Shown one piece after another: positions 1-64,000 of a DNA stretch of 64,000 bases; within the stretch, counting starts at the first letter, position 1; every line of letters starts with the position of its first letter. The stretch comes from Polaromonas sp. (GTDB lineage: Bacteria > Pseudomonadota > Gammaproteobacteria > Burkholderiales > Burkholderiaceae_C), in the NCBI GenBank assembly GCA_013297865.1, contig JAAFIP010000006.1, positions 62,001 to 126,000 on the forward strand, written 5' to 3'. Below the pieces are notes generated by a model. It had not been told where the DNA came from. It saw only the letters and a program-made list of their open reading frames with translations, and ran no database searches. The translations under genes and the position numbers were made by a program.

Positions 1-2
1 CC

Positions 3-1097
3 AACCGCGTGCAGGAGCAGATGAAGGGCCTGGGCAGCAACATCATGCTGGTGTTGCCCGGGGGTGTGACCACCGGCGGCGTGCGCCTGGGCGCACAGAC
101 TGGCCAGGCGCTGACCGAAGAAGACGCGCTGGCCATTGCCAAAGACGTGCCCGAAGTGCAGATTGCCGCGCCCAGTATGCGCACTGGCGCACAGGTGGTG
201 GCGGGCAACACCAACTGGAACACCTCGGTGCTGGGCACCACCAACGACTACCTGGAAGGTCGCGAGTGGCTGCTGGTGAGTGGGCGCAATTTTGAAGCTG
301 CCGAAATGCAGGGCTCGGCCAAAGTGGCCATCATCGGTCAGACCGTAGCGCAGCAATTGTTTGGCGACGCCGACCCGCTGGACCAGGTGATCCGGGTCAA
401 AAAAATCCCGGTCACCATCATTGGCATGTTGGAGAAAAAAGGGCAAAACTCCCTGGGCCAGGACCAGGACGACACCCTGATCGTGCCCATCAGCACCTAC
501 CGCAACCGCATCCAGGGCGGCACAGGTGGCAAGCTCAAGCGTGTTGGCGTGATCAATGTGAAGGTCAAAGAAGGCCAGAGCATGAAGGCCGCCGAAGACA
601 ACATCAAAGACCTGCTGCGCCAGCGCCTGAAGGTGCAGAACGGCGCGGAAGACCCGTTCAACATCCGCAACCTGACCGAGATTTTGCAGGCGCAGGAGGC
701 CTCCAGCCGCATCATGACCTTGCTGCTGGCCGCCGTGGCAGGCATCAGCCTGATCATTGGCGGCATCGGCATCATGAACATCATGCTGGTGAGCGTGACC
801 GAGCGCACCCGCGAGATTGGCCTGCGCATGGCCGTGGGCGCGCGCGGCAAAGACATCCTCGCGCAGTTTTTGATTGAAGCTGTTACGCTCAGTTTGATCG
901 GCGGGGCCATTGGCGTGCTGATCGGCGCAGTAGCCACCTGGGCGGTGGGCCAGTTTGCGGGCTGGCAGGTCAGCATGACGGCGGCTTCCATCTTTCTGGC
1001 CACGATCTTTTCAGCCGTGGTGGGCGTATTTTTCGGGTTCTACCCCGCGCGCAGGGCGTCCAAGCTGCTGCCGATCCAGGCGCTGCGCTACGAATAG
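3..1097 (+). CDS. MacB-type ABC transporter permease, C-terminal part (5' end outside window)
   Basis: Inner-membrane permease of the MacB/FtsX type, which works with a MacA-like periplasmic adaptor and a dedicated ATPase to export peptides, macrolides or lipoproteins. The frame is open to the first base, and the first residues (NRVQEQMKGLG) lie inside the family's periplasmic MacB_PCD domain, so the true start is upstream. That domain covers about the first 230 residues. The last 120 residues hold three hydrophobic segments, with the FtsX-type stretch GIGIMNIMLVSVTERTREIG before segment two, and end in YPARRASKLLPIQALRYE, typical of MacB C termini. The ATPase is not visible. A dispersed repeat starts two bases after the stop. 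Family assignment is firm; the substrate is unknown. Confidence 0.9.
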   Translation, partial: NRVQEQMKGLGSNIMLVLPGGVTTGGVRLGAQTGQALTEEDALAIAKDVPEVQIAAPSMRTGAQVVAGNTNWNTSVLGTTNDYLEGREWLLVSGRNFEAAEMQGSAKVAIIGQTVAQQLFGDADPLDQVIRVKKIPVTIIGMLEKKGQNSLGQDQDDTLIVPISTYRNRIQGGTGGKLKRVGVINVKVKEGQSMKAAEDNIKDLLRQRLKVQNGAEDPFNIRNLTEILQAQEASSRIMTLLLAAVAGISLIIGGIGIMNIMLVSVTERTREIGLRMAVGARGKDILAQFLIEAVTLSLIGGAIGVLIGAVATWAVGQFAGWQVSMTAASIFLATIFSAVVGVFFGFYPARRASKLLPIQALRYE

Positions 1098-1098
1098 C

Positions 1099-1138
1099 AT
1101 AGCTGCTCCCGCGATATTCTATTGGGCGGATGGCCTGA
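1099..1138 (+). repeat. Dispersed repeat, copy 1
   Basis: First of eight copies of a roughly 38-bp element whose core reads AGCTGCTCCCGCGATATTCT followed by ATTGG and a GGCC-rich end. It begins just after the macB stop codon. AATAG and CTATT near the ends of the core can pair, as can the GGCCT and AGGCC ends. Most copies lie directly 3' of genes. Confidence 0.85.
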
Positions 1139-1189
1139 AAGCCCTTGAATTCTGCTGCCAATGAGGCTGCAATGCCACAATTATTGTAG

Positions 1190-1297
1190 GGTCTTTATTT
1201 GATCTCGTCACGTTCGCCAATCGGCAAACGACTAAGCCTGTGAGAGCAGCACACAGTGTGGTGCTCCACAACTGACATTTCTTTTTAAGGACCCATC
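1190..1297 (+). promoter_or_regulatory. Conserved 5' leader of DUF4148 gene 1
   Basis: This upstream segment is closely matched by 3510-3617 ahead of the second DUF4148 gene. The two share GGTCTTTATT, a CGTCACGTT block, CGGCAAACGACTAAGCCTGT and the AAGGA ribosome site. An imperfect hairpin forms at 1211-1230 (CGTTCGCC pairing with GGCAAACG). I could not settle the promoter boxes. Conservation outside the coding region points to a shared control element or to duplication of the whole transcription unit. Confidence 0.6.
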
Positions 1298-1615
1298 ATG
1301 AAATCTTCTTTTGCAACCGTTTTGGTCATCACCGCAGCTCTGAGCGCCTTTTCCACCATCGCACAAGCCGGTGACAGTGACTTCACTGCCAACCCTCAGG
1401 TCATCAGCTCCAGCACGCTGACCCGCGACGCTGTCCGCGCTGAGTACCTCACTGCAAAACAGAACGGCACGCTCGCTGCACAAAACGACCGCAACTACGC
1501 TCCATCCAGTGTACTGGCAGCAGATTTTTCGCAAGCCAGCAAGTCACGTGCTGAAGTGATTGGTGAGCTGACCATGGCACACATGTCTCCTACACACGCT
1601 GACCGCGCGCTGTAA
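1298..1615 (+). CDS. DUF4148 domain-containing exported protein (copy 1)
   Basis: Small secreted protein of 105 residues, a usual size for DUF4148 proteins, which are common in Burkholderiales and have no agreed function. A Sec signal peptide covers about residues 1-24, with a likely cut after AQA. The mature part carries STLTRDAVRAEYLTAKQNGT and a second SRAEVIGELTMA motif. The ATG is preceded by AAGGACCC, a good ribosome site. It is almost identical to the gene at 3618 up to NDRNYA and then diverges. The two copies flank an AraC gene and a lipoprotein that carries related motifs. A strong stem-loop follows the stop. Confidence 0.85.
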   Translation: MKSSFATVLVITAALSAFSTIAQAGDSDFTANPQVISSSTLTRDAVRAEYLTAKQNGTLAAQNDRNYAPSSVLAADFSQASKSRAEVIGELTMAHMSPTHADRAL

Positions 1616-1668
1616 GACTTGATGCAGAGCGTCATGCGCAATCCGCTGCGACAGTTCATTTTCTGTGC

Positions 1669-1699
1669 TTTGTCAGACCGCCTGAAGCGGTTTGACAAA
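1669..1699 (+). terminator. Stem-loop 3' of DUF4148 gene 1
   Basis: TTTGTCAGACCGC pairs over 13 positions, including one G-T pair, with GCGGTTTGACAAA across a CTGAA loop. No T-run follows, so it may be a transcript-stabilising or rho-assisted end rather than a classic intrinsic terminator. It overlaps a possible TTG start for the next gene, which favours the later ATG there. Confidence 0.6.
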
Positions 1700-1808
1700 C
1701 GCAGTGATCAATTTGCACGCGTCGTTTGCGCAGGATCCCGCAGCACATACCTCTTCCAACACCTTTCATCAGCGCGTAAACCATCTCACACCACGTCGTC
1801 GTGCAGCC

Positions 1809-2693
1809 ATGATTTACTCGCCAAAATCAACTGTAGAAGGACTGGAGTCTTATGGCAGGTCTTTCGCCAAAGCCGGCGGAAGCGAAGTCGATAGACTGGT
1901 GCGCAATCGAAATACTGATTCGATCAGTCTGGCTACGTATGCATCCCCACCCTACAATTTGAACGTGCCTGGTCTGCAGATACCACGACTTTGCCTGAAC
2001 CTCACGGCAGCGCAGGTTTGTGGAGGATTCAGGGGAGACACACCCAAGCGTTTTGACACAAAACGGTATTCGCTTTTTCTTACGCCTGCTGGAGCAGAAG
2101 CACACTGGCGCAAAGAGGCTTGGAGCCGACACTTGAATATCTACTTTGCCCCGTCAATTTTTGCGGGTGAAGATGAAAATACTCTGACTCTGGATTGTGA
2201 TACCCCCGTGTTTAACCTGCAGGTGCAAGGCACACGGTACATTGCTGATCTGCTGGTAGCAGAGTTGGAGCGTCCCGATGCCTTGTCGGTTGAAGCGACC
2301 GACAGTCTGGCGAGGCTGCTTCTCATGAAAATTGCGAGACGACGGCACGGATCAGTCAGATCAAGGCCATCATTTTCACAAGAAAAGCTCAACCGTCTAC
2401 GCGACTATGTCGTCGGAAATTTGGATAAACGCATTTTGGTGGCCGATCTGGCAAAGGTAGCGGGCATGACGCCCAACCATTTTGCCCACGTTTTCAGCGA
2501 ACATATGGGTCAACCACCCCACCAATTCGTATTGAAATTGCGTCTGCAAAAGGCAATGCACATGCTGCAGCAATCGACGTCAAGCCTGATTGATATCGCT
2601 TTGGTGTGCGGGTTTTCCAGTCAACAGCACTTGACGCAGACCATGCGCCTCCATACAGGAACTACACCTAATCGCTATAGAGCAAAGAGGTAG
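1809..2693 (+). CDS. AraC family transcriptional regulator
   Basis: DNA-binding regulator of 294 residues. The N-terminal 190 residues show no domain I can name. The C-terminal 100 form an AraC double helix-turn-helix, with ILVADLAKVAGMTPNHFAHV as helix-turn-helix one and the family signature ending in IDIALVCGFSSQQHLTQTM. An upstream in-frame TTG at 1692 would add 39 residues, but it lies inside a stem-loop, so the ATG at 1809 is preferred even though its ribosome site is weak. It sits between the DUF4148 gene and a convergent lipoprotein gene. Base composition is less GC-rich than in the surrounding core genes. Its target is unknown; the neighbouring DUF4148 genes are one guess. Confidence 0.8.
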   Translation: MIYSPKSTVEGLESYGRSFAKAGGSEVDRLVRNRNTDSISLATYASPPYNLNVPGLQIPRLCLNLTAAQVCGGFRGDTPKRFDTKRYSLFLTPAGAEAHWRKEAWSRHLNIYFAPSIFAGEDENTLTLDCDTPVFNLQVQGTRYIADLLVAELERPDALSVEATDSLARLLLMKIARRRHGSVRSRPSFSQEKLNRLRDYVVGNLDKRILVADLAKVAGMTPNHFAHVFSEHMGQPPHQFVLKLRLQKAMHMLQQSTSSLIDIALVCGFSSQQHLTQTMRLHTGTTPNRYRAKR

Positions 2694-2798
2694 TGGAGGG
2701 CACCGTGCTGGCTGCACCTCCAGTGCTTGCAGCTGCACACAATGAAACCTGTCCAGATTTGAGCTGCCAGGTCCATTTTCAGAGGGCATGGCCCATGC

Positions 2799-3239
2799 TC
2801 ATCCGCCACGCATCTGATTGTTGAGCATCCAGGCATTCATCCGCGTATCAAATCTGTGGGTGCGTGCGAATTGCATCGTCTCCTCGCGCACCTGTTCACG
2901 TGTGAGTGTGCTCATGTCGCGCGGTACGCCGTTCAGTGATCTCCACTGGCTGCTGCGCTCATCCCATACGTTGTAACGCAAGAAAACGTCACGCATCGCC
3001 ATCACTTCGGCAAAAGTCTTTGAACCGGTATCCATCTTGGACCCACTCATCGGAAGCCATGCTCGCTCGTTTTCGTCGTAACGGTGGGTTTTGAGATATT
3101 CATCCCGGTCCATCTGCACTTTCGCAACGGTATTTCCAGATGAAGCTGCTTGGTTTCCATTGGTTTGAGCGCAACCGACACTTAGGGCTGCAACAACAAG
3201 CAAGGCCAAGGCGCAGGGGGTTAATTTGGAATAGTTCAA
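2799..3239 (-). CDS. Hypothetical lipoprotein with three repeat units
   Basis: A 146-residue predicted lipoprotein: signal peptide with lipobox LSVGC near residue 23, then a low-complexity linker. The mature part shows three copies of a unit about 37 residues apart: DRDEYLKTHRYDENERAW, MRDVFLRYNVWDERSSQW and ETMQFARTHRFDTRMNAW. Each is an amphipathic stretch ending in a conserved Trp. The third copy is preceded by STLTREQVREE, which resembles STLTRDAVRAE of the DUF4148 proteins on both sides, so the three genes look related in origin. No enzyme motif is visible. AAGGACACC precedes the start. It runs opposite to its neighbours. Confidence 0.7.
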   Translation of the reverse strand: MNYSKLTPCALALLVVAALSVGCAQTNGNQAASSGNTVAKVQMDRDEYLKTHRYDENERAWLPMSGSKMDTGSKTFAEVMAMRDVFLRYNVWDERSSQWRSLNGVPRDMSTLTREQVREETMQFARTHRFDTRMNAWMLNNQMRGG

Positions 3240-3617
3240 TTTGGTGTCCTTTTAAGCATAAGTGAGATTCATCGATTGCTGTCACATAAAGAATTGCAGA
3301 TCACTAAAACTCTGTATTTCCTGCATGACTGATGAATTAGGCTTGAAAGTTTCGCGCCTATCTTTCAAAAAACTGCGCTGATGAATCGAATCCTCTGCAC
3401 AGGAATTTGTCATTTGATCGTTTTGCACTGTTCAATACGAGCAGCTCCTGTGCTCCGCTTGAATTCAGGTTTTTGGTCGAAATTCAAAAATAACCATAAG
3501 AGTGAAGCGGTCTTTATTCAACCCCGTCACGTTTGGCTTTCGGCAAACGACTAAGCCTGTGAGAGCAGCACATAGTGTGGTGTTCTTAACTCTTCTACCC
3601 ATTTTTAAGGAATCATC
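3240..3617. other. Intergenic region between lipoprotein and DUF4148 gene 2
   Basis: No gene is supported here. The left 270 bases hold the upstream region of the minus-strand lipoprotein and are AT-rich. From 3510 the sequence follows the leader of DUF4148 gene 1. A hairpin at 3530-3549 (CGTTTG with CAAACG) corresponds to the one at 1211-1230, although the bases inside differ between the two copies. Confidence 0.6.
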
Positions 3618-3926
3618 ATGAAATCTTCTTTTGCAACTGTTCTGGTCATCACCGCAGCTCTGAGCGCCTTTTCCACCATCGCACAAGCCGGCGACAGCGA
3701 CTTCACCGCCAACCCTCAGGTCATCAGCTCCAGCACGCTAACCCGCGACGCGGTCCGTGCTGAGTACCTCGCTGCAAAGCAAAACGGCACGCTGGCTGCC
3801 AGCAATGACCGCAACTACGCATCGCATGTGGCCGATCATTCGCAGGTTGGTAAAACCCGCACGGAAGTGATCAGCGAGCTCATGATGGCCAAGTCTTTTG
3901 TGACGGATCTTGGTCGCGCCAACTAA
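3618..3926 (+). CDS. DUF4148 domain-containing exported protein (copy 2)
   Basis: Paralogue of the gene at 1298, 102 residues, with an identical signal peptide and an almost identical first 70 residues (STLTRDAVRAEYLAAKQNGT). The C-terminal 30 residues differ (TRTEVISELMMAKSFVTDLG), but the R-x-EV-x-x-EL motif is kept. Start ATG after TTTTTAAGGAATC. Its leader is also duplicated, so the unit was copied with its control region. A hairpin lies 3' of it, followed by a sigma factor gene on the same strand. Probably a periplasmic or secreted protein of unknown role. Confidence 0.85.
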   Translation: MKSSFATVLVITAALSAFSTIAQAGDSDFTANPQVISSSTLTRDAVRAEYLAAKQNGTLAASNDRNYASHVADHSQVGKTRTEVISELMMAKSFVTDLGRAN

Positions 3927-3971
3927 TCCGCCGTGTTGTGCCCAATGCGCTACTTGCGATTGCAGCTTTTG

Positions 3972-4011
3972 CCTTGCCCTATCGAGTTTCCAGACGACTC
4001 GATAGGCAAGG
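3972..4011 (+). terminator. Stem-loop 3' of DUF4148 gene 2
   Basis: CCTTGCCCTATCGAGT pairs with ACTCGATAGGCAAGG, with a single bulged base and a 9-base loop. No T-run follows on the plus strand. It separates the DUF4148 gene from the sigma factor gene and is probably a transcript end. Confidence 0.55.
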
Positions 4012-4089
4012 ACAATTCATGGATGCTGCGCGAAAAATCTTAACTACAAAAAGCTTGTAATGTGCAATGTTGGCACTTAAGATGCTGGA

Positions 4090-4704
4090 ATGAAAAATTC
4101 AACTCTACAAGACGAAGACTTATACGCAACACCCACTTTGGACGACCAATTGCCCTTATTGCGCCAAAGATTGATGCGACAAGCGCGCGCTGTGGTCTAT
4201 GACTCGGCACTTGCTGAAGATTTGGTGCAGGAAACCTTGCTGGCCGTATTTGAACAGGCGTCAGATCGCAAGGGGCAAGCCAGTCTCAGTACCTGGGCTA
4301 TAGCCATTCTCAAAAACAAGGTTGCCGATTGGTATCGGTCTCCCAACAGAAAGAGATTTGTGCAGCAAGCTGAAGAGCAGGGCGATGAAGAATTGGGCGA
4401 GGGTGTTGAGGCACTCTTTGATGCGAGCGGGCATTATGTACAGCAAGTGCCCAGCTGGCAGCAACCGCAAAATCACATGGAGCAAAAACAGATGTTTGCA
4501 ATTATCGAGCAATGTGCTGAAAGACTGCCCAAACAGACCAGCCGTGTATTCATGATGCGTGAATGGCTGGGGTTTGAGACTGCAGAAATTTGCAGCCGGC
4601 TCAGTATCAGCGCTGATAACTGTCGCATGATCCTGCATCGCGCTCGCATGGGCATGCGCGAGTGCATGCAGCTCAATTGGATGGGGCAAAAGGCGGCATC
4701 ATGA
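4090..4704 (+). CDS. RNA polymerase ECF sigma factor
   Basis: A sigma-70 family factor of 204 residues, the size of ECF sigma factors, which direct RNA polymerase to stress-response promoters. Region 2 is seen around residues 25-85 (LAEDLVQETLLAVFEQ, then STWAIAILKNKVADWYR). An acidic linker follows, and region 4 lies around 140-195 (SRVFMMREWLGFETAEICSR followed by LSISADNCRMILHRAR). The stop overlaps the start of a zinc-finger anti-sigma gene by four bases, the usual paired layout. Such factors are normally held by the partner and released by a signal. The regulon is not visible here; the adjacent DUF4148 genes are candidates only by position. Confidence 0.9.
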   Translation: MKNSTLQDEDLYATPTLDDQLPLLRQRLMRQARAVVYDSALAEDLVQETLLAVFEQASDRKGQASLSTWAIAILKNKVADWYRSPNRKRFVQQAEEQGDEELGEGVEALFDASGHYVQQVPSWQQPQNHMEQKQMFAIIEQCAERLPKQTSRVFMMREWLGFETAEICSRLSISADNCRMILHRARMGMRECMQLNWMGQKAAS

Positions 4705-4946
4705 GTATCACTTATTCATGCAAGCAGGTAGCGGTGCTTTTATCTCAGGCTCAAGACGAACCGCTGGGCATGCTCGATCAAGCTAAGCTTAAATTCCATC
4801 TTTCCATCTGTGGCAACTGCAGGAATGTGGAGCAACAGATGACGCAAATGAAGGAATTGATGCACATGTCTTTTGCATTCGATGACTCATTGCCGGACAA
4901 GCCAGACAAGCAGCAAAGTGCGAAGCCAGCTGCACCTGATTCTTGA
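4701..4946 (+). CDS. Zinc-finger anti-sigma factor (ZAS/zf-HC2 type)
   Basis: An 81-residue soluble protein. FHLSICGNCRN around residues 33-43 gives the H-x3-C-x2-C zinc signature of ZAS anti-sigma factors, with an upstream Cys (YSCKQV) completing the set. There is no transmembrane segment, so it would sense cytoplasmic signals or act through another partner. The ATG overlaps the sigma stop (ATGA), which implies translational coupling. A longer frame starting at 4662 would run into the sigma gene and is not preferred. By family it should bind and inhibit the sigma factor encoded just upstream. Confidence 0.85.
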   Translation: MSITYSCKQVAVLLSQAQDEPLGMLDQAKLKFHLSICGNCRNVEQQMTQMKELMHMSFAFDDSLPDKPDKQQSAKPAAPDS

Positions 4947-4967
4947 CACATACAGGAATTAGAGCCG

Positions 4968-6179
4968 TCAGCGCCCAGCCAGCAGCTTTTGATCGCCCAG
5001 CCTGCGTGCAAACACTACCAGTGCAATGACCGACACCACCAGTGGCACGGCCACCATGGCCATCCACTCTGCAGCCAGCACCGGCTCTGCGCGCAGCACC
5101 TTGGACAAGACAGCATACTGACCGTTGACAGGCACCCACACATCCCACCAGGGGGGCTGGGCCTGGCGCAGCAGGCTGATAAGAGGCAATACGCCCACCA
5201 GGGATACACCCATCGACAGCGAGCTTTGCGCCTCTTTAGCGGTTTTTCCGGTGGCGCCAAACACCAGCAGCACGGCAGGCACCATCAGCGAAAACGGCAC
5301 CAGAACGGCCATGAAGCCGGCAAACTCGCGCGCACCAAAGCTCACAGGCAGGCCCAGTTTGCCCAGCGGAATGGCGTACAGCGCCAAGCCAAAACCGATC
5401 AGCGAGGTGGTGACTGCCAGCAGGTTGATGCCACTGACCGCCAGCCATTTGCCCAGCGCCAGCTCGCCGGTGGTGACGGGTGTGGTCAGCAGCGGCTCCA
5501 GCGTCTGGCGCTCGCGCTCGCCAGCTGTCACGTCCAGCGCGGCGGCAATGGCCCCCATCAGGCCGGCAAACAGCGCATAGAAACTCATCATCTTCAGCAG
5601 GCCCGAGCTGCGCTGCTCGGCGGTGGCGATATCGAGCTCGTCCAGCTTGATCGGGTGCGCCACACTGGGCGCTATGCCGCGCAGGATCAGGCGCTCGCTG
5701 CCGACCATGCTGGCGTAGGTCTGCAGCTCTTTTTGCAGACGCATCACAATCGGGCGTGAGCGCTCGCGGCTGGACTCGGTAACCAGGGTGATGCGGGCGG
5801 GGCGGCCTTGTGCCAGGGCCTGCGCAAAATCGCTCTCGATCACCAGGGCGGTATCCAGATCACCGTTTTTGACGCGCGCTTCATGGTTGGCGGGATTGGC
5901 GTCAATCTTGATGCCGCGCCGCTCCAGGTAGCGCACCAGGTCTGGGGCGGCGGCGGCATTGACGATGGATGCCGTGGTCTTTTCCATGCGCTCATCGATC
6001 GACTGGGTGATGACATAGAGCAGGCCGACCACGATAGGCCCGGAAATGGCGACCGAAAAGAAGGCCCAGAAAATGCTCTTGCGGTCACGCAGCAAATCAG
6101 TTAGCTCCTTGCGCGTGACGATGGCAAAGCGCTGCAGAGAAAATGAGCGCATGGCGCTGAAAAAGGAGGCCCCACTCAT
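4968..6179 (-). CDS. natB: ABC-2 type permease (NatB-like)
   Basis: Membrane subunit of a NatAB-type ABC-2 transporter, 403 residues. One N-terminal membrane segment (FWAFFSVAISGPIVVGLLYV) is followed by a large extracytoplasmic region to about residue 170. Then come five or six membrane segments, starting after SSGLLKMMSFYALFAGLMGA. TAGERERQTLEPLLTTPVT is the typical ABC-2 cytoplasmic loop. The start chosen, MSGASFF, overlaps the ATPase stop as ATGA; longer frames run through the ATPase gene. Bacillus NatAB extrudes sodium, but many relatives export other substrates, so the name marks the family and not the cargo. Confidence 0.85.
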   Translation of the reverse strand: MSGASFFSAMRSFSLQRFAIVTRKELTDLLRDRKSIFWAFFSVAISGPIVVGLLYVITQSIDERMEKTTASIVNAAAAPDLVRYLERRGIKIDANPANHEARVKNGDLDTALVIESDFAQALAQGRPARITLVTESSRERSRPIVMRLQKELQTYASMVGSERLILRGIAPSVAHPIKLDELDIATAEQRSSGLLKMMSFYALFAGLMGAIAAALDVTAGERERQTLEPLLTTPVTTGELALGKWLAVSGINLLAVTTSLIGFGLALYAIPLGKLGLPVSFGAREFAGFMAVLVPFSLMVPAVLLVFGATGKTAKEAQSSLSMGVSLVGVLPLISLLRQAQPPWWDVWVPVNGQYAVLSKVLRAEPVLAAEWMAMVAVPLVVSVIALVVFARRLGDQKLLAGR

Positions 6180-6955
6180 GCCAGCAGCCCTTCGTCGCTG
6201 CCGATGATGCGCACAAAAGCGTCTTCCAGGCTGTCCAGCCCGGTGCTGCTGAGGATCTCGCGCGGGGTTCCCGCAAAGGCGACACGCCCCTTGGCGATGA
6301 TGATGACGCGGTCGCACAGCGCGGCCACCTCCTGCATGATGTGGGACGAAAACAGCACGCACTTGCCTTGCGCCTTGAGCCCGCGGATCAGCTCGCGCAT
6401 GCCGCGCGTGGACATGACATCCAGGCCGTTGGTGGGCTCGTCGAGCATGATGGTCTGCGGGTTGTGGATCAGTGCCCGGGCAATGGCGACTTTCATGCGC
6501 TCGCCCTGTGAGTAGCCCTGGGTGGGGCGGTCGGCCAGCTCGGCCAGGCCCAGCTCGTGGATCAGCTGCTCGGCGCGTGCGTGGGCAGCCTCAGGCTGCA
6601 TGCCCTGCAGCTTGGAGAAATACAGCAGGTTCTCGCGTGCCGACAGCCGCCAGTACAGGCCTTTGGCATCGCCCAGCACGCCCAGAGTGCGGCGGATCGC
6701 GTGCGCCTGGGTTGCCAGATCGGCGCCGTCAATCAGCGCCTGGCCTGCATCGGGCGTAAGCAGGGTGGACAGCATGCGCAGCGTGGTGGTTTTGCCTGCG
6801 CCGTTGGGGCCGAGCAAAGCAGTGATCTCGCCATCGCGCGCATCAAAGCTCACCTGGTCTACCGCAGTGAGTTGGTGGCTGCTGGAGCGCCAGCTGAGCA
6901 GGGATTTTTTCTGCTTGACAAGAAAGTGTTTGCTCAGTCCCTTGACCTCAATCAT
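6176..6955 (-). CDS. natA: ABC transporter ATP-binding protein (NatA-like)
   Basis: ATPase of 259 residues partnering the permease downstream. Walker A is GPNGAGKTTT near residue 50, the ABC signature is YSQGERMKVA near 150, Walker B is TIMLDEP, and the switch His lies in LFSSHIMQEV. The 5' stop-start overlap with the lipoprotein peptidase gene and the 3' overlap with the permease gene (both ATGA) place the three in one translationally coupled operon on the minus strand. All catalytic motifs look intact. Confidence 0.92.
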   Translation of the reverse strand: MIEVKGLSKHFLVKQKKSLLSWRSSSHQLTAVDQVSFDARDGEITALLGPNGAGKTTTLRMLSTLLTPDAGQALIDGADLATQAHAIRRTLGVLGDAKGLYWRLSARENLLYFSKLQGMQPEAAHARAEQLIHELGLAELADRPTQGYSQGERMKVAIARALIHNPQTIMLDEPTNGLDVMSTRGMRELIRGLKAQGKCVLFSSHIMQEVAALCDRVIIIAKGRVAFAGTPREILSSTGLDSLEDAFVRIIGSDEGLLA

Positions 6956-8463
6956 GGCCGCGCCTCCAGGGCTGTGACGTAAAAATGCGGGCGCGGCAGG
7001 CTCAGCTCGGACTCGCAGGTGTCTTTGGCGTCTGCTATCTTGCCGCTGTCGATCAAGCGGGCCATCACCCGGCGAATGCAGCTGTGGGGCGAGACGATGT
7101 GGCCCATGCCATTGACCACGATATGTTTGCTTTGCGACAGGGTCTGGGCTGCTGTGGTGGCCATGGCAGTGGGCGTGACCGGGTCGAGCGAGCCTGACAG
7201 CAGCAGCGTGGGAATGGCGCTTTGGGTCGGCTCAAAAAACTCGGGCTCTACCTTGCCATGGGGAAAGGTTTTGCAAAAACCATAGAACAGATCGGACAGG
7301 GACTGAAAGCGCACCATGCTGGGCGGTGTGCGGCCCAGCATGTCTTCTGCGCACATGACGGCAAACCGCTGGGTCAGCGAGATGTCGGTTGCCTCGATGT
7401 TCTGGCCCGAGATGGTGGCCGCCATGGGGGCGTAGTTGCCCTGCACGGCGGCGGCGATCAGGGCCGGAATCATGCGCGCAGCCTCGGGCTGGTAGAGCAG
7501 GGGCCATAAAAACCCGATGACCGCGCGGTCGGTGACCAGCCCGCTGACGGTCTGGCCTGTGGCGGGGTGTTGCAGAGTGACACTCTGGGGTGTGGCGCGC
7601 AGCTGGGCCAGCAGGCGGTCCAGCGAGGCGGCGAGGTCAGGGTAGGCCTTGCCGCAGGCGGGCGAGGCGGCGCAGGCGGCTAGGGCGTTTTTCAGCTCGG
7701 CTTCGCTGTTGTACATGGCGTCATCGGGCAGGCGCAGTGCGGTGGGCGCTACGCCGTCAAGCACGGCAGCGCGAATATGCTGTGGGTGCAGCTTCATGTA
7801 GCGCAGCGCCACGCGCGAGCCGTAGCTGCCGCCCCAGATATTGATCTGTCGGTAGTTCATCGCCTTGCGCACGTGCTCCAGATCGGCGATGTAGTCATCG
7901 GTGCGGTGCAAAGCAGGGTTGCCCTTCAGGCTGGCCATGCATTGGGCCCAGTCTTTGTCGATGGCGCGCAGGTCGGTGTTGAGCGTTTCAAACAGCGGGT
8001 CTTTGTTTTTGGCGTCAGCAAACGGATCGCAGCTCAGGGTATTGCTTTTGCCGGTGCCGCGCTGGTCCACCAGCACGATGTCGCGCGATTTGCGGATGGA
8101 GTGCATGGTGGATGCCAACTGGCCCATATCGCTGGCCGCCTGCCCCGGGCCACCGGCAAACAGAAACAGCGGGTCAGGCTCGGGCTGTGGGTTGAGCGAG
8201 GGCAGCAGCGCGACAAAAATTTCTATCTTTTTTCCGTCGGCCTGTGCGGGGTTTTCTGGCACGGCCACTTTGGCGCAGCGCGCCAGGCCATCGAAATTCT
8301 TGATCCTGCAGTCGGTGAGGGTGATGCTGCGCCCCGGCGTGGCGCTGGGTAGCTTGGTGGCCGTGTCGCTGGACGTGCTGGTGGCCTGCTGGCAAGCCGC
8401 CAGCCACAGCGCAGACAGGGCGATGGCTGCAGGCAGGCAGCGCTTGAGGGTCAGGCTTGGCAT
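6952..8463 (-). CDS. Alpha/beta hydrolase lipoprotein, TAP-like peptidase
   Basis: Predicted outer-surface or periplasmic lipoprotein of 503 residues, resembling tripeptidyl/prolyl aminopeptidases of the TAP family. A signal peptide ends in lipobox LAAC near residue 24. The alpha/beta hydrolase fold follows: oxyanion segment FLFAGGPGQAA, nucleophile elbow IWGGSYGSRVALRY with the catalytic Ser, Asp in LLLSGSLDPVTP and His in NGMGHIVSP. A C-terminal TAP-like domain covers the last 130 residues. A start at 8508 would add 15 residues, but the later Met gives a clean lipoprotein signal. It is the first gene of a coupled operon with natAB, perhaps linking peptide trimming and transport. Confidence 0.8.
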   Translation of the reverse strand: MPSLTLKRCLPAAIALSALWLAACQQATSTSSDTATKLPSATPGRSITLTDCRIKNFDGLARCAKVAVPENPAQADGKKIEIFVALLPSLNPQPEPDPLFLFAGGPGQAASDMGQLASTMHSIRKSRDIVLVDQRGTGKSNTLSCDPFADAKNKDPLFETLNTDLRAIDKDWAQCMASLKGNPALHRTDDYIADLEHVRKAMNYRQINIWGGSYGSRVALRYMKLHPQHIRAAVLDGVAPTALRLPDDAMYNSEAELKNALAACAASPACGKAYPDLAASLDRLLAQLRATPQSVTLQHPATGQTVSGLVTDRAVIGFLWPLLYQPEAARMIPALIAAAVQGNYAPMAATISGQNIEATDISLTQRFAVMCAEDMLGRTPPSMVRFQSLSDLFYGFCKTFPHGKVEPEFFEPTQSAIPTLLLSGSLDPVTPTAMATTAAQTLSQSKHIVVNGMGHIVSPHSCIRRVMARLIDSGKIADAKDTCESELSLPRPHFYVTALEARP

Positions 8464-8882
8464 CCATGGGCTGTGAAAAAAGCCGTATACCAGGGTGAGA
8501 AGCTTCATGCGCACAGCATAACTTAGCTCCCTCCGTATTTGCCTGCTGGAATGCTTAAGCGCCGATGTAATTGTTTGCTGGCACTGCTGCAGGTGGGCCT
8601 GGGGCATGATTTCCGCTGCTGGAGCGGTACCTAAAGCCCCTCTATTCACTATAAATTTAATAGCTGCCCCCGCGATATTCTATTGGGCTGGAGGCCTAAA
8701 CCATCTAAAAAACGGGCTTAAATCACAGGGTTTTAGGCAGTGAACTTTAAAACGCCACTCTATGCAGCCCGCCCCAGTGCTTATGCAGGTTTTGCATGAG
8801 GAGTGCTTTGTAATTTTAGGGTTTACCCTTAATCTACGGTTATTGCACCTGAGGGTGCCCACTTTTCAGAAAGAACTGCATC
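8464..8882. other. Intergenic region upstream of the TAP-like lipoprotein
   Basis: About 420 bases with no gene I can support, apart from a possible 15-codon extension of the minus-strand gene to 8508. It carries one copy of the dispersed repeat and the upstream regions of two divergent genes. I see no convincing promoter boxes. Confidence 0.5.
8660..8698 (+). repeat. Dispersed repeat, copy 2
   Basis: Reads ATAGCTGCCCCCGCGATATT then CTATTGGGCTGGAGGCCT. One base differs from the consensus in the first block. It lies in the region upstream of the minus-strand peptidase gene. Confidence 0.85.
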
Positions 8883-9056
8883 ATGAACCGTATTGCCCAC
8901 ATCCTTTTGTCTCTGCTGGTTGGCAACGAGCGCAACGCCTCGGTGCACACCGCCCGCAGCCTGCTGGAGCGCGCCACCCAGGCCCGTGGCCAGAGCGCCT
9001 ACGAGGCCGCCCAACTGCGTGCCAACGCGCTGGCCATGCTCAGCGTCATGCGCTGA
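8883..9056 (+). CDS. Small hypothetical protein (57 residues)
   Basis: A short reading frame of 57 codons. It starts MNRIAHILLSLLVGNERNAS and ends ALAMLSVMR. The first 14 residues are hydrophobic. The remainder is Ala/Arg-rich and predicted helical, with alternating charged and small residues. Codon third positions are strongly G/C, as in true genes here. AGAAAGAA lies 9 bases before the ATG. I do not recognise the family. A hairpin follows within ten bases of the stop. It could be a small membrane-associated or regulatory protein, or a chance frame. Confidence 0.45.
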   Translation: MNRIAHILLSLLVGNERNASVHTARSLLERATQARGQSAYEAAQLRANALAMLSVMR

Positions 9057-9058
9057 CA

Positions 9059-9090
9059 TAAAAAAAGCGGGCAGGTTGCCCTGTCCGCTT
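9059..9090 (-). terminator. Intrinsic terminator of the minus-strand esterase-like gene
   Basis: AGCGGGCAGG pairs with CCTGTCCGCT over ten positions with one G-T pair and a TTGC loop (9066-9089). Read on the minus strand it is followed by seven T residues, so it terminates the gene ending at 9134. It also lies just after the small plus-strand frame. Confidence 0.8.
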
Positions 9091-9133
9091 GGGGTGGGAC
9101 AGCGCTTTGGCAGCGCTGCTTGTGTGTTGACCG

Positions 9134-10663
9134 TCAGGACGGGCAGGCTGCCAGAGCCACTATGTTGGGCCGCAGTGCCAGCGTCGCGCCAGACTCGTCA
9201 GGGCCCAGAGTGTTTTTGGTGAAGGTGCAGCCATAGCTGGGTGCCGCGACCGTAGCGGGAGTGACCACGTCATCGCCAGCGGGCTTGATGCCATCGCGCT
9301 CCCACTTGATCATGGCGTCAAAGGCGTCTACCTGCTCTGCCACCGTGAAGTCACAGTGGCTTGCGCCCCGGATGGCGCGCTGTACCAGCCAGGTGCTGTT
9401 GCCTTTGGCGGCGGTCCTTTTCTGGTAAATCTGCTGCATGTTGAACGGCACAAAAAGATCGCCCAAGGTGTGGATGGACACCACAGGAATCTTGAACTCG
9501 CCATTGATTTTGGGAATCCAGCGCAAGCCATCTGTGCGCAGGCGGTTGGCGTCTGCTGCTGCGGTCAGTTTCTGCGCTGAGCTGTTGAGCGCGGCAGAGC
9601 CTGCTGCGTCACCATCGATCACATAGGTGAAGCCATTGGTGTCCAGAATATTCTTGGTCAATATGCCATCCACTGTGCCATCGCTGCCGAATGTGCCATA
9701 AGGTGCAGGAAAGCTGCCGCCAAAGGTCAGACCCAGATCAAAGATGGGGCGGTTGCCACCGGTCAGATTCTTCAGCACCGAGACATACTTGGTCCCGGTT
9801 GCGGTGGGGGTGATCTGCGCGTTGGGGCTGGCTGCCGAGGGGAAACTGGAGAACAATGTGGTGGTGACCAAGCCTGCGATTTCAGACCACTTGGTGGTGG
9901 GGTAGCTGGGCACGCCTGCAACAGCCTGGGCTGTGACTTGCATGGCTGCAAAGGTATTGAACAGCTCGGTGTCGCCCATCACGCCGCACATCGGCACGGC
10001 GCCTGCATATTTCACCTTGTTCTTGGCCGTGGCTGCGGTTTCATCTTCAATGGCTGCGCCTGCAATGTGGCCACCCATCGAGAAGCCCGTAATGTAGATC
10101 TTGCTGGGGGCGGGCAGCGTGCGCGAATTGCTGGTGGCGATCTTGTTGAACTCCAGCGCAAGGGCGTTGGTGTCCTCGATACCGGCGCGCACATCGTAGT
10201 AGTTTTTGCTATAACTCGACGCAGCCCAGGCATAGCCGTTTTCGATGAAATAGCGGCGCAGTGGCGGATTGTCCACCGTCAGTGCGGCACCTGTGCCCCT
10301 GAAGCCGTGGGTATACATCACCAGCTTGCCATTCCATGTGGCGGGCACTTCGATGCGATAGCTGGCACCGCCAAGCACCCCAGCCCAGCGGCTGGTGTTG
10401 GTGACGTCAGTGACATCGCCCGTGGCGGTTGCCAGGGCTGCGAATGTGGTGGTGGCTGTGGCGGTGAAGGTGCGCGTGTCGTGCGGACGCGATTCTTCTG
10501 GCACTACGGTGACCGTGGGAGATGCGGCGGGTGGAGAGGAAACGGGTGGAGAGGAAACGGGAGCAGAGTCAGCGGGTGGTGGCGGAGAGTCACTGCCTCC
10601 ACAGCCAGTCATCAAAATGCTGCCTGCCAGCACTGCAAGATGCAATAAAACAATAGGGCGCAT
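9134..10663 (-). CDS. Secreted alpha/beta hydrolase lipoprotein, esterase/depolymerase-like
   Basis: Exported protein of 509 residues. The signal peptide ends in lipobox LMTGC near residue 21, and a Pro/Ser-rich linker of about 30 residues follows. The hydrolase fold is shown by LVMYTHGFRGTG, the nucleophile elbow ITGFSMGGHIAGA with the catalytic Ser, Asp in HTLGDLFVPF and a C-terminal His in GASHCDF. The layout recalls poly-hydroxyalkanoate depolymerase-type or tannase/feruloyl-esterase-type lipases, but I cannot name a substrate. The start at 10663 is preferred over 10699 because of GAGGAGAC seven bases before the ATG and the lipoprotein signal. An intrinsic terminator follows the stop. Confidence 0.7.
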   Translation of the reverse strand: MRPIVLLHLAVLAGSILMTGCGGSDSPPPPADSAPVSSPPVSSPPAASPTVTVVPEESRPHDTRTFTATATTTFAALATATGDVTDVTNTSRWAGVLGGASYRIEVPATWNGKLVMYTHGFRGTGAALTVDNPPLRRYFIENGYAWAASSYSKNYYDVRAGIEDTNALALEFNKIATSNSRTLPAPSKIYITGFSMGGHIAGAAIEDETAATAKNKVKYAGAVPMCGVMGDTELFNTFAAMQVTAQAVAGVPSYPTTKWSEIAGLVTTTLFSSFPSAASPNAQITPTATGTKYVSVLKNLTGGNRPIFDLGLTFGGSFPAPYGTFGSDGTVDGILTKNILDTNGFTYVIDGDAAGSAALNSSAQKLTAAADANRLRTDGLRWIPKINGEFKIPVVSIHTLGDLFVPFNMQQIYQKRTAAKGNSTWLVQRAIRGASHCDFTVAEQVDAFDAMIKWERDGIKPAGDDVVTPATVAAPSYGCTFTKNTLGPDESGATLALRPNIVALAACPS

Positions 10664-10966
10664 AGCGAAGTCTCCTCGTGTTGAATAGACAAAAATCAAT
10701 CAATCCGACAGACTGATTGCATGCCAGCATAGGACTCCACCAACATCTGGTGGAGTGGGTTTCCCCTTGCTTCAGTCATGTGTGAGACAGGGCAGCCAGC
10801 CTGCTGTCTATGGCCTGTAACTCGGCGTTACAAAACTACCTGGCGAATGCGATGGCCAATCCATCTCTTTGCCCAAGCTCTGGGGGCGGGCACAAAGTTG
10901 AGCGCAGCCCGGCAGATTGCTCTGAATTGCACGGCACAATATGCGCTTCCATACCGAGGAGTTTTT
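10664..10966. promoter_or_regulatory. Divergent intergenic region with two inverted repeats
   Basis: About 300 bases between the minus-strand hydrolase and uppP. It holds a perfect 9-bp inverted repeat, ACTCCACCA then TGGTGGAGT around a 5-base spacer (10734-10756), and CAATCA/TGATTG separated by 11 bases (10697-10719) just upstream of the hydrolase start. Either could be an operator. No further gene is seen. Confidence 0.45.
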
Positions 10967-11800
10967 TTGGACATTACGCTGCTGATCAAAGCTGCCATCA
11001 TGGGCATCGTTGAGGGACTGACCGAGTTTTTACCCATCTCATCTACGGGCCATCTGATTCTGGCCGGAGCGCTGCTCGGTTTTGATGATGAAAAAGCCAA
11101 GGTGTTTGACATAGCCATCCAGACCGGTGCGATCCTGGCAGTCATCATCGTCTACTGGCAGAAAATCCGCAGCACCCTGGTGGCGCTGCCTACCGAGAGG
11201 CAGGCCCAGCAGTTTGCCTTGAATGTGCTGATTGCCTTTATCCCGGCGGTGGTGCTGGGCTTGCTGTTTGGCAAGGCTATCAAGGCGCATCTTTTCACGC
11301 CGGTAGTGGTGGCCACCACGTTCATCGTGGGCGGCTTCATCATCCTGTGGGCAGAAAAGCTGCAGACCCACGGGCGCGGCAGTGTGCGTGTGGATGATGT
11401 CGACCAGATGACGGCGATGGACGCCCTCAAAGTGGGGCTGGTGCAGTGCCTGGCCATGATTCCGGGCACCAGCCGCAGCGGGGCCACCATCATCGGCGGC
11501 ATGCTGCTGGGCCTGTCGCGCAAGGCGGCTACCGATTTTTCGTTTTTTCTGGCCATGCCCACCCTGATCGGTGCGGGCGCCTACAGCCTTTATAAAGAAC
11601 GCGCGGTGCTGAGCATGGCGGATATTCCGATGTTCAGCGTGGGCTTGCTGTTTTCATTCATCAGCGCCTGGATCTGCGTGCGCTGGCTGCTGCGCTATAT
11701 CTCGTCCCACAGCTTTGTTCCGTTCGCGTACTACCGCATAGTGTTTGGTGTGGTGGTGCTGATTACAGCCTGGACAGGCTGGGTGAAGTGGGCCGCTTGA
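10967..11800 (+). CDS. uppP: Undecaprenyl-diphosphatase UppP (BacA)
   Basis: Integral membrane phosphatase that recycles undecaprenyl pyrophosphate to the monophosphate carrier for peptidoglycan synthesis; extra dosage gives bacitracin resistance. The 277-residue protein matches the usual 270-280. Signatures seen: [20 protein letters not shown] near residue 13 (the E-x3-E active-site motif) and [20 protein letters not shown] near 165 (PGxSRSG). About seven or eight hydrophobic segments are visible. TTG is chosen as start because CGAGGAG lies six bases before it and the family's N terminus begins there. The longer frame from 10778 has no family match. Confidence 0.95.
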
Positions 11801-11839
11801 GGGCTTAGTCCACCGCTTGCTAAGCAGGCTATGGAGCGG

Positions 11840-12658
11840 CTATTCAGCAGGGAACGCGTGAATGGCCGCCTCCACCGCTGCCGCTGTGGCCAGAGGTTTT
11901 TCCATCGGGAACAGATGGGTGCCGTCCAGCCAGGCCATGCGGCCTTGGGTGACTTTGTCGGTCAACGCGGTGCCGACAGTTTTCATCTCTTGTGACTGCA
12001 GGCCACCAATGAATGCTGCGGGGCATTGCAGCGGATGGCGCTTGAGCAGGCGCTCGATGCTGTCGGGCAGGGTGTTGTAGATCTGCGTTTCAATATGGCG
12101 GTCAAAGCTGAGCTGGCGCTTGGTTTTGCCTTCGCTAGGCACATCGTGTGTGCCATGGTTGACATAGTCACGCAGGGCATCATCGTGCCATAGCGCAAAT
12201 GCGCGTTTGGACTTGAAGTGTTTGTAGACCGCCTCGGCACTGGCCCAGGACTGGGTGCGGTGCTGGCTGACCGCGCCGGGTGACAGGCGCCCGACCAGCT
12301 TGGTCGTCTTGATGGCGCCCAGCGTAGTGGCACGCCAGCCGCCAATCACCGGCGAGTCCAACAGCACCACGCCGCGCACCAGCGCGGGGTGTTTGGCCGC
12401 GCACATCAGGCTCAAAATACCACCGAGCGAATGGCCCACCAGATAGGCAGGCTCGCCCGCCTTGTCCATTTCGCGTTCAGTAAAGTCGGCCAGTTGCTGC
12501 ACCAGATGGGGCCAGTTGTCTGTGACTGGGTATTGCGGGTCATGGCCGAGCTTCTCGATGGATTTGACGCTGAAACCCCGCTTTTTGAGGGAGGCTGTCA
12601 TCACGCCGTAGGTGCTGGCGGGGAAGCTGTTGCCGTGTGAAAAAACCAATAAACCCAT
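11840..12658 (-). CDS. Alpha/beta fold hydrolase
   Basis: Cytoplasmic hydrolase of 272 residues without a signal peptide. The fold is shown by LLVFSHGNSFPAS near the N terminus (oxyanion region), YLVGHSLGGILSL near residue 95 with the nucleophile Ser, and LDGTHLFPMEKP near 250 with the catalytic His. The acid is probably in FIGGLQSQE or just before it, though no clear Asp is seen. The start lies 8 bases after the stop of the Anbu gene, so the two are probably cotranscribed. The natural substrate is unknown. The link to Anbu is worth noting because Anbu genes usually have other partners. Confidence 0.8.
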   Translation of the reverse strand: MGLLVFSHGNSFPASTYGVMTASLKKRGFSVKSIEKLGHDPQYPVTDNWPHLVQQLADFTEREMDKAGEPAYLVGHSLGGILSLMCAAKHPALVRGVVLLDSPVIGGWRATTLGAIKTTKLVGRLSPGAVSQHRTQSWASAEAVYKHFKSKRAFALWHDDALRDYVNHGTHDVPSEGKTKRQLSFDRHIETQIYNTLPDSIERLLKRHPLQCPAAFIGGLQSQEMKTVGTALTDKVTQGRMAWLDGTHLFPMEKPLATAAAVEAAIHAFPAE

Positions 12659-12666
12659 GCCGACTT

Positions 12667-13491
12667 TTATATCAGTTTCTCGTGGGGCGTGGCGATTTTG
12701 CGCAGTGCACTGCTGCGCACATTAGGGGCTTTAAGCGGGGTATCGGTCTGGCCGCCGTTCCACATCGGGTCATCAATGCTGTCAAACACTTCGCGCAGCT
12801 TGTTACCCCAGGCACCGCGCAGCATTTTCAGGTACGGATTGTTTTCCTCAATGCAGACGATCTTGTCGGTCTTGAGCTGGTTGGCTTCATACACCACCAG
12901 ATCCAGCGGCAGGCCCACTGACAGGTTGGACTTGAGTGTGGAATCCATTGACACCAGCGCGCATTTGGCGGCTTCAGCCAGCGGGGTATCGGTGGTGATG
13001 ACACGGTCCAGCACCGGCTTGCCGTACTTGGACTCGCCAATCTGGAAGTAAGGCGTCTCAGGTGTGGCTTCGATGAAGTTGCCCGCCGAATAGACCTGAA
13101 ACAGGCGCATGGCCTCGGTGCCGATCTGGCCGCCGAAGATCAGCGACACGTTGAACTCCACGCCCGCTTTTTTCAGCGACTCGGCATCGCGCTGGTACAC
13201 GTGGCGCACAGCCGAGCCAAGCACCCGCGTGGCGTCGAACATGCTTTTGGCGTTCCATATCGTCAGCGGATCGCCAGCCTCGTCCTTGAGCTGTTCCACC
13301 TGCAATATCTCGCGCACCGATTGGCTGATGCTCAGATTGCCCGCAGACAGCAGGGTCATAAAGCGATCGCCGGGTTTTTCGTAGACGATCATCTTGCGGA
13401 ACGTGCTGATCTGGTCCAGGCCCGAGTTGGTGCGTGAGTCGGATAAAAAGACCAGTCCGGCTTTGAGTTTGATACCTACACAATATGTCAT
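12667..13491 (-). CDS. Anbu/BPH proteasome-type protease
   Basis: A 274-residue member of the Anbu (ancestral beta subunit, or betaproteobacteria proteasome homologue) group of Ntn hydrolases. It begins MTYCVGIKLKAG, so removing the initiator Met exposes the catalytic Thr1. In that numbering Asp17 (FLSDSRTN) and Lys32 (FRKM) fit the proteasome triad. The conserved body LLSAGNLSISQSVREIL and SLIFGGQIG is typical. Known Anbu proteins form large open rings with unclear substrates and usually sit with transglutaminase-like, alpha-E and ATP-grasp genes. None of these is nearby; here the gene lies between mutS (81 bases upstream) and an alpha/beta hydrolase (8 bases downstream). Confidence 0.88.
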   Translation of the reverse strand: MTYCVGIKLKAGLVFLSDSRTNSGLDQISTFRKMIVYEKPGDRFMTLLSAGNLSISQSVREILQVEQLKDEAGDPLTIWNAKSMFDATRVLGSAVRHVYQRDAESLKKAGVEFNVSLIFGGQIGTEAMRLFQVYSAGNFIEATPETPYFQIGESKYGKPVLDRVITTDTPLAEAAKCALVSMDSTLKSNLSVGLPLDLVVYEANQLKTDKIVCIEENNPYLKMLRGAWGNKLREVFDSIDDPMWNGGQTDTPLKAPNVRSSALRKIATPHEKLI

Positions 13492-13572
13492 GGTGTGTTG
13501 AGTTATAGAAAATGAAAGGCAGTCGTCACTGCTGGCAGCCGGACTGACCCGAGCTGTTGCACAAGGGATTTT

Positions 13573-16164
13573 CTACCGATTTTCCAGCTTTTTCAGCTGG
13601 TACAGCGCATCCAACGCCTCCCTGGGGCTCAAATTGTCTGGATGGATGGCAGACAGCGCGGCGGATAGCTCGCTCGGTTGCAGCGAACTTTTATCATATT
13701 CGGCGGGGGCAGTAAACAGATCTACCTGGGCTTTGGCCGCGGTTTGCTGCGTCTCCAGTGCCTCCAGCGCCTGGCGTGCATGGTTGACCACGGCGGCTGG
13801 CACGCCTGCGAGCTTGGCCACCTGGATACCGTAGCTGCGGCTGGCGGGGCCGGGCTCGATGCTGTGCAGGAAGGCAATATCGTGGCCGCGCTCTACCGCG
13901 CTGACGTGGACGTTAACGGCGCTATGGTGTTTTTCGGGGAAACCGGTGAGCTCAAAATAATGGGTGGCAAACAGCGTGAAAGCCTGCGATTTGTGCAGGT
14001 GTGCAGCAATACCGCTGGCCAGCGCCAGGCCGTCAAAGGTGCTGGTGCCGCGGCCAATCTCGTCCATCAACACGAGAGAGTGGGGCGTGGCGCTATGCAG
14101 GATCTGCGCGGCCTCGGTCATCTCCAGCATGAAGGTGGATTGGGCGTTGGCCAGGTCGTCTGCCGCGCCAATGCGGGTGTGGATGGCGTCGATCGGCCCC
14201 AGGCGGCAGGCGCTGGCGGGCACATAGGAGCCTACTGAAGCCAGCAGCACGATGATGGCGACCTGGCGCATGTAGGTGGACTTGCCGCCCATGTTGGGGC
14301 CGGTGATGACCTGCATGCGGGTTTTGGCATGGAGCGCGGTGTCGTTGGCGATGAAGTTGCCGCTGGACAGCTCTGCCAGCCGCGCCTCCACCACCGGATG
14401 GCGACCTGCACTGATGTCGATGCAGGGTTCTTTGGCAAACACAGGCGCGCACCATTGCAGCGTGAGCGAGCGCTCGGCCAGGGCGCACAGCGCGTCCAGC
14501 GAGGCCAGGGCCTGGGCGCAGCCAGACAGCGCGGGGATAAAGCTTTGCAACTGGTCCTGCAACTGCTCGTAGAGAAACTTCTCGCGCGCCAGCGCACGGT
14601 CCTGCGCGCTCAAGGCCTTGTCTTCAAAGGCCTTGAGTTCTGGAGTGATGAAGCGCTCGGCGTTTTTCAGGGTCTGGCGGCGGCGGTAGTCTTCGGGCAC
14701 CTTGTCCAGCTGGCCTTGCGTGATCTCGATATAAAAGCCGTGCACTTTGTTGAACTGCACCCGCAGATTGGCGATGCCGGTGCGCGCCTTTTCACGGGTT
14801 TCCAGATCGAGCAAAAATGCATCGCAGGTATCACCGATATTGCGCAGTTCGTCCAGGTCGTTGTCATAGCCGTTGGCGATCACGCCACCGTCGCGTACCA
14901 GGGCAGCAGGCTCGGGCAGCAGCGCGCTGTGCAGCAGCTCAAAACAGCCTACAGGAGGCGCCAGGGCAGCAGAAATAGAAGACAAATCGGCCTCCAGGCC
15001 AATAGAATATCGCGAGAGCAGCTCACATTTTTGTAGCGTCTGCTGTAGGGCAACCAGTTCACGCGGGCGCACCTGGCGCAGCGCAATGCGCGCCGTGATG
15101 CGCTCCACATCGCTCACGCCCCTGAGCTGTTCGCGCAGCTTGTGGGCATGGCCCTCGCGCAGGCGGCCAATGGCCTGCAGGCGCTGCTGGGCTGTGCTGC
15201 GGTCGCGCTGGGGCGACAACAGCCAGCTTTTGAGCGCGCGGCTGCCCATGCCGGTCTGGCAGGTATCAAGCAACGAGAAGAGGGTGGGCGCGTCTTCGCC
15301 GCGCAAGGTCTGGGTCAGCTCCAGGTTGCGGCGGGTGGTCAGCGGCAGATCGATCAGCTCGCCATCGCGCTGCACGCGCAGGCTGCGCACATGGGGCAGT
15401 GCCTTGCCCTGGGTGTGCTCTGCATACGCCAGCAGCGCAGAGGCCGCGGCGTGGGCCTGCGTGGCCACCTCCGCGCTGAAAGCCTGCAGGCTGGCCACTT
15501 GCAGCTGCGCGCACAGCTTGGCATGGCCCAGGCCACTGTCAAACTGGAAGGCAGGGCGCACGGTCAGCGGGATGGCGGCAGCGAATTTCAGCGCCTTGAT
15601 CTGCTGCTCAAAAGCAGGTGTCACGTCGCCGCTGTAGATCAGCTCGCTGGGCGCGATGCGGGCTACCCAAGCTGCAAGCTCGTCATGTGTGCACTGGGCC
15701 AGCTGGATTTCGCTTTGCGTCACTGCCAGCCAGGCCAGGCCGAGCTGGTTGCGCGCCGCCTGGTGCACTGCCAGCAGCACCGACTCGGTTTTGTCGCTGA
15801 GCAGCTCGGTATCGGTCAAGGTGCCGGGCGTGACCACGCGCACCACTTTGCGCTCTACCGGCCCTTTGCCCACGCCGACCTCGCCCACCTGCTCGCAAAT
15901 GGCCACCGACTCGCCCAGCTTGATCAGGCGCGCCAGATAGGTCTCCAGCGAATGGAACGGCACACCTGCCATTACCACCGGCTGGCCACCAGACTGGCCG
16001 CGCTGGGTGAGGGTGATGCTCAGCAGGCGTGCGGCTTTTTCGGCGTCGGCATAGAAGACTTCGTAGAAGTCGCCCATGCGGTAGAACAGCAAGGTGCTGG
16101 GAAAATCTTTTTTGAGAGCCCAGTACTGGGCCATCATGGGCGTGTGTTCAGCTCCTTGTGCCAT
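13573..16164 (-). CDS. mutS: DNA mismatch repair protein MutS
   Basis: Mismatch-recognition ATPase of methyl-directed repair, 863 residues (E. coli MutS 853). The N-terminal domain carries the mismatch-binding F-x-E motif as [17 protein letters not shown] near residue 34. Connector and lever domains follow. The ATPase has Walker [14 protein letters not shown] near 630, Walker [17 protein letters not shown] and the dimer-contact ATHYFELT. The C-terminal tail, ending in YQLKKLENR, carries the tetramer-type extension. Residues 381-392 ([11 protein letters not shown] and flanks) are encoded by a copy of the dispersed repeat. The frame is intact throughout. Confidence 0.97.
14990..15024 (-). repeat. 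Dispersed repeat copy inside mutS
   Basis: On the minus strand this reads AGCTGCTCTCGCGATATTCT then ATTGGCCTGGAGGC, one base off the consensus. It is in frame with mutS and encodes [12 protein letters not shown]. It is the only coding copy of the eight. In the same frame the consensus would begin with TAG; here that codon is GAG. Confidence 0.85.
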
Positions 16165-16232
16165 AGACCGACGGTGCAGCTTTATTATTAACTAAAGGGT
16201 GTGAACGCTAAAGTGCATGCTCAGCGTCTGCA

Positions 16233-17135
16233 TCACAAAACGACTTGCTGCACTGTGTCGCTAAAGCCTGGATCGTCATCCTTGCGCACCGTCACACTGC
16301 CGCGCACGTTGGCCTTTTCGCCTGCGCTGGCAAACTTGCTGTACTTGCCCAGCACGGTGACCAGCTGGCCATAGATGCGCGGCGTGCCGGCCATGCATTC
16401 TTTTTGCTCCAGAAAGTCTGCCTCGCCGGTGAAGTTGCCCACCAAGCCGCCAGCCTCCTGCACCAGTAGCGAACCAGCTGCCACGTCCCAGGGCTGCAAG
16501 CCAGTTTCAAAAAACGCATCACTAAAACCGGCTGCGACATACGCCAGGTCCAGCGCTGCAGCGCCTGGGCGGCGCACAGCCGCCGTGAGCTTCATCACAT
16601 CGGCAAACATGGCCAGGTACTTGGGCAGATCGTCGCCAGGGCGGTAGGGAAAGCCGGTGGAGACCAGGCAGTCCTTGAGCTGCGTGCGCTTGGACACGCG
16701 GATGCGCCGCTCGTTGAGGTAGGCGCCGCGTCCCTTGGTGGCGGTGAACATGTCGTTGCGCGTGGGGTCGTACACCACGGCCTGCTCTACCTTGCCCTTC
16801 ACTGCAAGTGCAATGCTTACGCAATAGAGGGGAAAGCCGTGGATGAAATTGGTGGTGCCGTCCAGCGGATCAATGATCCAGACAAACTCAGAGTCCTGCG
16901 CGCCAAATTCACGGCCCGACTCTTCAGCCCAGATGGCGTGGCCAGGGTAAGCGGTGAGCAGGGTTTCGATGATGGCGGCTTCTGCGGCCTGGTCCACTTC
17001 GGTGACGAAGTCGTTGATCTGCTTTTGGGCCACGCGAACCGATTCAATGTCCAGCGCAGCGCGGTTGATGAGGGCGCCTGCGGCGCGTGCGGCGCTAATG
17101 GCCACGTTAAGCATGGGGTGCAGATTGCTGGACAT
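16233..17135 (-). CDS. suhB: Inositol monophosphatase family protein SuhB
   Basis: Magnesium-dependent phosphatase of 300 residues, slightly longer than E. coli SuhB (267). In the cell SuhB dephosphorylates inositol phosphates and also joins the rRNA antitermination complex. Metal-binding motifs are WAEESGRE near residue 70, [12 protein letters not shown] near 86-97 and [19 protein letters not shown] near 216. An approximately 30-residue C-terminal tail beyond the catalytic domain is Lys/Asp-rich. It is followed on the same strand by mutS, 69 bases away. The start at MSSNLHPML matches the family's N terminus. Confidence 0.93.
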
Positions 17136-17441
17136 AAATTGTGAAGGGAAGAGCGTTGGCGGCCCGCACGATCGCGGGCTGGATGTCTCATTTTCCCACG
17201 AAATAAATCTGATGCGGTTCTTTGGCGGTAGCGGTGTTTGTTCAGGCGACAGGATATTGTGAAATCTCTATCTAAATCAAACACTTGCCGCTGTTACCTA
17301 TTCGGTCGCTTACAAATTACTAGGGTTAATACTTACTCGTCATGCAGATTTTAGATGTGTAACGCAAGTGATTGATATTGCATAATTTTTCTAGCCTGTA
17401 TACACTATGTTCCCAAGAGCTATTGAAGCTTGGGAGCATGC
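17136..17441 (+). promoter_or_regulatory. Sigma-70 promoter and 5' hairpin of the carboxypeptidase gene
   Basis: The region is AT-rich and otherwise empty. TTGCAT (17378-17383) and TACACT (17401-17406) are separated by exactly 17 bases and form a fair sigma-70 promoter. The predicted transcript starts near 17412, where TCCCAAG pairs with CTTGGGA (17411-17435). That stem contains the ribosome site GGGAG, five bases before the ATG, so translation may be gated by the hairpin. Confidence 0.6.
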
Positions 17442-18704
17442 ATGATGCTTGTATCAAAAGGAACGATTTTGAATCGGTTGTTAAAAACTGTCGCTAGATG
17501 TGTAGGTGTGCTGGGTCTTGGCATTGCGCTGAGCACGGCAGCCGTGTCTGCCGCACAAGCCAAAAGCCCCGCAAAAAAATCTGCCGCAGTCAAAGTAGCG
17601 GCGTCCAAATCATCTGCCAAAGCTTCCACCAAATCCTCCAACAAGGTGTCTGCCAAGGCAGGCAAAAAATCTCTCATCGCTGCCAAGCCAGCGCGCGCAG
17701 GCAAGCATGCGGTAGCTGCCAAGCGCGGCAGCGTGGTGCGCGTGTCTGCCAAAGGCAGCCGCGCGGCGCCCGCAGCCAAAATGCAGCGCGTAGTTGTCAA
17801 AGGCAAAAACGGCAAACGTATCGTGCGCATGATGCCGGTGCGCACCGTGGCCTATGTGCCACCTGCGCCACCCAAGCTGTCCTATGGCCAACTTGCCGGC
17901 CTGCATGGCATGCAGGATGCGCTGGATCTGAAGTCCAGCGTGGCACTGGTGATCGACCAGGACACCCGTGAGGTGCTGTTCAGCAAAAACGATTCAGCCA
18001 TACTGCCCATCGCCTCGCTCACCAAGTTGATGACGGGCGTGATCGTGAGCGAAGCGCGCCTGGATATGAACGAGCTGATCACCATCACACAAGATGATGT
18101 GGACACCGAAAAAGGCAGCCGCTCGCGCCTGAAAGTGGGCACACAGCTCACCCGTGCAGACCTGATGCTGTTGGCGCTGATGAGCAGCGAAAACCGCGCC
18201 GCCCACGCACTGGGCCGCACTTACCCTGGCGGCCTGGACCGCTTTGTGCAGCACATGAATGTCAAGGCCGCGCAGCTCAACATGCGCGATACCCGCTATG
18301 TTGAGCCTACCGGCCTATCCAGCCGCAACCAGAGCAGTGCACAAGACCTGGCCACCCTGGTGTCCTACTCGGTCAACAACCCGCAACTGCGCGAGCTCTC
18401 CACCGCCCCCGAGCACCAGTTTGCCGTGGGCGAGCGCACGCTGAACTATGTCAACACCAACCGCCTGACACGCAACCCCGAGTGGGAAATCGGCCTGCAG
18501 AAAACCGGCTATATCTCTGAAGCCGGCCAGTGCCTGGTAATGCAGGCCAAGATCGCCGGCCGCAAGCTGATCATGGTCTTCCTAGACTCCGCAGGCAAGC
18601 TCAGCCGCCTGGGCGACGCCGAGCGCGTGCGCAAATGGATGGAAGCCAACCGCGTGATGGGTGTCAACCCTGTGAGCGCTGCTGGCAAGCCTTCGCAAGG
18701 CTAG
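17442..18704 (+). CDS. Serine-type D-Ala-D-Ala carboxypeptidase/endopeptidase (PbpG/DacA-like)
   Basis: Periplasmic penicillin-binding protein of 420 residues that trims peptidoglycan stem peptides or cross-links (class C, S11 peptidases). An N-terminal signal segment ends near AQA at about residue 39. Then comes a 75-residue Lys/Ala/Ser-rich stretch (KKSAAVKVAASKSSAKAS and similar) before the catalytic domain. Active-site motifs are ASLTK near 187, SSEN near 248 and KTG in LQKTGYIS near 353. The start ATG at 17442 has GGGAG five bases upstream. The last 290 bases are repeated at 21744-22033, bracketing a 3-kb segment. The C terminus lacks a clear membrane anchor. Confidence 0.9.
   Translation: MMLVSKGTILNRLLKTVARCVGVLGLGIALSTAAVSAAQAKSPAKKSAAVKVAASKSSAKASTKSSNKVSAKAGKKSLIAAKPARAGKHAVAAKRGSVVRVSAKGSRAAPAAKMQRVVVKGKNGKRIVRMMPVRTVAYVPPAPPKLSYGQLAGLHGMQDALDLKSSVALVIDQDTREVLFSKNDSAILPIASLTKLMTGVIVSEARLDMNELITITQDDVDTEKGSRSRLKVGTQLTRADLMLLALMSSENRAAHALGRTYPGGLDRFVQHMNVKAAQLNMRDTRYVEPTGLSSRNQSSAQDLATLVSYSVNNPQLRELSTAPEHQFAVGERTLNYVNTNRLTRNPEWEIGLQKTGYISEAGQCLVMQAKIAGRKLIMVFLDSAGKLSRLGDAERVRKWMEANRVMGVNPVSAAGKPSQG
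18415..18704 (+). repeat. Left direct repeat (3' end of carboxypeptidase gene)
   Basis: This segment matches 21744-22033 over its full length with about 15 differences. Four changes cluster near the left edge (GTGGG versus ACCAG), with one more nearby. All later coding differences that I can align are third-position and synonymous. Similarity continues about 25 bases past the stop into a terminator-like hairpin. Confidence 0.9.
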
Positions 18705-18711
18705 GGAGCAC

Positions 18712-18732
18712 ACAGGGCGAGAGCTCTGTCTT
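18712..18732 (+). terminator. Imperfect terminator after carboxypeptidase gene
   Basis: ACAGGGC pairs with GCTCTGT around GAGA, with one G-T pair, followed by CTTACTT. It touches the stop codon of the convergent SDR gene at 18731 and corresponds to the better hairpin at 22042-22062 after the second gene copy. Confidence 0.55.
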
Positions 18733-19459
18733 ACTTAGCCACTAAGCCGCCATCTATCACGAGGTTGTGTCCTGTCATATATGGATTGCCCATCAAAAAA
18801 AGTGCGGCATCTGCAATGTCTCGAGGCTGACCGAATCGCTGTGCAGGCAGGTCGGGTGATTCTGCCCAAGCCTTGATACGCTCGCGGTCATCGTACTTCC
18901 ATACAGGTGTGTCCACCACGCCTGGAGTAATGGTGTTCACGCGGATCGGCGCGAGCTCCAAAGCCAGTGCATGGCTAAAAGCAACAATGCTCGCGTTCAC
19001 TGCAGCAAGTACAGACATGCCTTGTTTGGGTGGGCGCAGGGCAGATGCGCCCGAAGTGAGCGTGATGGAGCCGCGGGCGTTCATGTAAGGCAAAGCTGCA
19101 CGCGTGACAAAGAAGAAACCGCGCAGCTTGTCCAGCGAGCGCTCCATTTGCTCCGCACTTAGCGTGCTCAAAGGATTACGCCGCTGATTTTCGTCGGCTA
19201 CTGCTGTGACGAGCAAGTGATCGATTGACTGCACAGTACGCATGGCCACTTGCATAGCAGATTCGTCCAGCATATCAGCTGCTATGAGACTGGGTGAGCC
19301 AGGAAAATCATGTGTCACTGTTTCAAGCTTGTCCATTGAGCGACTGATCATGACTACGCGCGCGCCCGCTTGCGCAGAAAGTCGCGCACTCGCAAGGCCA
19401 ATGCCTGAACTAGCGCCCACAATGACCACCGTTTGGTTTTGAAGAGAAGATGAAATCAT
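18731..19459 (-). CDS. SDR family oxidoreductase
   Basis: Short-chain dehydrogenase/reductase of 242 residues. Cofactor motif VIVGASSGIGLASAR is near residue 12. The usual catalytic Tyr-x3-Lys is not clear: after LTSGASALRPPKQGMSVLAA the expected Tyr appears to be absent, as in some atypical SDRs, so catalysis is uncertain. The C-terminal LFLMGNPYMTGHNLVIDGGL is typical. The ATG at 19459 is preferred over a TTG at 19486, which would overlap the upstream gene's stop. It is cotranscribed with the metallo-beta-lactamase-fold gene, opposite a LysR gene. All three lie between the duplicated gene ends. Substrate unknown. Confidence 0.85.
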   Translation of the reverse strand: MISSSLQNQTVVIVGASSGIGLASARLSAQAGARVVMISRSMDKLETVTHDFPGSPSLIAADMLDESAMQVAMRTVQSIDHLLVTAVADENQRRNPLSTLSAEQMERSLDKLRGFFFVTRAALPYMNARGSITLTSGASALRPPKQGMSVLAAVNASIVAFSHALALELAPIRVNTITPGVVDTPVWKYDDRERIKAWAESPDLPAQRFGQPRDIADAALFLMGNPYMTGHNLVIDGGLVAK

Positions 19460-19482
19460 GATCTTTGACTGCTGCAATCGCT

Positions 19483-20499
19483 TCAACGAGTCGAGCCAGC
19501 TTGGTCTGACATCATTTCTCTTGCAACGCCTTGTGCATTACGTTGGCTGAGTTCGCCAATCGGCGCAACAGGCAGATGCCCGGGGTAGCGTGCTTGTACG
19601 GCCTTGGCAACAGCATTAGCGCCCAGTGTGGTGAGTTCTTTGCCGTTCCATTGGCCTGCTTTGATTTGTTTGTTAACTTCTCTGCGAACAAAGTTTAGTG
19701 CATTGCGTTGCTTGCTGATCAACACAGAAGGTTTCGCAGGTGCGCCGTGGCCAGGGTAGAGCAAATTAGCTTTACTAAACTGCTGCGAGAGCTTATCAAG
19801 CTGTTTGAGCCAAAGGCTGGTGCGTCCCTCGAGCATGAAGTCTTCCATCTCATTCGCGACGATATCGCCAGTAAACACAATTGAGCGACTGGGTACGTGA
19901 AACACGGTGGCATTAACGGCTTCACCTGCACCAAGCTCGCGTGACTCAATTACCAAGCCATCGACCACAAAACGATCACGGTCTTTGAGAATGCGGTCAG
20001 GCAAAGGATAGGCTTTGGGTGCTTTTTCTTTCAGGAAAGCCTCTCCCATTTTGAGGTAACCAGTGGTGTCATTTTTGATCTCATCCACTGAAGCTTGCGA
20101 GGCAAACATGGGTGTTTGAGGAAAAGCTTTCCGAAATTGATCCATGCCGCCAATATGGTCGGGGTGTGGATGCGTGAGCAACATGGCGAGTACGGGTTTG
20201 CTCACAGCCTGAATCGCTGAGATGGCTTTAGCTGCTGACTCGGTATCACGCTGAAAGTCCACCACGATCAAGCCGTTTTTGGTATGCAACCAATACGTAT
20301 TGACCGAGCCTTCGCCTGGGATAGAGAAGCGCTCGACCTTGTTGATAGCGATTCGACTTGACGCGGTTTTCGCGTCCTGTGCATCTCGCGCAAAGGCGGG
20401 CGACGGGCTAACCGCTTGCAGACCTAATAAAGCGATTAGCGCACTGCTTGCAAATATCTTGAACGCAAAGCGACGGGAAACAACAGAAATTTGAAACAT
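19483..20499 (-). CDS. Exported MBL-fold metallohydrolase
   Basis: Periplasmic metallo-beta-lactamase-fold protein of 338 residues. A Sec signal peptide with cleavage near AFA covers about residues 1-35. Zinc motif LTHPHPDHIGG (H-x-H-x-D-H) is near residue 105, a further ligand Asp is in VFTGDIV, and His is in LLYPGHGAP. The start at 20499 is chosen because CAGGAG lies seven bases upstream. The 3' end runs into the SDR gene. The fold covers lactonases, glyoxalase II-like hydrolases and beta-lactamases. The long C-terminal stretch after the last His is unlike class B beta-lactamases, so antibiotic hydrolysis is not inferred. Probably regulated by the divergent LysR. Confidence 0.85.
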   Translation of the reverse strand: MFQISVVSRRFAFKIFASSALIALLGLQAVSPSPAFARDAQDAKTASSRIAINKVERFSIPGEGSVNTYWLHTKNGLIVVDFQRDTESAAKAISAIQAVSKPVLAMLLTHPHPDHIGGMDQFRKAFPQTPMFASQASVDEIKNDTTGYLKMGEAFLKEKAPKAYPLPDRILKDRDRFVVDGLVIESRELGAGEAVNATVFHVPSRSIVFTGDIVANEMEDFMLEGRTSLWLKQLDKLSQQFSKANLLYPGHGAPAKPSVLISKQRNALNFVRREVNKQIKAGQWNGKELTTLGANAVAKAVQARYPGHLPVAPIGELSQRNAQGVAREMMSDQAGSTR

Positions 20500-20634
20500 G
20501 ATGAACTCCTGAGTGCAAAGAGAAGAGACCAAATACAAATCAGACGGCCGGATGAAAACTCAATTGGTTTCAGCGGTTAGTGAATGATGAGAGTCTGGAT
20601 AAAATTAATCAAATTGAATAAAATAATTATCACC

Positions 20635-21570
20635 ATGAATTCAAATAATTTTTATGGCTTCGATCTCAACGCTTCTGTGGTGTTTAACACCTTGATGCAA
20701 GAGCGCAGCGTCACGCGAGCTGCGAACAAGTTATTTCTTGGCCAACCTGCGGTAAGCCATGCGCTCAATAGGTTGCGCGACAGGCTGGGTGATCCGCTCT
20801 TCGTACGCACGCGCGAGGGCATGATGCCCACGCCTCGTGCGCTGGAGATTCACGCGTTAGTCTCAGAAAGCTTAATGCTGATGGCCCGCGCCATCGAACC
20901 GCCTAAGCTCTTTGATGCGTCCACAAGTGAGGCGGTGGTGCGTTTTGGTTTACCCGATGACATGGAGGTTTGCCTGCCAGTTCTGGTCAAACTCATGGCC
21001 GAGCGCGCACCGCTAATGCGCTTGGTAATCCGTCCCGCAGACTTTCGCACGACACCCGCACTGCTTGATACGGGCGAGATTGATCTGGCTCTTACAGCCA
21101 AGCCTATCGCTCTAGAGAGCTGGCACGATTGGAAGTCGCTAAAGCAGGAAAGCTTCGTAGCTTTGTATGACGCCAAGCAGTTAGGCATGAAAGCAGGTCG
21201 CTCAGGGCGCCTGAGTCTCGTTCAATACCTCAAGTGGCCACACATACTTGTATCGCAAAACGGAGAGTTCCATGGTGCGGTGGATGAAGCCCTGACTAAG
21301 CTAGGACATAAGCGCCATGTAGTGATTGCCGCTGCGAGATTTACCACGCTTCCTTTGCTGCTATGTCAGATGCCCGCTGTAGCAAACGTACCACTTAACA
21401 GCGTGGCAACCTACGTGAAGGCCTACGGCTTACAGACGTCACGCCTGCCTTTCGAATCACCAACCTTTGATCTCGGGGTGTGCAGCCATGCGCGCACGCG
21501 CAGTGATCAGCTATCGATGTGGTTCAGGGCGCTGATTTCTGAGATCGTGCAATCGAAAGTTGTATCATGA
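20635..21570 (+). CDS. LysR family transcriptional regulator
   Basis: Regulator of 311 residues. The N-terminal winged helix-turn-helix is VFNTLMQERSVTRAANKLFL then GQPAVSHALNRLRDRLGDPL, and the rest is the periplasmic-binding-like effector domain. MNSNNFYGFDLN at 20635 is taken as the start because the longer frame from 20584 begins with an unusual Ile/Lys-rich run. It is transcribed away from the MBL-fold and SDR genes, the usual LysR layout, with 135 AT-rich bases between starts. It resembles the NodD/SyrM-like subgroup by its FDLNASVVFNTL N terminus. Confidence 0.9.
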   Translation: MNSNNFYGFDLNASVVFNTLMQERSVTRAANKLFLGQPAVSHALNRLRDRLGDPLFVRTREGMMPTPRALEIHALVSESLMLMARAIEPPKLFDASTSEAVVRFGLPDDMEVCLPVLVKLMAERAPLMRLVIRPADFRTTPALLDTGEIDLALTAKPIALESWHDWKSLKQESFVALYDAKQLGMKAGRSGRLSLVQYLKWPHILVSQNGEFHGAVDEALTKLGHKRHVVIAAARFTTLPLLLCQMPAVANVPLNSVATYVKAYGLQTSRLPFESPTFDLGVCSHARTRSDQLSMWFRALISEIVQSKVVS

Positions 21571-21743
21571 CTTGATCTTCATATTTGCTGTAGGTAACGA
21601 CTGATATGGATATTTCTCGAAAATCAATTGCACGTGCAAAAAATGATTGACGGTAAAGCTGAAGGTATGAATAGCCTTTAACGATAAGTACGATCTTCCA
21701 ATTGAGCACTGTGCAGTACGAAGAAATCTAACTTTTAACGAAT

Positions 21744-22033
21744 ACCAGTTTGCCACCAGCGAGTGCACGCTGAACTACGTCAACACCAACCGCCTGACAC
21801 GCAACCCCGAGTGGGAAATCGGCCTGCAAAAAACAGGCTACATCTCCGAAGCCGGCCAGTGCCTGGTAATGCAGGCCAAGATCGCCGGACGCAAGCTGAT
21901 CATGGTCTTCCTCGACTCCGCAGGCAAGCTCAGCCGCCTGGGCGACGCAGAGCGCGTACGCAAATGGATGGAAGCCAACCGCGTGATGGGTGTCAACCCT
22001 GTGAGCGCTGCTGGCAAGCCTTCGCAAGGCTGA
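21744..22033 (+). pseudogene. Truncated second copy of the carboxypeptidase 3' end
   Basis: The in-frame reading starts QFATSECTLNYVNTNRLTRN and follows the parent protein to GKPSQG and a TGA stop. Only the last 96 codons are present, without start or catalytic Ser and Lys, so it cannot make a working protein. A frame-shifted ORF here is spurious. The copy differs from 18415-18704 almost only at synonymous sites. That suggests a diverged allele brought in by recombination, not a recent local copy. Confidence 0.88.
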
Positions 22034-22041
22034 TGCGCACG

Positions 22042-22062
22042 CAGGGTGACAAACCCTGTTTT
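22042..22062 (+). terminator. Intrinsic terminator after the gene fragment
   Basis: CAGGGT pairs with ACCCTG around a GACAA loop and is followed by TTTT. It is better formed than the matching hairpin at 18712-18732. That could mean this is the original end of the carboxypeptidase gene. Confidence 0.65.
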
Positions 22063-22437
22063 CATGGGTCTGCAAAGATCATCGACAAAGCGCGTGTTAT
22101 TGACAGCGCGAACTGCGATATGAGATTTGAGCTGCCAGCGACGATTAAGTGGAAGTGAGGGAAGCTCGCACGTAATTCCTGTCATAGCTACGTCTCACAC
22201 AAACGCTGCAATCTCAAGGGACAGTATTTGCTGCACGACCGCTATCGTGCTCAGCCTAGGCTTGTATTTCAATGACCAGCGGATGGCTGCCGCGGCAGTA
22301 CTCGGCTCGTTCACACTCGCTTGTTAAATCTGGTGCTACCAGATTCGCATTTCATCGCATAGTCCTGGACGCTGTGCCATCGCGGGCGCATACTGCACTT
22401 GCTCATCCTTGCAGCACAGCCCGAAAGGCGCCTACCC
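22063..22437. other. Intergenic region, no gene supported
   Basis: About 375 bases from the fragment's terminator to the next start. I find no coding frame with recognisable protein, no RNA gene and no clear promoter. It may be junction DNA at the right edge of the inserted segment. Confidence 0.5.
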
Positions 22438-23499
22438 ATGCTTACCCGTTCAATCTGTGGCCTTCGTGCCCTCCCGCTAGTAATATCAATGGGCTGTGTC
22501 GCGTTGCTGCAGCCTGCCGCCAACGCCGCCGAGGCGGGCTTTCGCCAAATGACGGTGGCAACCAACAACCCGGGTGACAAGCCGGCCCACTTTGTACTGT
22601 ATTACCCGACGCCTGATGCTGCCCGGGTGATTCCCATGGGGCCGTTCCCGCAGACCGTGGCTATCAACGGCGCACCGACATCCACAGTCAAGGGTCTCAT
22701 CGTGATCAGTCACGGCACGGCTTCCACCGAGCTGGGCTTTGCCACGCTGGCGCAAGCGCTGGCGCACAACGGCTACCTGGTTGCCAGTGTCGAGCATGTT
22801 GGCGATACCTGGCAGGACCAGTCAATGCGTGCCACGCCGGGGCGTTATTTTACCGAGCGACCACGCCAAGTCTCGCGCGTGATCGACACCTTGCTCGCTG
22901 ACCCGCAATGGCGTGCACGCATTGCCAATTCTGCTGAAGGACGGCCGCTGATCGGTGCGCTGGGTCATTCGGCGGGCGGCTACACGGTACTCGCGCTGGC
23001 AGGCGGCAAGCCAGTGCTCTCACGCTTGCGCACGCATTGCCAGACTGAGGCACAGCTGGATCCAATCCTCTGCAAATTGTCGAGTGCCATTGGCGACGCC
23101 TCTGTGCAAGCTGGTGTCGCCGCTGACGGACAGGAAGAGCCGGTGCAGGCCGATACCCGTGTGCGCGCCGTAATGGCATTGGCGCCGATGGGCGTGGCGT
23201 TCAGCGCATCCTCGCTGGCGTCGATCACAGTGCCAGTGGCCATTTACGCGGGCGAAAAAGACAGCTTCCTCGTGCCGCGCTTCCACGCGCTATGGGTCAT
23301 GCAGAACATGCGCGGCACCAACACGATGCTGCAGGTCGTGCCCAATGCGGGACATTACGCGTTCATGAACACACCGACGATGGATCTGCCCTCAACGGAC
23401 GGCAGCGTGGCCGCTGACCCGGAAGGCTTCGACCGGGCTGTGTTCTTGGACCGCCTTGCACAAGAGTCGGTCGCGTTTTTCGACAAAAATTTGCGCTAG
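22438..23499 (+). CDS. Exported alpha/beta hydrolase, dienelactone/PAF-acetylhydrolase-like
   Basis: Predicted periplasmic hydrolase of 353 residues. A signal peptide covers about residues 1-31 (cut near ANA). It has VKGLIVISHGTASTELGF as strand and oxyanion region, nucleophile elbow ALGHSAGGYTVLA with the catalytic Ser, acid probably in YAGEKDSFLVP and His in PNAGHYAFMN. The internal segment with two Cys (LRTHCQTEAQLDPILCKL) may form a disulphide. Start chosen at 22438, with GAAAGG upstream. It is convergent with a LysR gene. The substrate is unknown; relatives act on esters and lactones. Confidence 0.8.
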   Translation: MLTRSICGLRALPLVISMGCVALLQPAANAAEAGFRQMTVATNNPGDKPAHFVLYYPTPDAARVIPMGPFPQTVAINGAPTSTVKGLIVISHGTASTELGFATLAQALAHNGYLVASVEHVGDTWQDQSMRATPGRYFTERPRQVSRVIDTLLADPQWRARIANSAEGRPLIGALGHSAGGYTVLALAGGKPVLSRLRTHCQTEAQLDPILCKLSSAIGDASVQAGVAADGQEEPVQADTRVRAVMALAPMGVAFSASSLASITVPVAIYAGEKDSFLVPRFHALWVMQNMRGTNTMLQVVPNAGHYAFMNTPTMDLPSTDGSVAADPEGFDRAVFLDRLAQESVAFFDKNLR

Positions 23500-23600
23500 C
23501 AGCAAGTACGCCACTGTGGCAGCCGAATCAAGGCCGACGTGCCAAATGTAATGATGCTTCTGGGTCATTGCCAGATTCCCGATACGAGGGGGTTAGTCAC

Positions 23601-24497
23601 TCACTTGATCGCGGCGCAGGTTTCCACAATGAGGCCACGAAGCCATCGATGCGCAGGGTCTGCGTGTGACCTCGGGTGCCACAGCAACGAAACGGTGAAC
23701 CCCGGCGTTGTGAACGGCAGTGTGAAGGTATGCATCCCAGCGCGAAGGTTTCCGGTGTGCCGCTCGGGTACGCTTGCGATAAGGTCGGATGCTCTGGACA
23801 TTGCCACTGCTGTTGAAAATCCACCGACGACAACGGCGATGTTCCGCTCCAAACCAAGGAGACTCAAAGCTTCATCAATTGGCCGCATTTCAAGACCTCG
23901 ACGCGAGATGCCGATGTGTCGACCATTTGAGTATCGCCTGGGTGTGATCGTTGCCTTACTCAGGGAGTGGCCCAAGCGCACGACGCCTACAAACCGGTCT
24001 CGGAACAAAGCCTGAGCACGAACTTCCGGCCCTATCATTGCTGCAACAACCCCAGTTTCCAGGTCAATGCTTCCCTCTCGAAGCTGTGCGCTGTCTTTGT
24101 CCAATTTTTGTACGAAGCTAAGGCGCACGCCGGGCGCGAGTGCACTGACACGCTCAACAAGGGCAGATCCAAAATTTTCGGCAAATCCCTCGCTCGTCCT
24201 GAGTGTAAATGTTCGGACCAACTGTTTTAGGTCAGGTGCACTTTCAGGCCGCAGGACGGCTTGCGCATCCACCACGAGTTGGCTGACTTTTTCGCGCAGT
24301 TCAAGCGCCCTGGGGGTAGGCACAAGGCCGCGTCCTGCGCGCACCAACAACGGATCACCCATTGTTTCGCGCAGTCTGGCCAGCGACCGACTCATTGCTG
24401 ACGGGCTAAGGCCCAACCGGAGCGCTGCGCGCGTGACGTTGCCTTGCGTGAGCAACACGTCCAGGGTGATTAGCAGGTTTAGATCGGGCGATGACAT
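23601..24497 (-). CDS. LysR family transcriptional regulator
   Basis: Regulator of 298 residues with an N-terminal helix-turn-helix (LLTQGNVTRAALRLGLSPSA followed by MSRSLARLRETMGDPLL) and a C-terminal substrate-binding domain. The start ATG is at the beginning of the conserved MSSPDLNLL. It is divergent from the small membrane protein, MFS and DUF2306 genes, 152 bases away, so it probably controls that exporter operon. The intergenic region has GTTT and AAAC half-sites, 21 bases apart outer edge to outer edge, close to its start. Effector unknown. Confidence 0.9.
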   Translation of the reverse strand: MSSPDLNLLITLDVLLTQGNVTRAALRLGLSPSAMSRSLARLRETMGDPLLVRAGRGLVPTPRALELREKVSQLVVDAQAVLRPESAPDLKQLVRTFTLRTSEGFAENFGSALVERVSALAPGVRLSFVQKLDKDSAQLREGSIDLETGVVAAMIGPEVRAQALFRDRFVGVVRLGHSLSKATITPRRYSNGRHIGISRRGLEMRPIDEALSLLGLERNIAVVVGGFSTAVAMSRASDLIASVPERHTGNLRAGMHTFTLPFTTPGFTVSLLWHPRSHADPAHRWLRGLIVETCAAIK

Positions 24498-24649
24498 ATG
24501 TCAACGGCGGCGTAGTTTGACCGTGATATAGCGTTAAACGCACATATTAGTTGCAAGCGGTGCGGCTTCCGCACGCCGTCCAAAAGAAATACGCTTGCCT
24601 ATCGATTCCATTTTGGGAGTCGTCAACATTTCAAAGGACTTTCACCATC

Positions 24650-24895
24650 ATGAGCACTACCAATGCCGCTACTCGTTTTTCAAGACCCCGCTTCGCAATT
24701 CTTGTCCTTATAGGCGTCTATCCAGTCATCACCGCCATCCTCAATGTGATCTTACCACTCACTGGCGGGTGGACCATCTGGCAGCGCACCTTGCTCATCG
24801 CACCGTTGATGGTTGCGATCATGATTTGGGGTGTTATTCCCGTCGTGCAGAAATATTTCCGCAGCTTCATCAATCCTGCGATTGGGGAGGCGTAA
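24650..24895 (+). CDS. Small membrane protein (DUF2798-like)
   Basis: Protein of 81 residues with two hydrophobic segments: FAILVLIGVYPVITAILNVI and, after GGWTIWQRT, LLIAPLMVAIMIWGVIPVVQ. A basic N terminus (RFSRPR) favours an in-in topology with both ends cytoplasmic. Two-helix proteins of this kind (DUF2798) often precede MFS or other transporter genes, though I assign the family only tentatively. Its TAA stop overlaps the MFS start (TAATG), so the genes are coupled. TTTCAAAGGAC lies upstream of the ATG. Confidence 0.75.
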   Translation: MSTTNAATRFSRPRFAILVLIGVYPVITAILNVILPLTGGWTIWQRTLLIAPLMVAIMIWGVIPVVQKYFRSFINPAIGEA

Positions 24896-26349
24896 TGACC
24901 ACACAACTCAATCCTGCGCAGTTACCGCCGTCGGGTCGGTGGGTGCTCGTCAGTCTTTCTCTGTCCATGCTGTTGTCCTCGCTGGGTACCAGCATCGCCA
25001 ACGTGGGCTTGCCTACGCTGGCTCAGGCGTTTCACGCAACTTTCCAGGAAGTCCAGTGGGTTGTTCTTGCGTATTTGCTCGCAATCACGACCCTGATTGT
25101 CAGTGTTGGCCGACTGGGCGACGTCATCGGCCGACGCAAGCTGATGTTAGCAGGAATAGTTCTTTTCAGCATCGCGTCTCTGCTGTGCGGTTTTGCCCCA
25201 AAGCTCTGGCACCTGATTGCTGCACGCGCGCTCCAGGGCTTGGGTGCAGCCATCATGATGGTTCTCACCATGGCGATGGTCGGTGACGCTGTTCCAAAGG
25301 CAAAGGTCGGCAGTGCCATGGGTCTGCTTGGGACGATGTCAGCGATTGGTACAGCGCTTGGGCCAACGCTCGGTGGTGTCTTGATCGCTGGATTTGGTTG
25401 GCCAGTGATCTTTTTTATCAATGTACCGCTGGGTATTCTGACGTTTCTTCTTGCGTACAAGTATCTGCCCCATGCTCGCAGCGAGCCCAAGTCAGGGCAG
25501 GTCAGCTTCGATGCGATGGGCACCCTCATGCTCATTTTGACTCTGGCCGCGTATGCACTTGCCATGACTATGGGGCGCGATAGCTTCAGTTTGATCAACC
25601 TGATTTTGTTGTTGACGGCTATCGTTGGCGCTGGTCTTTTTCTGCTCGTCGAGTCGAGAGCTGCATCACCCTTGATCCGATTGACTATCTTCCAAAACCC
25701 TGCATTGAGTGCTGGTTTCGCAATGAGTATTCTTGTCACAACTGTGGTGATGGCGACGCTGGTGGTCGGGCCCTTTTATCTTGCGGGCGCACTTTCACTG
25801 GACGCTGCCCGTGTCGGACTTGTCATGTCGTCTGGGCCCATTGTCGCTGCGTTGGCAGGCGCGCCCGCAGGGCGTCTGGTGGATAAGTTTGGCGCATTTC
25901 GCGTGAGTATCACAGGGCTTTTTGGGATGCTGATCGGCGCGACGACTATGCCGTTACTTCCTACTGGGTTTGGCATACCGGGATACATCGCTCCGCTGGT
26001 GTTTGTGACCGCTGGATATGCGCTGTTCCAGGCGGCAAATAACACCGCCGTTATGACCGGGAGCACAACAGTTGATCGAGGCGTCATATCAGGAGTACTC
26101 AACCTGTCGCGCAACCTTGGTCTTATAACAGGCGCGTCGTTGATGGGCGCGGTGTTTGCCTTCGGAGCAGACTCAGCCAATATTCTGACTGCGCATCCGG
26201 CGTCGGTGGTGGTCGGCATGCGGATCACTTTTGCTGTCGCGGCAAGCCTGATTTTTGTCGCACTCTCCATAGCCGCTGCAAGCCAGGCGCTTGTACAAAG
26301 CGCAACCTACCAAAACCGAGATAACGAAAATGCAAATACTTCCATATAA
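24895..26349 (+). CDS. MFS transporter, DHA2 (14-helix) family
   Basis: Proton-driven exporter of 484 residues with about 14 hydrophobic segments, matching the DHA2 drug-efflux group (EmrB/QacA-like). Motif A appears as GRLGDVIGRRKLM near residue 75. Motif C appears as GTALGPTLGGVLIAGFGW near 145-162. The stretch WPVIFFINVPLGILTFLL is a common DHA2 landmark. It begins inside the stop of the small membrane gene and ends overlapping the DUF2306 gene by 20 bases. No adaptor of the EmrA type is present, so it may act alone. Regulated probably by the divergent LysR. Confidence 0.9.
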   Translation: MTTQLNPAQLPPSGRWVLVSLSLSMLLSSLGTSIANVGLPTLAQAFHATFQEVQWVVLAYLLAITTLIVSVGRLGDVIGRRKLMLAGIVLFSIASLLCGFAPKLWHLIAARALQGLGAAIMMVLTMAMVGDAVPKAKVGSAMGLLGTMSAIGTALGPTLGGVLIAGFGWPVIFFINVPLGILTFLLAYKYLPHARSEPKSGQVSFDAMGTLMLILTLAAYALAMTMGRDSFSLINLILLLTAIVGAGLFLLVESRAASPLIRLTIFQNPALSAGFAMSILVTTVVMATLVVGPFYLAGALSLDAARVGLVMSSGPIVAALAGAPAGRLVDKFGAFRVSITGLFGMLIGATTMPLLPTGFGIPGYIAPLVFVTAGYALFQAANNTAVMTGSTTVDRGVISGVLNLSRNLGLITGASLMGAVFAFGADSANILTAHPASVVVGMRITFAVAASLIFVALSIAAASQALVQSATYQNRDNENANTSI

Positions 26350-27043
26350 ACACTTGGGAAAACCCGATTGGCTTATTCCAGTAGGGCTGTTGGTAATCAG
26401 TTTCATACCTATAGTTGCGGGGGCCTTGCGGGTGAGTCAGCTTGCGGCTGGCACAGAAGTTACTGCAGAAGATGTCCGAATTTCCTCGGCACCCATCCCC
26501 GTGGTGCTGCATATCATTGGTGCTAGCTTGTTCTCTCTGTTGGGGGCATTTCAGTTTTCCACTGCCTTGCGTGAGCGTAGTCCTCAGTGGCACAGAGTAT
26601 CGGGCCGGGTAGCGGCCGCAAGCGGTGTGGTGGCGGCTCTTACTGGAATCTGGATGACTTTGATGTTTCCCATCCCTGCTGCATTGCAGGGCGACTTACT
26701 GTTTGCCGTGCGTCTGTTGGTCGGAACCGCCATGCTGCTGGCAATTGCAATGGCAGTTGCTGCTGCAATGAATCGCGATATTGCCACGCATCGCGCCTGG
26801 ATGATCAGGGCCTATGCCCTGGGGCAGGGCGCTGGCATGCAGGTGGTCGTGCTTTTGCCATGGATGATGATGGTGGGCGCACCCAGCGCATGGCAACGGG
26901 ACGTATTGATGACCTTGGCGTGGTTGATCAATCTGGCCGTCGCCGAGACGATCATCAAAACGCGTCCAATGGGAGTCTTCCATTTTTACAAAAAAGTTAT
27001 GAATAGAATTACCATTACTGTCTTGCGAGGAAAAAACTCTTGA
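26330..27043 (+). CDS. DUF2306 domain-containing membrane protein
   Basis: Integral membrane protein of 237 residues with about six hydrophobic segments and conserved polar positions. His residues lie in VVLHIIGASLFSLLGAFQF and in QWHRVSGRVAAASGVVAALT, and ATHRAWMIRAYALGQGAG is typical of DUF2306. Those His residues suggest heme or metal binding, but the function is not established. The start ATG at 26330 lies within the end of the MFS gene, with AACGAAA upstream. It is the last gene of the small-membrane-MFS operon. A His-rich DUF2306 protein with an exporter may point to a redox-linked stress response, which is inference. Confidence 0.8.
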   Translation: MQILPYKHLGKPDWLIPVGLLVISFIPIVAGALRVSQLAAGTEVTAEDVRISSAPIPVVLHIIGASLFSLLGAFQFSTALRERSPQWHRVSGRVAAASGVVAALTGIWMTLMFPIPAALQGDLLFAVRLLVGTAMLLAIAMAVAAAMNRDIATHRAWMIRAYALGQGAGMQVVVLLPWMMMVGAPSAWQRDVLMTLAWLINLAVAETIIKTRPMGVFHFYKKVMNRITITVLRGKNS

Positions 27044-27174
27044 GTCAACCGTCGACCATTACGCTATTAATGCAAACACAGGGTTAACTGATTCGCAGAA
27101 GTCCTGACTCAATTTCACCGCAGCACAAAAAACTGTGAACACCGGATCAACTCAGAACTTGTCAAAGCAAAGAG

Positions 27175-27555
27175 TTATTTCATCGAGTTCAGACCAAACA
27201 TATTGCCCTCCGTGTCTTGACACAGCGTTACCCAGCCGAAGTCGCCGATAGGGAACTTGGGCCTGATGATTTTGCCTCCGGCGCCCACCACCCGAGATTC
27301 TTCCACCGAGCAGTTTTCTACGCTGAAGTACACCATAGTGCCGCCCATTCCGGGGCGGGCGTGTTCTGACTTGACCAAGGCACCTGATGCGCCGTAGGCG
27401 TTCATGTCGCCTGGAAAACTCATCATTTGCGTTTCCCCCGTTGGGTCGCCAATTTTTCCAAGCTTGTGCTTGAGTACGCCTTCGTAGAACGCGACGGCGC
27501 GGGCCATGTCGGTCACATAGATATCAAACCATCCAATCGCATTGGGTTTTGCCAT
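27175..27555 (-). CDS. VOC family protein (glyoxalase/bleomycin-resistance fold)
   Basis: Single-domain protein of 126 residues. The N-terminal beta-alpha-beta module has WFDIYVTDMARAVAFYEGVL. The second has MVYFSVENCSVEESRVVGAG and ends TEGNMFGLNSM. The first metal ligand position of typical VOC enzymes is Trp/Asp rather than His, so catalytic metal binding is doubtful. It lies 66 bases downstream of an AraC gene on the same strand and may be in its operon. Many such proteins act as binding or epimerase-like proteins. Function unassigned. Confidence 0.85.
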   Translation of the reverse strand: MAKPNAIGWFDIYVTDMARAVAFYEGVLKHKLGKIGDPTGETQMMSFPGDMNAYGASGALVKSEHARPGMGGTMVYFSVENCSVEESRVVGAGGKIIRPKFPIGDFGWVTLCQDTEGNMFGLNSMK

Positions 27556-27621
27556 GTCATGCTCCTTGTTTCAATGGGAGCTTGCAGTGTAGGCAGGGGT
27601 GGAGTGGGTGTATTGTATAAA

Positions 27622-28362
27622 TCAGACATCAAACTTGTCGGCGTATTTTGCGGGCGTGTAGCCAGCGATTTTGCGGAACGAGTGGATGAAGTGTGATTGG
27701 TCGGCGTACAAGTCCAGAAAATGCTGCTTGAATGACTGCTGCAAACGCAAGACTTTGAGCAGATCGTGCGGTGTAAATCCGGTGGTCTGTTGAAGTGTGC
27801 GTTGCAATTGACGAGGCGACAGGCCTGCTACTGCAGCCATATCGCTTACGGTGCGAATGCTGTCCAGATTCGCCAGTATTTTTTCCGTGACAAGATTGCT
27901 TACTACCAGCTCTTCGTCAATAAACCACTGCACCAGTTTTGCCAAGACGGGCTGTTTGGCGGCAAAGTCCAAGCCGCTGAGCTCATTGCTTTTTTTGACC
28001 AATGGTAGTCGTCCGGCATAAGCTGTGCCTACAAAGTGATCCACGATCTCCTCACGGTTGCCTTGCCAGACGCCGGGCAATAACTGTATGCCGACGTAGT
28101 GAAAAGTTTTGCCAAGATTGAGCACTTCGAACGTGGTGCGCAGCGCCGTAACCCCTGCAATATTCGTATCTACCTGGTTGAACAGGATGTTCACGCAGGC
28201 ATCGGGCAGGGCATGGAGCAAAAAATCGTCTGTCAGCACGCGTTCGGTTTTGAGCTCCCAAAAGCAATCCACCCAGCCGGACAAATGGCCCGGGGGCTTC
28301 GCTTCCGTATACCGGACAGATCGTGCCGTTTTCTCTATGCCATCCTGAATGGGGCTGTACAT
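27622..28362 (-). CDS. AraC family transcriptional regulator
   Basis: Regulator of 246 residues. The N-terminal 140 residues match the DUF6597-like sensor type found with AraC domains (PPGHLSGWVDCFWELKTERV then HALPDACVNILFN). The C-terminal domain has a clear first helix-turn-helix (SDMAAVAGLSPRQLQRTLQQ) and a second with SHFIHSFRKIAGYTPAKYAD. The start ATG has only a modest ribosome site. It is followed on the same strand by the VOC gene and faces away from the plus-strand DUF2306 gene. Confidence 0.85.
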   Translation of the reverse strand: MYSPIQDGIEKTARSVRYTEAKPPGHLSGWVDCFWELKTERVLTDDFLLHALPDACVNILFNQVDTNIAGVTALRTTFEVLNLGKTFHYVGIQLLPGVWQGNREEIVDHFVGTAYAGRLPLVKKSNELSGLDFAAKQPVLAKLVQWFIDEELVVSNLVTEKILANLDSIRTVSDMAAVAGLSPRQLQRTLQQTTGFTPHDLLKVLRLQQSFKQHFLDLYADQSHFIHSFRKIAGYTPAKYADKFDV

Positions 28363-28567
28363 GTCTTGTCTTGAAGGTGACGATATAGCGATTCTTCAGG
28401 ATACATCGTCATTTTTCAATCTGGTTCACCACCGTTCTATAGTATCCCAACCCACTGTTTGTTGGAAAACCGGTGGGTGTAGGGGCGAGAACGGGCGCTT
28501 ATGCGCTGCTGTAAATATCGTTATGACAGCTTTTTTCTAGCTAAATCGCAGTTACCCTATGTAAGCG

Positions 28568-29707
28568 CTAAGTTGCGTCTCCAGGTGCACCAATCACATA
28601 GAGGCCACCGCCTGGGTTAGGCTCATCTGTCAGCACATAAAGCCGCCCATCCGGACCTTGCACCACATCACGGAAGCGTGAGAAGCCACTAAAGAGTTTT
28701 TCCTCAAGCGCGACTTTGCTGTTGGCGAATGTCAAGCGGGCCAGGGTTCCTCTGAGAGAGCCGACAAACAGGCTTCCTTTCCAATTCGGATACTTGGGTC
28801 CGGTATAGAACGCCATGCCAGATGGAGCGACGGTCTCTTGCCAGTAGTAAACCGGCTGTTCCATGCCTGCTTTTGACGTACCCTCACCGACCTTTCCACC
28901 AGAATACTCCGTGCCATAGCTAATGACAGGCCAGCCATAGTTCTTTCCGGCTTCTGGCATGTTGATTTCATCGCCGCCGCGTGGGCCATGGTCTGCGACC
29001 CAGAGCTGGCCGGTTTCTGGATGCAGCGCTGCACCTTGCACATTGCGGTGCCCAAGAGACCAGACCTCGGGTGCCCAGCCTGGCAATTTTGGATTACCGG
29101 GCGCGGCAGTGCCTTCACGGGTGATGCGGATGATCTTGCCGATGTAAGTTTCGGGTTTTTGAACCTCGCCCTTCAGGCCGCGATCCTGCCAACTTTGCCT
29201 ATCGCCTGTGGTGACAAACAGATGGTTGCTGCGATCAAACACGATACGTGAGCCGTAGTGGCTGTTTTCCTGGCCAACCACGTTCTGCCGAAAAATGATC
29301 CTTCCATTTTCCAAGGCCGTTTGTGCCTCATTCAGTCGAGCGCGGAATACAGATGTCACCGTACCGCCCCCGCGTGTTTCGGTAAACGCCATGAAGACAA
29401 GGCGGTTCGTGCGAAATTCAGGATCGATAGCGATGCCTAGCAATCCGCCTTCACCATTGTTGACTGATTCGGGCGTGCCTGAAATGGGTGGCAACAGTCT
29501 CTTGTCGTTGATGATCACTCTGCGCAAGCGGCCAGAACGTTCGGTGACCAGAGCGCTGCCGTCAGGCGGAAAAGCAAGCCCCCAGGGATGATCTAGGCCT
29601 TTGGTAATCGTGACAAGCGCGGGCGCTGGTTGTGCGCTAACCCAGATGGGAGTAACGGCGCAAGCGCTTGTGGACAGGAGAAGGGTACGGCGGTTGATGG
29701 AAGCCAT
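28568..29707 (-). CDS. PQQ-dependent aldose sugar dehydrogenase (YliI-like)
   Basis: Periplasmic soluble quinoprotein of 379 residues, matching the E. coli YliI (Asd) family, a six-bladed propeller that oxidises aldose sugars with PQQ. The N terminus INRRTLLLSTSACAVTPIWV has a twin-Arg-like signal with cut near VSA. Propeller landmarks are LDHPWGLAFPPDGSALVTER, GEGGLLGIAIDPEF, SHYGSRIVFD, WSLGHRNVQGAALHP, WVADHGPRGGDEIN and RDVVQGPDGRLYVLTD. The start is 12 bases from the molybdoenzyme gene stop, so it belongs to that operon. PQQ synthesis genes are not in the window. Electron transfer would go to the quinone pool or a cytochrome. Confidence 0.9.
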   Translation of the reverse strand: MASINRRTLLLSTSACAVTPIWVSAQPAPALVTITKGLDHPWGLAFPPDGSALVTERSGRLRRVIINDKRLLPPISGTPESVNNGEGGLLGIAIDPEFRTNRLVFMAFTETRGGGTVTSVFRARLNEAQTALENGRIIFRQNVVGQENSHYGSRIVFDRSNHLFVTTGDRQSWQDRGLKGEVQKPETYIGKIIRITREGTAAPGNPKLPGWAPEVWSLGHRNVQGAALHPETGQLWVADHGPRGGDEINMPEAGKNYGWPVISYGTEYSGGKVGEGTSKAGMEQPVYYWQETVAPSGMAFYTGPKYPNWKGSLFVGSLRGTLARLTFANSKVALEEKLFSGFSRFRDVVQGPDGRLYVLTDEPNPGGGLYVIGAPGDAT

Positions 29708-29719
29708 AGCGCTGGGATG

Positions 29720-31918
29720 CTAGGCCATTTTGAAAGGCAGCTCGCGCAAGCGCTTGCCGCTGATCGACGCGATGGCGTTAGACATGGCTGGTGCAACCGC
29801 TGGTATGCCAACTTCTCCAATTCCTCCGGGCGCGTTGTCTGTGGGCAAGACTTTCACGTTGACCCGAGGCGTTTCGTTAGCTCGTATCACCTGGTAGTCA
29901 TGGAAATTGCTTTGCTGAAATTCACCATTCACCACGGTGAGCTTCTCTTTGAGTGCAGCAGACACGCCCCACACAGCGCTGCCTTCAATCTGGCGGGCAA
30001 TGTTGCCAGGCTGCAGTGCGACGCCGCAATCCACGGCGCTCCAAATTTCATGCACGGTGATGCTGCCTGCATTGACGGAAACATCAACGATCATGGCGCA
30101 GTGTGAATTCCAAACGTCAGAGTAGGCCAATCCGAGCGCGCGGTTGCCCTTGGCTTTGCCGCCATCCCACTTGGCCATCTTGGCTACTTCGCGGAGCACG
30201 GCTTGCGCGCGTGGCTGCTTGGCCAGCAGGTCGAGGCGATACTGAAGCGGATCTTTGTTGGCGTTGCGTGCCAGTTCATCGATCACGGATTCAATGGCGA
30301 ATTTGGTATAGCCGGCACCTACACCGCGCCAGAAGCCAACATCCACGCCGCGCTGCTCGCGCAGGTATTGCGCGAGGTGATTGTTAACGCCATACTTGGT
30401 TTCAAAGCCTTCACACACTGGCTCATCTTTGCCGCCGCCACCCTCAAACGCAGGAGGCAGGAAGCGGGCAAAGATAGATTCGCCCACCATTTTGTGTTTC
30501 AAAGCAATGAGATTGCCTTGGCTGTCAACCCCCGCAGAAATTTGCTGCGCGATCATTGGACGCACCTTGTCTCCCGCCACGTCGTCTTCACGGCTCCACA
30601 CGGCCTGCACGGGTGTGCCAGGCATGGCTTTGGCAATCAGTACTGCGTCGAGAACAAAATCAACCTCGATGCGCCGACCGAAAGCGCCACCCATCAGTGG
30701 TATGTTGACAGTGATGTCCTCAGGTTTGAAACCAGCAAGCGGCGAGCTGGATGCACCAATAACGGTGGTGGCCGCCTGAGATGGCGCCCACACTTCAAGT
30801 TTGCCGTTCTGCACCCATGCCGTTGCGTTCATAGGTTCCAAACACATATGCGCCACATGCTCGGTGGTAAATGTGGCTTCGATGCGCTTGGCAGCAGATT
30901 TCAGAGTGTTTTCAGTGTCACCACTCGATCCCATCGCAACGCCAGTATCCGCTGCATTTTTCGCCCGCGCGACGAACTCAACCATCGCTTTATCCGAAGA
31001 GTAGCTGCGCGCTTTCGAAGTGTTTGTCCACGTTACTTTCAGCGCGCGTTTGGCCTGAATGACAGTCCAAGTATTGTCCGCCACAACGGCAACGCCATAA
31101 GGTAAGCGTACGACATTTCGCACGCCCTTCATGGCTTTGGCCGCTGTGTCATCAACTGACACGGGTGTTTCACCTTGCACAGGCGCACGCAAAACAGATG
31201 CGTAAAGCATACCAGGCAGGCGCTGATCAATGCCATATTTGGCTTGCCCTGTCACCTTGTCGAAACCATCGACGCGCGGCAGATCTTTGCCAATCAAGCG
31301 GAAGTTGGCAGGTTTTTTAAGCTGCGATTTATCAATCACGGGCATCGTCGCTGGCGCTGTGGCAAACGCTGCAATCTCGCCGTAGGAGAGCCGCCTGCCG
31401 CTCGCTGCGTGGACACAGGCATGAGGAACAGTGCTCACCTGAGCCGCAGGCACACCCCATTTTGAGGCGGCATTGGCGATCAACACCGCGCGCGCTTGTG
31501 CCCCCGCCATTCGCATTGGCTCCCAATAGCCTTGCGTGGTACGCGATGCGCCGGTGATCATGGCTCCGCCAAACATGGGGTTGCCTAAATCTTTGGCGTT
31601 GCCTGCCGCTTGCACCACCGCAGACACTACCTTGCACTTCGCCCAATCTAAATCCATCTCTTCTGCAATGATGAGCGGCACAGATGTCATGACACCTTGG
31701 CCATACTCAGACACGGGAGAGGTCAGGGTGACGATGCCATCTGAGCCAATGCTCATCCATAAGCTTGGTGAAAAGTTCGCCGCCGGCTGATTAGGCTTGG
31801 CCTGACTAGCCGCGGAGCCAGCAAAGGTGATTGAAACAGAAAACGCGCCAGCACCCACTAAGAAACTGCGGCGAGATTCACTCTGGGGAAGTTGATTCAT
31901 GTTCATCTTGGGCCTCAT
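29720..31918 (-). CDS. Xanthine dehydrogenase-family molybdopterin subunit (isoquinoline 1-oxidoreductase beta type)
   Basis: Large subunit of 732 residues of a periplasmic molybdenum hydroxylase. [20 protein letters not shown] is a twin-arginine signal with cleavage near SAAS. The molybdopterin domains contain [33 protein letters not shown] and the active-site Glu motif [16 protein letters not shown] near the C terminus. Its start overlaps the 2Fe-2S subunit stop (ATGA). Family members oxidise aldehydes or N-heterocycles and pass electrons to a membrane cytochrome c. No cytochrome gene is present in the operon. The FAD subunit is absent, as expected for this branch. Confidence 0.92.
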
Positions 31919-32373
31919 GCGGTTTTTGCTGCACGCTCAACGGCGGCAATGATCTGGTTATACGTTCCACAGCGGCAAATATTGCCTGCCATGTGCTCCA
32001 CGATTTGCGCACGCGAAGGCGACTTGTTCTTCGCCAAGAGCGCAGCTGCTTGCATGATCTGCCCGCTTTGGCAATAGCCACACTGCGGCGCTTGCTCAAT
32101 GATCCAGGCTTTCTGCAGAGGGTGGTCGCCCTTGGCTGACAGTCCTTCAATCGTTGTAACTTTTTTGCCGGCGACGGATGAGACCGGCGTAACGCAAGAG
32201 CGCACAGGCTCGCCATCCACATGCACCGTGCACGCGCCGCACTGCGCCAGGCCGCAGCCAAATTTAGTGCCCATCATGTTGAGCTCATCGCGCAATGCCC
32301 AAAGAAGGGGCATATCGGGTTCGGCGTTGAGAGAAACGGGTTTGCCGTTCACAGTCAGATTGATCAAGATCAT
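31915..32373 (-). CDS. (2Fe-2S)-binding subunit of molybdenum hydroxylase
   Basis: Small subunit of 152 residues carrying two 2Fe-2S clusters that relay electrons from the molybdenum site. The plant-type ferredoxin motif is [20 protein letters not shown] then SC. The C-terminal helical cluster is [17 protein letters not shown] and [11 protein letters not shown]. It has no own signal and would be co-exported with the twin-Arg large subunit. It is the first gene of a three-gene minus-strand operon with the large subunit and the PQQ dehydrogenase. The 255 bases upstream to the AraC gene's 3' end are AT-rich with no other gene. Confidence 0.94.
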
Positions 32374-32628
32374 TCTCCATTCATGAGGTAAATGCAGGTT
32401 GAAATTTATTCAACCGCATCAATTGCTAGGACAGGTTTTGACTTGCTATTTTTTTATTTGGAAATGCAGCAATGGGTCATCATGCTTTAGCGTGGAGCAG
32501 TATGTCTTGCCAATTCCTCTAGATGACGTGCTCAATTCTGTCTATTGCAGCAGCAGTGCGACGCTTGTTTCTCAGCGCACTATGTTGGCGCGATTCTCCA
32601 CGGTAGACCTGCTGCGAATCAACGTGCG

Positions 32629-33495
32629 TCAGTATCTTGCAGCATCTGAGCTGGGCGCAAGACCGTATCTGCGGCTGTAGTCACGGCTGAAATGGGCAGG
32701 GCTTTCGTAACCAACTGTGAATGCTGTATCAGATACCGTATTGCCCATGTGCGTCAACAAGACTTTGGCCTGAATGAGACGAAGATCTTTTTGAAACTGA
32801 AGTGGCGTGGTGCCCGTCACGTCCTTAAAGTGTTTATGAAAAGATGATTCGCTCATGGCTGCGATTTTCGCCAGCTCTGGTACCCTGAGCGCGGAGCGAT
32901 ACTCGGATCTCAATTGCCCAACAGCCTTCGCGATCCGACTGGCGTAGCTGTCTGCGATAAGAAGGTTTCGCAGGTTTTGCCCAATGGATGAGAGCAAAAG
33001 ACGGTAGTGGATTTCTCGCAAGATCGAGGGCCCGAGCACCTTTGCGTCGAGCGGGTTGTCCATCAATTCGATGTATCGCAGAAACGGTGCAAGCCAAGTT
33101 GCTTCCGCAGGTGCCACAGACAGGGAGCGAACCTGCGCATCGGGTGGCGGTAAATCGGACACTTGCTCGTAGAGGCTGCGAATCAGTTGCACATCCAAAA
33201 ATAAAACGAAGGAGAGATAGGGTTCATTCGCGCTGGCCTGCGTGATGCGCGAGACCACAGGGAGAGCTTGGCTGACGACTAGAGCCTTTGCGGGGTCAAG
33301 CCTGACACTTTGATCGCCTGCAGTCGCCGTTTTGCTGCCTTGAAGAATCAAGCACAAAGCAGGTTCGTAGACCGAAGCCTCTATGTCGCCCGGAGCGTAT
33401 TCACGGTAAGCAGATAGCCGATCAATCCGTTGGTTGCTGCGACTCTCATCAGCGAGGTATCGGATCGCCAGCTGTGTCATGTGCGAAAGGTCCAT
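32629..33495 (-). CDS. AraC family transcriptional regulator (AraC_N type)
   Basis: Regulator of 288 residues. The N-terminal AraC_N sensor carries YEPALCLILQGSKTATAGDQ near residue 45. The C-terminal double helix-turn-helix holds VPELAKIAAMSESSFHKHFK and, after TPLQFQKDLRLIQAKVLL, SDTAFTVGYESPAHFSRDYS. The start at 33495 is chosen because AAGGAGAAACGC directly precedes the ATG; a longer frame from 33633 has no family match. It lies divergent from the SDR gene at 33663 and next to the molybdoenzyme operon, either of which it could control. Confidence 0.92.
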   Translation of the reverse strand: MDLSHMTQLAIRYLADESRSNQRIDRLSAYREYAPGDIEASVYEPALCLILQGSKTATAGDQSVRLDPAKALVVSQALPVVSRITQASANEPYLSFVLFLDVQLIRSLYEQVSDLPPPDAQVRSLSVAPAEATWLAPFLRYIELMDNPLDAKVLGPSILREIHYRLLLSSIGQNLRNLLIADSYASRIAKAVGQLRSEYRSALRVPELAKIAAMSESSFHKHFKDVTGTTPLQFQKDLRLIQAKVLLTHMGNTVSDTAFTVGYESPAHFSRDYSRRYGLAPSSDAARY

Positions 33496-33662
33496 GCGTT
33501 TCTCCTTGTAATTTAATGCTAGCAGGGTATGCAAATCCGTGCATCTAAAAATGCCAAAAATCAGAGGAATTGGCATAAGCTGCGGAGAATGTGGCGCGTG
33601 TGAATGGGCTCGCTTAGCTACTATGCTGTTCATTCTTCACCATTTAAAACAGCGAGCCTGCC

Positions 33663-34571
33663 ATGTCCTCTATCCAGTCACAGTTCCTTGACCTGGCCGT
33701 CCACCACGCTAAATACGGGGCCATTGACCCGACATCAGAGCTGAAAGACAGCGCGAAAGATAAGGTCATCTTCATCTCTGGAGCATCACGTGGCATCGGT
33801 CAAGCCACAGCAGTGGCTTTTGCACAAGCGGGTGCCAAAGCGGTCTATTTAACGGCGAGGTCAGAAGCTGCTCTCCAAGAGACGCGAGCTTTGGTCAACA
33901 AAGCCAATCCGAAGACGATGTGTAGCATGTCGACCTGCGATGTGACGAATGCGCAGCAGGTCGAGACGGCGGTGGCGCAATGCGTGTCGCAATTTGGTGG
34001 CATCGACGTGGCAGATGCCAACGCCGGTTTTCTCGGTCCATGGACAAAGATCGGCGAATCCGATCCGCAGAGCTGGTGGCACAACTGGGAAGTGAATGTG
34101 CGGGGTGCTTATCACGTGGCTCGCTTTACGCTACCCCATTTGATCCAATCGGCCAAGAAACGCGAAGGCGAAGGCAGGAGCGGCGGCCATCTGATCTTGC
34201 TGTCATCGATTGGCGCGCAGCTGCTGATGCCAGGCGCCTCGGATTATCAAACCTCGAAACATGCTCTCAACCGCCTTTGTGAGTTTGTCCAGGTTGATCA
34301 TGGAGACGACGGCATCAAGTGCTTTGCCCTGCATCCTGGTGGCGTTTCCACCGAACTCGGCTTGAACATGCCACAGGCCATGCACGCCTACCTCGTCGAC
34401 AACCCAGATTTGCCCGCCAGCTTCGCCGTCTGGCTCTGCTCCGGCAAGGCAGACTGGGCCAAGGGACGCTATCTCAGCGCTAACTGGAATGTCGAGGAAC
34501 TGCTGTCGATGAAGGACGAGATTCTGCAGAACGATTTGCTGGTGAACCGACTGCGCGCAAAAACATCGTAA
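33663..34571 (+). CDS. SDR family oxidoreductase
   Basis: Short-chain dehydrogenase of 302 residues. The Rossmann motif VIFISGASRGIGQATAVAFA is near residue 38, NAG is in VADANAGFLGPW, Ser is in ILLSSIGAQL and the catalytic pair is YQTSKHALNRL. The N-terminal extension (LAVHHAKYGAIDP) and C-terminal region after SAN resemble fungal-type SDRs annotated with unknown substrate. It is transcribed divergently from the AraC gene 167 bases away, which probably controls it. A short hairpin follows the stop. Confidence 0.88.
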   Translation: MSSIQSQFLDLAVHHAKYGAIDPTSELKDSAKDKVIFISGASRGIGQATAVAFAQAGAKAVYLTARSEAALQETRALVNKANPKTMCSMSTCDVTNAQQVETAVAQCVSQFGGIDVADANAGFLGPWTKIGESDPQSWWHNWEVNVRGAYHVARFTLPHLIQSAKKREGEGRSGGHLILLSSIGAQLLMPGASDYQTSKHALNRLCEFVQVDHGDDGIKCFALHPGGVSTELGLNMPQAMHAYLVDNPDLPASFAVWLCSGKADWAKGRYLSANWNVEELLSMKDEILQNDLLVNRLRAKTS

Positions 34572-34580
34572 GTTGGTTAT

Positions 34581-34602
34581 AAATGGGATAAATACCCATT
34601 TT
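34581..34602 (+). terminator. Weak terminator after SDR gene
   Basis: AAATGGG pairs with CCCATTT around ATAAATA, followed by TG. The stem is short but AT-tailed and directly 3' of the stop. Confidence 0.5.
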
Positions 34603-34651
34603 GTAGAAACCCTAAAAGGATCAACTGCTTGTTGGCAATCAAGTAAATAAC

Positions 34652-34690
34652 TTGGTTGAAATGGTCTAAATACTGTATATTTAATCAGTA
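34652..34690 (+). promoter_or_regulatory. LexA (SOS) box overlapping the polymerase promoter
   Basis: TACTGTATATTTAATCAGTA at 34671-34690 fits the gammaproteobacterial-type LexA consensus, CTG-N10-CAG with an AT-rich centre. Possible boxes TTGGTT (34652) and TATATT (34676) are 18 bases apart, so the -10 lies inside the box and LexA would block the polymerase. Only 8 bases separate the box from the ATG at 34699, leaving an almost leaderless transcript. Confidence 0.8.
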
Positions 34691-34698
34691 TTTAAGCC

Positions 34699-35997
34699 AT
34701 GTATTACGACTTTCGCACCTTCTTTGTTGATTTCAACTCCTACTTCGCTTCGGTGCAGCAGCAGATCGAGCCTGCGCTGCGGGGCAAGCCGGTGGGTATT
34801 GTCCCGGTAATGGCTGAGACGAGCTGCTGCATTGCGGCCAGCGTGGAGGCCAAGCGCTGGGGTGTCAAGACGGGCACGGGCGTGCGCGAGGCGCGCAAGC
34901 TGTGCCCGGGCATCATTCTGGTGGAGGCCAAGCACGAGGTGTATGTGCATTACCACCACCTGGCAGTCGCTGCGGTGGACCGGATTGTGCCGGTGCGCCA
35001 GGTGATGAGCATTGACGAGATGGAGTGTGAGCTGCCCACGCGCTGGCGCAACCGCGAGAAGGCCTGCGAGATCGCAGCGGCCGTGAAAAAGGAAATTCTC
35101 AGCACCGTAGGCGACCAGTTGCACACCAGCATTGGCATTGGCCCCAACACGCTGTTGGGCAAGCTGGCCTCAGACATGCAAAAGCCCAATGGCCTGGTGA
35201 TATTGGAGCTTAAGGACCTGCCCCAGGCGCTGCTGCATCTGAAGCTGCAGGACATCACTGGCATCGGCCACAGCATGCTCGGGCGCCTGGAGCGCGGCGG
35301 TATCCGCAGCATAGCCCAGCTATATGCCGCGCCGCGCGATGTGCTGCACACGGTGTGGGGCGGGGTGGCGGGCGATGAGATGTATGACAAGCTGCGCGGC
35401 CAGTGGTATGCCCCGCGCGAGACGGTCTCGCGCAGCCTGGGGCATTCCCACATACTGCCGCCCGATCTGCGCAACCCGCAGGGCGCCTTTGGCGTGCTCA
35501 ACCGCCTGACGCAAAAAGCGGCCATGCGCTTGCGCAAACAGGGCTTTTACGCCACGGCCATGAGCGTGAGCGTGCGCTGCGACCACCGCTACCGCACCGA
35601 GCCGGGCGGCCACCGCGATACGCGCTTTGGCGAAACCCAGGACACCCAGTTTTTTCTGCATACGCTGGATGCGCTATGGCGCAGTGGCCTGTGCCAGCTG
35701 GCGCACCCCAAGGGCGTGGGCATGGTGCTGCACGGGCTGGTGCCTGCGGCGATGCACACCCTGTCCTTGTTTGATGAAGTGCCCGAGCTGGCTGTGGGCA
35801 GTGTTGCACCCAGCTCTGCGCAGGTGCAAAACGCCTCCACGGTGCGCGATCCGCGCCGCCTGCTGGCCGCTATGGACGCCATCAACAAGACACAGGGGAA
35901 AAACGCGCTGTACTTTGCCACCGCGCATCACGCGCTGAACAATGCGCCCATGCGCATCGCGTTTAACCGCATACCCGATATCGAAACGGAACGTTGA
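34699..35997 (+). CDS. Y-family DNA polymerase (DinB-like), SOS-controlled
   Basis: Error-prone translesion polymerase of 432 residues. It has the catalytic motif FFVDFNSYFASVQQQ at the N terminus and VMSIDEMEC near residue 107 supplying the Asp-Glu pair. The helix-hairpin-helix stretch is LQDITGIGHSMLGRLERGGI, and the little-finger domain begins near ETVSRSLGHSHILPP. It is longer than E. coli DinB (351), with about 80 extra residues at the C terminus. It lacks an obvious beta-clamp motif, though LSLFDEV may serve. No imuA/lexA neighbour is present. No ribosome site is seen before the ATG. Confidence 0.9.
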   Translation: MYYDFRTFFVDFNSYFASVQQQIEPALRGKPVGIVPVMAETSCCIAASVEAKRWGVKTGTGVREARKLCPGIILVEAKHEVYVHYHHLAVAAVDRIVPVRQVMSIDEMECELPTRWRNREKACEIAAAVKKEILSTVGDQLHTSIGIGPNTLLGKLASDMQKPNGLVILELKDLPQALLHLKLQDITGIGHSMLGRLERGGIRSIAQLYAAPRDVLHTVWGGVAGDEMYDKLRGQWYAPRETVSRSLGHSHILPPDLRNPQGAFGVLNRLTQKAAMRLRKQGFYATAMSVSVRCDHRYRTEPGGHRDTRFGETQDTQFFLHTLDALWRSGLCQLAHPKGVGMVLHGLVPAAMHTLSLFDEVPELAVGSVAPSSAQVQNASTVRDPRRLLAAMDAINKTQGKNALYFATAHHALNNAPMRIAFNRIPDIETER

Positions 35998-36011
35998 GTG
36001 CTATTAATACA

Positions 36012-36050
36012 ATAGCTGCTCCCGCGATATTCTATTGGCCTGGCGGCCTG
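36012..36050 (+). repeat. Dispersed repeat, copy 4
   Basis: A consensus copy (ATAGCTGCTCCCGCGATATT, then CTATTGGCCTGGCGGCCTG) 14 bases after the polymerase stop. Its GGCC ends can pair. Confidence 0.85.
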
Positions 36051-36099
36051 TTTAGTATATAAATCTGCACTTCAAGAGGTGTGCAGAGGGGCGGGGCGC

Positions 36100-36321
36100 C
36101 TATTTTTTGGGTTCGGCGTCTGGTGTTACGGCGTCAGCCACTGCGCCTACTGCCTTGCCGGTGAGTTTGATGGTACCCACGGCCACATCGGTGGCCACGC
36201 TGGCAGCAGCGCCTGCGGTTTTCACGGCTGCAGTGCCAACGACATCAGCGATGGCCAGCACCGTGCAGCCCTGCAAGGTGCACAGGGCTAACACAGCTGA
36301 CAATACAAGAGCGTGGCGCAT
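36100..36321 (-). CDS. Small predicted lipoprotein
   Basis: Protein of 73 residues starting MRHALVLSAVLALCTLQGC, with a lipobox (LQGC) that makes Cys19 the lipidated residue. The mature 55 residues are Ala/Val/Thr-rich with heptad-like spacing (VVGTAAVKTAGAAASVATDV), so an amphipathic helix or small membrane-associated domain is likely. Similar small entericidin- or NF038104-like lipoproteins occur in Comamonadaceae. The start at 36321 is preferred to 36354 because the signal peptide begins there. It lies between two copies of the dispersed repeat. No function is known. Confidence 0.75.
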   Translation of the reverse strand: MRHALVLSAVLALCTLQGCTVLAIADVVGTAAVKTAGAAASVATDVAVGTIKLTGKAVGAVADAVTPDAEPKK

Positions 36322-36382
36322 GGCAGAGGCCTTTTGGGGTGAATACACATTCATGGTCTTATTCTACCAAAGCTATCATAAA

Positions 36383-36420
36383 AGTAGCTGCTCCCGCGAT
36401 ATTCCATTGGGCTGGCAGCT
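36383..36420 (+). repeat. Dispersed repeat, copy 5
   Basis: Reads GTAGCTGCTCCCGCGATATT then CCATTGGGCTGGCAGCT, with several changes from the consensus. Lies between the small lipoprotein gene and the MetE-like gene. Confidence 0.8.
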
Positions 36421-36446
36421 ATTTTCCTTACAAATTGCAGCAGGGT

Positions 36447-37577
36447 TTACTTGCCGCCCCACACTTCATTGGCTGTTTCGATCACCAGGCGCAGTTTGTT
36501 ACGCTGATCTTCCACGGCAATGTTGTTTCCATGCACGGTGCTGCTGAAGCCGCACTGGGGCGACAGGGCCAGCTGCTCCATGGGCACGTATTTGGCGGCT
36601 TCGTCGATGCGGCGCTTGAGCGTGTCTTTGCTCTCCATCTGGCCGAACTTGGTGGTGACCAGGCCCAGCACCATGGTTTTGCCTTTGGGCAAAAAGCGCA
36701 GGGGGCGGAAGTCGCCGCTGCGGTCGTCGTCATACTCCAGGAAGTACGCGTCAATATCCATCTCGGACAGCAGGGCTTCGGCCACCGGCTCGTAGTTGCC
36801 TGCGGCGGCGTGGGTGCTCTTGAAGTTGCCGCGGCACAGGTGCATGGCCAGGGTCATGCCAGCGGGCTTTTGCGCTACCACCAGGTTGATGAATTTGGCA
36901 TAGCGGTGGGCCAGCTCGTTGGGGTCGTCGCCGCGCGAGCGAGCGGCTTCGCGCATTTTGTCGTCGCACAGATAGGCCAGGTTGGTGTCGTCCATCTGCA
37001 CGTAGTTACAGCCTGCAGCGCTGAGCGAGCGCAGCTCGTCGCCATAAGCTTGGGCGACATCGTGATAAAACGTGGGCTCCAGCTCGGGGTAGGCTGTGCG
37101 GCTGATGCCAGCGCGCCCGCCGCGGAAATGCAGCATCGTGGGCGAAGGAATGGTCACTTTCGGGGTGTGGCCTGCGCTGACCTGCGACTTGAGGTAGTTG
37201 AAGTCGGCCAGCTGGATTTGCTTGGTATGGGTGACCTTGTCCACCACGTGGATGGCGGGCGGCACCAGATGGTCTACGCCATCAGGGCCGCGGGCCAACA
37301 CGGCCTCGCCCACCTTGACACCGCCAAGCTGCTCCAGGAAATCCAGATGGAAGAAGGTACGGCGAAACTCGCCGTCGGTAATGCTTTTCAGACCCACAGA
37401 TTCCTGAAATTTCACAATCTCGGTAATCGCCTTGTCTTCCACCACGCGCAGTTGCTCGGGGGTGATGCTGCCCTTGGCCTTTTGCTCGCGGGCTTCCAGC
37501 AGGTACTGGGGGCGCAAAAAGCTGCCTACGTGGTCAAAGCGGGCGGGGAGCTTGGGGTGGTTGTCAGTGTTGGACAT
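36447..37577 (-). CDS. MetE C-terminal-like cobalamin-independent methyltransferase
   Basis: Protein of 376 residues equivalent to the catalytic C-terminal half of cobalamin-independent methionine synthase (E. coli MetE 753), like the YxjG/YxjH group. Likely zinc ligands are His and Cys in MTLAMHLCRGNF, Glu in AYFLEYDDD and Cys in LSPQCGFSS, matching the H-x-C...E...C order. FRRTFFHLDFLEQLG near the N terminus is typical. The methyl donor is uncertain without the MetE N-terminal half; relatives use folates or methylated amines. It starts divergently from vanA, so it could take part in one-carbon handling after vanillate demethylation. That link is positional only. Confidence 0.85.
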   Translation of the reverse strand: MSNTDNHPKLPARFDHVGSFLRPQYLLEAREQKAKGSITPEQLRVVEDKAITEIVKFQESVGLKSITDGEFRRTFFHLDFLEQLGGVKVGEAVLARGPDGVDHLVPPAIHVVDKVTHTKQIQLADFNYLKSQVSAGHTPKVTIPSPTMLHFRGGRAGISRTAYPELEPTFYHDVAQAYGDELRSLSAAGCNYVQMDDTNLAYLCDDKMREAARSRGDDPNELAHRYAKFINLVVAQKPAGMTLAMHLCRGNFKSTHAAAGNYEPVAEALLSEMDIDAYFLEYDDDRSGDFRPLRFLPKGKTMVLGLVTTKFGQMESKDTLKRRIDEAAKYVPMEQLALSPQCGFSSTVHGNNIAVEDQRNKLRLVIETANEVWGGK

Positions 37578-37690
37578 GCTGTCTCCTGGTGAATGATGGA
37601 TGGATTTTAAAGCACCGCATCATCGCATTAATAAATACAAAAACAGGATTAAATTGCTTAAATAGCCTAAAAATAAGGCATTTTCTTATT

Positions 37691-37703
37691 TTGTGTATAC
37701 AAT
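37691..37703 (+). promoter_or_regulatory. Candidate GntR (VanR) operator upstream of vanA
   Basis: TTGTGTATACAAT contains the perfect palindrome TGTATACA, which fits the FadR-type GntR site pattern T-x-GT-x-AC-x-A. It is centred 15 bases before the vanA start, so bound repressor would block transcription or translation initiation. The regulator gene lies immediately downstream of vanA. Confidence 0.55.
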
Positions 37704-37711
37704 GCGTATCC

Positions 37712-38821
37712 ATGACTGCGCTTAAAACCTCATTTCCGCTGAACGCGTGGTATGCCGCTGCCTACGACGTGGAAGTCAAACACGAGCTGTTGGCGCGCAC
37801 CATCTGCAAGCAGAAAATGGTGATGTTTCGCCAGAGCGACGGCACCGTGGCCATGCTGGAAGACGCCTGCTGGCACCGCCTGCTGCCGCTGTCGATGGGG
37901 CGGCTGGAGGGGGACGAGGTGGTCTGTGGCTACCACGGCTTGGTTTACAACGCCCAGGGCCGCTGCACCCACATGCCCAGCCAGGAAACGCTCAACCCCT
38001 CAGCCTGCGTGCGCAGCTACCCGGTTGTTGAGAAACACCGCTTTGTGTGGGTCTGGCCCGGCGACCCGGCCAAGGCCGACCCCGCCCTGGTGCCCGACAT
38101 GCACTGGAATGACGACCCGGCCTGGGCCGGCGACGGCAAGATGATCACCGTCAAGTGTGACTACCGCCTGGTGGTGGACAACCTGATGGACCTGACGCAC
38201 GAGACCTTTGTACACGGCTCCAGTATTGGCCAGCGCGCGGTAGCCGAGGCCCCGTTTGTGGCCACGCATGGCAACCGCAAAGCCACAGTCACCCGCTGGA
38301 TGGAAAACATCGACGCACCGCCGTTTTGGGCCGGGCAGATCAAGCAGGCGCGTGGCTACGAAGGCAAGGTGGACCGCTGGCAGATCATCCAGTTTGAAGC
38401 GCCGTGCACGGTGGTGATTGACGTGGGCGTGGCGCAGGCAGGCACGGGCGCGGTGCCACCCGGTGGCAACCAGGGCGACGCCCGCTTGAGCGAGCGCAGC
38501 CATGGTGTCAACGGCCAGGTGCTCAACACCATCACCCCTGCAACGGACAACACCTGCCATTACTTCTGGGCTTTTGCACGCAACTATTCCTTAGGCGAGC
38601 AGCGCCTGACGCACCAGCTGCGCGAAGGCGTGGCCAGTATCTTCCGCGAAGACGAGCATGTGCTGGAGGCCCAGCAGATCGCCATGGAAGAACATCCCGA
38701 GCACCAGTTTTACAACCTCAATATCGATGCAGGCTCGATGTGGGCGCGCAAGCTGATTGACAAGCTGGTGGCGGCTGAGCAGCCCGCGGCCAAAATTATT
38801 CCCATCCGTCAGGCAGCTTAA
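37712..38821 (+). CDS. vanA: Vanillate O-demethylase oxygenase subunit VanA
   Basis: Rieske-type terminal oxygenase of 369 residues that removes the methyl group of vanillate, giving protocatechuate and formaldehyde. The Rieske centre is formed by C-x-H in ACWHRLLP and C-x2-H in [11 protein letters not shown]. The mononuclear iron site is in [14 protein letters not shown]. Length and N terminus ([20 protein letters not shown]) match VanA. The ATG at 37712 replaces a much longer frame with no family match. It is followed by a GntR regulator and then vanB. The downstream lig operon supplies the ring-cleavage route for its product. A demethylase for a related methoxylated acid is possible. Confidence 0.92.
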
Positions 38822-38838
38822 ATCAGTTGGCGCAGACA

Positions 38839-39660
38839 ATGAATACGATAGCTGACAACCCGCGCTCCACAAAACTGCCTGAGCACAGCACGAGCGATAC
38901 AGCGCAGGCCAGCGCTGCCGTGCGCGCGCAGCTGCAACTGCGCGAGCTGATCCTGTCGGGCGAGCTGCAAGGCGGCGCGCGCATAGCCGAGCTGGCGATT
39001 GTGGAAAAGCTGGGCATGTCACGCACCCCCATTCGCGCGGCGCTGATGCGCCTGGAGCAGGAGGGCTTGCTGCAGGCGCTGGCCAATGGTGGCTATGCTG
39101 TCAAGACCTTCAGCGAAAGCGATATAGCCGACGCCATCGAGCTGCGCGGCACGCTGGAAGGTTTGCTGGCCCGGCGCGCAGCAGAGCGGGGCGCTGCAGC
39201 TGCCGTGCTGCTGGAGGCGCGGCAGTGTTTAAAGCAGATTGATGACGCGCTGGCCCCCAGCATGCTCAATGACGAGGCGTTTTCCAGCTATGTCGATCTG
39301 AACCAGCAGTTTCACGCCCTGCTGTGCGAGATGGCTGACAGCCCTGTGATTGCGCGCCAGCTGGAACGCGTGGTGATTTTGCCGTTTGCATCGCCTTCTG
39401 CCTTTGTGGTGGCGCAGGCCAATTCGCCCCAGTCGCGCGACATGCTGGTGGTGGCGCAAGACCAGCACCGCCAGGTGCTGGACGCGATCGAGCGCGGCGA
39501 GGGCAGCCGGGCCGAGGCCATCATGCGCGAGCATTCACGCTTGGCGCAGCGCAATCTGCGCAGTTCACTCACGGGCGACTTGGCAGGGCAAGTGGGCAGC
39601 GAAGGGGCCGACTCTCTGCGCGCCATCAGACTGATTCGCCGCCGGGGAGCCGCGCGATGA
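38839..39660 (+). CDS. GntR family regulator, FCD subgroup (VanR-like)
   Basis: Repressor of 273 residues. The N-terminal winged helix-turn-helix is [20 protein letters not shown] followed by LEQEGLL, and the C-terminal all-helical FCD effector domain spans about residues 100-240. VanR repressors of this type release DNA on binding vanillate. ATG at 38839 is preferred over an upstream TTG. Its stop overlaps the vanB start (ATGA), so it is translationally coupled to vanB. A palindrome before vanA is the likely site. A regulator set between the oxygenase and reductase genes is an uncommon order. Confidence 0.88.
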
Positions 39661-40667
39661 AGAGCGTTCAAGTGTGGCAGCAAGCGACGGTGGTAGCTAC
39701 TGAAGATATCACGCCCACAGTGCGCCAGTTTTTGCTGCGCCCTGCCAGTGGGGAGACTCCGCACTGGGAGGCTGGGGCGCACCTGCAAGTGCAGGTCCAT
39801 GTCAACGGCCCATTGCAAATGCGCCATTACTCTCTGGTGGGCACCAGCGACGGCCAGCACTGGCGCATTGCCGTCAAGCGCATGGACGGTGGCCGGGGTG
39901 GGTCAGCAGCCATGTGGGCGCTGCAAGTGGGCGACGCGCTGCCAGTCAGCGGCCCGCACAACCACTTTGCTCTGGATATGTCGGCACCCGCCTATCTGCT
40001 TATTGCCGGCGGCATTGGCATCACGCCCCTGGTGGCCATGGCGCAGCGCCTGGCGGCGTTGTCAGCAGCCAAGGGCACGCCAGTGCGCATGCTGTATGGC
40101 GCACGCACGCAGGACGAGCTGGCCTATGCGGACACATTGCGCGGTGCGCTGGGCGAGCGCCTGCAGACCTTTGTGGCAGCGCAGGGCAAAAACATGGACT
40201 TTGCTGCCGAGATAGCCGCTCTGCCACCCAAAGCCCAGCTCTACACTTGTGGCCCCGTGCCCATGCTGGAGGCCATTCGCCAAGCCTGGCTGGCCGCAGG
40301 CAGGCGCTTGGCCGAACTGCGCTTTGAAACTTTTGGCTCCAGCGGTAGCTTTGCCGCGCAAGCATTCCGGGTGCAGATACCGCGCCATCAGCTCGACATC
40401 ATGGTGCCTGCGGACACTACCTTACTGGACGCACTGGAGCAGGCGGGTATTGACACCATTTCCGATTGCAGGCGTGGCGAATGCGGCCTGTGCACCATGG
40501 ACGTGCTGGCGGTGAGCGGCGACATGGACCATCGCGACGTGTTTTTAAGCACCCACGAAAAGCAGCAAAACACCCGCATGTGCGTGTGCGTCTCGCGCGT
40601 GGTGGGCGCGCTCACCCTGGACTCTGCGTGGCGGCCTGACACTGCGCAGCCGCTAGCGTGTAGGTAA
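39657..40667 (+). CDS. vanB: Vanillate O-demethylase reductase subunit VanB
   Basis: Reductase of 336 residues that passes electrons from NAD(P)H through FMN and a 2Fe-2S cluster to VanA. The flavin domain has MRHYSLVGTSDGQHWRIAVK near residue 62. The NAD domain has LIAGGIGITPLVAMAQRL near 120 and TCGPVPMLEAI. The C-terminal plant-type ferredoxin has CRRGECGLCTMDVLA and TRMCVCVSR. About 330 residues is usual for the VanB/phthalate dioxygenase reductase class. It overlaps the GntR gene by four bases. The arrangement supports co-regulation of oxygenase, regulator and reductase. Confidence 0.93.
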   Translation: MKSVQVWQQATVVATEDITPTVRQFLLRPASGETPHWEAGAHLQVQVHVNGPLQMRHYSLVGTSDGQHWRIAVKRMDGGRGGSAAMWALQVGDALPVSGPHNHFALDMSAPAYLLIAGGIGITPLVAMAQRLAALSAAKGTPVRMLYGARTQDELAYADTLRGALGERLQTFVAAQGKNMDFAAEIAALPPKAQLYTCGPVPMLEAIRQAWLAAGRRLAELRFETFGSSGSFAAQAFRVQIPRHQLDIMVPADTTLLDALEQAGIDTISDCRRGECGLCTMDVLAVSGDMDHRDVFLSTHEKQQNTRMCVCVSRVVGALTLDSAWRPDTAQPLACR

Positions 40668-40742
40668 TAACCACCCCATGAAAACCATAGCCAAACCGTA
40701 TGCCCTCACACCTTAAAATGAAGCATAAATACAAGCCTCTCC

Positions 40743-40757
40743 ATGCTGTTGCAGCAT
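40743..40757 (+). promoter_or_regulatory. Inverted repeat upstream of livK
   Basis: ATGCTGTTGCAGCAT is a perfect 6-bp inverted repeat with a 3-base centre, 42 bases before the livK start. It could be a regulator site for the transporter operon. No matching regulator can be named. Confidence 0.35.
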
Positions 40758-40799
40758 AACTATTTCAATCCACTACTTTTCTTTTCTCGGAGACATTTC

Positions 40800-41969
40800 A
40801 TGCAAAAACGTTCTTTCATCCAGGCCACTGCCCTTGCCGTCGCTGCATTCACCGCATGTGGTGCCATGGCACAAGACAACACCTTCAAAATCGGCCTGAT
40901 TTTGCCCATGACCGGCCCCTTTGCCTCCACAGGCAAGCAGATTGATGCCGCAGTGCGCCTGTACATGGCGCAAAACGGCAGCACAGTAGCTGGCAAAAAA
41001 GTGGAGATCATTTTGAAAGACGACACCAGCGCGCCCGATGTGACCAAGCGCATTGCACAGGAACTGGTGGTGAACGACAAAGTCAACGTGCTAGCCGGCT
41101 TTGGCCTGACTCCGCTGGCACTGGCTACAGCACCTGTAGCTACCCAAGCCAAAACGCCCATGGTGGTGATGGCAGCGGCCACCTCGATCATTACCGAGGC
41201 TTCCCCCTACATCATCCGCACCAGCTTTACCGCACCTCAGGTGGTTACGGTGCTGGCTGATTGGGCCGTGAAGAACAACATCAAGCGCGTCGTGAGCCTG
41301 GTCACAGACTTTGGCCCCGGTGCCGACTCGGAAAAGTTCTTCTCTGAGCGCTTTCTCTTCAACGGCGGTGTGATGATCGAAAAACTGCGTGTGCCTCTGC
41401 GCAACCCCGATTTCGCACCTTTCCTGCAAAAAGTGCGCGATGCCAAGCCTGATGCGCTGTTTGCCTTTGTGCCATCGGGCGCAGGCTCTGCACTGATGAA
41501 GCAGTTTGCCGAGCGCGGTCTGGACAAGGCAGGTATCCGCCTGATCGCTGAAGGCAGCGTGACCGATGATGACATTCTCAACAGCATGGGTGAAGTGGCT
41601 GTGGGCGTGGTGTCTTCGCACCATTACTCTGCCAACCACAAGTCGGCACTGAACAAGAAATTTGTCGAAGCCTTCGGCAAAGCCAACAACGGCCTGCGCC
41701 CCAACTTCATGGCCGTCGGTGGCTATGACGGCATGCGCGTCATCTATGAGGCTATCAAGGCCTCCAAGGGCGGCAACGGCGATGCTCTGCTGGCAGCAAT
41801 GAAAGGCCAGATCTTTGAAAGCCCGCGCGGCCCGATGTTCATCGACGCGCAAACCCGCGATGTCGTGCACAACGTGTATATCCGCAAGGTAGAGCGCGTT
41901 GGTGGCGAGCTGCACAACGTAGAGTTCGCCACGATCACCGATGTGAAAGATCCGGGCAAGACGAAATAA
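40800..41969 (+). CDS. Branched-chain-type ABC transporter substrate-binding protein
   Basis: Periplasmic receptor of 389 residues (LivK/peripla_BP_6 type) with a signal peptide of about 25 residues (cut near AMA). Mature sequence FKIGLILPMTGPFASTGKQI is the family N terminus. HAA-type importers of this kind carry amino acids or, in Burkholderiales and Rhodopseudomonas, aromatic acids. The start at 40800 has CGGAGA upstream. The permease and ATPase genes follow after a 249-base gap that carries a large inverted repeat. Position beside van genes suggests uptake of aromatic acids such as vanillate or protocatechuate, but binding specificity cannot be read from the sequence. Confidence 0.88.
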   Translation: MQKRSFIQATALAVAAFTACGAMAQDNTFKIGLILPMTGPFASTGKQIDAAVRLYMAQNGSTVAGKKVEIILKDDTSAPDVTKRIAQELVVNDKVNVLAGFGLTPLALATAPVATQAKTPMVVMAAATSIITEASPYIIRTSFTAPQVVTVLADWAVKNNIKRVVSLVTDFGPGADSEKFFSERFLFNGGVMIEKLRVPLRNPDFAPFLQKVRDAKPDALFAFVPSGAGSALMKQFAERGLDKAGIRLIAEGSVTDDDILNSMGEVAVGVVSSHHYSANHKSALNKKFVEAFGKANNGLRPNFMAVGGYDGMRVIYEAIKASKGGNGDALLAAMKGQIFESPRGPMFIDAQTRDVVHNVYIRKVERVGGELHNVEFATITDVKDPGKTK

Positions 41970-42005
41970 ACTGAGTATTTAAAAAAACCGAACAGCCGAA
42001 CTTCC

Positions 42006-42170
42006 GGACGCGAAATACGCGAAGGTTACGCAAAGGACGCAAAAGGAAAACCAAAAAGATAAAACAAAATTAGTTTCTGCAATTTGGAAGCTATGTTTTT
42101 AGAATTTGGTCTTAATTTTTTCTGTCCTCTTTCGCGTCCTTCGCGTAACCTTCGCGCCCTTCGCGCCCGG
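42006..42170. repeat. Large inverted repeat between livK and livH
   Basis: The left arm (about 42006-42048) contains ACGCGAAGGTTACGCAAAGG. The right arm (about 42122-42170) contains CCTTCGCGTAACCTTCGCGC. They are complementary over some 40 bases with a few mismatches, around a spacer of about 75 bases. Arms are rich in a TTCGCG unit, as in mobile-looking repeats of environmental proteobacteria. In the transcript it would form a long hairpin that could cut livHMGF expression relative to livK. Confidence 0.75.
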
Positions 42171-42218
42171 CAGTTCCGGTATTAAAGCCTTTGACAGCAC
42201 ACCCCTCTATAGAAACCA

Positions 42219-43094
42219 ATGCTCACCATTCTCTTTGACGGCATTGCCTATGGCATGCTGCTTTTCATTCTGGCGGTGGGTTTGTGCATCACCATGGGGT
42301 TGATGAATTTCATCAACCTTGCGCATGGGGCTTTTGCCATGGTGGGGGGCTACCTTACCGTGGTGTTGATGCAGCGCTTTGGCGTGCCGTTCTTGCTGTG
42401 CCTGCCACTGGCTTTTCTGGGCGCTGCTTTGTTGGGTGCGCTGCTTGAGCGCACGCTGTACCGGCGGATGTACAACAAGCCGCATTTGGATCAGGTGCTG
42501 TTTTCCATCGGCCTGACTTTCATGGCGGTGGCAGCTACCGATTACTTTATGGGTTCTACCCAGCAGATCATGCAATTGCCCGAATGGCTCAAGGGTCGTA
42601 CCGAGCTGTTTGGCAGCGAGCAATGGTCGCTGGGCATGGGGCATTACCGTCTGTTCATCATTGCAGTGTGTGCGGCGCTCACCATCGGTCTGCAGGCTGT
42701 GTTGGCCAAAACCCGTTTTGGCAGCCGCCTGCGTGCCAGTGTGGACGACCCGCGCGTGGCCGCTGGCCTGGGCATCAATGTCAATGTGGTGTTTGCTGCC
42801 ACCTTTGCGGTCGGCTCGGGGCTGGCGGGCCTGGGCGGCGCGCTGGGCGCTGAGGTGCTGGGGCTGGACCCGACCTTTCCGCTGAAATTCATGGTGTATT
42901 TTTTGATTGTGGTGGCCGTGGGCGGCACCACGTCCATCACCGGCCCATTGCTGGCTGCGCTGCTGCTGGGCATAGCCGATGTGGCGGGCAAATACTACAT
43001 TCCCAAACTGGGCGCTTTCATTGTGTATGTGCTGATGATTGCCATTTTGGTGTGGCGACCACAAGGCCTGTTTGTGCGTAAGGGCGGCAAATGA
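42219..43094 (+). CDS. livH: Branched-chain-type ABC transporter permease LivH
   Basis: Inner-membrane permease of 291 residues with about eight hydrophobic segments, starting LFDGIAYGMLLFILAVGLCI. MGLMNFINLAHGAFAMVGGY is the LivH signature region, and ARVAAGLGINVNVVF-like sequence (DDPRVAAGLGINVNVVFAAT) marks the cytoplasmic coupling loop. Its stop overlaps the livM start by four bases. It works with LivM, LivG, LivF and the receptor upstream. No strong ribosome site is seen before the ATG. Confidence 0.92.
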   Translation: MLTILFDGIAYGMLLFILAVGLCITMGLMNFINLAHGAFAMVGGYLTVVLMQRFGVPFLLCLPLAFLGAALLGALLERTLYRRMYNKPHLDQVLFSIGLTFMAVAATDYFMGSTQQIMQLPEWLKGRTELFGSEQWSLGMGHYRLFIIAVCAALTIGLQAVLAKTRFGSRLRASVDDPRVAAGLGINVNVVFAATFAVGSGLAGLGGALGAEVLGLDPTFPLKFMVYFLIVVAVGGTTSITGPLLAALLLGIADVAGKYYIPKLGAFIVYVLMIAILVWRPQGLFVRKGGK

Positions 43095-44059
43095 CCACAC
43101 CGACCCTCTTGCTTGCCGACTCGCGCTTCAAACCCTGGGAAGCCGCGCTGTGGCTGCTGGCCTTTGCCTCGCCATGGCTGCTGGGCAAACATGCGCTCAT
43201 CATCAACGAAATCGCCATCGTGGCGCTGTTTGCTATTTCGCTGGATTTGATCCTGGGCTACACCGGCATTGTGTCGCTCGGGCATGCGGCATTTTTAGGT
43301 TTCGGCGCCTATACCGCAGCGCTGTTTGCCAAACATATCTCGCCTGATCCGTTGCTGGGCCTGGCCACGGGCGTGGTTGCGGCTACTGCCCTAGGGGCGA
43401 TCTGCTCGCTCACCATCATGCGCGGCAGCGACCTCACGCGCCTGATGGTGACCTTGGGTGTAGCAGCCATTCTGACCGAGCTGGCCAACAAGCTGGACTG
43501 GCTCACAGGTGGCTCAGACGGCTTGCAAGGCGTGCTGATGGGCCCACTGCTGGGCAAGTTTGAGTTTGATTTGATGGGGCAGACAGCGGCATGGTATTCA
43601 CTGTCGGTGCTCTTGGTGTTGTTTATGCTGGCGCGGCGGCTGATTCACTCGCCTTTTGGTGCCACGCTCAAGGCAGTGCGCGACAACCGCTTGCGTGCCA
43701 TGGCCATAGGCATTCCGGTGGCATCACGTCTGGCAGTGGCCTACACCATTGCCGCAGGGGTGGCAGGTGCTGCAGGCGCGCTGATGGCGCAAACCACAGG
43801 CTTTGCCTCGCTGGAGGTGTTTGCGCTGGAGCGCTCAGCGGATGTCATGCTGATGCTGGTGATTGGCGGTGTGGGCTGGCTGTATGGTGGTGTGTTCGGT
43901 GCGGTGGTGTTCAAGCTGCTGCACGATGTGGTGTCGGCCATCACGCCGCAGTACTGGACCTTCTGGATCGGTTTATTTCTGTTGGTGCTGGTACTGGTGG
44001 GGCGCGAAAAGCTAATGCGCCCGTGGACCTGGTTTGGCAAGGCAGGTGGCAAGCCATGA
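43091..44059 (+). CDS. livM: Branched-chain-type ABC transporter permease LivM
   Basis: Second permease, 322 residues with 8-10 hydrophobic segments. IALFAISLDLILGYTGIVSL-like stretch (VALFAISLDLILGYTGIVSL) with GHAAFLGFGAYTA following is the LivM landmark, and AVRDNRLRAMAIGIPVASRL is the ATPase-coupling loop. It overlaps livH by four bases and livG by four bases (ATGA in both cases). Length and order match the HAA transporter family. Confidence 0.93.
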   Translation: MTTPTLLLADSRFKPWEAALWLLAFASPWLLGKHALIINEIAIVALFAISLDLILGYTGIVSLGHAAFLGFGAYTAALFAKHISPDPLLGLATGVVAATALGAICSLTIMRGSDLTRLMVTLGVAAILTELANKLDWLTGGSDGLQGVLMGPLLGKFEFDLMGQTAAWYSLSVLLVLFMLARRLIHSPFGATLKAVRDNRLRAMAIGIPVASRLAVAYTIAAGVAGAAGALMAQTTGFASLEVFALERSADVMLMLVIGGVGWLYGGVFGAVVFKLLHDVVSAITPQYWTFWIGLFLLVLVLVGREKLMRPWTWFGKAGGKP

Positions 44060-44847
44060 GTGATATTGTTTTAAGCTGCCAAGGCCTGGTCAAACGTTTC
44101 GGCGGCATTACGGCCACCGACAATGTGACACTGAACGTTGTGAAAGGTGCGCGCCATGCCTTGATTGGCCCCAATGGCGCAGGCAAAACCACCTTGATCA
44201 ATCTGCTGACCGGCGTACTGGAGCCGACTGCGGGCAGCATCAATTTGTTGGGCGAAGACATTTCAACGCTGGCACCACACCAGCGGGTGCGCCGCGGCAT
44301 GGTGCGCACTTTCCAGATCAACCAGCTGTTTCATTCCATGACCCCGCTGGAGACGCTGTCCACCGTGATATCGCAGCATCAAGGGCTGGGCGGCCAATGG
44401 TGGAAGGCGCTGGGCGCTTCAAAATCCGTGGCATCTGAGGCCTTGCAGCTTTTGGAACAATTCCACTTGCAGGACGTGATGCACCAGCGCACCGAGCATC
44501 TGGCTTATGGCAAGCGCCGCCTGCTGGAGATTGCCATTGCGCTGGCTTGCAAACCGCGCGTGCTGCTGCTGGACGAGCCTGTGGCGGGTGTGCCCGCAGG
44601 CGAGCGCGAAGAGCTGCTGCAAACTGTGGCTGCGCTGCCAGCGGATGTGTCGGTACTCTTGATTGAACATGATATGGACTTGGTGTTTGAATTTGCCAAA
44701 CGCATTACCGTGCTGGTTAACGGAGCGGTACTCACGGAAGGCACGCCAGATCAAATAGCCCAGGACCCGCAGGTGAAGGCCGTGTATCTGGGGCATTCGA
44801 TGGACGCCTATGAGGCGACCAATGCAGGAGCAACCCAGCATGGCTGA
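44056..44847 (+). CDS. livG: ABC transporter ATP-binding protein LivG
   Basis: ATPase of 263 residues. Walker A is GPNGAGKTTLINLLTG near residue 36. The ABC signature is unusual: LAYGKRRLLEIAIAL, giving AYGKRR instead of LSGGQ, as is common in LivG proteins. Walker B is LLLDEPVAGV, with the switch His in LLIEHDMDLVFEFA. It is coupled to livM (overlap of four bases) and runs eight bases into livF. Confidence 0.93.
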   Translation: MSDIVLSCQGLVKRFGGITATDNVTLNVVKGARHALIGPNGAGKTTLINLLTGVLEPTAGSINLLGEDISTLAPHQRVRRGMVRTFQINQLFHSMTPLETLSTVISQHQGLGGQWWKALGASKSVASEALQLLEQFHLQDVMHQRTEHLAYGKRRLLEIAIALACKPRVLLLDEPVAGVPAGEREELLQTVAALPADVSVLLIEHDMDLVFEFAKRITVLVNGAVLTEGTPDQIAQDPQVKAVYLGHSMDAYEATNAGATQHG

Positions 44848-45565
44848 TCTTCTGACCATCGACAACCTCAGTGCCGGTTATGGCGAGGCCGTTGTCATCA
44901 ATGGCGTGTCCCTGTCGCTTGACGAAGGCAAAACCCTGGCGTTGTTGGGCCGTAACGGAACGGGTAAAACTACCCTCATGAACACGCTGGCAGGTGCCAC
45001 GCGCCAGCATGGTGGCAGCATCACTCTGGGTGGGGTGGCCTTGCACAAGCTCAGCGCGCACGAGCGCGCAGGTGCGGGCATCGGCTGGGTGCCGCAAGAG
45101 CGCAATATTTTCAAGTCCCTCACGGTGCATGAAAACCTCACTGCAGTTGCCAGGCCAGGCCGCAAAGGTAGCGGCAACAATCCCTTCACACCCGAGCGTG
45201 TGTACGAGATGTTTCCGCGCCTGGCCGAGCGCAAGACCAATCTGGGCACTGAGCTGTCGGGTGGCGAGCAGCAGATGCTGGCGGTAGGACGCGCCTTGGT
45301 GCTCAACCCGCGCCTGCTGCTGCTGGACGAGCCGCTGGAAGGCCTGGCCCCCATCATTGTGGAAGAGCTGCTGAAAGCCATTTCACGCATCACGCGCGAT
45401 GAGGGCCTGAGTGCCATCATCGTGGAGCAGCATCCACAGGCGATTTTGGCCATCTCGCACACCACCGTGGTGCTGGACCATGGCAAGGTGGTGCATAGCG
45501 GCACGGCAGACGAGCTGTTGGCACAGCCTGCGCTGCTGGAAAAACTGCTGGGTGTTGCGCGCTAG
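44840..45565 (+). CDS. livF: ABC transporter ATP-binding protein LivF
   Basis: Second ATPase, 241 residues. Walker A is GRNGTGKTTLMNTLAG, the signature is ELSGGEQQMLAVGRAL, Walker B is LLLLDEPLEGL, and the switch His is in IIVEQHPQAIL. The start at 44840 follows AGGAG by nine bases, within the end of livG. GWVPQERNIF is typical of LivF. It closes the transporter operon; a Bug receptor gene begins 36 bases later and is probably cotranscribed. Confidence 0.93.
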   Translation: MADLLTIDNLSAGYGEAVVINGVSLSLDEGKTLALLGRNGTGKTTLMNTLAGATRQHGGSITLGGVALHKLSAHERAGAGIGWVPQERNIFKSLTVHENLTAVARPGRKGSGNNPFTPERVYEMFPRLAERKTNLGTELSGGEQQMLAVGRALVLNPRLLLLDEPLEGLAPIIVEELLKAISRITRDEGLSAIIVEQHPQAILAISHTTVVLDHGKVVHSGTADELLAQPALLEKLLGVAR

Positions 45566-45601
45566 TGGCTTGCCGGGCCATTGATTTTTTGGAATGTAAA
45601 T

Positions 45602-46585
45602 ATGAAGCGGATGCAATTTGTTAAAACCGTGGCCACATGCGCTGTGGCAATGGGTCTGAGCGCCAACCTGGCCTGGGCGCAAGCCTTCCCCACCAAACCG
45701 CTCAAAATCGTGGTGCCCAATGCCGCTGGCGGCGCGGCTGACATTACCGCCCGCACCGTAGGGCAAAAGCTCGGTGAGGCGCTAGGCCAGAGCGTGGTGA
45801 TTGAAAACAAGCCCAGCGCGGGCGGCGTGGTGGCCGGGGACAACGTCTCCAAGGCCGAGGCTGATGGCCACACTCTGCTGCTCATCTCCAGTGGCACGGC
45901 AGTTAGTGCCGCGCTGTTCAAGCAACTGCCCTTTGATACCCTGCGTGACTTTGCACCTGTGTCCAAGCTGGCCAGTTTTGACCTGGCCATTGCAGTCAGT
46001 GAAACCGGCAAATTCAAGTCGCTGGCCGAGCTGTTGGCTTTTGCACGGGCCAACCCTGGCAAGCTCAATATCGGAACACCGCAAATAGGCACCACACAAA
46101 ACCTGGCCGCCGAGCTGTTCAAAGCCAGCGCAGGTATTGAGTTTCAAGTGGTGCCCTTCAACGGCACGCCACCCGCTATTACCGCACTGCGCGGCGGCGA
46201 GATCGATGCCATCGTGGACATCCTGGGCCCGCTGATGCCTCAGATCAACAGCAAAGCGCTGCGCCCTGTGGCACTGCTGGGCGAGAAGCGTTATGCCGCG
46301 CTGCCTGATGTACCCACTGTGCGTGAAAGCGGCGGCGCTTTAAGTAACTTCAACGTCACCTCCTGGAACGGCCTGGCTGTGCCAGCCAAAACCCCTAAAG
46401 ACGTGGTGGCCAAACTCAACCGTGAAATCCAGACTGTGCTGGCCAACCCCGAAGTCAAAAAACGCCTGAGTGATCTGAGCCTGAACGCCCAAGGCAGCAC
46501 GCCCGAGCAGGTGGGCGATTTGCTGGCCAGTGAGATCAAACGCTGGGCAGAGGTGATTGCGCGGGCGAAAATAGAGAGGCAGTAG
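45602..46585 (+). CDS. Bug/TctC-family tripartite tricarboxylate receptor
   Basis: Periplasmic solute-binding protein of 327 residues of the Bug family, greatly expanded in Burkholderiales. Signal peptide of about 27 residues (cut near AWA). Mature start FPTKPLKIVVPNAAGGAADI and later KPSAGGVVAGDNVSKAEADG are diagnostic, as is LNIGTPQIGTTQNLAAELFK. No TctA/TctB membrane genes are nearby, as is usual for orphan Bugs, so it may feed a distant permease or act as a sensor. Its placement 3' of livF suggests a carboxylate or aromatic-acid ligand. Confidence 0.9.
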   Translation: MKRMQFVKTVATCAVAMGLSANLAWAQAFPTKPLKIVVPNAAGGAADITARTVGQKLGEALGQSVVIENKPSAGGVVAGDNVSKAEADGHTLLLISSGTAVSAALFKQLPFDTLRDFAPVSKLASFDLAIAVSETGKFKSLAELLAFARANPGKLNIGTPQIGTTQNLAAELFKASAGIEFQVVPFNGTPPAITALRGGEIDAIVDILGPLMPQINSKALRPVALLGEKRYAALPDVPTVRESGGALSNFNVTSWNGLAVPAKTPKDVVAKLNREIQTVLANPEVKKRLSDLSLNAQGSTPEQVGDLLASEIKRWAEVIARAKIERQ

Positions 46586-46597
46586 GTTCCTCTCTGT

Positions 46598-46660
46598 TGG
46601 GCTGAACTGGTCGAAGCCCCTGCGAGCCCTTCGACAAGCTCAGGGGAACGGAGTGAGCCT
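46598..46660. repeat. TCGAAG/CTTCGA palindromic repeat
   Basis: TCGAAG (46611-46616) and CTTCGA (46629-46634) lie within GCCCTTCGACAAGCTCAGGG, a sequence motif dispersed in many proteobacterial genomes. It sits between the Bug gene and the dehydrogenase gene, where it may end or process the transcript. Confidence 0.6.
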
Positions 46661-46691
46661 AGCAATTCGACACAGTGAAAGGGACTGCGCG

Positions 46692-47594
46692 ATGACATTG
46701 AATCAAATCGGCCTGATCGGCTATGGCGAAGTGGGCAAAATCTTTTGCGCAGGGCTGAAAATCCAACCTGGCGTGAACGCTGTTGCGGCATGGGACCTGA
46801 AGTTTGCCAGCGCCAGCACCCGCGATGCCGAGCGCTACCACGCCAGCGCCGCAGGTGTGCAGGCCTGCGCATCCATGCAGGCGCTGTGCGAGGCATCCAC
46901 CTTGATCCTCTGCGCTGTCACCGCCTCCAACACCCTGAGCGTGGCGCAGGAAGCAGCACTGCACATTCGCCCGGGCAGTGTGTTTTTAGACCTCAACTCT
47001 GCCTCTCCTGGCACCAAGCAGCAGTGTGCGGTGGCCATTGAAGCAGCTGGCGCGCACTATGTGGAAGCGGGCGTGATGACATCGGTGCCGCCCTACGGCA
47101 TCAAAGTGCCCATGCTGCTGGGTGGTGCCAAGGCTGCTGAGTTGGCCTCTGCCCTTGGCGCCTGGGGGCTGGACGCAAAACATGTCAGCGACACCCTCGG
47201 CATCGCCAGCGCCATCAAGATGAGCCGCAGCGTGATGATCAAAGGCCTGGAGGCGCTGGTGATTGAGAGCTACGCCACCGCGCGCGCCTATGGCGTAGAG
47301 AACCATGTGCTGCCCACTTTGCAGGAAACTTTCCCCAGTATTGACTGGCAAAAGCAGGGGGCTTATTTCTTCAGCCGTGTGGTGCAGCATGGCAAGCGCC
47401 GCGCTGAAGAAATGCGCGAATCTGCACACACCGTGCGTGAAGCGGGCTTTGAACCGCTGATGGCTACGGCGATTGCTGCCAAACACCAATGGGTGGCTGA
47501 TCAGGCGGCGCAAGGCGTATTTGAAGGGCTGGCCAAGGATGCCCGCTGGCAGGATTACGCAGACCGTTTGATAGCCAAAGCAGCTGCATTCTGA
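46692..47594 (+). CDS. NAD(P)-dependent dehydrogenase, 6PGDH-like with DUF1932
   Basis: Protein of 300 residues. The N-terminal Rossmann domain begins IGLIGYGEVGKIFCAGL (GxGxxG). The middle has LFLDLNSASPGTK-like sequence (VFLDLNSASPGTK) and EAGVMTSVPPYGIKVPMLLG. The C-terminal helical domain with KMSRSVMIKGLEALVIES is DUF1932. The conserved Lys (SAIKMSRS) is in place. Family members are often beta-hydroxyacid dehydrogenases of unassigned substrate. The ATG at 46692 is preferred. The 3' end overlaps a convergent LysR gene by 40 bases. It could belong with the aromatic-acid genes upstream. Confidence 0.82.
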   Translation: MTLNQIGLIGYGEVGKIFCAGLKIQPGVNAVAAWDLKFASASTRDAERYHASAAGVQACASMQALCEASTLILCAVTASNTLSVAQEAALHIRPGSVFLDLNSASPGTKQQCAVAIEAAGAHYVEAGVMTSVPPYGIKVPMLLGGAKAAELASALGAWGLDAKHVSDTLGIASAIKMSRSVMIKGLEALVIESYATARAYGVENHVLPTLQETFPSIDWQKQGAYFFSRVVQHGKRRAEEMRESAHTVREAGFEPLMATAIAAKHQWVADQAAQGVFEGLAKDARWQDYADRLIAKAAAF

Positions 47595-48529
47595 GCCTTG
47601 GCTTGCAGCTGCCCAGGCACGGCAAGCTCGCGCTGCACAAAATCCATAAACACACTGGCAATCCGCGACAGGCGCCTGTCGCGTCGCCATACCAACTGCC
47701 AGCTGCGCGCAATCGGCAGCCCTGCCACGGGCAGCACAGCCAGGCCTTCGCGGGCAGGGTCGCTGGCCAGCGTATGCTGCGACACAATGGCCAGCCCCAG
47801 GTCTGCTGCCACGGCGTGTTTAATGGCCTCATTGCTGCCCAGCGTCATGCGGATGCTGGGAGCCATACCGTGTTGGGCCAGAAAATCCAGCGTGGCCTGG
47901 CGGGTTCCTGAGCCTTTCTCGCGCATGAGCAAACCAATGTCAGCCAATGATCGCAGTGGCTTTTTGCGCGGCCTGGCGCTGGCCCAGGGGTGGTCTGCCG
48001 GGCCGATCAGCACCAGCGGGTTGTGCATCACAGCCGTGTGGTGCAGCGCGATGTGCTGCGGCGGCATCATCATCACGCACAGGTCGTCCTGCGCCCGCTC
48101 CAGGCGGGTGACCACGGCGTCGCGGTTGTCGATGGTGAGATCCACCTCAATGCCTGGATAGGTCTGCACAAAAGGCTTGAGCCATTGGGCCAGAAAATAC
48201 TCGGTGGTAGTGACCCCCGCAATCCGCAGCGAGCCACGCAGCATACCCTGCGCGTCGGCCACGCCGTCCTCAAACTCCTGCCATTGCCCGAACATGCGCG
48301 AGACGGTGTGCAGCAAATCGCGCCCTGCGTCGGTCAGTTGCACACCACGTCCTGCCGGGGTCAGCAGTGCAACGCCAACAGCTTCAGACAGCTCGCGCAA
48401 TTGGGTGGACACAGTGGGTTGTGTCAGGTGCAGCGCCTTGGCGGCTTTGGTGATGCCGCCCAGCCGGGCAACCGCCTCAAAGCTGCGCAGCTGCGCAAAA
48501 CTGGCACGGGGAAGTTTGGATAAATACAT
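47555..48529 (-). CDS. LysR family transcriptional regulator
   Basis: Regulator of 324 residues. The N-terminal helix-turn-helix is SFAQLRSFEAVARLGGITKA followed by AKALHLTQPTVSTQLREL. The effector-binding domain includes VDLTIDNRDAVVTRLERAQD, a stretch seen in CbbR-like regulators. It is divergent from the isocitrate dehydrogenase gene, with 99 AT-rich bases between starts. Its 3' end overlaps the convergent dehydrogenase gene by 40 bases. Target and inducer cannot be stated. Confidence 0.9.
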   Translation of the reverse strand: MYLSKLPRASFAQLRSFEAVARLGGITKAAKALHLTQPTVSTQLRELSEAVGVALLTPAGRGVQLTDAGRDLLHTVSRMFGQWQEFEDGVADAQGMLRGSLRIAGVTTTEYFLAQWLKPFVQTYPGIEVDLTIDNRDAVVTRLERAQDDLCVMMMPPQHIALHHTAVMHNPLVLIGPADHPWASARPRKKPLRSLADIGLLMREKGSGTRQATLDFLAQHGMAPSIRMTLGSNEAIKHAVAADLGLAIVSQHTLASDPAREGLAVLPVAGLPIARSWQLVWRRDRRLSRIASVFMDFVQRELAVPGQLQAKAQNAAALAIKRSA

Positions 48530-48628
48530 TTGAATTTATCTATTTAATTCATCATAAAGCATTATTAGACATCAATTTATAAACCCTGCACACTGGCGCC
48601 ATGTTCAACCCTGACTGAAAGAGACAAT

Positions 48629-50113
48629 ATGCAGCAGAAAACCCCGATTACCGTAGCCTATGGCGACGGTATTGGCCCTGAAATCATGCAGGCTACCTTG
48701 CAGATTCTGGAGGCGGCAGGCGCCCAGATAGCGCCCGAAGTGATCGAGATTGGCGAGAAGATCTATCTGGCTGGCAATACAGCAGGCATTGCGCCCACGG
48801 CCTGGGCCAGCCTGCGGCGCACCAAGGTGTTTCTCAAGGCGCCCATCACCACGCCCTCGGGCAGTGGCTACAAAAGCCTGAATGTGACGGTGCGCAAAAC
48901 CCTGGGCCTGTATGCCAACGTCAGGCCCTGCGCGGCCTACCATCCGTTTGTGCCCACGCTGCACCCGAAGATGGATGTGGTGATCGTGCGCGAAAACGAG
49001 GAAGACCTGTACGCGGGCATAGAGCACCGGCAGACCGATGAAGTGTTTCAGTGCCTGAAGCTGATCACCCGCCCGGGCTGCGAAAAAATTGTCCGCTATG
49101 CGTTTGACTATGCCGTGCAGCACGGGCGCTCCAAGGTCACCTGCATGACCAAGGACAACATCATGAAGATGACGGATGGTCTGTTCCACAAGGTGTTTGA
49201 CGAGATCAGCGCACAGTATCCCAACATCAAAGCGGATCACATGATCATTGACATTGGTGCTGCGCGTCTGGCCTCACGCCCCGAGGCTTTTGATGTGATC
49301 GTCACGCCCAACCTGTATGGTGACATTATTTCGGACATCGCGGCCGAGCTGACCGGCAGTGTGGGCCTGGGTGGCAGCGCCAATATTGGCGAGCATGTGG
49401 CCATGTTTGAGGCCATCCACGGCAGCGCGCCCGATATTGCGGGCCAGGGTATTGCCAATCCTTCGGGTCTGCTGCTGGGCGCAGTGATGATGCTGGTGCA
49501 TATTGGCCAGCATGCCGTGGCGCAGCGTGTGCACAACGCCTGGCTGGCTACCATCGAGGCAGGCGTGTTGACATCAGACCTGGCCGCTGCCGGGCAGGCG
49601 GTGGGCACGCAGGCCTTTGCCCAGGCGGTGATTGCGCGGCTGGGTCAATCGCCCACCAAGCTGCTGGCAGTGCAGTACACCGCCAGTGCACAGCAGACGA
49701 CGCAGACACCCAAGCCGCTCTACACGCCGCGCCCACCCGCACAGAAAGCCCTGGTCGGTGTGGACGTGTTTGTGCACACCCATGGTGAGAGTGCCGAGTA
49801 CCTGGCGGGCCGCCTGCAGACCCTGGCTGGACAGCCGCGCGATACCGGGCTGAAGCTGCAGATGATTACCAACCGGGGAGTGAAAGTCTGGCCCGGAGGA
49901 TTCCCTGAAACCTTCTGCACTGACCACTGGCGCTGCCGCTTCATGAGCCAGACACCCGGCCCCTCAGGCCCGGGCCAGCCACCCCAGGCCTCGCATTCGG
50001 GCATCATCGGCCTGCTGGAAAACCTGCACGACGACGGGGTGGATTTCATCAAGATTGAAAATCTGTGCACGTTCGACGGCGAGCCAGGCTTTGCGCTGGG
50101 GCAGGGGCAGTAG
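48629..50113 (+). CDS. icd: NADP-dependent isocitrate dehydrogenase (Thermus/Rickettsia type)
   Basis: TCA-cycle enzyme of 494 residues converting isocitrate to 2-oxoglutarate. It is longer than E. coli Icd (416) and matches the Thermus/Rickettsia class, which has an approximately 140-residue C-terminal extension. PITVAYGDGIGPEIMQATLQ is the N terminus, SGYKSLNVTVRKTLGLYANV includes the substrate Ser region, MDVVIVRENEEDLYAGIEHR follows, and YGDIISDIAAELTGSVGLGG lies near the metal-binding Asp residues. The extension begins near residue 345 with a Thr/Pro-rich linker and ends in HDDGVDFIKIENLCTFDGEP. It starts divergently from a LysR gene. A second, E. coli-type enzyme may exist elsewhere. 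Confidence 0.9.
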   Translation: MQQKTPITVAYGDGIGPEIMQATLQILEAAGAQIAPEVIEIGEKIYLAGNTAGIAPTAWASLRRTKVFLKAPITTPSGSGYKSLNVTVRKTLGLYANVRPCAAYHPFVPTLHPKMDVVIVRENEEDLYAGIEHRQTDEVFQCLKLITRPGCEKIVRYAFDYAVQHGRSKVTCMTKDNIMKMTDGLFHKVFDEISAQYPNIKADHMIIDIGAARLASRPEAFDVIVTPNLYGDIISDIAAELTGSVGLGGSANIGEHVAMFEAIHGSAPDIAGQGIANPSGLLLGAVMMLVHIGQHAVAQRVHNAWLATIEAGVLTSDLAAAGQAVGTQAFAQAVIARLGQSPTKLLAVQYTASAQQTTQTPKPLYTPRPPAQKALVGVDVFVHTHGESAEYLAGRLQTLAGQPRDTGLKLQMITNRGVKVWPGGFPETFCTDHWRCRFMSQTPGPSGPGQPPQASHSGIIGLLENLHDDGVDFIKIENLCTFDGEPGFALGQGQ

Positions 50114-50133
50114 ATGTATTTGCTATACATTAA

Positions 50134-50172
50134 ATAGCTGCTCCCGCGATATTCTATTGGCCTGGAGGGCTA
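50134..50172 (+). repeat. Dispersed repeat, copy 6
   Basis: A consensus copy (ATAGCTGCTCCCGCGATATT, then CTATTGGCCTGGAGGGCTA) 20 bases after the icd stop, between it and a convergent LysR gene. The paired ends would give a bidirectional stem. Confidence 0.85.
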
Positions 50173-50207
50173 AAGCACCCTCAACTGAACATCGCACAGC
50201 GCTATTG

Positions 50208-51092
50208 TCAGGTTTTCATGGGCAGTAGCTGCTGCACCAGCGGGTGCAGTATCTTTTTATGTGCTCCGATGGCGAAGTAATGCTCCTGCACGCCTTCACA
50301 GTCGCCCACCCGCTGCACGTTGTAGCGCGCGCTCAGATCGGCCTGCACCATGTCTGCCCCGGGGAAGATACCCATGCCCGCAGCGCCAAAGGTTTTGAGC
50401 AGGGCGCTGTCTTCAAACTCACCCACCACATGCGGTTTGATGCCCAGGCGTTCAAACCACTGGTCAATGCGCACCCGCACTGCTGCGTGGGTGGACGGCA
50501 GCAGCACGGGCATGCTGGCCAATGAGCGCGGAAACCCCTTTTGCGCCTGCTCTTTTAGTGCAGCAGGTGCATACCAGGCGATCTGCGAGTGACCCAGCGC
50601 GTGGCTATAGACCTTCAGATTGGGGTGCGGCGGGGCTGCGCGGTCTGCCAGCACCACGTCCAGGCGGTGCAGGGCCAGGTCACCCAGCATGTCTTCAAAA
50701 TCGTTTTCCCGGCACAGCAGATGCAATTGCGGAGTGTGCAGGATAGGCTCCATCAGTTTGCGCACAGCCAGCTTGGGCAGGCCTTCAGAAATGCCTACGG
50801 CCAGCCGGACACGGGGTGTGCCGATAGCGTCGCGGATGACATGCGGTAGCTGCTCGCCGAGCTGGAAAATCTGCTCGGCCTGGCGCAGTGTGGCGTGGCC
50901 TGCGTCTGTCAGCGCCAGACTGCGCCCTGCAGGCTTGAGCAAGGCATGGCCCAAGGTGCGCTCAAGCTCGCGCACCTGGGCGCTGACGGTCTGCACTGCC
51001 ATGCCCAGCCGATCAGCGGCGCGCGCCATGCCGCCCTCCTTGGCCACCACCCAGAAGTAATACAAATGCTTGTAATTGAAATCCACGCTCAT
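50208..51092 (-). CDS. nhaR: LysR family regulator, NhaR-like
   Basis: Regulator of 294 residues resembling NhaR, the Na+/H+-responsive activator. N-terminal FNYKHLYYFWVVAKEGGMAR and AADRLGMAVQTVSAQVRELE are its helix-turn-helix. LHLLCRENDFEDMLGDLALH and RLDVVLADRAAPP are NhaR landmarks. The start at 51092 (MSVDFNYKHL) is chosen, as the upstream extension has no match. No nhaA antiporter gene is next to it, so the sodium link is by family resemblance only. HPF-like and zinc-ribbon genes lie divergently upstream. Confidence 0.85.
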   Translation of the reverse strand: MSVDFNYKHLYYFWVVAKEGGMARAADRLGMAVQTVSAQVRELERTLGHALLKPAGRSLALTDAGHATLRQAEQIFQLGEQLPHVIRDAIGTPRVRLAVGISEGLPKLAVRKLMEPILHTPQLHLLCRENDFEDMLGDLALHRLDVVLADRAAPPHPNLKVYSHALGHSQIAWYAPAALKEQAQKGFPRSLASMPVLLPSTHAAVRVRIDQWFERLGIKPHVVGEFEDSALLKTFGAAGMGIFPGADMVQADLSARYNVQRVGDCEGVQEHYFAIGAHKKILHPLVQQLLPMKT

Positions 51093-51254
51093 GACACCAG
51101 TGTTCCCCCGCGAAGGCTGCATGCAGGCCTGCGCACTGCATAGTCAGTTATTTACGAACCCATCCTCTGTCATTGTCTGCTTTATCCGTGGTGGTGCAGG
51201 CGGTACGCTTGAGTCTCCATTTGCTGTGAATGGAAATTTCTAGGAGTTCAAGTC

Positions 51255-51611
51255 ATGCAAGTCGTTTTTGAATCCCGTGATCCCGAAGGCGCGCTGCTGC
51301 GCGATATGGCCGTTCGTCGGCTGCGCTTTGTGATGCGCCGCCTGACCTGGCTGGTGCCACGCGCCACGCTGCACCTGTCGGATGTGAACGGGCCGCGCGG
51401 TGGTATCGACAAACGCTGCCAGCTGGAATTGAAAACGGATACGGCTGGCACCGTGGTGGTGACTGCCATGGCGCATGACTGGCGCGGCGCACTAGAAGGG
51501 GCTTTGAGCCGGGCAGGGCGCGCTTTGCTGCGCAGCTGGCAGCGCAGCGGCAAACATGCTCGTGCCCGTGGGCGCAGCGGCCCCACCCAGCGCCATCCCA
51601 CCCTGGCCTGA
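51255..51611 (+). CDS. HPF/RaiA-like ribosome-associated protein
   Basis: Protein of 118 residues of the ribosomal protein S30EA / sigma-54 modulation family (HPF, YfiA), which bind the 30S subunit during stress to silence ribosomes. MQVVFESRDPEGALLRDMAV followed by RRLRFVMRRL gives the first beta-alpha element. LHLSDVNGPRGGIDKRCQLE and VVVTAMAHDWRGALEGALSR give the later strands and helix. The C-terminal 25 residues are Arg/Gly-rich. The ATG has AGGAG ten bases upstream (TTCTAGGAGTTCAAGTC). A zinc-ribbon gene starts 15 bases after its stop. Family call is fair; I rate the role as likely but unproven. Confidence 0.75.
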   Translation: MQVVFESRDPEGALLRDMAVRRLRFVMRRLTWLVPRATLHLSDVNGPRGGIDKRCQLELKTDTAGTVVVTAMAHDWRGALEGALSRAGRALLRSWQRSGKHARARGRSGPTQRHPTLA

Positions 51612-51625
51612 GAAAAGGATCCCAC

Positions 51626-51913
51626 ATGAACTGTCCCACCTGTCCTACCACTGCTTTGGTAATGTCTGACCGCAAGGGGGTTGAGATCGACTACTGCCCG
51701 CAATGCCGCGGCGTGTGGCTTGACCGAGGCGAGCTGGACAAGCTGATGGAGCGCGCGGTGCAGGAGGCCAATGCGCAGCCCGCGCCGCGCCCGGCAGCAC
51801 CTTCGCAGCACAGCCCAGGCTACCGCCGCGACTTTGAAGATTCTGACTACCGCATGGGGCAGGGCCACTACGGCAAGCGCAAAAAATCCTGGCTGAGCGA
51901 GATATTTGACTAG
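51626..51913 (+). CDS. Zinc-ribbon protein (zf-TFIIB type)
   Basis: Protein of 95 residues. MNCPTCPTTALV and VEIDYCPQCRGVWLDRGELD give the two C-x2-C pairs of a TFIIB-like zinc ribbon in residues 1-40. After a Pro/Ala-rich linker, the C-terminal part is highly charged, ending KRKKSWLSEIFD. Such proteins are widespread in proteobacteria; some support DNA or RNA metabolism, but no function is set. AAAAGGATCC precedes the ATG. It follows the HPF-like gene by 15 bases and is probably cotranscribed. Convergent with the methyltransferase gene. Confidence 0.85.
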   Translation: MNCPTCPTTALVMSDRKGVEIDYCPQCRGVWLDRGELDKLMERAVQEANAQPAPRPAAPSQHSPGYRRDFEDSDYRMGQGHYGKRKKSWLSEIFD

Positions 51914-51931
51914 GCGCTGCGGGGTGGCCTG

Positions 51932-52666
51932 CTAGGCCTCGCGCTGGTAAACCAGCAGTCTGCCCTTGTAGGCTGCTGCCAAGGGCGTAGCCGGGCTGTC
52001 CAAGCGCTCTTCGTGCATGCGAAAGCCCTGCGCCAGCATGCGCTGGCTGAAGGCGCTGCGATTGCTGCGGTCAGGGTCCACAATCCACACCTCCACCGAG
52101 GGAGCGGCGTGTTCGGCGATAAAGCGGGCCAGATCGCCCCGGGCATCGCGCTCGTACAGCACATCACTGCCCACAATCAGCTCAAAGCGTTGCACCGCTT
52201 GCGCGCCAGGTGCTGCGTCACTGCCCCACTGGCCATGCACATAAGGCATCGGGGGCAGATCATTCAGACGCAGATTGCGCTGCAAAAAACCTGCGGCCAG
52301 TGGATGGCAGTCGCTGGCGGTTACCTGCGCACCGCGCCGGTGCGCCACGATGCTGGCCAGCGCCAGGCCGCAGCCGATCTCCAGAATGTGCTCATGGCTG
52401 TCTACCGGGCGCTGCGCCAGCCGCACCGCCAGCTTGCTGCTCGAGGGCCACAGCAGCCCAAACAGCGGCCAGGCGGCCGATGAAATGCCCAGGTCCTGGG
52501 CTTCACCCAGCGGATCAAAGAACTGGTTGCGGTCCAGCAGGGAGCGGATATGCAGATCGGCCACCCCTGCCACGGCGATGTCCTCGCGTTTCGTCAGATA
52601 ACCGGGCAGCATAGAGTGGGGCAAAGCGGTTGAGAGCTTTGGTGTAAGGTGAAAGGCCACGGTCAT
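51932..52666 (-). CDS. SAM-dependent methyltransferase (Methyltransf_16-like)
   Basis: Protein of 244 residues. The cofactor-binding motif I is HILEIGCGLALASIVAHRRG near residue 93. Asp in VTASDCHPLAAGFLQRNL supplies the acidic SAM contact, and LIVGSDVLYERDA is the D-x-x-Y-type post-II motif of lysine and small-molecule methyltransferases. The first 60 residues (LHIRSLLDRNQFFDPLGEAQ) resemble the leader of protein-lysine methyltransferases of the METTL20/ETFBKMT-like class. Substrate unknown. Start ATG, convergent with the zinc-ribbon gene. Confidence 0.82.
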   Translation of the reverse strand: MTVAFHLTPKLSTALPHSMLPGYLTKREDIAVAGVADLHIRSLLDRNQFFDPLGEAQDLGISSAAWPLFGLLWPSSSKLAVRLAQRPVDSHEHILEIGCGLALASIVAHRRGAQVTASDCHPLAAGFLQRNLRLNDLPPMPYVHGQWGSDAAPGAQAVQRFELIVGSDVLYERDARGDLARFIAEHAAPSVEVWIVDPDRSNRSAFSQRMLAQGFRMHEERLDSPATPLAAAYKGRLLVYQREA

Positions 52667-52701
52667 GGTAACCGGTATTCATCCAAAATGCTATTTATTT
52701 A

Positions 52702-52740
52702 ATAGCTGCCCCTGCGATATTTTATTGGCTTGCAGGCTGT
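52702..52740 (+). repeat. Dispersed repeat, copy 7
   Basis: A diverged copy reading ATAGCTGCCCCTGCGATATT then TTATTGGCTTGCAGGCTGT. It is among the more changed copies and lies upstream of the methyltransferase gene, between divergent genes. Confidence 0.8.
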
Positions 52741-52929
52741 TTTGGTATGTAGAAATGCATGGTGATGCGTCCCGGGCAGCGCAACAGGCAGGTCGCTGCG
52801 CCGCAGTTACGCAACTGTTTGGTTTTTGATCAGTGTTGCTAATAAGAAGGTTTCTGTAAATTTTTCCCTGCAAAAAGAGAGGTCTTATTACAATTTCAAT
52901 AACACCACCTTGTGCCTTACCAACTATTT

Positions 52930-54921
52930 ATGGCCTATCCACCCCGCAGCCGTGCCCTTGCAAGCCGTCTCCACCAGCACACAGCGCTCTGGTGGGCGTG
53001 GATCAGCATGGTGCTGGCATGGAGCCTCATGTCCATGCAGACTGCGGCCAGCGCTCCACTGGTTGACCTGGGGGCTGCGAATTACAACTATCTCAGCCGC
53101 GACCTGCGGCCCGACTGGCAAACGGCCCGGGTGCCCACCCAAGTGGCAAGCGATACAGCGGCTTTTGATCCGCAGACGGTATGGGCCTGGTCTGATGAAA
53201 CTTTCACTGCGGTCTATCCCAAGCGACCCATGAGCCTGCAGCGCGAGGAGCGCCTGGTGGGCCGCTTGCGTGTGGCGATGCAGGAGCACCCCACCAGCAT
53301 GCTCGTTGAGCTGCCCATGCCGCGTCTGGACGCTGCACATCTGAGCTACCGCTACAACGACGGGCCGTGGACGCAGCATAAAGCGGGCGATGCCGTCCCC
53401 ATGGTGCAGTGGCCCTTTGCCAATCGGCACCCGGTGTTCGTGATCCCTGCAAAACAGGGCGAACTGCAGCTGGTGTGGGAGATTGCGCACCAGGGCCTGT
53501 TTACCAGCCCGGTCTACCTGCGCGGTGATGCAGATTTCCGAAGAGACCGCTTCGACGGCGCTCTGCGAACAGGCGCGCTGCTGGGCCTGGCCCTGGTACT
53601 GTCGCTGGTAGCCTTTGGAGCAGCGGCTATATTTCAGCGCTTCACATTCTTTGCTGTAGCCATGATGACCGTAAGTGTAGGCTTGGCGGTGTTCTGCCAG
53701 GGCGGGGTGGCGGGCCTGTATATCGGCACGCAGGGCACCTGGTTCAACGATGCCAGCAAGTTTGCCAGCGGCATGCTGTTTGGCTCCATGATTCCCTGGA
53801 CGGTGGCTGTCGTTGTGTCACAAAAGCTGCACGCCCGCTGGGCCTGGTATGCCACGATGTTGTGGCTGGGTGGGGGACTGCTCACTGCACTGGCTATGTT
53901 GCTCACCGGTTCGCGCACTGGCCAGGTACAGGTATTGCCACTGTTTTTGATCATGAGTCTGCTGATAGCGGGCTTGATTGCTGCAGCCAGCGTGCTGCGC
54001 AGGCAGCCCCATGCCCACTGGGCCTTGCTGGCGGTGCTGTTCTACAGCCTGGGTATCCTGGCCCCTCTGGCCGCTTACTGGGGCTATGCGGATGGCCCCC
54101 AAAGCTTCACCATCTCCAGCATGGGCTTTCTGATGTCATCGCTGCTGCTGGTCTATACCCTGACGCTGCAGTACCGCCATGGACGCATGGTGATGACGCG
54201 TGCCAAGAATACCCATACCCGAGACGTGCTGACGGGCCTGTTCAACCGCCAGGGCTTTGAGGTGATCCTGAACAAGAAAATCAAACGCATGCAGACAGAG
54301 CAGTGGTCTGCCGCTTTTCTGTATATCGGCATGAGCGATACCCGTGACCTGCAGGAGCGCTATGGTGGCGAAGGCTTTGAGGCGGGCATGGTGCAGATGG
54401 CAGCTGCCATCTCGTCCAGCGTAACCTCGGTAGACACAGTGGCGCGCATAGCCTCCAACGCTTTTGCCGTGATGGTGCCCATGCCGCGGGATAGCAAACT
54501 CGCCAACGCGCTGGCGCAGAAAATCATCACCCGCAATATGGCCATTGCCAGCCACACTGCGCCCATGGCGCAAAATGCGCGCATTGCCATGGCCTGGCTG
54601 CCAATGGTGGGCACTACGCTGCCTGACATAGAGCGCCGCTGCATCAGGGAGCTGGCCCAGCTGGGTTCTGGCAAACGTATCGCCTGGGTGGGCGGTATGC
54701 AGGCCCATTCAGACTTTTCCCAAGGCCATAGCCAGCACAACACGCCCGCTGCCGAACCCATCTTTACTGCGGCTTTGCCCAGCCTGCCGGGCTTGATCAA
54801 CCATATTGAACGCGACATGCTGGGCCAGGACTCCGAGCAGTTGCTCGCACAGGCTGACCAGCCGATGAAAGTCATGGACGGCGACAGCATCCCGTCATAC
54901 CCAGCGTCCGGCAAGCGCTGA
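52930..54921 (+). CDS. 7TMR-DISM membrane protein with degenerate GGDEF domain
   Basis: Membrane protein of 663 residues. A signal segment and an extracytoplasmic domain (residues about 30-195) precede seven hydrophobic segments (7TMR-DISM, residues about 200-410). A GGDEF-type domain follows, with DVLTGLFNRQGFEVILNKKI near 435 retained. The active-site loop, however, reads VARIASNAFAVMVP where RIGGDEF-A is expected, so cyclic-di-GMP synthesis is not expected. It may bind nucleotide or act as a receptor scaffold. The last 80 residues are Pro/Ser-rich. A GTG at 52912 could add six residues; ATG at 52930 is favoured. Confidence 0.8.
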   Translation: MAYPPRSRALASRLHQHTALWWAWISMVLAWSLMSMQTAASAPLVDLGAANYNYLSRDLRPDWQTARVPTQVASDTAAFDPQTVWAWSDETFTAVYPKRPMSLQREERLVGRLRVAMQEHPTSMLVELPMPRLDAAHLSYRYNDGPWTQHKAGDAVPMVQWPFANRHPVFVIPAKQGELQLVWEIAHQGLFTSPVYLRGDADFRRDRFDGALRTGALLGLALVLSLVAFGAAAIFQRFTFFAVAMMTVSVGLAVFCQGGVAGLYIGTQGTWFNDASKFASGMLFGSMIPWTVAVVVSQKLHARWAWYATMLWLGGGLLTALAMLLTGSRTGQVQVLPLFLIMSLLIAGLIAAASVLRRQPHAHWALLAVLFYSLGILAPLAAYWGYADGPQSFTISSMGFLMSSLLLVYTLTLQYRHGRMVMTRAKNTHTRDVLTGLFNRQGFEVILNKKIKRMQTEQWSAAFLYIGMSDTRDLQERYGGEGFEAGMVQMAAAISSSVTSVDTVARIASNAFAVMVPMPRDSKLANALAQKIITRNMAIASHTAPMAQNARIAMAWLPMVGTTLPDIERRCIRELAQLGSGKRIAWVGGMQAHSDFSQGHSQHNTPAAEPIFTAALPSLPGLINHIERDMLGQDSEQLLAQADQPMKVMDGDSIPSYPASGKR

Positions 54922-55008
54922 AGCTGCCTGCAGCCCTCTGGCGACCAGAGCCTGCGCAGGAACTTTATGCGTTACCCGCTTTCCAACGCATTCCACCAGG
55001 AGACTGCC

Positions 55009-55647
55009 ATGCCCAACCCCTTGCAGACAGCGCGCTATCCACGCCGGGCAGTGACTGCCGCCTTGGTCGCCTGGCCTACGCTATGGCTAGGCCCGCGCGC
55101 CCAGCCCGCCCAGCCCCGGCGTGCTACCCCCAGCCAGACCGAAGGGCCTTTCTATCCTGTGGCGCTGCCGGCAGACAGTGATTTTGATTTGCTGCGCAAC
55201 GGCAGCCTGTCCTACAGCAAAGGCCAGGCCTGCTGGGTCGAAGGCGCGGTGACCGATCTGCAGGGCAAGCCTGTGGCAGGTGCGCAGGTGGAAATCTGGC
55301 AATGCGATGAAGCGGGCCACTACCATCATCCTGGCGACGGCAGCCGTGCAGACAAGGCTTTTCAGGGCTTTGGCAAGGTGGTGGTTTCAGCCGATGGGCG
55401 CTACCGTTTTCGCACCATACGCCCTGTGGCCTACAGTGGCCGAACACCCCACATCCACGTCAAAGTCAGGCTGGGCTCACGCGAGCTTTTGACCACGCAG
55501 CTGTATGTGCAGGGCGATCCGCACAACGCGCGGGATTTTCTGTGGCGCAATCTGCGCGATGAAGCTGATCGCGCCGCCCTTACCGCAGCGTTCACAGCCA
55601 GCGCCGATGGCCTGAAAGCACAATTTCCTATTGTGGTAGAGATATAA
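55009..55647 (+). CDS. Exported intradiol ring-cleavage dioxygenase-like protein
   Basis: Protein of 212 residues of the intradiol dioxygenase superfamily (protocatechuate 3,4-dioxygenase fold). SQTEGPFYPVALPADSDFDL, VEIWQCDEAGHYHHPGDG and FRTIRPVAYSGRTPHIHVKV supply the Tyr-Tyr-His-His iron ligand set. Its N terminus (RYPRRAVTAALVAWPTLWLG) is a signal sequence, possibly Tat-like, so it would act outside the cytoplasm, unlike normal PcaGH. The start at 55009 has CCAGGAGAC upstream. It lies just before the 4,5-cleavage regulator and operon, which use a different (extradiol) chemistry. Substrate unknown. Confidence 0.8.
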   Translation: MPNPLQTARYPRRAVTAALVAWPTLWLGPRAQPAQPRRATPSQTEGPFYPVALPADSDFDLLRNGSLSYSKGQACWVEGAVTDLQGKPVAGAQVEIWQCDEAGHYHHPGDGSRADKAFQGFGKVVVSADGRYRFRTIRPVAYSGRTPHIHVKVRLGSRELLTTQLYVQGDPHNARDFLWRNLRDEADRAALTAAFTASADGLKAQFPIVVEI

Positions 55648-55652
55648 ATACC

Positions 55653-55688
55653 GCTGCAGGCCAATAGAATATCGCGGGAGCAGCTATT
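55653..55688 (-). repeat. Dispersed repeat, copy 8 (reverse orientation)
   Basis: Read on the minus strand it is AATAGCTGCTCCCGCGATAT then TCTATTGGCCTGCAGC. It lies between the dioxygenase stop and the convergent LysR stop. Short, but a clear match. Confidence 0.85.
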
Positions 55689-55701
55689 AAAAACAGAGCA
55701 A

Positions 55702-56607
55702 TCAGTGTTTGCGATGGGAGGCGAAATACTTGTTCACCATCTCGCTGATCAGCTCTTGCATGGCCCGTTGCGTGAGCGTGCCGGGCCGCTGCGCGCTGGT
55801 GGCCATGGCGATGCGGCTGCGCAGGCTGCTGATGGGGCGCATGGCGTAATGCTCGGGGTGCGCTGCAGTGCGCACGGCGTTGGCAGACAGCACGGCGGAG
55901 CCTGCATTGTCTGCCACCAGATCCAAAATGGCGGCCACACCATCGATTTCCAGCACCACATTGGGCCGTTTGCCCACCGCGTTGAGCTCGGCTTCCACCA
56001 GCGCACGCAGGGCGTTGGGCCGCGTGGCAATGATCAGCGGCACCGAGGCCAGCTCGCGCAGGCTGATGCTCTGCCCGGCCTTGCTGCGGTGCGTGTCGTG
56101 CTGCACCAGCATCAGGTCCTCTTCGACCAGCTCGGTCAGTTCAACATCGGCTGAGGGCAGGGGGTTATAGAGCAGGGCGATATCCAGGCGGCCAATGGTT
56201 AGCGACTCCTGCATGGCCACTGACAGCCCCTCGCTGATGGACAGTGTGGCTTCGGGCATGCGCTCTTTGAAAGCGCGGATCAGCGGTACGGTCAGCACTT
56301 TGGCCACGCTGGTGGGCATGCCCACGGCCACACGCCCCGCGAGGCCCCCACGCACACGGCCCAGGTCTTCCCGCGCCCGTTGCACCTGGTGCAAAATACC
56401 TCTACCGTGCTCTAGCAACATCTTGCCCGCTTCGGTAGGTGTGGCGCCGCGGCCATTGCGCACCAAGAGGTTTTGCCGCAGCTCCACCTCCAGCAGGCGC
56501 ACCTGACGGCTCAGTGCTGGCTGCGCAATATTGAGCGCCACCGACGCGCGCGTGAAGCTGCCCAATTCAGCGACACGCACAAAGTATTCAATCTGTTTGA
56601 GGTCCAT
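55702..56607 (-). CDS. LysR regulator of the protocatechuate 4,5-cleavage operon (PmdR/LigR-like)
   Basis: Regulator of 301 residues. N-terminal MDLKQIEYFVRVAELGSFTR and ASVALNIAQPALSRQVRLLE give the helix-turn-helix. The effector domain follows (DIALLYNPLPSADVELTELV). It starts 132 bases from galD and runs the other way, the standard layout for LysR control of a pathway operon, with a palindrome CTCATATGAG beside its start. By position it should activate the lig operon in response to protocatechuate, vanillate or a pathway intermediate. The inducer cannot be read here. Confidence 0.9.
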   Translation of the reverse strand: MDLKQIEYFVRVAELGSFTRASVALNIAQPALSRQVRLLEVELRQNLLVRNGRGATPTEAGKMLLEHGRGILHQVQRAREDLGRVRGGLAGRVAVGMPTSVAKVLTVPLIRAFKERMPEATLSISEGLSVAMQESLTIGRLDIALLYNPLPSADVELTELVEEDLMLVQHDTHRSKAGQSISLRELASVPLIIATRPNALRALVEAELNAVGKRPNVVLEIDGVAAILDLVADNAGSAVLSANAVRTAAHPEHYAMRPISSLRSRIAMATSAQRPGTLTQRAMQELISEMVNKYFASHRKH

Positions 56608-56624
56608 TGCAGCAGTTTATTGGC

Positions 56625-56643
56625 ATAACTCATATGAGGATAT
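56625..56643. promoter_or_regulatory. Candidate LysR operator between regulator and galD
   Basis: ATAACTCATATGAGGATAT contains the perfect palindrome CTCATATGAG flanked by ATA and TAT, a T-N11-A type LysR site. It is 18 bases before the regulator's start and about 97 bases before galD, so it could serve autoregulation and activation of the lig operon. Confidence 0.6.
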
Positions 56644-56739
56644 AAGTGTTTGCTCTAACAGATAGGGGGGCGGTTCCGTAGCGTAGAACGCAGGGCTGGC
56701 TAACAATACAGCTTCCATTTTGAGTCCTCCCCACCACCC

Positions 56740-57858
56740 ATGCAAACTGCCATCCCCTGTTACTTCATGCGTGGAGGCACATCCAAAGGCCCGTTCTTTC
56801 TGGAGAGTGATTTACCAGCAGATATTGCCACACGTGACCGCGTATTGCTAGCGGTCATGGGCTCGCCCGACAAGCGGCAAATCGATGGTCTGGGCGGGGC
56901 CCACCCGCTGACCTCCAAGGTAGGTATCGTGCGCCGCAGCACCACGCCGGGCGTGGCACTGGATTTTCTGTTTGCGCAGCTGCAGCCCGACAAGGACACG
57001 GTGGACACCACGCCCAACTGCGGCAACATGCTCGCCGCGGTGCTGCCATTTGCCATCGAGCGTGGTTTGCTCCCCGCACAAGGCGCTGTCACCACCGCCC
57101 GCATCCTCACGCTCAACACGCAGATGCAATGCGACGTCACACTGCAAACCCCCGGTGGCTGTGTGGAATATGCAGGCGATGCCCGCATCGACGGCGCGCC
57201 TGGCTCCAGCGCCCCCATCACCATCAACTTTCTGGACACCGCAGGCTCTGTGTGTTCGTCTTTGTTGCCTACAGGCAAGGTCAAGGATACCGTGCGCGTG
57301 GAGGGCGAGGGCTTTGTGGCTTTCGATATCGACGTGACCTGCATCGACAACGGCATGCCCCTGGTGCTGATGCGTGCTGCCGATGTGGGCCGCACAGGCT
57401 ATGAAAGCGTGGCAGATTTGAACGCTGATACCGAACTCAAAGCCAAGCTCGAAGCCCTGCGCCTGAAGGTGTCGTTGCAGATGGGGCTGGGCGATGTCAG
57501 CCGCAAAAACTACCCCAAGATGACGCTGATTGCCGCCCCGCAGGATGGCGGCAGTATCAGCACGCGCAGCTTTATCCCGCACGTGTGCCACGACGCCATT
57601 GGTGTGCTCGCAGCGGTCACGGTAGGCACGGCCTGCGTGCTGGAAGGCTCGGTGTGCCAAGGCGTGGCTGTCATGCCTGCCGGCGCGTCAAAGAAGGTCT
57701 CGGTGGAGCACCCCACAGGCGAATTCAGCGTGGAGCTGGAGACCGACCCCGCCAACCCCCAGAGCGTGACCCGGGCCGCGCTGCTGCGCACGGCACGCCT
57801 GATCATGCGCGGCGAAGTGATGGTGCCAGCCAGTGTGTGGACAGGCCACGCCGCTTGA
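56740..57858 (+). CDS. galD: 4-oxalomesaconate tautomerase (GalD, PrpF family)
   Basis: PrpF-fold isomerase of 372 residues that interconverts keto and enol tautomers of 4-oxalomesaconate in protocatechuate 4,5-cleavage and gallate breakdown. MQTAIPCYFMRGGTSKGPFF and DGLGGAHPLTSKVGIV form the first half. TTPNCGNMLAAVLPFAIERG carries the active Cys near residue 88. PHVCHDAIGVLAAVTVGTAC holds another family motif. Length and position as first gene of the operon match Comamonas pmdU. Divergent LysR lies upstream. Other PrpF proteins act on aconitate, but the operon favours this role. Confidence 0.92.
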   Translation: MQTAIPCYFMRGGTSKGPFFLESDLPADIATRDRVLLAVMGSPDKRQIDGLGGAHPLTSKVGIVRRSTTPGVALDFLFAQLQPDKDTVDTTPNCGNMLAAVLPFAIERGLLPAQGAVTTARILTLNTQMQCDVTLQTPGGCVEYAGDARIDGAPGSSAPITINFLDTAGSVCSSLLPTGKVKDTVRVEGEGFVAFDIDVTCIDNGMPLVLMRAADVGRTGYESVADLNADTELKAKLEALRLKVSLQMGLGDVSRKNYPKMTLIAAPQDGGSISTRSFIPHVCHDAIGVLAAVTVGTACVLEGSVCQGVAVMPAGASKKVSVEHPTGEFSVELETDPANPQSVTRAALLRTARLIMRGEVMVPASVWTGHAA

Positions 57859-57965
57859 ATATCCCATGATCGCAAACCGATAGCCAGACGAAAATATCAC
57901 GCATAAGGATTGTTGCCTTGTCTGCCTGTACTCAACCGAAAAATATCCTGAATAGCTAACCCACC

Positions 57966-59012
57966 ATGAGCCAAGAAAAACCCTTAATCATCGACTGCCA
58001 CGGCCACTACACCACGGCCCCCAAAGCGCTGGAAAACTGGCGCAACCAGCAAATCGCCGGCATCAAAGACCTGGCCATGATGCCCAAAGTCGCTGATCTG
58101 AAAATCAGCGATGACGAGCTGCGCGAAACGATTGAACAGAACCAGTTGCGCCTGATGAAAGAGCGCGGCAGCGACCTGACGATTTTCAGCCCGCGCGCCA
58201 GCTTCATGGCGCACCATATTGGCGATTTCAATGTCTCCAGCACCTGGGCTGCGATCTGCAACGAGCTGTGCTACCGCGTGAGCCAGCTTTTCCCTGACAA
58301 TTTCATTCCCGCCGCTATGCTGCCCCAGTCGCCTGGGGTTGACCCCAAGACCTGCATCCCTGAATTGGTGAAATGTGTGGAGCAGTACGGCAACGTCGGT
58401 ATCAACCTGAACCCTGACCCCTCGGGCGGCCACTGGACCTCACCTCCACTGTCAGACAGGTACTGGTATCCGATCTACGAGAAGATGGTGGAGTACGACA
58501 TTCCCGCCATGATCCATGTGTCAACGAGTTGCAACGCCTGCTTTCACACCACTGGCGCACACTATCTGAATGCCGACACCACAGCCTTCATGCAATGCCT
58601 GACCAGCGACCTGTTCAAGGATTTCCCGACGCTGAAGTTTTTGATTCCGCATGGCGGCGGCGCGGTGCCTTACCACTGGGGGCGCTTTCGCGGTCTGGCG
58701 CAAGAGCTGAAAAAGCCTTTGCTCAAAGACCATTTGCTGAACAATATTTTCTTTGACACCTGTGTGTACCACCAGCCGGGCATTGACCTGCTGACCAAAG
58801 TGATTCCCGTCGATAACATTTTGTTTGCCAGCGAGATGATTGGCGCCGTGCGCGGTATTGATCCCGAGACCGGTAACTACTACGACGACACCAAGCGCTA
58901 CATTCAGGCGTCCACACAGCTCAATGCGCAGCAGCGCTACCAGATCTACGAAGGCAATGCACGCCGGGTGTTCCCGCGTCTGGATGCCGCACTTGCCAAG
59001 AAAGGCCAATAA
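57966..59012 (+). CDS. ligJ: 4-oxalomesaconate hydratase (LigJ/PmdE)
   Basis: Amidohydrolase-fold lyase of 348 residues that hydrates 4-oxalomesaconate to 4-carboxy-4-hydroxy-2-oxoadipate. [19 protein letters not shown] provides the metal His pair (H-x-H). Further metal-site His residues are in [13 protein letters not shown] and [20 protein letters not shown], and Glu in [16 protein letters not shown] is typical of the LigJ branch. The next gene, ligK, starts one base after its stop region (59014), indicating tight coupling. About 340 residues is the usual length. The 107-base gap to galD holds no MFS transporter gene, unlike the Comamonas pmd cluster. Confidence 0.93.
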
Positions 59013-59013
59013 C

Positions 59014-59697
59014 ATGCACGAACTCGGCGTTGTATACCGCAACATTACCCGCGCAGACAAAAACGCTGCCGACAAGCTGGCGGCCCTGGGCTCGGCCACC
59101 GTGCACGAAGCCATGGGCCGTGTGGGTCTGATGAAACCTTATATGCGTCCAATCTATGCAGGCGCACAGGTCAGTGGCACCGCAGTGACGGTGCTGCTGC
59201 ATCCGGGAGACAACTGGATGATGCATGTGGTGGCAGAACAGATCCAGCCTGGCGATATCGTGGTTGCCGCCATCAGTGCAGACAATTGCGACGGCTTTTT
59301 CGGTGACCTGCTGGCCACGTCCTTCATGGCGCGTGGCGCACGCGCACTGGTGATCGACGCGGGTGTACGTGATGTCAAAACACTCACTGACATGGGCTTT
59401 CCGGTATGGAGCAAAGGAATCAGCTCCAAAGGCACGATCAAGGCCACACTCGGTTCGGTCAACATTCCCGTGGTGTGCGCAGGCATGCTGGTCAACCCGG
59501 GTGATGTGGTGGTGGCAGATGACGATGGCGTAGTCGTAGTGCCCGCCCAGGCCGCCATCAAGACACTCGAAGCGGCCACAGCACGCGAAGCCAATGAAGG
59601 CGAGAAACGCCTCAAGCTGGCCTCAGGTATTCTGGGCCTGGACATGTACAACATGCGCGAACCGCTTGCCAAGGCGGGGCTGAAGTACATTGACTAA
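59014..59697 (+). CDS. ligK: 4-carboxy-4-hydroxy-2-oxoadipate aldolase (LigK/PmdF)
   Basis: Class II aldolase of 227 residues, RraA-like fold, that splits 4-carboxy-4-hydroxy-2-oxoadipate into pyruvate and oxaloacetate, the last step of the pathway. [40 protein letters not shown] and [20 protein letters not shown] then GVRDVKTL are signatures, with the metal-binding Asp and Arg in the last two. Length is standard (227-230). It is followed by 435 bases with a large inverted repeat before ligI, which splits the operon physically. The ribosome site before ATG is weak but within the ligJ end. Confidence 0.95.
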
Positions 59698-60132
59698 TTC
59701 AGTGAAAAATATGCTTGTGACTTATGGATGTTTTCCACATGATGATTCAATGTACCTCGTCAATTGCTAACAGCACGTGCATGCGTCTTGTACGAGAGCA
59801 GGCCGACGGCGTACTCAGCTCCGCGGCTGTCCCCCGCGTCGGCCTAGGGCCGACAGCTCCTCCTTGATGCCGCTGCGCTGAGCACACCGCCGACCAGCTC
59901 TTGCGACCATGCTAAGTAAACAACTGTTCCATCCCCAACCCTCTCACTACGCAGCCCTGGCGCTTGGTGTGCGCAGCGCAGCGGCATCAAGGAGGAGCCC
60001 GAAGGGCGGGGGACAGCCGCGGAGCTGCGCACGCCAAGTGCCATGGCGAGCACAGACACAAAGCCAGCTCCATTACAGTACGTAAGTGCCTTAAGCTCCA
60101 GCAGACCAAATTTTCAAAGACCCACTAAACCC
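59698..60132. other. ligK-ligI intergenic region with large inverted repeat
   Basis: No gene is supported. Two complementary arms lie at about 59808-59888 and 59968-60036. Each contains the block GCTCCGCGGCTGTCCCCCGC or its reverse complement and a CTCCTCCTTGATGCCGCTGC block. They are separated by about 80 bases. In RNA this forms a hairpin of some 70 pairs with an internal bulge. It may be a mobile-type repeat and may lower transcription of the downstream genes. Confidence 0.75.
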
Positions 60133-61038
60133 ATGCAATTCACCAAGACCCCCGGCTGGCTAGACTGGTACGCAGGCCCCAGCACACCGCGCTTTCAGCT
60201 GCCCGCTGGCGCAGTAGACGCGCATTGCCATGTGTTTGGCCCTGGCGACACATTCCCCTACGCGCCCGAGCGCAAATACACACCCTGCGATGCCAGCAAA
60301 GAGCAGCTGTTTGCGCTGCGTGACCACCTGGGCTTTGATAAAAACGTCATCGTGCAGGCCACCTGCCACGGCAGCGACAACCGCGCCCTGGTTGATGCAT
60401 TGAAAGCCTCCAACAACAAGGCGCGCGGTGTTGCTACGGTGAGCCGTAATGTGACCGACGCCGAGCTGCGTGACATGCATACGGCAGGTGTGCGCGGCAC
60501 CCGCTTTAACTTCGTCAAGCGCCTGGCCGACTTCACTCCGCGTGAAGTGCTGCTGGAAATCGCCCATCGCATCGCCCCGCTGGGCTGGCATGTAGTGGTG
60601 TATTTTGAAGCGGTGGACTTGCCCGAGCTGTACGACTTTTTTACCGCCTTGCCCACCACCGTGGTAGTCGATCACATGGGCCGGCCCGATGTGACCAAGC
60701 CTGTGGATGGGCCAGAGTTTGCGCTGTTCGTGAAGATGATGCGCGAGCACACCAACATCTGGAGCAAAGTCAGCTGCCCTGAGCGCTTGAGCGTGGGCGG
60801 CCCTGCTGCACTGAATGGCGAGCAAAACGCCTACCAGGACGTGGTTCCCTTTGCCAAAAAACTGGTGGATACCTTCCCCGACCGCGTCCTGTGGGGCACC
60901 GACTGGCCGCACCCCAACCTGAAAAACCATATGCCCGACGATGGCTTGCTGGTGAACTTTATTCCCCACATTGCCACCACGAAAGAGTTGCAACACAAAC
61001 TGTTGGTGGACAATCCTACCAAGCTGTACTGGAGCTGA
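60133..61038 (+). CDS. ligI: 2-pyrone-4,6-dicarboxylate hydrolase (LigI/PmdD)
   Basis: Amidohydrolase-family lactonase of 301 residues that opens 2-pyrone-4,6-dicarboxylate to 4-oxalomesaconate. PAGAVDAHCHVFGPGDTFPY near residue 20 holds the H-x-H motif. TVVVDHMGRPDV near 180 and GTDWPHPNL near 255 supply His and Asp of the active site, all LigI landmarks. The start ATG at 60133 is favoured over 60043, as the extension has no match and overlaps repeat-derived sequence. Its stop is one base before ligA, so expression is coupled. Confidence 0.95.
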   Translation: MQFTKTPGWLDWYAGPSTPRFQLPAGAVDAHCHVFGPGDTFPYAPERKYTPCDASKEQLFALRDHLGFDKNVIVQATCHGSDNRALVDALKASNNKARGVATVSRNVTDAELRDMHTAGVRGTRFNFVKRLADFTPREVLLEIAHRIAPLGWHVVVYFEAVDLPELYDFFTALPTTVVVDHMGRPDVTKPVDGPEFALFVKMMREHTNIWSKVSCPERLSVGGPAALNGEQNAYQDVVPFAKKLVDTFPDRVLWGTDWPHPNLKNHMPDDGLLVNFIPHIATTKELQHKLLVDNPTKLYWS

Positions 61039-61039
61039 T

Positions 61040-62339
<1,300 letters not shown>

Positions 62340-63296
62340 ATGAGCAAAACCATCAAAGTCGCTTTGGCGGGCGCAGGAGCCTTTGGCATCAAGCATATCG
62401 AAGGCATTAAAAATATCGATGGTGTAGAAGTCGTGTCTCTGATTGGCCGCGAGCTGCCCAAGACGCAGGAGATTGCGGCCAAATACGGTATCGGGCATGT
62501 GACGACTGACTTGGCCGACAGCCTGGCGCTGAAAGAAGTGGACGCCGTTATCCTCTGCACCCCCACGCAAATGCATGCCGCTCAGGCCATTGCCTGCATG
62601 AAAGCTGGCAAGCATGTGCAGGTGGAAATCCCGCTGGCAGACAGCTACAAAGATGCACTGGCCGTGGTGGACATGCAACAGCGAACAGGGTTGGTGGCCA
62701 TGTGCGGCCACACCCGCCGCTTTAATCCCAGCCACCAGTATGTGCACAAGCAAATTGCAGCGGGCAAATTCAACATCCAGCAGATGGATGTGCAAACCTA
62801 CTTCTTTCGCCGCACCAACATGAATGCACTGGGCCAGGCGCGCAGCTGGACCGACCATCTGCTGTGGCACCACGCAGCGCACACGGTGGATTTGTTTGCC
62901 TACCAGTGCGGCAGCCAGATTGTGAAAGCCAATGCCGTGCAAGGCCCGATCCATCCCACGCTGGGCATTGCCATGGACATGAGCATCCAGCTCAAGGCGG
63001 CCAACGGCGCGATCTGCACATTAAGCTTGAGCTTCAACAACGACGGCCCACTGGGCACCTACTTTCGCTACATCGGCGACACGGCCACCTACCTTGCACG
63101 CTATGACGACCTGTTCAATGGTAAGGACGAAAAGATTGACGTGAGCCAGGTCGATGTCAGCATGAACGGTATTGAGCTGCAAGACCGCGAGTTTTTTGCA
63201 GCCATCCGTGAAGGCCGCGAGCCCAACAGCAGTGTGGCCAAGGTACTGCCGTGCTACAAAGTGCTGCACGATCTGGAGCTGCAGCTGGCCTCATAG
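62340..63296 (+). CDS. ligC: 4-carboxy-2-hydroxymuconate-6-semialdehyde dehydrogenase (LigC)
   Basis: NADP-dependent dehydrogenase of 318 residues, GFO/IDH/MocA family, that oxidises the ring-cleavage product (cyclic hemiacetal) to 2-pyrone-4,6-dicarboxylate. KVALAGAGAFGIKHIEGIKN is the Rossmann motif, CTPTQMHAAQAIACMKAGKH and VEIPLADSYKDALAVVDMQQ contain the conserved Lys/Glu region, and WTDHLLWHHAAHTVDLFAYQ holds the catalytic His set. Length is standard for LigC (315-320). It begins at the ligB stop. It is the last gene of the operon; the next genes converge. Confidence 0.95.
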   Translation: MSKTIKVALAGAGAFGIKHIEGIKNIDGVEVVSLIGRELPKTQEIAAKYGIGHVTTDLADSLALKEVDAVILCTPTQMHAAQAIACMKAGKHVQVEIPLADSYKDALAVVDMQQRTGLVAMCGHTRRFNPSHQYVHKQIAAGKFNIQQMDVQTYFFRRTNMNALGQARSWTDHLLWHHAAHTVDLFAYQCGSQIVKANAVQGPIHPTLGIAMDMSIQLKAANGAICTLSLSFNNDGPLGTYFRYIGDTATYLARYDDLFNGKDEKIDVSQVDVSMNGIELQDREFFAAIREGREPNSSVAKVLPCYKVLHDLELQLAS

Positions 63297-63320
63297 CGCT
63301 ACAGCCCTGACCTTGGCTGA

Positions 63321-63821
63321 TCAGGCCTGCCAGGGTTTCAGCGTGCCAAACTGTCTTTGTGCATACAGCAGTGGCGCGGTGTCCGTCTGGCTGCTGCAAT
63401 CAATGATGTTGCCCAGCATGATGTCATGGTCACCCGCAGTCACTTTGCTGTGCAGGCTGCAGTCAAACCAGGCCAAGGCGCCATCCAGGCGCGGGCGGTT
63501 GTCCGTCATGCGAATCAGCTTGAGGCCGCTGAAGCGCTCTGCGTGTGAGCCTTGGGCAAAACGCATGGCCAATGCGTGCTGCTCCAGGCTCAGGATATTG
63601 ACGGTGTAGCCTGTGGACTGGCTGAATGCCGCATGGCTGGACGAAGAGTTTTTGATGGACCAGAGCACCATGGCCGGGTCCAGCGACACGGTGTTGAACG
63701 AATTGCAGGTCATGCCCCAGTCCTGCCCGTCGTGGTGGGTAGTGATCACCGTCACGCCCGTGCCAAAGCAGGCCATCGCCTTTTTGATGTGATCCTGTGA
63801 GGACAGTGTTGTCGTGCTCAT
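63321..63821 (-). CDS. Flavin reductase (FMN-binding, HpaC-like)
   Basis: Protein of 166 residues of the short flavin reductase family, which supplies reduced FMN/FAD to two-component monooxygenases. MACFGTGVTVITTHHDGQDW followed by GMTCNSFNTVSLDPAMVL is the N-terminal signature, and KVTAGDHDIMLGNIIDCSSQ holds the G-D-H motif. The start overlaps the stop of an aldo/keto reductase gene (TGATG), so the two share an operon on the minus strand. A partner monooxygenase is not in the window but may lie beyond the right edge. Converges with ligC, 24 bases between stops. Confidence 0.9.
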   Translation of the reverse strand: MSTTTLSSQDHIKKAMACFGTGVTVITTHHDGQDWGMTCNSFNTVSLDPAMVLWSIKNSSSSHAAFSQSTGYTVNILSLEQHALAMRFAQGSHAERFSGLKLIRMTDNRPRLDGALAWFDCSLHSKVTAGDHDIMLGNIIDCSSQTDTAPLLYAQRQFGTLKPWQA

Positions 63822-64000
63822 CAGGCCACCTCGCGGCCAGCGGCCAGCTCTAGCAGTTCAAACCAGGTTTCGCGGTCCATCGGAACCTTGAATGCATCGG
63901 CAAAGCTGCGAATGCGGCTCAAATTTTGGGTGCCCATCACGGGAATGATTCGTGCGGGATGGGCCAGCAGCCAAGCCACCGCCACCGCATCAATCGCCAC
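63821..64000 (-). CDS. Aldo/keto reductase, C-terminal part (truncated by window edge)
   Basis: The last 59 codons of a gene whose 5' end lies beyond the window. Translated from the minus strand it reads VAIDAVAVAWLLAHPARIIP, then VMGTQNLSRIRSFADAFKVP and MDRETWFELLELAAGREVA. The sequence AVAWLLAHPARIIPVMGT is the cofactor-binding segment of aldo/keto reductases. The stop overlaps the flavin reductase start by one base (TGATG). Substrate cannot be inferred from the fragment. Confidence 0.8.
   Translation of the reverse strand: MAIDAVAVAWLLAHPARIIPVMGTQNLSRIRSFADAFKVPMDRETWFELLELAAGREVA

Follow-up and report, generated by a model that had tools for sequence, protein, structure and literature searches.

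A dispersed DNA motif with genus-specific centres is read in frame within mutS of Polaromonas sp. and may be a driven recognition sequence in Comamonadaceae

The window analysed here is a stretch of 64,000 nucleotides from Polaromonas sp., and it contains a mutS gene on its minus strand. The coding sequence (13573..16164) is an open frame for 863 aa that aligns to a solved MutS, and its product shares 70-78% identity with the 80 nearest records retrieved. Inside this gene, on the same strand (14974..15039), lies one member of a dispersed repeat, coding there for 22 residues (376-397); this copy was delimited by nhmmer (14976-15039, E 3.4e-16) and by a codon table of 81 mutS sequences. As seen in that table, the left arm of the copy contains CTA CAA AAA (15028..15036, minus strand), which reads Leu-Gln-Lys and combines a rare Leu codon with an A-tract. 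The right-arm A-tract is GATTTG (14983..14988, minus strand), where the family model has the A/T-only columns 55-56. The segment of 12 residues between them (14989..15024, minus strand; residues 381-392) contains the genus-specific centre, as judged from its centre score, which was 39.9 with the matrix of its own genome and at most 6.4 with matrices from five other genera. The earlier note had taken these 12 residues for a repeat copy read in frame within MutS, and the profile model shows the copy to be real (E 3e-16). It had also remarked that GAG stands here where the consensus would place a stop. In the mutS of the window, GAG is the in-frame codon preceding CTG CTC; the corresponding codon begins with T in 92% of the 38 aligned copies and continues with A and G in all of them, so that most copies have TAG, as the note had stated.

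Alignment of the 38 copies gave a full unit of about 66 bp, not the 38 bp assigned to the repeat before, and a motif model of 69 columns was built from them. The unit consists of a left arm (GCTAY, an A-tract and ATAGCTGCT), a centre (CCCGCGATATTCTATTGG) and a right arm (GGSCTGGAGGCC, an A-tract and AAAA). Eight copies were found by the model in the window: the one in mutS and seven others, all seven of which had been described as intergenic. This was correct for five, all on the plus strand: 8646..8710 (E 1e-18), 35998..36063 (E 6.5e-19), 36371..36434 (E 1.6e-15), 50119..50183 (E 1.6e-18) and 52687..52748 (E 2.2e-12), the last with a diverged centre. The other two overlap predicted gene ends. 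The copy at 1086..1149 (plus strand, E 1.7e-15) runs over the last 12 nt of the predicted gene before it, and the one at 55645..55702 (minus strand, E 6.8e-15) lies between two predicted genes with overlaps of 3 nt and 1 nt. The description fails genome-wide, since 17 of the 70 copies found at E <=1e-4 in 464 kb (the window plus 400 kb) lie wholly within genes, as defined by codon-usage gene prediction in a sequence that is about 85% coding; another 40 are intergenic and 13 are at gene edges. In the reversed 464-kb sequence the model gave a single match (E 8.4), and a reversed-sequence control of genome G035 gave 0 hits. In the whole 3.99-Mb genome, the 16-nt core with at most one mismatch occurred 451 times (221 and 230 on the two strands), and a control pattern occurred 0 times.

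An Rfam scan of the window yielded nothing at gathering score, and a known RNA family was rejected on this basis. Plasmids as vehicles of the repeat were likewise rejected, the window copy at 8640-8714 having no match among 72,556 plasmid records. A 41-nt core of the Acidovorax type matched 10 plasmid records. One of three antisense translations of an Acidovorax-type motif (L366:1090-1158), ASACPASASSYQ, gave a weak Pfam match to DUF1010 (E 0.0013; 19.5 bits, below the cut-off of 25), and a plasmid protein annotated as DUF1010 (L391:1331-1648) reads FLASSAYAASASSYRS. DUF1010 may in part be translated motif. The window also holds duplications of other kinds: two 300-nt stretches at 18410-18709 and 21739-22038 are 93% identical, the first lying mostly within an open frame that presumably resembles a D-alanyl-D-alanine endopeptidase-type gene, and two adjacent duplicated stretches at 1190-1500 and 3509-3820, about 2320 apart, have identities of 87% and 91%.

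Apart from the window's mutS, the motif model found the mutS site, which many genera have in common, in 31 of the 80 titled mutS loci. The Leu codon of TLQK was CTA in 30/32 carriers and in 11/49 non-carriers, a contrast that is partly built in because carriers were defined by their motif score. No such bias enters when the remainder of the gene serves as reference: of all Leu codons in carrier mutS, 3.2% are CTA. A rare CTA under an unchanged Leu suggests that the DNA was fitted to the motif while the residue was kept. Next, the load of the motif in each genome was compared with the state of its mutS site. Copies were counted in 60 genomes with a sequence-only model, under stricter filters and with at most 84 scored in each. 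Among 36 genomes of the family, which the 80 nearest titled records indicate to be Comamonadaceae, 16 had at least 10 copies, four had 1-2 and 16 had none; the 24 genomes of other families gave a single match, in one genome. For the 30 Comamonadaceae genomes with a mutS sequence, a threshold of 8 bits was reached at the site in 13 of the 15 whose load was 10 or higher and in 0 of the 15 with a lower load (Fisher 1.8e-6, which ignores kinship, shared ancestry being uncorrected). At 12 and 15 bits, the site was found in 11/15 and 9/15 motif-rich genomes and in none of the others. CTA was present at the site in 14/15 motif-rich genomes and in 1/15 other Comamonadaceae genomes.

The block of MutS that spans the site was examined in 81 aligned MutS. 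Every one of the 32 carriers had 66 aa there, and so had 29 of the 49 non-carriers; in the remaining 20 the block exceeded 66 aa. In 18 genomes from other families of the order, the block was 65-74 aa (67 aa in 12 and at least 66 aa in 16), and it was 67 and 73 aa in two distant Comamonadaceae genera. The solved MutS 5x9w, which we take to be that of Neisseria, aligned over the site with a one-residue gap. The earlier note had judged the segment to be about two residues longer than in other MutS and had proposed that the repeat was inserted and then tolerated or domesticated. The excess length is not borne out by these blocks, and since they are equally long in carriers and many non-carriers, an insertion into mutS was rejected. 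What survives is tolerance: MutS does contain the translation of a true copy of the dispersed repeat. Its confinement to genomes that have the repeat also stands, as the 13/15 against 0/15 indicates, and no insertion was seen in the alignment of relatives. The GAG codon is not a repaired stop of the window's genome, because Glu stands at this position in 31/32 carriers. G031, which was counted among the site carriers in the genome-load test, apparently has the longer segment of L099.

Some residues of the segment occur in MutS that lack the repeat, a finding that the note had regarded as telling against its view. ELL and GLEA accompany a different centre in TELLAPVLHGLEAYLTQI (L052), ELL is found with GLE in a below-threshold MutS (TELLAPVLQGLEVYLTTL, L043), and ELL and GLE(A) were seen in non-carriers such as L043 and L037. 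These non-carriers may be former carriers of the motif. TLQK is encoded with motif-free codons in G022, a genome where the model search found no motif copy. In the explanation favoured below, the motif was overlaid on pre-existing mutS codons by substitution, without added length.

Two further observations were made on mutS. The MutS of Ramlibacter albus (L058) has RHSREGGNPKLPDALDPRLRGDD at the corresponding place, about 18 residues beyond the MutS of the window, and this segment is presumably a different in-frame repeat. A second copy of the family motif was found near the 3′ end of mutS (about nt 2450-2480) in L039, L044, L070, L074, L076, L081 and L101, and weakly in L034. Several of the loci with this second copy are Rhodoferax records, and the window's mutS has one copy by the model.

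Copies in other genes gave a mixed picture. The 31 in-gene copies gathered, which include further loci picked in part because they resemble the mutS copy, occupy five of the six frames and lie on either strand; we take their host genes to include trmJ, dapF, kdtA, murE, purL, rlmE, hscB, moeA, uvrC, rarA and ligA. Lengths were compared over the repeat columns only, against orthologs from the motif-poor genomes G018 and G022, and p450 could not be judged. As in mutS, the difference was at most one residue in hscB (G018 only), rarA, ligA and purL. The proteins were 3-9 residues longer than their motif-poor orthologs for murE, dapF and kdtA, and 11-22 residues longer for trmJ, uvrC, moeA (G018 only) and rlmE. 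About 30 additional residues in rlmE were missing in 8/8 orthologs, and about 27 in moeA were missing in G002 and G027. Rickettsia palindromic elements (RPE) are described as inserts in proteins, and their mark, an in-frame insertion missing in orthologs, was found for rlmE and not for mutS. Given these mixed lengths, insertion may have contributed at certain sites.

The centre of the motif differs between genera. Motif tiles from five other genera had conserved arms in common and centres specific to each genus. With the family model at E <=0.05, the number of copies per Mb was 162 for the window's genome, 250 for G035, 200 for G010, 62 for G002, 130 for G023 and 83 for G014. A palindromic centre, GCGCTT..AAGCGC, was found in 18/160 Comamonadaceae genomes and the control in 0. 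For 12 genes with a copy in the window's genome, among them mutS, kdtA, purL, murE and trmJ, 38 orthologs from the five genera have a copy at the same site. These copies were scored with matrices made from unselected copies (70, 25, 16, 15, 18 and 20). The matrix of the own genome scored best for 40/50 copies, and for 29/38 when the window's genome was left out, in a gene set that is non-random (the window's genome has a copy in each) and leaves out genera without a detectable copy as well as the mutS copy of G027, for which there is no matrix. Permutation of labels within genes never did as well (0/20,000). When the G002 rarA copy was restored and a larger pseudocount was used, the own matrix was best for 41/51 and 30/39, again with 0/20,000 permutations as good. 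For mutS, it ranked first in four genomes (the window's, G000, together with G010, G023 and G035); in G002 it came third, and in G014 fifth. Four of the 10 failures among the 50 copies were in ligA, which fits in two of six genomes; in the window's genome, the model mis-cut the copy in ligA, which ranks sixth and was scored as a miss. As far as sequence comparison goes, the motif is common to many related genera, which have tens to hundreds of copies and each its own version of the centre, or dialect. Centres differ elsewhere in the family, and in four of six genera mutS agrees best with its own; one mutS is therefore not the source of all copies, and derivation of the repeat from mutS was rejected.

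The arms have columns nearly confined to A and T. In six genomes, 838/845 letters in columns 11-13 and 55-56 were A or T, and both were common. A TpA step occurred in 15/164 left A/T-only tracts, compared to 45.7 expected from shuffling within columns, and in 7/135 right tracts, compared to 67.2 expected. The alignment model favours A/T at the tract columns, and this bias leaves the TpA deficit unexplained. Columns of A or T that avoid TpA are what is expected of A-tracts recognised by shape. Random decay of a copied sequence would bring in G and C too, so plain copying hardly fits them.

Stability and placement of the copies were also considered. Two congeneric genomes, G004 and G165, were compared, and the orthologous place was found for 17/20 G004 copies; the motif was present in 15 of the 17. 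The two G165 places without it showed no clean 66-bp gap, and their flanks aligned poorly (60% and 70%), as did the flanks of about four of the 15 shared sites. Several copies had diverged beyond their flanks (for example, 45/69 letters against 82%) with the motif positions kept. Recent mobility was rejected because none of the 17 places compared, in what is a small test of two genomes, proved to be a clean empty site. Outside genes, 37 copies were in unidirectional, 12 in convergent and 3 in divergent gaps, where the gaps measuring 80 bp or more number 118, 20 and 42, respectively, and 27 of the 37 unidirectional copies were within 40 bp of the 3′ end of the upstream gene or overlapped it. 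This placement resembles that of REPs, just 3′ of genes and with divergent gaps avoided. The folding signal was modest to weak, with mean z of -1.3 to -2.1 (at most 15 copies per genome). For a REP, a RAYT (Y1) transposase gene would be expected near the copies; a single Y1_Tnp gene (PF01797) was found in the window's genome (C12:185224-185919, L345), behind a frame that is presumably ruvC-like. The nearest good motif copy lies 629 bp before this gene and the next more than 5 kb after it.

The explanation we favour, with a confidence of about one half, is that the mutS site is one of many in a DNA recognition motif that has genus dialects and is spread by drive. A protein would recognise the motif, and the motif would be maintained as DNA, so that synonymous codons, A-tracts and centre track it and the protein retains what it needs. 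An uptake-type mechanism is thought likeliest for the drive, by analogy with uptake sequences: DNA that matches well would be taken in preferentially and recombined, and better-matching alleles would spread where protein and regulation permit. If the receptor changed, a genus would then switch to another dialect at its sites. Uptake sequences are marked by an origin in place, AT-tracts, dialects and a tolerated presence within coding sequence, and these traits therefore favour a driven recognition motif. The occurrence of one site in many genera, its dependence on genome load and the persistence of copies between two congeners also speak for it. Several findings point the other way. Next to known uptake sequences, the motif is both long, with 49-72 bits over 69 columns per genome, and sparse, with 62-250 copies per Mb. 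The longer segments in rlmE, moeA, uvrC and trmJ fit insertion, and the 3′ placement is that of REPs. Also, the own centre fails for 10/50 copies, and the mutS of G002 and G014 prefer the matrices of other genera.

A further proposal, which we make tentatively and with clearly less confidence, is that Comamonadaceae are a third family with a putative uptake (self-recognition) signal, in genus dialects, one receptor setting many protein segments. If true, a dialect switch would change hundreds of sites together, codons of mutS, uvrC, rarA, kdtA and purL among them, and short segments in dozens of unrelated proteins would be dictated by the specificity of a single DNA receptor. Irrespective of uptake, the findings show a process at the level of DNA that moulds the codons of housekeeping proteins, and some of their residues, in concert throughout a genome. 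Caution is warranted, as such segments may be misread as inserted domains or adaptive protein change.

The main rival of a driven motif is a mobile repeat like REPs or RPEs that inserts in intergenic DNA and in genes, also in frame, and whose copies are homogenised by gene conversion or re-invasion. The 451 near-identical core copies, the five reading frames of the in-gene copies and the additional residues of rlmE and moeA would all be expected from it. We consider it somewhat unlikely, since mutS, hscB, rarA, ligA and purL are no longer than in motif-poor genomes, the extra length elsewhere is variable and not a constant 22 aa, the 17 congeneric comparisons lack a clean empty site and the arms have A/T-degenerate columns. 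To our knowledge, gene conversion among such short and differing repeats is also improbable. In its favour, REPs and RPEs have been published within repair genes, and in two Xanthomonas distinct REPs occupy roughly one position in recB (PMC3733652). Another possible explanation does without drive: ordinary selection would maintain a binding site or an RNA signal that is recognised in a genus-specific way and serves, for instance, to organise the chromosome, end transcription or process mRNA. REP-like placement, A-tracts, the palindromic centre of some genera and the modest folding signal are consistent with this. It is a less probable explanation still, because 17/70 copies are found within genes, in both orientations and several frames, a setting in which a transcription stop would do harm, and because altered residues in housekeeping proteins would be costly for a dispersed site. 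Chance resemblance, or mutS as the source of the repeat, is very improbable: TLQK and, in some, ELL and GLE do occur in motif-free MutS, but an E of 3e-16 contradicts chance, mutS has its own centre in four of six genera and the site depends on genome load.

No recognised description of such a motif in Comamonadaceae was found in the open-access literature, subscription papers being mostly outside that search. Among known repeats, RPEs resemble the motif as in-frame segments within unrelated proteins; they are named in PMC3733652. RPEs are described as protein inserts, whereas mutS and four other genes have no extra length here. BREs are found in Comamonadaceae (Polaromonas, Delftia and Acidovorax) with some copies in coding sequence, but they are described in excerpts of PMC3110155 as about 90 bp long, with 69% GC in Bordetella and at most 29 copies, unlike a motif of about 66 bp with A/T-only columns. 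Overlap with BREs is unlikely, the two being set apart by description and not by letters. REPs of the GTAG and CGTC families are likewise dispersed, partly palindromic (here in some genera), mostly 3′ of genes and in some cases within repair genes. In contrast to the 69-column consensus, which has no such end, they are 20-40 bp with a GTAG or CGTC end tag, and the main text of PMC3733652 makes no mention of Acidovorax, Delftia, Comamonas or Polaromonas.

The uptake sequences of Pasteurellaceae (USS) and Neisseriaceae (DUS) are like the present motif in having many dispersed copies within and outside genes, lineage dialects, a core with AT-tracts and an avoidance of constrained sequence. Protein alignments show few gaps at USS, whose origin was attributed to substitution and not to insertion (PMC1626085); mutS and four other genes here likewise have no extra length. 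AT-tracts are reported for USS (PMC7811141) and variation by lineage for DUS (PMC3630211). The differences are in size and number: USS and DUS have a 9-12-bp core with flanks, compared to about 66 bp and some sites with extra length for the present motif, and the H. influenzae genome has 2,206 USS, compared to 62-250 copies per Mb in a different family. The uptake-sequence trait is reported for two families (PMC7811141). If the present motif is an uptake signal, the trait would extend to a large environmental group and provide natural dialect pairs for studying the evolution of specificity and drive.
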